NCBI GenBank assembly: GCA_900553675.1
Contig: USEH01000041.1
Coordinates: 1-13,590 of the forward strand
DNA: 13,590 nt
Reading direction: 5' to 3'
Source of the DNA: an uncultured Ruminococcus sp.
Lineage (GTDB): Bacteria; Bacillota; Clostridia; Oscillospirales; Ruminococcaceae
A model generated the notes under the pieces. The model had not been told where the DNA came from, searched no databases, and worked only from the letters and a program-made list of their open reading frames with translations. This document shows, piece after piece, positions 1-13,590 of this stretch. How positions within the stretch are numbered: position 1 is the first letter of the stretch; each line of letters starts with the position of its first letter. The position numbers and the translations under genes are program-made.

Positions 1-47
1 CTTTGGCTACAGGCTGATTGAGAATTAGTATAAAACGGGGGAACACA

Positions 48-518
48 ATGGGACGTCTCGGATTTTCATATGTGGGGCTGACATTTCTTGCCATGCTTTT
101 TATCCCCAACATTATATGGGCAAAGAATCAGCCGCAGGGGTATAATCCCGAAAATGAAAACAGAATACTTTTAGCTTTTGAAAGGCTGGGCGAGGCTCTG
201 ACAACAACGCTTGCGTTGATTTTTGACGATTTCAATTTCCACGGCTTAACGGCATGGGGCCTGTGGCTTGCCGCGGCGTTTGTGCTGATGGTGATGTATG
301 AGCTTTGGTGGGTGAGATACTTTCGCAGCGAGCGGAAATTGTCCGATTTTTACTCGGGTTTTATGGGAATCCCGCTTGCCGGAGCGACCTTGCCTGTTGC
401 CGCGTTCTTCCTTTTAGGCATATACGGCAGGGTGATATGGCTGTGTATCGCCGCAATAATTTTAGGAATAGGACATATCGGGATACATTATCAGCACAGC
501 AGGGAAATCAAACGGTAA
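48..518 (+). CDS. Small polytopic membrane protein, unknown function
   Basis: A 156-residue protein with about four hydrophobic segments, near residues 5-24, 66-88, 106-125 and 127-147. Between the first two is a polar stretch (about 25-60) that is probably a loop or an amphipathic helix. I chose the ATG at 48 because a GGGGGA ribosome site lies at 37-42. An in-frame TTG at 18 would extend the protein by ten polar residues that do not look like a membrane protein's start. I do not recognise a functional family: there are no catalytic motifs, and the short basic tail (SREIKR) suggests a cytoplasmic C-terminus. The thioesterase gene begins 21 bp downstream with its own ribosome site, so the two are probably co-transcribed, but no functional link is evident. 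The 47 bases upstream hold no complete gene and may contain the tail of a preceding one. Confidence 0.75.
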   Translation: MGRLGFSYVGLTFLAMLFIPNIIWAKNQPQGYNPENENRILLAFERLGEALTTTLALIFDDFNFHGLTAWGLWLAAAFVLMVMYELWWVRYFRSERKLSDFYSGFMGIPLAGATLPVAAFFLLGIYGRVIWLCIAAIILGIGHIGIHYQHSREIKR

Positions 519-539
519 AAAAGCTTTTGGAGGATAGAC

Positions 540-1268
540 ATGATTTTCACGGAAAAGGTAAAAACAGATTTTAAGGGACTTGTAAAGGGCGCTTTTGTTG
601 GCGATCGCGCAATTTTAGAGTATTTCGAGAACATAGCCGGCAGGCACGCCGACACCCTCGGCAACGGCGTAAACGATGTTTCGCGGACTCATTCTGCGTG
701 GATTTTGCTGGACTGGAAGGTTAAGGTTCTGCACCGCCCGACCTACGGCGAGGAGCTTATGGTTACAACATGGTCGCACAGCATAGAGCGCTGCTTTGGA
801 AACAGGTATTTCACTATTGAGGACGAGAATGGGCAGATATGCGTTGCGGCATCCTCAAAATGGGTGCTTATGGACACCGAAAAATGGTCTATAATACGCG
901 TTGATAATGAGCTGGCGGCAAAATTCGGCTCAGAGCCGGACAGAAACATACCGATAGACCCGTCTCTTGACAGACTTAAGCCTCCGACAGAGTACTCGTC
1001 GGCGGTGGAGTACACCGTTCAGCGGCGGGATATAGATTTGTTCGGTCATGTTCACAACACAAACTATCTCGATCTGGCATACGAAGCTCTGCCGGAAGAG
1101 GTCTACTCGCGAAGACCGTTTGACAGCGTTCGCATAACATATAAAAAAGAAATACGCCTCGGCGAAAAGCTCCTGCTAAAATACGCCTTTGCCGACGGCA
1201 AGCACACGGTTGCAATAACGAGCGAAGACGGCGGGGTGCTTCATTCTTTGATTGAGCTTTCGGATTGA
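540..1268 (+). CDS. Acyl-ACP thioesterase (FatA/FatB-like, double hotdog)
   Basis: A 242-residue cytosolic enzyme predicted to hydrolyse the thioester of acyl-acyl-carrier-protein and release a free fatty acid, ending or diverting chain elongation. The length and two-part layout fit the bacterial acyl-ACP thioesterase family (PF01643), with two hotdog folds at about 5-130 and 155-240. The first half has the long helix followed by sheet segments such as WKVKVLHRPTYGEEL. The second half carries the family signature DIDLFGHVHNTNY, with D166, H170 and N173, and E182 a little further on. These correspond to the Asp/Asn-His/Glu active-site region of the plant enzymes, though the plant Asn before the His appears as Gly here. 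The start at 540 has a GGAGG site 7-8 bases upstream. The family call is firm. Chain-length preference cannot be read from the sequence. Confidence 0.9.
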   Translation: MIFTEKVKTDFKGLVKGAFVGDRAILEYFENIAGRHADTLGNGVNDVSRTHSAWILLDWKVKVLHRPTYGEELMVTTWSHSIERCFGNRYFTIEDENGQICVAASSKWVLMDTEKWSIIRVDNELAAKFGSEPDRNIPIDPSLDRLKPPTEYSSAVEYTVQRRDIDLFGHVHNTNYLDLAYEALPEEVYSRRPFDSVRITYKKEIRLGEKLLLKYAFADGKHTVAITSEDGGVLHSLIELSD

Positions 1269-1321
1269 TTTTTGCGCATCGCGCACGCAGTGCGAATTTA
1301 TACAGGAACATTATAAATTTT

Positions 1322-1334
1322 GTAAACAATTTAC
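1322..1334 (+). promoter_or_regulatory. Short palindrome GTAAA-CAA-TTTAC before GH97 start
   Basis: A perfect 5-bp inverted repeat with a 3-base centre lies directly upstream of the GGAGG ribosome site (1337-1341) of the glycosidase gene. It sits in the 82-bp gap after the thioesterase gene, which also holds a 5-bp hairpin (1282-1294) and AT-rich sequence without a convincing -35/-10 pair. It resembles a small operator in position and symmetry and partly matches a catabolite-response element, but it lacks the central CG of that consensus. It could equally be chance in AT-rich sequence. Confidence 0.25.
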
Positions 1335-1350
1335 TTGGAGGAACATTATT

Positions 1351-3810
1351 ATGACAAAACGCACCCTATCATTGCTGCTGGCGGCGATTATGCTATCGCT
1401 TTGTATGCTGAGCGCCTGCGGAGGCGGAGAAGAAAAGCTCCCCGACCCCGACCTCAGCCTGAACGATCAGCCCAAAAACGAGATAACCGTAACGGCGGCG
1501 GAAGCATCTCATAAAAAATACGGCGAAGTCGAGCTTTTCGCGCTTGACGGGCTGACGACATCATCTCCCGACGGCGGCATAACCGCATATTTCTGGCAGG
1601 ACGCTCAAAGGCGCATTTACTACAGCGTAACTGCTGGAAAAGAGGAGGTAATCGAGCCTTCGCTTTTGGGACTTACCATGATAAATTCCGACCTTTCGGC
1701 AGGGATAGAGAGCATAACCTCCTACGACCGCGCCGATGTTGTCAAGGCGGAATATGAAACCTGCCTTACTGTTTTGCAAAAGGATGTTTCCTGCTTAGAT
1801 TATTGCATGGAGCGCGAAATCCATCTTAAAAAAGGCGAAGCGGGCATGACCATATTAGTCAGGGTCTACAACGACGGTTTTGCCTACAGATACACCGATG
1901 TAACGACCGGCAGAAAGGATAAAGAAACCGTTATAAGCGAGGCTTCGCAGATAGTCCTGCCCAAGGACACCGTAACCTTTGCCGGCGGCTACAGCGCAAC
2001 CTATGAATTCGACTATATCGAGCGCAAATACTCCGAGCTTGTAAACCACAGCGGAGTTTTCAACACCCCTGTCACCGCCTGCACCGGCAAGCATTGGCTT
2101 CTTTTCTCCGAATCGGACGTTTATGCAAACGATATCAGCTATGTTAAAAGCGTTTTGGGAACAAACTCCGGAAGCGGAGCGCTCAACTGGCAGTTCGGCT
2201 TTAAGCGCGACCCCATGAACGAGGTCACCGACGAGCTTGCAAGCCCCGGACACATAAGAATAACCGAGGTTGCAACCGTTCCTAACTTTGAAACGCCGTG
2301 GCGCGCGGCAATCATCACGGAGGATCTGAACGGACTTATCAATTCCGAACTGATAGATTCGCTCTGCCCCGAAGCAGACAGCAAGCTTTTCAAGAATACA
2401 GACTGGATAAAGCCCGGCAAGGTTTCGTGGTCGTGGTGGTCGGGCGGAGATCAGCATAACTATGATGTTCAGGTGGAGCATGTGGACTTCTCCTCAGAAT
2501 ACGGCTGGGAGTACTGCTGCTTAGACGCCGGCTGGCCATCATTTGAGGATAGAATTTCCGAGCTGTGCGATTACGCCGAGGATAAGGACGTTGGAATAAT
2601 ACTTTGGGTAAACTATTTGGAGCTGAAAACTCCCGAAGAAATCGAAAAGCTGTTTTCCAAGTGGGCAAAGTGGGGAGTAAAAGGCGTTAAAACCGACTAT
2701 TTTGAAAGCGACGATATCGAGGTTTTGGAGTCTATGCGAAACGTCGCGGAAATCGCAGCCAAGCACAAGCTGATGGTATATTACCACGGCTGTATAAATC
2801 CCTGCGGCGAAACAAGGACATACCCCAACATCATGTCGAGCGAAGCCGTTTTGGGCGAGGAGTTCAGAAAGTGGTCAACCTCGCCGTCTCCTAAAAACTG
2901 TCTTATGTACCCGTTTACAAGAAACATTGTAGGCTCGATGGACTACACTCCTGCCTGCATTGCAATAACCAAAACCGGCGAATCGGCAGGCTTCAGCCTT
3001 GCAAAGTCGGTGGTATACGAGTCGGCGTTGCAGCATTTTGCAAGCTCGGCATACGCTTTCCCAAGCTTTTTAGGACTGCCGTTTATCTCGCGTATACCGA
3101 CGGCGTGGAAAGAAACCAAGGTCATCGACGGCTACCCGGGCGAGCATATAACCATCATGCGCACCGACGGCAGCGATTATTATATCGGCTCGATGACCCT
3201 TGAAAAGCGCAAGGTTAGCGTCCCGCTTGATTTTCTGGGCGACGGCTCATACAACGCCTATATCTACTCCGACGACAGCGAGGGTGTGCTGACTCTTGAA
3301 GAAAAGACCGTAACTTCCTCCGACACTTTAAAGCTTGAGCTTTCAGATGTCGGCGGCGCGGCTGTTCTGATAACCAAGGATAAAATAAACACCGAGGTTG
3401 AGGAGTCGCCCACGTCCGACAAGGAGGGCTACACCTATTACGAGTGCGAGGACGGTAAGACCTCCGGCGAAGCGAGAATAGCGGATTCGTCAATGTGCAG
3501 TGGCGGCAAAAAGGTGGGCTACATCGGCAACGGCGGCTTTAACAAGCTGGAGATAACTGTAAAGGCAGAGAAGGCGGGAAGCTATGAAATGCTTATCTAC
3601 CTCTGTTCCGGTGAGTCGAGGAGCATGGATGTTACCGTCAACGGCAAAAAGTATGAGCTTTCAAACCTTTCAAGCCCCGGATTTGATATACCGGCTGAGA
3701 AGTCGCTGAGTGTAGAGCTTGAAAAGGGCGAGAATACAATAACATTCAGCTCGTCTGCAGGATATGCACCCGATCTGGACAGGATTGCGGTTGCGGATAA
3801 GGCGAAATAA
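1351..3810 (+). CDS. GH97-family glycoside hydrolase lipoprotein with C-terminal CBM6/35-like domain
   Basis: An 819-residue secreted lipoprotein. The start at 1351 follows GGAGG (1337-1341) and opens a lipoprotein signal: basic TKR, a hydrophobic stretch, then the lipobox LSAC with the lipidated Cys at residue 23. Residues ~45-330 fit the GH97 N-terminal beta-sandwich and ~335-610 the (beta/alpha)8 barrel, with the hallmark WSWWSGGDQHN at 360-370. A C-terminal barrel-associated sheet domain follows, then ~694-815 (YECEDG ... VGYIGNGG ... PDLDRIAV), which resembles a CBM6/CBM35-type sugar-binding module. D449 in KTDYF and E498 in SSEAVLGEE match in position the nucleophile Asp and acid/base Glu of retaining GH97 alpha-galactosidases, rather than the all-Glu set of inverting alpha-glucosidases. 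Substrate class is therefore inferred as alpha-galactoside or a related alpha-glycoside. No transporter or regulator gene accompanies it, and a terminator follows at once. Confidence 0.9.
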   Translation: MTKRTLSLLLAAIMLSLCMLSACGGGEEKLPDPDLSLNDQPKNEITVTAAEASHKKYGEVELFALDGLTTSSPDGGITAYFWQDAQRRIYYSVTAGKEEVIEPSLLGLTMINSDLSAGIESITSYDRADVVKAEYETCLTVLQKDVSCLDYCMEREIHLKKGEAGMTILVRVYNDGFAYRYTDVTTGRKDKETVISEASQIVLPKDTVTFAGGYSATYEFDYIERKYSELVNHSGVFNTPVTACTGKHWLLFSESDVYANDISYVKSVLGTNSGSGALNWQFGFKRDPMNEVTDELASPGHIRITEVATVPNFETPWRAAIITEDLNGLINSELIDSLCPEADSKLFKNTDWIKPGKVSWSWWSGGDQHNYDVQVEHVDFSSEYGWEYCCLDAGWPSFEDRISELCDYAEDKDVGIILWVNYLELKTPEEIEKLFSKWAKWGVKGVKTDYFESDDIEVLESMRNVAEIAAKHKLMVYYHGCINPCGETRTYPNIMSSEAVLGEEFRKWSTSPSPKNCLMYPFTRNIVGSMDYTPACIAITKTGESAGFSLAKSVVYESALQHFASSAYAFPSFLGLPFISRIPTAWKETKVIDGYPGEHITIMRTDGSDYYIGSMTLEKRKVSVPLDFLGDGSYNAYIYSDDSEGVLTLEEKTVTSSDTLKLELSDVGGAAVLITKDKINTEVEESPTSDKEGYTYYECEDGKTSGEARIADSSMCSGGKKVGYIGNGGFNKLEITVKAEKAGSYEMLIYLCSGESRSMDVTVNGKKYELSNLSSPGFDIPAEKSLSVELEKGENTITFSSSAGYAPDLDRIAVADKAK

Positions 3811-3824
3811 TAGCGGCAGAATAT

Positions 3825-3865
3825 AAAAACAGTGGGAAGCGGATTTTCCGCTTCCCACTGTTTTT
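3825..3865 (+). terminator. Intrinsic terminator, probably bidirectional
   Basis: A perfect 19-bp inverted repeat (3825-3843 with 3847-3865) with a 3-base loop begins 14 bp after the glycosidase stop. The stem runs from AAAAAC through a GC-rich centre (GTGGGAAGCGG). The base-paired A run on the left and T run on the right give a U-tract on either strand, so it can end the + strand glycosidase transcript and also the - strand transcript of the small membrane peptide gene that converges on it. Confidence 0.93.
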
Positions 3866-3935
3866 ATGCAAATATTTCATTACTAATCTGAAACAAGTGT
3901 GCACACACAAATAATTATACCAACTATGAACATTA

Positions 3936-4055
3936 TTATTCTATAATATGTCCGAGCAGACTTAACGAACTGCTGATAGTATAAATTACCGCCATGATCA
4001 AACACAACAGCAGACCGAATATCATAAAAGCTGCGCCGAAAATCATCTCTTTCAT
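3936..4055 (-). CDS. 39-residue single-pass membrane peptide, unknown function
   Basis: A short gene that is easy to miss. The ATG at 4055 is preceded by GAGGTAA with 8 bases of spacing, and the frame is open for 39 codons to a TAA at 3936-3938, with a second TAA directly after it. The product begins MKEMIFGAAFMIFGLL and is dominated by one hydrophobic helix (about residues 4-27) containing a small-residue GAA patch. It ends in a short polar and hydrophobic tail, SSSLSLLGHIIE. A good promoter (4097-4124) lies 40 bp upstream and the bidirectional terminator (3825-3865) lies downstream, so it forms a complete small transcription unit. No family is recognised. Candidates are a small membrane-complex subunit, a regulatory peptide or a toxin-like hydrophobic peptide, and the sequence does not decide between them. 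Confidence 0.65.
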   Translation of the reverse strand: MKEMIFGAAFMIFGLLLCLIMAVIYTISSSLSLLGHIIE

Positions 4056-4096
4056 AAAAGTTACCTCAATTTCATCGTCCGGATCATCTCACTACC

Positions 4097-4124
4097 ATTA
4101 TATCACATTTCCGCCACATTACAA
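4097..4124 (-). promoter_or_regulatory. Promoter of the 39-residue membrane peptide gene
   Basis: On the - strand, TTGTAA (4119-4124) and TATAAT (4097-4102) are separated by 16 bp, with a TG dinucleotide one base before the -10 (extended -10). Transcription would begin near 4090 and give a leader of roughly 35 bases to the ATG at 4055. The -10 is a perfect consensus match and the -35 matches 4 of 6. Confidence 0.7.
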
Positions 4125-4164
4125 AACGGCTTTTGTGAGTATAATCGGGGATATCCTTTCGCCG

Positions 4165-4353
4165 TCAGTCCTTTTCTTCCGGTGGATAGCAGATTTCCCC
4201 CTCGGTCTTTTCAAACTCCGTGATACATTTGCGTATGAGATAAAGTATCTGACCGTTGCCGGAGCGCCCTTCGTATTTTGCAATGTATTGTAGCTTATAA
4301 AGAAGCTCTGGGTCTATTTCTATACCTAAGTGCTTGTTGTTTTTGTTTCGCAT
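4165..4353 (-). CDS. Small ribbon-helix-helix (Arc/CopG-like) DNA-binding protein
   Basis: A 62-residue cytoplasmic protein that fits the Arc-type ribbon-helix-helix fold: a basic N-terminus (MRNKNNKH), a beta-strand LGIEIDPE, helix 1 (LLYKLQYIAKYEGR), the turn SGNG, and helix 2 (QILYLIRKCITEFEKTEG), ending in an acidic tail. Such proteins bind DNA as dimers through the paired strand. The ATG at 4353 follows AGAGGA with a short spacer. It lies 95 bp downstream of hydA on the same strand, past a GC-rich hairpin, so it may be reached by readthrough or have its own promoter, although I see no clear -10 in the gap. No toxin-like partner adjoins it, which argues against an ordinary antitoxin. Its DNA target is unknown. 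Confidence 0.8.
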   Translation of the reverse strand: MRNKNNKHLGIEIDPELLYKLQYIAKYEGRSGNGQILYLIRKCITEFEKTEGEICYPPEEKD

Positions 4354-4394
4354 AATAATCCTCTAAAATGTGTTTGCGCATGAGCGCGATATGA

Positions 4395-4431
4395 ATCCCG
4401 CCGCCCCGAAATTCTCCGGAGCGGCGGTGAT
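4395..4431 (-). terminator. GC-rich hairpin downstream of hydA (weak terminator)
   Basis: On the - strand, about 18 bases after the hydA stop, the arms ATC(A)CCGCCGCTCCG and CGGGGCGGCGGGAT pair over about 14 bp, with one bulge, one G-U pair and a 7-9 base loop. Only a short T pair follows and there is no real U-tract, so it may act as a 3'-end stabiliser or a partial terminator. Some transcripts could read through into the ribbon-helix-helix gene. Confidence 0.5.
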
Positions 4432-4448
4432 TTGTAATTTATGCTATA

Positions 4449-6224
4449 TTACTTTCTGGGATCGTCAACGATTCCGCGCTTAACATAGGTGGTGTGAAGC
4501 AGGTGATGAGCCTTTTCGGAACCGGGCTTGCCGAGATATTCTGCATAAAGAGCCTTTATAGCAGGATTCTCATGCGACTTTCTGATGGGAGCGTTCTTGT
4601 CGATATCGTAAAGAACCGCAGCGCGCTTTGCTCTGATGTCAACAGTGTTTCTGACATAGCCGGGCTGCTGGGGCTGTCCGCCGTTTACGCATCCGCCGGG
4701 GCATCCCATGATTTCGATGAACTGGTAATCAGCTTCGCCGGATTCAACCTTTTTAAGAAGCTCCTTGGCGTTTGCAAGACCGGAAGCTACTGCAACCTTA
4801 ACGTTCATGCCAGCAACCTCGTAGGTCTTTTCCTTGATTCCGGCAGTTCCTCTTACGTCAACAAAGTCAACGTTGGGAAGCTCTTCGCCGGTGAGAGTTT
4901 CAACAGCGGTACGAAGTGCTGCTTCCATAACACCGCCGGTTGCGCCGAAGATTGCGCCTGCGCCGGTGTAGATTCCCAAAGGCTCGTCGAACTTTTCGTC
5001 GGGCAGGGAGTTGAACTGGATTCCTGCGCGCTCAATCATTCTGCCAAGCTCGCGGGTGGTGAGGGAGATATCAACATCCGGAACACCGTTTGCAGCTTCG
5101 CCGTCTCTGCCTATCTCAAACTTCTTTGCGGTGCAGGGCATAATCGAAACGCAAACTATATCCTTGGGGTCGATGCCCATCTTTTCGGCATAGTAGCTCT
5201 TTGCGATTGCGCCGAACATCTGCTGAGGAGACTTGCAGCTTGAAAGATTGTCTGTAAGCTCGGGGAAGTAATGCTCGCAGTACTTAACCCATCCGGGCGA
5301 GCAGGAGGTGATAAGCGGAAGCTTGCCGCCATTTTTAACTCTTTCGATAAACTCGTTGGCCTCTTCCATGATGGTGAGGTCGGCGGAGAAGTTGGTGTCG
5401 AATACCTTGTCAAAGCCTAAGCGGCGCAAAGCTGCAACCATCTTGCCCTCAACGTCGGTTCCGATAGGAAGACCGAACATTTCGCCCAAGCCGGCTCTTA
5501 CAGCGGGAGCGGTCTGAACAATAACGTGCTTTTCGGGGTCTGCAATAGCTGCAAATACCTCGGTGGTAAAGTCCTTTTCGGCAAGAGCGCCGGTGGGACA
5601 AACCGCGATGCACTGTCCGCAGGAAACGCAGGAGGTATCGCCCAATCCCAGATCAAAGGGAGAACCGATGTGGCTGATAAATCCTCTTTCGTTGGGACCG
5701 ATAACGCCGATTCCCTGATACTTTTCGCATACTGCAACGCATCTGCGGCAGAGTATGCACTTGTTGTTATCTCTTATCATGTGGGGAGCGCTGTCGTCTA
5801 TCTCATACTTAACTCTTGCTCCGTCAAATCTGCCCTCGTCTTCAACCTTAAGGTCGCGGCAGAGCTTTTGCAGCTCGCAGTGACCGCTTCTTACGCAGGA
5901 GAGGCACTTTCTTTCATGGGTGGAAAGAATAAGCTCGAGAGTCTGACGTCTTGCGGCGATAACCTTGGGGGAGTTGGTGTAGATCTCCATGCCCTGAGAA
6001 ATCGGGAAGACGCAGGAGGCAACCAGTCTCTTGGGACCTAAAGCGGGTCCTCTCATTTCGGCTACCTCTGAAACGCAGATACGGCAGGCGCCGATCTCAT
6101 TGATCTCCTTTAAGAAGCAGAGGGTGGGGATTTCAACGCCGGCGAGTCTTGCAGCTTCTAAAACGGTTGTACCCTTGGGAGCTTCAATCGCCATGCCGTT
6201 AACTTTTATGTTTAACATATCCAT
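4449..6224 (-). CDS. hydA: HydA, catalytic subunit of NADH/ferredoxin-coupled [FeFe]-hydrogenase
   Basis: A 591-residue cytoplasmic subunit that interconverts H2 with protons and electrons at the H-cluster. Domains in order: plant-type [2Fe-2S] (C36, C47, C50, C71), a His-ligated [4Fe-4S] (H103, C107, C110, C116), two [4Fe-4S] (C156/159/162/166 and C199/202/205/209), then the H-cluster domain from about 230 and the small-subunit tail. H-cluster motifs are TSCSPGW (306-312), MPCTAKKFE (362-370) and EIMGCPGGCVNGGQP (504-518). Two differences from the textbook motifs are Ser309, where classical enzymes have the second Cys of TSCCP, and GGQP rather than GGGQP. The protein stops after the small-subunit domain and lacks the extra C-terminal [2Fe-2S] of the longer Thermotoga HydA. 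Start at 6224 follows AAGGAGG. With HydB and HydC it forms the electron-bifurcating or confurcating complex. The maturases HydE, HydF and HydG are not in the window. Confidence 0.95.
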   Translation of the reverse strand: MDMLNIKVNGMAIEAPKGTTVLEAARLAGVEIPTLCFLKEINEIGACRICVSEVAEMRGPALGPKRLVASCVFPISQGMEIYTNSPKVIAARRQTLELILSTHERKCLSCVRSGHCELQKLCRDLKVEDEGRFDGARVKYEIDDSAPHMIRDNNKCILCRRCVAVCEKYQGIGVIGPNERGFISHIGSPFDLGLGDTSCVSCGQCIAVCPTGALAEKDFTTEVFAAIADPEKHVIVQTAPAVRAGLGEMFGLPIGTDVEGKMVAALRRLGFDKVFDTNFSADLTIMEEANEFIERVKNGGKLPLITSCSPGWVKYCEHYFPELTDNLSSCKSPQQMFGAIAKSYYAEKMGIDPKDIVCVSIMPCTAKKFEIGRDGEAANGVPDVDISLTTRELGRMIERAGIQFNSLPDEKFDEPLGIYTGAGAIFGATGGVMEAALRTAVETLTGEELPNVDFVDVRGTAGIKEKTYEVAGMNVKVAVASGLANAKELLKKVESGEADYQFIEIMGCPGGCVNGGQPQQPGYVRNTVDIRAKRAAVLYDIDKNAPIRKSHENPAIKALYAEYLGKPGSEKAHHLLHTTYVKRGIVDDPRK

Positions 6225-6242
6225 TGTCCGTTACCTCCTTTA

Positions 6243-8066
6243 TTACTTCTTTGAAATTGCCTTGAACTTACATACGCCCATGCAAGCGCCGCACTTAACG
6301 CACTTCTCGGGATCGATTTCGTGAGCGGGGAGCTTTTTGCCGGGAGCTATGTAGGTGGTCTTTGTGATCGCGGAAGCAGGACACTGGCGTGCGCACATGC
6401 CGCAGCCTATGCACTTTTCCTTGTCGATCTCGTATTTAAGCAGGCTCTTGCAGACGCCTGCGGGGCACTTTTTGTCAACAACGTGGGCAACATATTCGTC
6501 TCTGAAGAAGCGAAGTGTTGCTAAAACGGGGTTGGGAGCAGTCTGACCCAAGCCGCAGAGCGAGTTTTCCTTGATGTAGTAGCAGAGCTTTTCAAGCTCG
6601 TCGAGGTCTTCAAGGGTTCCGTTGCCCTTGGTTATCTTGTCGAGCATTTCAAGAAGTCTCTTTGTACCAACACGGCAGGGAGTGCACTTGCCGCAGGATT
6701 CGTCAACGGTAAATTCGAGGAAGAACTTAGCCATATCAACCATACAGTTGTCTTCGTCCATAACGATCATACCGCCCGAACCCATCATGCAGCCGATAGC
6801 GGTAAGGTTATCGTAGTCAACCTCGGTGTCGATAAGGCTTGCAGGGATGCATCCGCCGGAAGGTCCGCCGGTCTGGGCAGCCTTGAACTTTTTGCCGTTG
6901 GGAATGCCGCCGCCGATATCCTCGATGATCTCGCGCAGGGTGGTACCCATAGGAATTTCAACAAGTCCGGTGTGCTTGATCTTTCCGCCGAGGGCGAATA
7001 CCTTGGTACCCTTGGAGCGCTCGGTACCCATGGAAGCAAACCAGTCTGCACCCTTTAAGATGATCTGCGGGATGTTTGCAAATGTCTCAACGTTGTTTTC
7101 AACGGTAGGAGACTCATAAAGACCCTTAACTGCCGGATACGGAGGACGCGGTCTGGGCTCGCCTCTGTTGCCCTCGATAGAGGTCATAAGAGCGGTTTCC
7201 TCACCGCAGACGAATGCGCCCGCGCCGAGACGGATGTGAAGGTCGAAGTCAAAGCCGGAATCAAAGATGTTCTTGCCTAAAAGACCGTATTCTCTTGCCT
7301 GATCGATAGCAATCTGAAGTCTCTTAACAGCGATGGGGTATTCGGCTCTTACGTAAACATAGCCCTGAGTGGCACCGATAGCATAACCCGCTATTGCCAT
7401 AGCCTCGATAACGCTGTGGGGGTCGCCTTCGAGAACGGAACGGTCCATGAATGCGCCGGGGTCGCCTTCGTCGGCGTTGCAGACAACGTATTTCTGGGGA
7501 GCTTTATTGGGTGCGCAAAGGCTCCACTTTCTGCCGGTGGGGAATCCTCCTCCGCCTCTGCCTCTCAGACCGGAGTCTGTAACAACCTTGATGACCTCTT
7601 CGGGGGTCATTTCGGTAAGAACCTTGCCCAAAGCTGCATAGCCGTCCATAGCTATGTATTCTTCGATGTTTTCGGGGTCGATAACACCGCAGTTTCTTAA
7701 AACTACACGGTGCTGGGATTTGTAGAATGCGGTCTCGCCCAGAGAAACGTTGCCGATAACCTCCTCGGCAACCTCCTTGCCGGTGTCGGTGTAAGCCAGA
7801 CGCTTAACAACTCTACCCTTTAAGAGATGCTCGGAAACTATTTCATCAACGTCTTCGGGGGTTACACGGCTGTAAAATGTACCGTCGGGGTAAACAATAA
7901 CAACAGGACCTAATGCGCAAAGACCGAAGCAGCCGGTCTGAACCATCTTGATTTCATCTTCAAGACCGTTCTTTGCAATGCTTTCATGGAAAGCAGCCTG
8001 TATTGCCTTACTGCCCGAGGAGGTACAACCGGTGCCGCCGCAGATAAGTACATGTGCACGAATCAT
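6243..8066 (-). CDS. hydB: HydB, NuoF-like flavin and NADH-binding subunit of bifurcating hydrogenase
   Basis: A 607-residue cytoplasmic subunit carrying FMN and the NAD(H) site, where electrons are split or merged between NADH, ferredoxin and HydA. Three parts are visible. First is a thioredoxin-fold [2Fe-2S] domain (C9, C14, C46, C50). Next is the NuoF core, with the GRGGGGFPTG FMN/NADH loop at 169-178, NADEGDPGAF at 197-206, and the [4Fe-4S] ligands in SCGKCTPCRVG (C458, C461, C464) plus C504. Last is a ferredoxin-like tail with two [4Fe-4S] motifs (C552/555/558/562 and C589/592/595/599). This N- and C-terminally extended form separates HydB of trimeric hydrogenases from ordinary NuoF. An extra pair, C534 and C539, sits just before the tail and may bind metal. 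Start at 8066 has an AAAGGAAAG site. hydA follows after 18 bp. Confidence 0.96.
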   Translation of the reverse strand: MIRAHVLICGGTGCTSSGSKAIQAAFHESIAKNGLEDEIKMVQTGCFGLCALGPVVIVYPDGTFYSRVTPEDVDEIVSEHLLKGRVVKRLAYTDTGKEVAEEVIGNVSLGETAFYKSQHRVVLRNCGVIDPENIEEYIAMDGYAALGKVLTEMTPEEVIKVVTDSGLRGRGGGGFPTGRKWSLCAPNKAPQKYVVCNADEGDPGAFMDRSVLEGDPHSVIEAMAIAGYAIGATQGYVYVRAEYPIAVKRLQIAIDQAREYGLLGKNIFDSGFDFDLHIRLGAGAFVCGEETALMTSIEGNRGEPRPRPPYPAVKGLYESPTVENNVETFANIPQIILKGADWFASMGTERSKGTKVFALGGKIKHTGLVEIPMGTTLREIIEDIGGGIPNGKKFKAAQTGGPSGGCIPASLIDTEVDYDNLTAIGCMMGSGGMIVMDEDNCMVDMAKFFLEFTVDESCGKCTPCRVGTKRLLEMLDKITKGNGTLEDLDELEKLCYYIKENSLCGLGQTAPNPVLATLRFFRDEYVAHVVDKKCPAGVCKSLLKYEIDKEKCIGCGMCARQCPASAITKTTYIAPGKKLPAHEIDPEKCVKCGACMGVCKFKAISKK

Positions 8067-8105
8067 AATTGTATCTTTCCTTTCTTGTTTTTAAGTATTC
8101 CTGCC

Positions 8106-8125
8106 AAAGTATTGTAGAATACTTT
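8106..8125 (-). repeat. Perfect 8-bp hairpin between the thioredoxin-fold gene and hydB
   Basis: AAAGTATT (8106-8113) pairs perfectly with AATACTTT (8118-8125) around a 4-base loop, in the 73-bp gap before hydB. On the - strand, TTGCCC (8133-8138) and TACAAT (8111-8116) are 16 bp apart, so a weak internal promoter overlapping the hairpin is possible. The stem is AT-rich and no U-tract follows it on the coding strand, so it is unlikely to terminate the operon. An mRNA-processing or stabilising role is the alternative. Confidence 0.5.
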
Positions 8126-8139
8126 TTGTGTGGGGCAAA

Positions 8140-8511
8140 TCAGTTGTTGTTTGCTCCGATGGTGTATTCGGTGATAACCTTGCCGCCCTTTAAATGCTCT
8201 TCAACAACGCGTCTTGCCTTGGCGGAGTCCATCTTAACGTAGGTGGTCTTTTCCTTGCCGGCTTCAAATACCTCAACAACCGGCTCGAACTGGCAGATGC
8301 CTATGCAGCCCGTCTGAGAAACGGTTACCTTGTCCTCAAGACCTGCCTTGTTTACTTCCTCAACAAAGGTGTTAAGAACAGGTCTTGCGCCCGCGGCGAT
8401 ACCGCAGGTTGCCATTCCGACTACAACTCTCACGTCGTTGGAGCCTTCTCTTAAAACTACCTTGTCCTTCATTCTGTCTTTAATTGCCTGTAGTTCAGCT
8501 AAAGATTTCAT
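8140..8511 (-). CDS. Thioredoxin-fold [2Fe-2S] protein of the hydrogenase operon (HydD-like)
   Basis: A 123-residue cytoplasmic protein related to the N-terminal domain of HydB and the C-terminal half of NuoE. It has a short helical N-terminus, then the ferredoxin-type thioredoxin fold with GMATCGIAAG (C36) and SQTGCIGIC (C69, C73). The usual four-Cys set has a Cys five residues before C36. Here that region reads VVVGMAT, so only three cysteines remain in the whole protein. Either the cluster is held by a non-Cys fourth ligand or the cluster is altered or lost. Its place before hydB and hydA recalls the small accessory subunit called HydD in Acetobacterium-type operons, so a role as an electron-carrying or structural subunit is inferred. 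The start at 8511 has a GAAAGGAT site. Its codon choice and position group it with hydB and hydA rather than with the signalling genes upstream. Confidence 0.85.
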   Translation of the reverse strand: MKSLAELQAIKDRMKDKVVLREGSNDVRVVVGMATCGIAAGARPVLNTFVEEVNKAGLEDKVTVSQTGCIGICQFEPVVEVFEAGKEKTTYVKMDSAKARRVVEEHLKGGKVITEYTIGANNN

Positions 8512-8528
8512 AGTATTTATCCTTTCTT

Positions 8529-8565
8529 AAAGCGCGAGATGTGCGCTTTAGCATTAGTTTAATGC
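8529..8565 (-). repeat. Tandem intergenic hairpins at the signalling/structural gene boundary
   Basis: The 72-bp gap between the second HATPase gene and the thioredoxin-fold gene holds two perfect inverted repeats. In transcript order the first is GCATTA-AAC-TAATGC (8565 to 8551, 6-bp arms) and the second AAAGCGC-ACATCTC-GCGCTTT (8549 to 8529, 7-bp arms). The second ends just before the ribosome site of the next gene. Neither has a terminal U-tract. They could mark an mRNA processing or stabilising point, or control translation of the downstream genes. Confidence 0.55.
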
Positions 8566-8583
8566 GGAGCGGAACGAATGTGG

Positions 8584-9147
8584 TTATTCCTGCGGATTTC
8601 CGCCGGAATACTGCTCCTGCATATAGTCGCGTATCCAGCTTATAACCTCAAAGCTGTTTAACGGGACGTCTTCTAAAACCTCCCTCAGCTCTTTTGTTTT
8701 AAGCTCGCAGAGGGTTTTACTGTCGCGTGTGTGCAAAAAGTGGAAATCCCGTTCGGGATGTCCCTGAATAAGAGTGCAGATGCTTTCGGCAGCGTCCCCA
8801 AGCGGGGTGAAATCGATGTGATTTTTAAAGAAAACCGCCGTTACCGTTGTTCCGTGATCGTCGGGATATTCGCGCTCCCACTTTGAAACAACCTCCATGC
8901 TGCCGCCGGTCATTTCAGCCTCCATCTTTAATAAGGGAAGCCCCATTCCAACCTTGCGGGTGGTTCGTGTTGTGTAAAACGGGTCGGTGACGGTTCTGCG
9001 GATTTCTTCGCTCATGCCGCAGCCGTTGTCGCGGATTGTAAGAGTCAGCTTATCGCCAAGCTCATCAATAAATATTTCGGTGAGAGATGCGCCCGCCTTG
9101 ACCGAGTTTTCGGCGATGTCGAGAATGTTTAAAGACAGTTCTTTCAT
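8584..9147 (-). CDS. Stand-alone HATPase_c (GHKL) protein of the hydrogenase operon
   Basis: A 187-residue soluble protein whose first ~115 residues are a histidine-kinase-type ATP-binding domain: N-box DIAENSVKAGA (10-20, N14), G1 box DNGCGM (40-45), F-box DPFYTTR (55-61), and G2 box KVGMGLPLLK (65-74). A closing HGTTVTAVF strand follows. The remaining ~70 residues are an extension of unknown fold. There is no dimerisation/phosphoacceptor (HisKA) helix with the H-E-x-x-[RT] pattern and no sensor domain, so any phosphate must go to a partner protein. It could be a protein kinase, an ATPase switch or an ATP-binding scaffold. The start at 9147 has a GGGGAGA site inside the end of the PHP gene, and the two genes are separated by a single base (TGA-T-ATG), which implies coupled translation. 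The context suggests it works with the HydS-like protein. Confidence 0.85.
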   Translation of the reverse strand: MKELSLNILDIAENSVKAGASLTEIFIDELGDKLTLTIRDNGCGMSEEIRRTVTDPFYTTRTTRKVGMGLPLLKMEAEMTGGSMEVVSKWEREYPDDHGTTVTAVFFKNHIDFTPLGDAAESICTLIQGHPERDFHFLHTRDSKTLCELKTKELREVLEDVPLNSFEVISWIRDYMQEQYSGGNPQE

Positions 9148-9148
9148 A

Positions 9149-9880
9149 TCATTCTCCCCTTAGATGTCCAAACAGCCTTTTTCTTACCAGAGTGGAGGAA
9201 TAAGGCTCGTCGTCAAGCTCGAAATACTCGCGCTTTTCCTTTATGTCCCACAAGTAGTGAGCGTCTGAGCTCATTATAACCTTTTTGTCCTGCAAATTAT
9301 GCTTTGAGATAATCGCTTCAGCCCTTTCGGGGTCGTGGAACTCTATGATGTCAAAGCGCGGCGTCGGAGGGAAAAATCCTAAAACCGCAAGAATACCGTT
9401 TGCCTCCCTGTCTATGTGAGCGGGATAACAGATTCCTCTGAACTTTCGCACCATATCGGGAACTTCGTCGATAGTAACCTCGGTTGCGTTTGAAAGGAGG
9501 TTATCCTCATGACCGATAACCTCGTCATTCTCATCAAGGATAAGCTGCTGCCCGAAGATATCGATTCGGTTTTTAATTGGTATTCTTTTTTTGTCAACCG
9601 CGCCGCTGAACGCCATAGCGTCGTCAAGCTGTTCAAAAAGGCAGACAACGTGGATGTCCTCGGCGGTGGTAAGCTCCATTCCCGCAATCGGAATGATGCC
9701 GTTTTTCTTAGCCGCCGCAAAGAAAGCGGGGCAGTTTTTGCAGGTATTATGGTCGGTAAGAGCCATAATGTTCAAGCCGTTCAACACGCCCATTCCTGCA
9801 ATGTTGTTGGGAGTTGAATCATCATCTCCGCAGGGGGAAAGGCAGGAGTGGATATGCAGATCGTAGTAATATCTGTTCAT
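9149..9880 (-). CDS. PHP-domain metal-dependent phosphoesterase
   Basis: A 243-residue soluble protein of the PHP (polymerase and histidinol phosphatase) family, which uses a di- or trinuclear metal site to hydrolyse phosphoesters. Metal-binding positions visible are H9 and H11 in DLHIHS, D19, D43/H44 in LTDHNT, E69, H77, H155 (YPAHIDR), and D206/H208 (SSDAHY), so the active site looks complete. Unusually for a hydrolase there are four cysteines near the metal site, C13, C17, C47 and C50, the last two as CKNC, which might sense redox state or bind metal. Substrate is unknown: a nucleotide, phosphosugar or phosphoprotein are all possible. The ATG at 9880 has no recognisable ribosome site in the 17 bp after the preceding stop, and the DLHIHS motif excludes a later start, so translation probably depends on coupling. 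It may remove the phosphate placed by one of the flanking HATPases. Confidence 0.85.
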   Translation of the reverse strand: MNRYYYDLHIHSCLSPCGDDDSTPNNIAGMGVLNGLNIMALTDHNTCKNCPAFFAAAKKNGIIPIAGMELTTAEDIHVVCLFEQLDDAMAFSGAVDKKRIPIKNRIDIFGQQLILDENDEVIGHEDNLLSNATEVTIDEVPDMVRKFRGICYPAHIDREANGILAVLGFFPPTPRFDIIEFHDPERAEAIISKHNLQDKKVIMSSDAHYLWDIKEKREYFELDDEPYSSTLVRKRLFGHLRGE

Positions 9881-9897
9881 GATATCAGAATCTGCGC

Positions 9898-10221
9898 TCA
9901 GAGCTTTTCTTTGAGCGTGCAGGCGATTTCATACGCAGGCTCGGAGGAGGAAAGTATGTTTACTCCCTTTGCATTGGCGGTGTCGATAACGTCCTGCGCG
10001 ACTTCAACGCCCTCCGCCAGTATTATGCAGGCGGTATCGGCAAGCGAAGCCACTGCAAGGATGTTTATGTTAGACATAATCGTAATCCAGGCATTGTCCG
10101 CCTGAGCTCTTCCCATAACCCAGCTAAGAAGATCTCCGATATAAACTCCGTTTATTTCGCGGTCGCCGTCGGGCAGGGCGATTGTCTTAAAGCCGCAGCC
10201 GGCAAGTTGGTTAACAGTCAT
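9898..10221 (-). CDS. DRTGG-domain protein 2
   Basis: A 107-residue soluble protein that fits the DRTGG domain, a small alpha/beta regulatory fold also found in phosphotransacetylase-type and CBS-containing proteins. Visible elements are a first strand and turn (TIALPDGDREINGVYIGDLLSWVMG), a central ITIMSNINILAVASLADTACIILAEG, and a closing VNILSSSEPAYEIACTL. The layout parallels the other DRTGG protein in this operon (GxDxxSxV ... AxxxxxxxIxxVxS), but identity is low, so they are old paralogues. No catalytic residues are evident, and ligand binding or partner control is the likely role. Its ATG shares one base with the stop of the preceding gene (TAATG at 10219-10223), and an AAGGAGGA ribosome site lies inside that gene, so the two should be made in fixed ratio. 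Confidence 0.8.
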   Translation of the reverse strand: MTVNQLAGCGFKTIALPDGDREINGVYIGDLLSWVMGRAQADNAWITIMSNINILAVASLADTACIILAEGVEVAQDVIDTANAKGVNILSSSEPAYEIACTLKEKL

Positions 10222-11516
10222 TACACGGTTTCCTCCTTGTTGGTAAGCTTGTTAAGCATTGCTTCAAGCTCCTTATTGTGAAGCAGCACGCACTGCGATT
10301 TATCCGCGCCGCAGGTTACAACGTCCTCCGCGAATGCTCTGCAATTGGGAGCGCCGCAGGAGCCGCAGTCGATTCCCGGCAGCTCGTTTTTAAGCTTCTG
10401 AATGTCCGCCATCATACGCAGCGACTGCGCCATATTGTCGCTCAGCCGTGATATCGGGCGGTATTCGGGAAGCTCGTCGAAAAGGTAGGTATCCGGAATG
10501 TAGCTTTGCTCATCTTTAGGAAGCTGATTGCGTGACACCGGAAGGTATCGCCTGAGAGTTTGCAGCCTTGCCTTTGCAATAAAGGGGTTCTGCACCGTCA
10601 GCACTCCGCCAACGCATCCGCCCGAGCAGGCGTTAAGCTCGATAAATTCGAGATTAGGGATATTTCCGTTTTCGATCTGATCCAAAACTCTTATAACATT
10701 GTCAATACCGTCGGCTGCAAGGTAATTGTCGTTAAACAAAGCCGTTGCTTCTCCGCCAGTGCTTGCCCAGCCTATTCCTATCATACCGGAATGGCAAAGG
10801 GGCGTATCCTGTGTTTCGTGCTTCATCTTGCTTATAAGCATAAAGTAAAGGTCGCTTATCGAGACTACAACATCAACATTGCTTTTGTAAGCCGCAAAGC
10901 CGTTTTTAACATAGCTTGCCTTTGCAGGGCAGGGAGATATAAAGCACACGCCTATATCCTCGTCTTTAAGCTCGGGATGAGCTTCCTTTGCCCTAAGCCT
11001 TGCAAGTCTTGCGGCAACCTCCATCGGAGGAAGAATGTGAATGATATTGTCGCTCAGCGATGGGAACCTAAGACCTATAAGCCGCAGTATTACCGGACAA
11101 GCCGAGCTTATCGCCGGCTTTTTAACTCCCTCGGTTTTAAGATAAAGCCTTGTGTATGCAGAAACCAGCTCAGCGGCAGCCGAAACCTCAAAAACGTCGT
11201 CAAATCCGATTTTGTACAAACCGTCTATAACGTAATCAACGTCGTCAAGATTGTCAAACTGACCATAAAGAGTCGGAGCGGGAAGGGCTATCTTCCATTT
11301 AAAGCGTTCCATAGCGTCCAGCTTTGAGCAGGTTGCCTTTTTGGCTTTATTCGGGCAGACACGAATACATTCTCCGCAGTCGATACATCTTTCCTGATTT
11401 ATCACCGCGCGGTGATCGCTGATGCGTATTGCCTCGGTCGGACAGTGCTTTAAGCAGGTTGTGCAGCCGTTGCATTTTTCAGCGTCTAAATAAACCGAAT
11501 GCTCGTATTTGTTCAT
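10221..11516 (-). CDS. HydS-like putative sensory [FeFe]-hydrogenase-related iron-sulfur protein
   Basis: A 431-residue soluble protein related to [FeFe]-hydrogenase but with altered motifs. It has two N-terminal [4Fe-4S] motifs (C15/18/21/25 and C44/47/50/54), an H-cluster-type domain (about 75-320), then after a linker a C-terminal Fe-S motif like that of RnfB (C384, C387, C392, C409). All four H-cluster anchoring Cys are kept: SSACP (C140), SPCPAK (C196) and ACSGGC (C297, C301). The Cys that relays protons in TSCCP enzymes is Ala139, and the GGGQP loop is replaced by VGGVLT. Known sensory (group C/D) hydrogenases share the ACP motif and turn over slowly, so an H2- or redox-sensor role is inferred. 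The PAS domain of Thermotoga-type HydS is absent. An AAAGGAGGGGG ribosome site precedes the ATG at 11516. It lies between a HATPase and a DRTGG gene, its likely partners. Confidence 0.87.
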   Translation of the reverse strand: MNKYEHSVYLDAEKCNGCTTCLKHCPTEAIRISDHRAVINQERCIDCGECIRVCPNKAKKATCSKLDAMERFKWKIALPAPTLYGQFDNLDDVDYVIDGLYKIGFDDVFEVSAAAELVSAYTRLYLKTEGVKKPAISSACPVILRLIGLRFPSLSDNIIHILPPMEVAARLARLRAKEAHPELKDEDIGVCFISPCPAKASYVKNGFAAYKSNVDVVVSISDLYFMLISKMKHETQDTPLCHSGMIGIGWASTGGEATALFNDNYLAADGIDNVIRVLDQIENGNIPNLEFIELNACSGGCVGGVLTVQNPFIAKARLQTLRRYLPVSRNQLPKDEQSYIPDTYLFDELPEYRPISRLSDNMAQSLRMMADIQKLKNELPGIDCGSCGAPNCRAFAEDVVTCGADKSQCVLLHNKELEAMLNKLTNKEETV

Positions 11517-11543
11517 AATACCCCCTCCTTTACATCTGCAAAA

Positions 11544-11966
11544 TTAAGTAAGATTCACCACCATAGTAACCGTTGTTCCCACGCCGACCTCAGATTCTAT
11601 CTTCATATCGTCGGTATAGCGCTTCATGTTGGGCAGACCCATTCCTGCGCCAAAGCCTAAGCTGCGCACATTGTCCGGAGCGGTGGAGTAGCCCTCACGC
11701 ATGGCAAGAGAAATATCCTTTATGCCCGGACCGTGGTCTGACAAAACGATTATTATCTGGTCTTCGGTCACCGTAACGTCGGCGCTTCCGCCGTTTGCGT
11801 GGATGACCATGTTGATTTCGCCTTCGTACATGGCGATAGATACTCTTCTGATAATTTCGGGGCCGATGCCAAGCTGCCTTAAATTCTTCTTCACCTGAAC
11901 CGAAGCCTGACCGGCTGAGGTGAAATCGGAGCCGTCAACATCGAAATGGAAGGTTAAGCCATCCAT
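11544..11966 (-). CDS. RsbW/SpoIIAB-like HATPase (anti-sigma-factor-type kinase fold)
   Basis: A 140-residue soluble ATP-binding protein of the GHKL superfamily, and short like the serine kinases RsbW and SpoIIAB. N-terminal FHFDVDGSDFTSAGQA and a helix (VQVKKNLRQLGI) lead to the N-box YEGEINMVIHA (E48, N52). Then come SADVTVTEDQIIIVLSDHGPGI with the G1 box D77-H-G-P-G, the G2 box GFGAGMGLPNMK (104-115), and the closing GVGTTVTMVV. There is no phosphoacceptor His, so it would act on a separate protein or as an ATP-dependent switch. No sigma factor or STAS-type antagonist is in the window, so the usual anti-sigma circuit is not evident. Its ATG overlaps the stop of the DRTGG gene upstream by one base (TAATG at 11964-11968), with only a weak ribosome site, implying translational coupling. 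The HydS-like gene follows after 27 bp. Confidence 0.87.
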   Translation of the reverse strand: MDGLTFHFDVDGSDFTSAGQASVQVKKNLRQLGIGPEIIRRVSIAMYEGEINMVIHANGGSADVTVTEDQIIIVLSDHGPGIKDISLAMREGYSTAPDNVRSLGFGAGMGLPNMKRYTDDMKIESEVGVGTTVTMVVNLT

Positions 11967-12316
11967 TATTTAACTTCTTCCGCCTTTAATCCGTTTGTGT
12001 ATAGTATTCCGCAGGCTTCATACATACGCTTGTCGGTGGCAAGCAGAACTATTCCGCTTTCCTCGGCAAGGCTTATCATCTCTTCGTTCGGCTTTTTGGA
12101 ACGAACGAAAACTATACAGCGCATATCCATCATTTCGGCGGTTCTTATAACCTGTGAGTTGACAAGTCCGGTAAGAAGCACAGCCTGATCCTTAACGTAT
12201 GCCAGAACGTCGCTCATCATGTCGCTTCCGCAGGCGGAGTAAACATGAGAGCCCAAAAGCTCCTCACCGCAGACGGTGCTGGCATTCAGAAGTTCCTTGA
12301 TTTTTGATATTTTCAT
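11966..12316 (-). CDS. DRTGG-domain protein 1
   Basis: A 116-residue soluble protein of the DRTGG family. I chose the ATG at 12316 because GGGGAGGAAG lies 6-9 bases upstream. An in-frame GTG at 12334 would overlap that ribosome site and add only six residues. The sequence has an N-terminal helix (MKISKIKELLNAST), a strand and loop with GSHVYSACGSDMMSDVLAYV, then LLTGLVNSQVIRTAEMMDMRCIVFV, and the closing GIVLLATDKRMYEACGIL. Three cysteines (C16, C29 and the Cys of MRCIVF) and several Met are present, but no recognised metal motif. It precedes the RsbW-like HATPase with a one-base stop/start overlap, so the pair is probably made together. A ligand-binding or adaptor role in the sensing module is inferred, and no enzymatic activity is suggested by the sequence. 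Confidence 0.8.
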   Translation of the reverse strand: MKISKIKELLNASTVCGEELLGSHVYSACGSDMMSDVLAYVKDQAVLLTGLVNSQVIRTAEMMDMRCIVFVRSKKPNEEMISLAEESGIVLLATDKRMYEACGILYTNGLKAEEVK

Positions 12317-12350
12317 CAGATGCTTCCTCCCCACTAAAGGCTTTCAATTA

Positions 12351-12848
12351 TCAGAAACCGTATTTTGCTAAAATGCCGTCAACATCGTCAACAGTCAGAC
12401 GTCCATAAACATCGTCGTTGACGGTAAGAACGGGAGCAAGTCCGCAGGCACCTATGCAGCGGCAGGCAGTAAGAGAAAATCTGCCGTCGGCAGTGCATTC
12501 GTCCCCACCGATGCCGAGCTTTTCGCTTATCTTGTCAAAGATATTGCCGGAGCCCTTAACATAGCAGGCGGTACCCAAGCAAACAGAGATGTTGTATTCT
12601 CCCTTGGGAACCAGAGTGAACTGAGCGTAGAACGTTGCCACTCCGTAAACCTTCTCCATCGGAATGCCCAGCTCACGCGCGATGAGCGACTGGATTTCGA
12701 TAGGAAGGTAGCCGTAAATGCCCTGAGCCTTCTGCATTATGGGCATAAGGCAGCCCTTTTCTTGCTTGTTTTCGTTGATAAACTGCATAAGCTCGGCTTC
12801 TTGCTCGGGTGTGCCTCTGAAGGGAATGGACGTAATTTTGTTACCCAT
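12351..12848 (-). CDS. hydC: HydC, NuoE-like [2Fe-2S] subunit of bifurcating hydrogenase
   Basis: A 165-residue cytoplasmic subunit that carries electrons between the HydB flavin site and the remaining complex. The N-terminal ~80 residues are the NuoE helical bundle with MPIMQKAQGIYGYLP and VYGVATFYAQF. The C-terminal half is the thioredoxin-fold [2Fe-2S] domain with ligands C90 and C95 (CLGTAC) and C131 and C135 (CIGAC). An extra C129 lies just before them. Length and motifs are typical of HydC/NuoE. The ATG at 12848 follows AAGGAGG closely, and it is the first gene after the strong promoter at 12971-12999. In this operon it is separated from its partners hydB and hydA by about 4 kb of signalling genes, an arrangement that would expose the sensing module to the same transcript. 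Confidence 0.94.
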   Translation of the reverse strand: MGNKITSIPFRGTPEQEAELMQFINENKQEKGCLMPIMQKAQGIYGYLPIEIQSLIARELGIPMEKVYGVATFYAQFTLVPKGEYNISVCLGTACYVKGSGNIFDKISEKLGIGGDECTADGRFSLTACRCIGACGLAPVLTVNDDVYGRLTVDDVDGILAKYGF

Positions 12849-12964
12849 TTATTTAACCTCCTTAAAGAATTATGTTTGCGTTTTTTGGCAGACGGCGTTT
12901 TTAACCGCGTCCGCCCCAAGCGTGTCGGATAAGTAAGCTTACCACAACCCGCCTTTACACGCAC
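12849..12964 (-). promoter_or_regulatory. Leader (5' UTR) of the hyd operon with stem-loop potential
   Basis: About 116 bases separate the expected transcription start from the hydC ATG, which is long for this compact region. On the transcript, GCGTGT near the 5' end can pair with ACACGC about 30 bases later, around a GTAAGCTTAC palindrome (12933-12942). A second 8-bp stem pairs GGCGGACG with CGTCTGCC (12908-12915 with 12887-12894, one G-U pair). A poly-A stretch follows before the ribosome site. I do not recognise a known riboswitch. No clear U-tract terminator is present. Confidence 0.45.
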
Positions 12965-12970
12965 ATCAAG

Positions 12971-12999
12971 ATTATAACATATTTTTATCTCAATATCAA
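12971..12999 (-). promoter_or_regulatory. Promoter of the hyd operon
   Basis: On the - strand, TTGATA (12994-12999) and TATAAT (12971-12976) are spaced by 17 bp, with TG one base before the -10. This is near-consensus for the housekeeping sigma-A factor, so regulation would have to come from repression, an upstream site or the leader rather than from an alternative sigma factor. Start of transcription is expected near 12964. Confidence 0.85.
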
Positions 13000-13011
13000 T
13001 AGCGTTTAAGC

Positions 13012-13050
13012 CAAAATCGCACTAAAAAAATGGTCAAAATCGCACCAAAA
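13012..13050. repeat. Two 16-bp direct repeats upstream of the hyd promoter
   Basis: CAAAATCGCACTAAAA (13012-13027) and CAAAATCGCACCAAAA (13035-13050) differ at one base and start 23 bp apart. Seen from the hyd operon they lie about 13 and 36 bp upstream of the -35 element, a usual place for activator sites. They also lie upstream of the nth promoter. The repeated unit is not a palindrome and does not match the Rex, Fur or CcpA consensus patterns I know. Confidence 0.7.
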
Positions 13051-13115
13051 TGGGTTAATACTGTCTTTGACTGGATATATTATCCCGGAAAAAACAGGGG
13101 TTCCGAAAGAATATG

Positions 13116-13144
13116 TTGAAAAATCGCGAAGATTATGTTAAAAT
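13116..13144 (+). promoter_or_regulatory. Promoter of nth
   Basis: TTGAAA (13116-13121) and TAAAAT (13139-13144) are separated by 17 bp, with a TG one base before the -10. A start near 13151 gives a leader of about 27 bases to the ATG at 13178. It is divergent from the hyd promoter, and the two -35 elements are about 116 bp apart. Confidence 0.75.
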
Positions 13145-13177
13145 CAAATCAACATTATTATAAAGGATGGTAGCAGC

Positions 13178-13590
13178 ATGGAAAAGAGCATAAAGGAGTT
13201 AAAGCAAAGGGCGGTTGAAATCGTCGACGCCCTCGAAAAAGTATACCCCGAGGCGCAATGCTCGCTTGTTTACATAAAGCCCTACGAGCTTTTGATAGCC
13301 ACTCGTCTTTCGGCGCAGTGCACCGACGCGCGCGTGAACATCGTCACAAAGGATTTATTTGCAAAGTATCCCACCCTCGAATCCTTTGCCGCAGCTGACG
13401 TTAAGGACGTTGAGGAGATAGTCCGCCCCTGCGGGCTTTTCAGAACCAAGGCAAAAAGCATTGTCGAGCTTGCAAACGTGCTTGTAAACCAGTACGGCGG
13501 AGAGCTTCCCGACACCTTAGAGGAGCTTATAAAGCTGCCAGGCATAGGCAGAAAGACAGCCAATCTTATAATGGGAGATGTTTACCACAA
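13178..13590 (+). CDS. nth: Endonuclease III (partial, runs off the window)
   Basis: The first 137 codons of a base-excision repair DNA glycosylase/AP lyase that removes oxidised pyrimidines from DNA. YELLIATRLSAQCTD (36-50) matches the conserved N-terminal region of Nth, and the helix-hairpin-helix LPGIGRKTAN (120-129) contains the catalytic Lys (K126, equal to K120 of E. coli Nth). The catalytic Asp, which lies 18 residues further on in E. coli, and the C-terminal [4Fe-4S] Cys set are beyond the window edge. The ATG at 13178 follows AAAGGATGG with a rather long spacer. It is transcribed divergently from the hyd operon and has no obvious functional tie to it, although its Fe-S cofactor makes shared redox control conceivable. 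Confidence 0.93.
   Translation, partial: MEKSIKELKQRAVEIVDALEKVYPEAQCSLVYIKPYELLIATRLSAQCTDARVNIVTKDLFAKYPTLESFAAADVKDVEEIVRPCGLFRTKAKSIVELANVLVNQYGGELPDTLEELIKLPGIGRKTANLIMGDVYH

What the first reader, a model, noticed from the sequence alone, without database searches (positions are those of the whole stretch)
9149..12316. Candidate H2/redox signalling module inside a bifurcating hydrogenase operon
Six contiguous genes (DRTGG, RsbW-like HATPase, HydS-like iron-sulfur protein, DRTGG, PHP phosphoesterase and HATPase, running on to 8584) separate hydC from hydB and hydA. One set holds a likely H2 sensor, two ATP-binding kinase-type folds without phosphoacceptors, a phosphoesterase and two small regulatory domains: the parts of a phosphorylation switch without a classical response regulator. 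Two of the junctions share a TAATG stop/start, which implies fixed stoichiometry. Similar gene sets are known near clostridial hydrogenases and have been proposed to be sensory, but as far as I know the circuit (who phosphorylates what, and the output) is undescribed.
Basis: partly seen in the sequence, partly recalled or inferred. Interest (0 to 1): 0.75.

Follow-up and report, generated by a model that had tools for sequence, protein, structure and literature searches.

The report
Conserved hydrogen-sensing switch beside a hydrogenase
Six small genes inside a hydrogenase operon form a conserved signalling cassette in gut and other anaerobic bacteria, in which a hydrogenase-like sensor appears to feed a kinase-type switch through two small docking proteins, giving a testable idea of how such sensors pass on their signal.

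Summary
The same order holds in the 80 closest genome loci as far as their contigs reach. In 299 genomes of one relative's phylum, HydS is in 120 and HATPase-1 in 119 of those, 118 within 6 kb.

Natural fusions join DRTGG-1 to HATPase-1 (9 loci), HATPase-1 to HydS (1), HydS to DRTGG-2 (2) and PHP to HATPase-2 (6). In four HydS-less loci HATPase-1 carries a CBS pair instead, so HydS looks like an exchangeable sensor.

HATPase-1 is RsbT/SpoIIAB-like with the catalytic Glu and Asn kept. HATPase-2 is MutL-like, not a histidine kinase. Both DRTGG paralogues share a near-invariant D-x-x-S and a Thr.

Best reading: an H2/redox partner switch resembling RsbR/S/T, with DRTGG in place of STAS and PHP in place of PP2C. 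Linkage, fusions and residues are shown; phosphotransfer, direction and output are inferred. A sensory role for group D HydS is already published; my searches found no account of the module.

The parts
12351..12848 (-). hydC (NuoE-like [2Fe-2S] subunit), first gene of the operon in this clade
   Evidence: PF01257 168.5 bits
11966..12316 (-). DRT1: stand-alone DRTGG protein; carries the near-invariant D32-x-x-S35 and T49
   Evidence: PF07085 27.3 bits; conservation; nearest solved fold AF1212 2ioj
11544..11966 (-). HAT1: RsbT/SpoIIAB-like HATPase with Glu48 and Asn52 of the catalytic site
   Evidence: TIGR01925 60.4 bits, below its 135-bit cut-off; SpoIIAB fold for a relative; residues; RsbT-type closer than SpoIIAB
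10221..11516 (-). HYDS: group D (M2e-type) [FeFe] hydrogenase, putative H2/redox sensor
   Evidence: PF02906 100.6 bits, 2x Fer4, FeS; H-cluster Cys kept, C299->A139, M353->S194
9898..10221 (-). DRT2: second DRTGG protein, D30-x-x-S33 and T47
   Evidence: PF07085 29.7 bits; fused to HYDS in two relatives
9149..9880 (-). PHP-family metal-dependent phosphoesterase, metal ligands complete
   Evidence: PF02811 42.4 bits; H9, H11, D43, H44, E69, H77, H155, D206, H208 kept in 188-193 of 193
8584..9147 (-). HAT2: MutL-like GHKL ATPase, N-box D10-xxx-N14-S-xx-A-x-A
8527..8551 (-). inverted repeat (10-pair stem) between HAT2 and the TRX gene; possible RNA processing or attenuation hairpin
   Evidence: listed there on the + strand; read on the - strand it has no T run after it
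8140..8511 (-). TRX: thioredoxin-like [2Fe-2S] ferredoxin-type protein
   Evidence: PF01257 23.0 bits, just below its 24.8 cut-off; NF041612 40.1 bits, cut-off 150
6243..8066 (-). hydB (NuoF-like flavin subunit with N-terminal TRX-like and C-terminal 2x[4Fe-4S] domains)
4449..6224 (-). hydA, catalytic [FeFe] hydrogenase subunit
   Evidence: NF040763 group A6, 886 bits, cut-off 765
12971..12999 (-). sigma-70-like promoter match TTGATA-17-TATAAT before hydC
   Evidence: 11 of 12 matches, TG before the second hexamer (consensus match only, 14 sites found against 8.9 in shuffles)
13012..13044 (-). two direct copies of TGCGATTTTG upstream of the promoter match, possible operator
   Evidence: exact copies not seen in the 72 relatives' upstream regions examined

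Best explanation
The six genes encode one signalling module that reports H2 or redox state. HydS, a slow hydrogenase with an altered proton path and an extra C-terminal FeS cluster, acts as sensor. It is physically coupled to HAT1 and to DRT2. HAT1 is an RsbT-like protein kinase. The two DRTGG proteins take the place that STAS proteins have in RsbR/RsbS/RsbT modules: DRT2 with HydS corresponds to RsbR (sensor plus scaffold), DRT1 to RsbS. HAT1 phosphorylates the near-invariant Ser (or Thr) of the DRTGG proteins when the HydS clusters change state; PHP removes the phosphate; released HAT1, or the MutL-like ATPase HAT2 driven by it, carries the signal to the output. SHOWN: linkage, co-occurrence, fusions, exchange of HydS for CBS domains, conserved catalytic and metal residues, predicted folds. 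INFERRED: H2 as ligand, physical contact, slow turnover here, phosphorylation and its site, PHP as its phosphatase, direction, output (transcription of hyd genes in some lineages, or direct control of HydABC).
For: (1) HydS and HAT1 co-occur in 119 genomes (120 with HydS, 126 with HAT1, of 299); 101 genomes have HydS, DRT1, HAT1 and PHP.
(2) Fusions in nature, among 230 loci: DRT1-HAT1 9, PHP-HAT2 6, HYDS-DRT2 2, HAT1-HYDS 1. DRT1-HAT1 fusions are also common in the protein database: the 120 listed hits (of 3294) are 221-279 aa and match 87-100% of the fused query.
(3) Sensor exchange: 4 loci in 3 genomes (L211-L214) lack HydS and have tandem CBS fused to HAT1; none of these genomes gave a group D-level HydS hit.
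(4) HAT1 keeps Glu48 in 207 of 208 and Asn52 in 208 of 208 and scores higher against RsbT-type than SpoIIAB proteins in 30 of 31 representatives. The four RsbT-type loci compared have STAS and/or PP2C neighbours, recognised by eye.
(5) D-x-x-S and T are 98-100% conserved in both DRTGG paralogues (123 and 164 sequences); in the modelled relative Ser36 lies in the first turn of a helix that follows a strand.
(6) In 4 of 4 loci where HAT1-HydS stands apart, an OmpR-type response regulator lies 71-576 bp from HAT1, with a histidine kinase in 3 of 4.
(7) A rex-like gene on the same strand within 4.5 kb in 22 loci and a LuxR-type HTH gene in 6.
Against: No phosphotransfer has been measured. The near-invariant Ser/Thr could bind a ligand instead. 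DRT1 is missing in 12 and PHP in 8 of the 120 genomes with HydS, so neither is strictly needed (cases of contig ends were not separated). Five genomes have an extra HydS with DRT2 and hydABC but no HAT1 or PHP in view (L150, L153, L155, L156, L160). PHP enzymes mostly cut nucleotides or nucleic acids (recalled). The clearest outputs (response regulator, LuxR HTH, rex) are in relatives; the window itself shows no Rex site above chance. The Ser/Thr signature is set against only a few outgroup domains, one of which also has Ser.
Confidence: 0.5

Rival explanations
1. The DRTGG proteins are nucleotide sensors, not phosphoacceptors. As in CBS-DRTGG pyrophosphatases, DRTGG (with CBS where present) binds adenine nucleotides such as AMP or Ap4A, PHP makes or destroys the nucleotide, and HAT1/HAT2 read it; HydS adds redox input.
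For: DRT1 of a relative matches the CBS-DRTGG regulatory domain of C. [quoted passage not shown] CBS appears in the HydS slot. The PHP protein's NCBIfam hits include 3',5'-nucleoside bisphosphate phosphatase, far below its cut-off (31.3 of 400 bits). The near-invariant D-x-x-S and T could line a pocket.
Against: The GDR-type motif region of ordinary DRTGG domains is changed in both paralogues. The HydS forms show no CBS in the operon (window). HAT1 is an RsbT-type kinase with its catalytic Glu and Asn intact.
Confidence: 0.25
2. The module acts directly on HydABC after translation (assembly, gating or activity control), for example through the MutL-like clamp ATPase HAT2, and has no transcriptional output.
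For: hydB is in the locus in 56 of 67 survey loci with enough flank, on the same strand in 52 and on the opposite strand in 4. HAT2 resembles clamp ATPases more than kinases. No regulator gene found among the window's operon proteins.
Against: The core occurs with no hydABC in the fetched stretch (L211, L212), and HAT1-HydS occurs beside a two-component system. rex-like and LuxR-type genes neighbour the module in relatives.
Confidence: 0.17
3. Not signalling: an accessory redox or maturation cluster carried along with the hydrogenase, conserved because operons are inherited whole.
For: Genes in long operons are often co-inherited; HydS still has all its FeS ligands.
Against: Fusions along the chain, exchange of HydS for CBS, migration of HAT1-HydS into a two-component locus, and joint presence or absence over 299 genomes.
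Confidence: 0.08

Closest known systems
Group D (M2e) putative sensory [FeFe] hydrogenase, TamHydS of Thermoanaerobacter mathranii (PMC8163306)
   Same: Two N-terminal [4Fe-4S] motifs, H-domain with C299 lost and M353 changed to Ser/Thr, C-terminal Cx2Cx4Cx16C, no PAS, gene near a HATPase and a group A bifurcating hydrogenase.
   Different: The passages I read name a HATPase and an AraC regulator as neighbours and leave signal transfer open; here a fuller partner set is defined and shown to be conserved, fused and exchangeable.
Group C1/C2/C3 sensory [FeFe] hydrogenases of HydDB (PMC5037454)
   Same: Hydrogenase domain used as proposed H2 sensor linked to kinase, chemotaxis or phosphatase outputs.
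   Different: Those are linked to histidine kinases, chemotaxis proteins or Ser/Thr phosphatases; here no PAS and no PP2C, but DRTGG, an RsbT-like HATPase and PHP.
RsbR/RsbS/RsbT partner-switch (stressosome) modules
   Same: RsbT-like kinase, two paralogous small scaffold proteins, one of them coupled to a sensor, and a phosphatase-type enzyme encoded together (analogy; RsbR/S/T biology recalled).
   Different: No STAS domain and no PP2C; DRTGG and PHP stand in those places.
CBS-DRTGG regulatory unit of CBS-pyrophosphatase (PDB 3l31)
   Same: DRTGG fold; CBS joins the module in the HydS-less form.
   Different: DRTGG here is separate or fused to HAT1 or HydS, with near-invariant Ser and Thr, and no pyrophosphatase domain was found in the operon.

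Membership tests
Group D (M2e) [FeFe] hydrogenase | two N-terminal [4Fe-4S] binding motifs | tested here: met
   8 Cys present in 203 of 203 sequences
Group D (M2e) [FeFe] hydrogenase | four H-cluster cysteines kept | tested here: met
   C140 and C196 203 of 203, C297 and C301 202 of 203 (one gap)
Group D (M2e) [FeFe] hydrogenase | proton-path Cys299 lost | tested here: met
   A139 in the window; A 149, S 47, T 5, N 1, H 1 of 203
Group D (M2e) [FeFe] hydrogenase | Met353 exchanged for Ser/Thr | tested here: met
   S194 in the window; S 127, T 74, A 2 of 203; feature from PMC8163306
Group D (M2e) [FeFe] hydrogenase | C-terminal Cx2Cx4Cx16C and no PAS domain | tested here: met
   C384, C387, C392, C409 in at least 201 of 203; no PAS hit in the window protein
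Group D (M2e) [FeFe] hydrogenase | binds H2 at a working H-cluster | not testable with these tools
   needs a spectroscopic or activity assay
RsbT/SpoIIAB-type protein kinase (HAT1) | GHKL fold of SpoIIAB type with catalytic Glu and Mg-binding Asn | tested here: met
   1til rmsd 1.9 for a modelled relative; E48 207 of 208, N52 208 of 208; residue roles recalled
RsbT/SpoIIAB-type protein kinase (HAT1) | phosphorylates a partner protein | not testable with these tools
   bench assay needed
RsbRST stressosome module | STAS partner proteins encoded in the operon | tested here: not met
   no STAS hit among the ten operon proteins of the window; DRTGG instead
RsbRST stressosome module | PP2C-type phosphatase | tested here: not met
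   PHP instead
Classical two-component system | HisKA/DHp histidine and receiver domain in the module | tested here: not met
   no HisKA or Response_reg hit in the window operon; a response regulator next to HAT1-HydS in four relatives, a histidine kinase in three of them
MutL-like GHKL ATPase (HAT2) | near whole-length match to the MutL ATPase domain and (E/D)xxxNSxxAxA N-box | tested here: met

The most novel reading that the evidence does not exclude
A new class of bacterial partner-switching system in which DRTGG domains replace STAS domains as the phosphorylated scaffold of an RsbT-like kinase, PHP replaces PP2C, and the input domain is exchangeable: a group D hydrogenase for H2/redox, or a CBS pair for adenylate energy state. 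In HydS-bearing lineages it is the missing signal path of group D sensory hydrogenases.
Probability: 0.35. Interest if true: 0.85.

Novelty: new variant of a known kind. Interest (0 to 1): 0.68.

Why it matters
H2 sets the energy limits of fermentation, syntrophy and gut and rumen gas metabolism, yet how anaerobes with [FeFe] hydrogenases sense it is largely unproven. Group D hydrogenases were proposed as sensors without a known way to pass on the signal. A defined, conserved partner set with named residues makes the question directly testable with a few purified proteins. If DRTGG really replaces STAS, it also opens a new branch of partner-switching signalling that can be recognised by sequence in many genomes.

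Tried and rejected
Rejected: HAT2 as a histidine kinase lacking its phosphoacceptor domain (fold and N-box point to MutL; histidine-kinase ATPase domains are also in the lists, lower down). Rejected: TAATG overlap as evidence of fixed stoichiometry (not conserved). Rejected: a Rex box in the window (best match 4 mismatches; 39% of the pooled shuffles do as well or better), although 34 of 73 upstream regions (the window's included in the 73) have a match with at most 3 mismatches against about 7% of shuffles (mononucleotide shuffles only). Rejected: that the set is confined to hydrogenase operons. Considered: 'bifurcating'. The hydA model that fits best is named NADH-dependent group A6, but hydB has both the N-terminal TRX-like and C-terminal FeS domains; bifurcation was not tested. 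Inconclusive: the HAT1/RsbT/SpoIIAB tree is rooted by one very long branch, so closeness to RsbT rests on scores against four RsbT-type and four SpoIIAB proteins. The relative placing of DRT1 and HAT1 in the fusion model is not readable (linker 116-131 under pLDDT 50). Led nowhere: PDB sequence search for DRT2 (no hit); for PHP the only hit, 7onc (named SAKe6BE, short stretch, E 0.00053), was not informative. Ser conservation against outgroups rests on five CBS-pyrophosphatase DRTGG domains and one short segment, poorly aligned; of the four with a letter in that column one has Ser.


Full report
WHAT IS THERE. The window holds an operon-like run on the - strand from hydC (12848) to hydA (4449), with a good sigma-70-like promoter match at 12999-12971 (11 of 12). 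Gaps are short, and two junctions are TAATG overlaps.

HOW CONSERVED. A scan of species-representative genomes gave 556 confirmed relatives of which the best 80 were kept, HydS 59-79% identical to the window's. In 80 of 80 the order is hydC-DRT1-HAT1-HYDS-DRT2-PHP-HAT2-TRX-hydB-hydA with no gene missing inside the run; genes not seen lie beyond a contig end. In 299 genomes drawn from the phylum of one relative, 148 had a hydrogenase-type hit at E<=1e-30. At the strength of group D, HydS is in 120, DRT1 in 117, HAT1 in 126 and PHP in 116 (cut-offs mine). HydS and HAT1 coincide in 119 genomes, 118 of them within 6 kb; HydS and PHP in 112 (106 near); HydS and DRT1 in 108 (103 near); 101 genomes hold all four. 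Fisher p is between 4.8e-51 and 1.1e-73, without correction for relatedness. The commonest order outside the window's clade is DRT1-HAT1-HYDS-DRT2-PHP-hydC-HAT2-TRX-hydB-hydA, so hydC probably changed place in the window's clade. Of 67 survey loci with at least 4 kb before and 7.5 kb after HydS, HAT1 is in 62, DRT2 in 63, HAT2 in 58, PHP in 55, DRT1 in 60 at a loose cut-off (which can take a gene in the DRT2 place for DRT1) and 52 at a strict one; hydB is on the same strand in 52, on the opposite strand in 4, absent in 11.

FUSIONS. Among 230 loci, one ORF carries DRT1+HAT1 in 9, PHP+HAT2 in 6, HYDS+DRT2 in 2 (L126, L136) and HAT1+HYDS in 1 (L196). A protein search with one DRT1-HAT1 fusion returned 3294 hits; the 120 listed are 221-279 aa and match 87-100% of the fused query. 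The fusions link the chain DRT1-HAT1-HYDS-DRT2 and, separately, PHP-HAT2. This is the strongest computed hint of physical contact.

THE SENSOR IS EXCHANGEABLE. L211, L212, L213 and L214 (genomes G160, G127 twice, G100) have DRT1 and HAT1 but no HydS, and HAT1 there starts with a tandem CBS pair (CBS confirmed by Pfam for L212 and L214, read from sequence in L211 and L213). L211, L212 and L214 also keep DRT2, PHP and HAT2. In L214 hydC-TRX-hydB-hydA follow; in L211 and L212 no hydABC lies in the 19 kb fetched. No group D-level hit was found in these three genomes. Conversely, in four genomes HAT1-HYDS has left the rest: L098, L117, L119 and L123 have an OmpR-type response regulator 71-576 bp from HAT1, and three of them a histidine kinase (L098 is a 4 kb piece). 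L119 also has CheW and a [FeFe]-hydrogenase/MCP chemoreceptor. In the same genomes DRT1-DRT2-PHP-HAT2 lie elsewhere (L224-L227), with rex upstream of DRT1 in L225-L227 (59-146 bp). L216 and L217 have DRT1-HAT1-DRT2-HAT2 near hydABC without HydS or PHP. A rex-like gene is on the same strand within 4.5 kb in 22 loci, a LuxR-type HTH gene in 6, an RseC-like gene in 15.

HOW IT LIKELY WORKS. The anatomy resembles RsbR/RsbS/RsbT (recalled): a kinase, two paralogous scaffold proteins, one of them joined to the sensor, and a phosphatase-type enzyme. Here DRTGG stands where STAS stands, PHP where PP2C stands, and HydS is the sensor. I propose that H2 or ferredoxin-level reduction of HydS is felt by HAT1 through contacts seen in the fusions, changes phosphorylation of the DRTGG Ser/Thr, is reset by PHP, and is passed on by HAT1 or HAT2. 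Only the parts list, linkage, residues and predicted folds are shown; phosphorylation, direction and output are inference. A rival in which DRTGG binds adenine nucleotides is serious, because CBS-DRTGG units do so in pyrophosphatases and CBS occurs in the HydS-less form.

AGAINST. DRT1 is missing from 12 and PHP from 8 of 120 HydS genomes. Five genomes have an extra HydS with DRT2 and hydABC but without HAT1 or PHP in view (L150, L153, L155, L156, L160). The TAATG overlaps are not conserved. No Rex site stands out in the window.

PRIOR ART. Land et al. 2020 (PMC8163306, passages) proposed group D HydS as sensors, noted a flanking HATPase and an AraC regulator, and asked how the signal is passed. 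PMC3608648 (passages) notes a histidine kinase and a group D hydrogenase upstream of the bifurcating genes in Thermoanaerobacter. HydDB (PMC5037454, passages) lists group C1-C3 sensors; the term 'group D' does not occur in it. PMC8924675, PMC11837493, PMC3990059, PMC3492117, PMC4374699 and PMC5886521 were read in passages; the passages shown do not describe a DRTGG, RsbT-like and PHP set with a hydrogenase. PMC5886521 lists a PHP-domain gene (Tsac_1856) with a putative Rex site; whether it belongs to this module I did not check. The one paper that holds both 'hydrogenase' and 'DRTGG' (PMC10102598) was seen in the listing only. The searches listed no paper that by its title and abstract start joins DRTGG, RsbT-type kinases and hydrogenases; subscription papers are mostly outside that library.

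Noticed in passing
window 13012-13044 (-): Two direct copies of TGCGATTTTG lie just upstream of the operon promoter match; exact copies are absent from the upstream regions of the 72 relatives examined. They might be an operator.
   Followed up: partly
window 8527-8551 (-): A 10-pair inverted repeat sits between the signalling genes and TRX-hydB-hydA without a T run on the - strand, perhaps a processing hairpin that separates expression of the two halves.
   Followed up: no
upstream of hydC in L001-L080: Rex-like operators (at most 3 mismatches) stand in 34 of 73 upstream regions, the window's included in the 73, against about 7% of mononucleotide shuffles; the window's own best match is at chance level.
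   Followed up: partly
L119: A [FeFe]-hydrogenase/FeS/MCP chemoreceptor, CheW, OmpR-type regulator and multi-domain histidine kinase surround HAT1-HydS: a candidate H2 chemotaxis or signalling locus.
   Followed up: partly
L143, L147, L157, L162, L163, L184, L191: These loci show no TRX gene by the models used; six of the seven (not L143) carry a small LuxR-type HTH gene about 4.1-4.4 kb from HydS on the same strand, a possible transcriptional output.
   Followed up: partly
L218: DRT1 runs into the middle of HAT1, and HydS and PHP appear only as short pieces: an apparently decayed copy of the module beside full-length hydC, hydB and hydA.
   Followed up: no
window 540-3807 (+) and 13178-13588 (+): Acyl-ACP thioesterase-like gene, a GH97 glycoside hydrolase gene, and the start of an HhH-GPD DNA repair gene.
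   Followed up: partly
L017, L018, L020, L023, L027, L030, L033, L035, L041, L057: Records titled Atopobiaceae, Coriobacteriales, Coriobacteriaceae or actinobacterium carry the same operon as the Clostridia at 69-73% HydS identity, which may hint at transfer between phyla.
   Followed up: no
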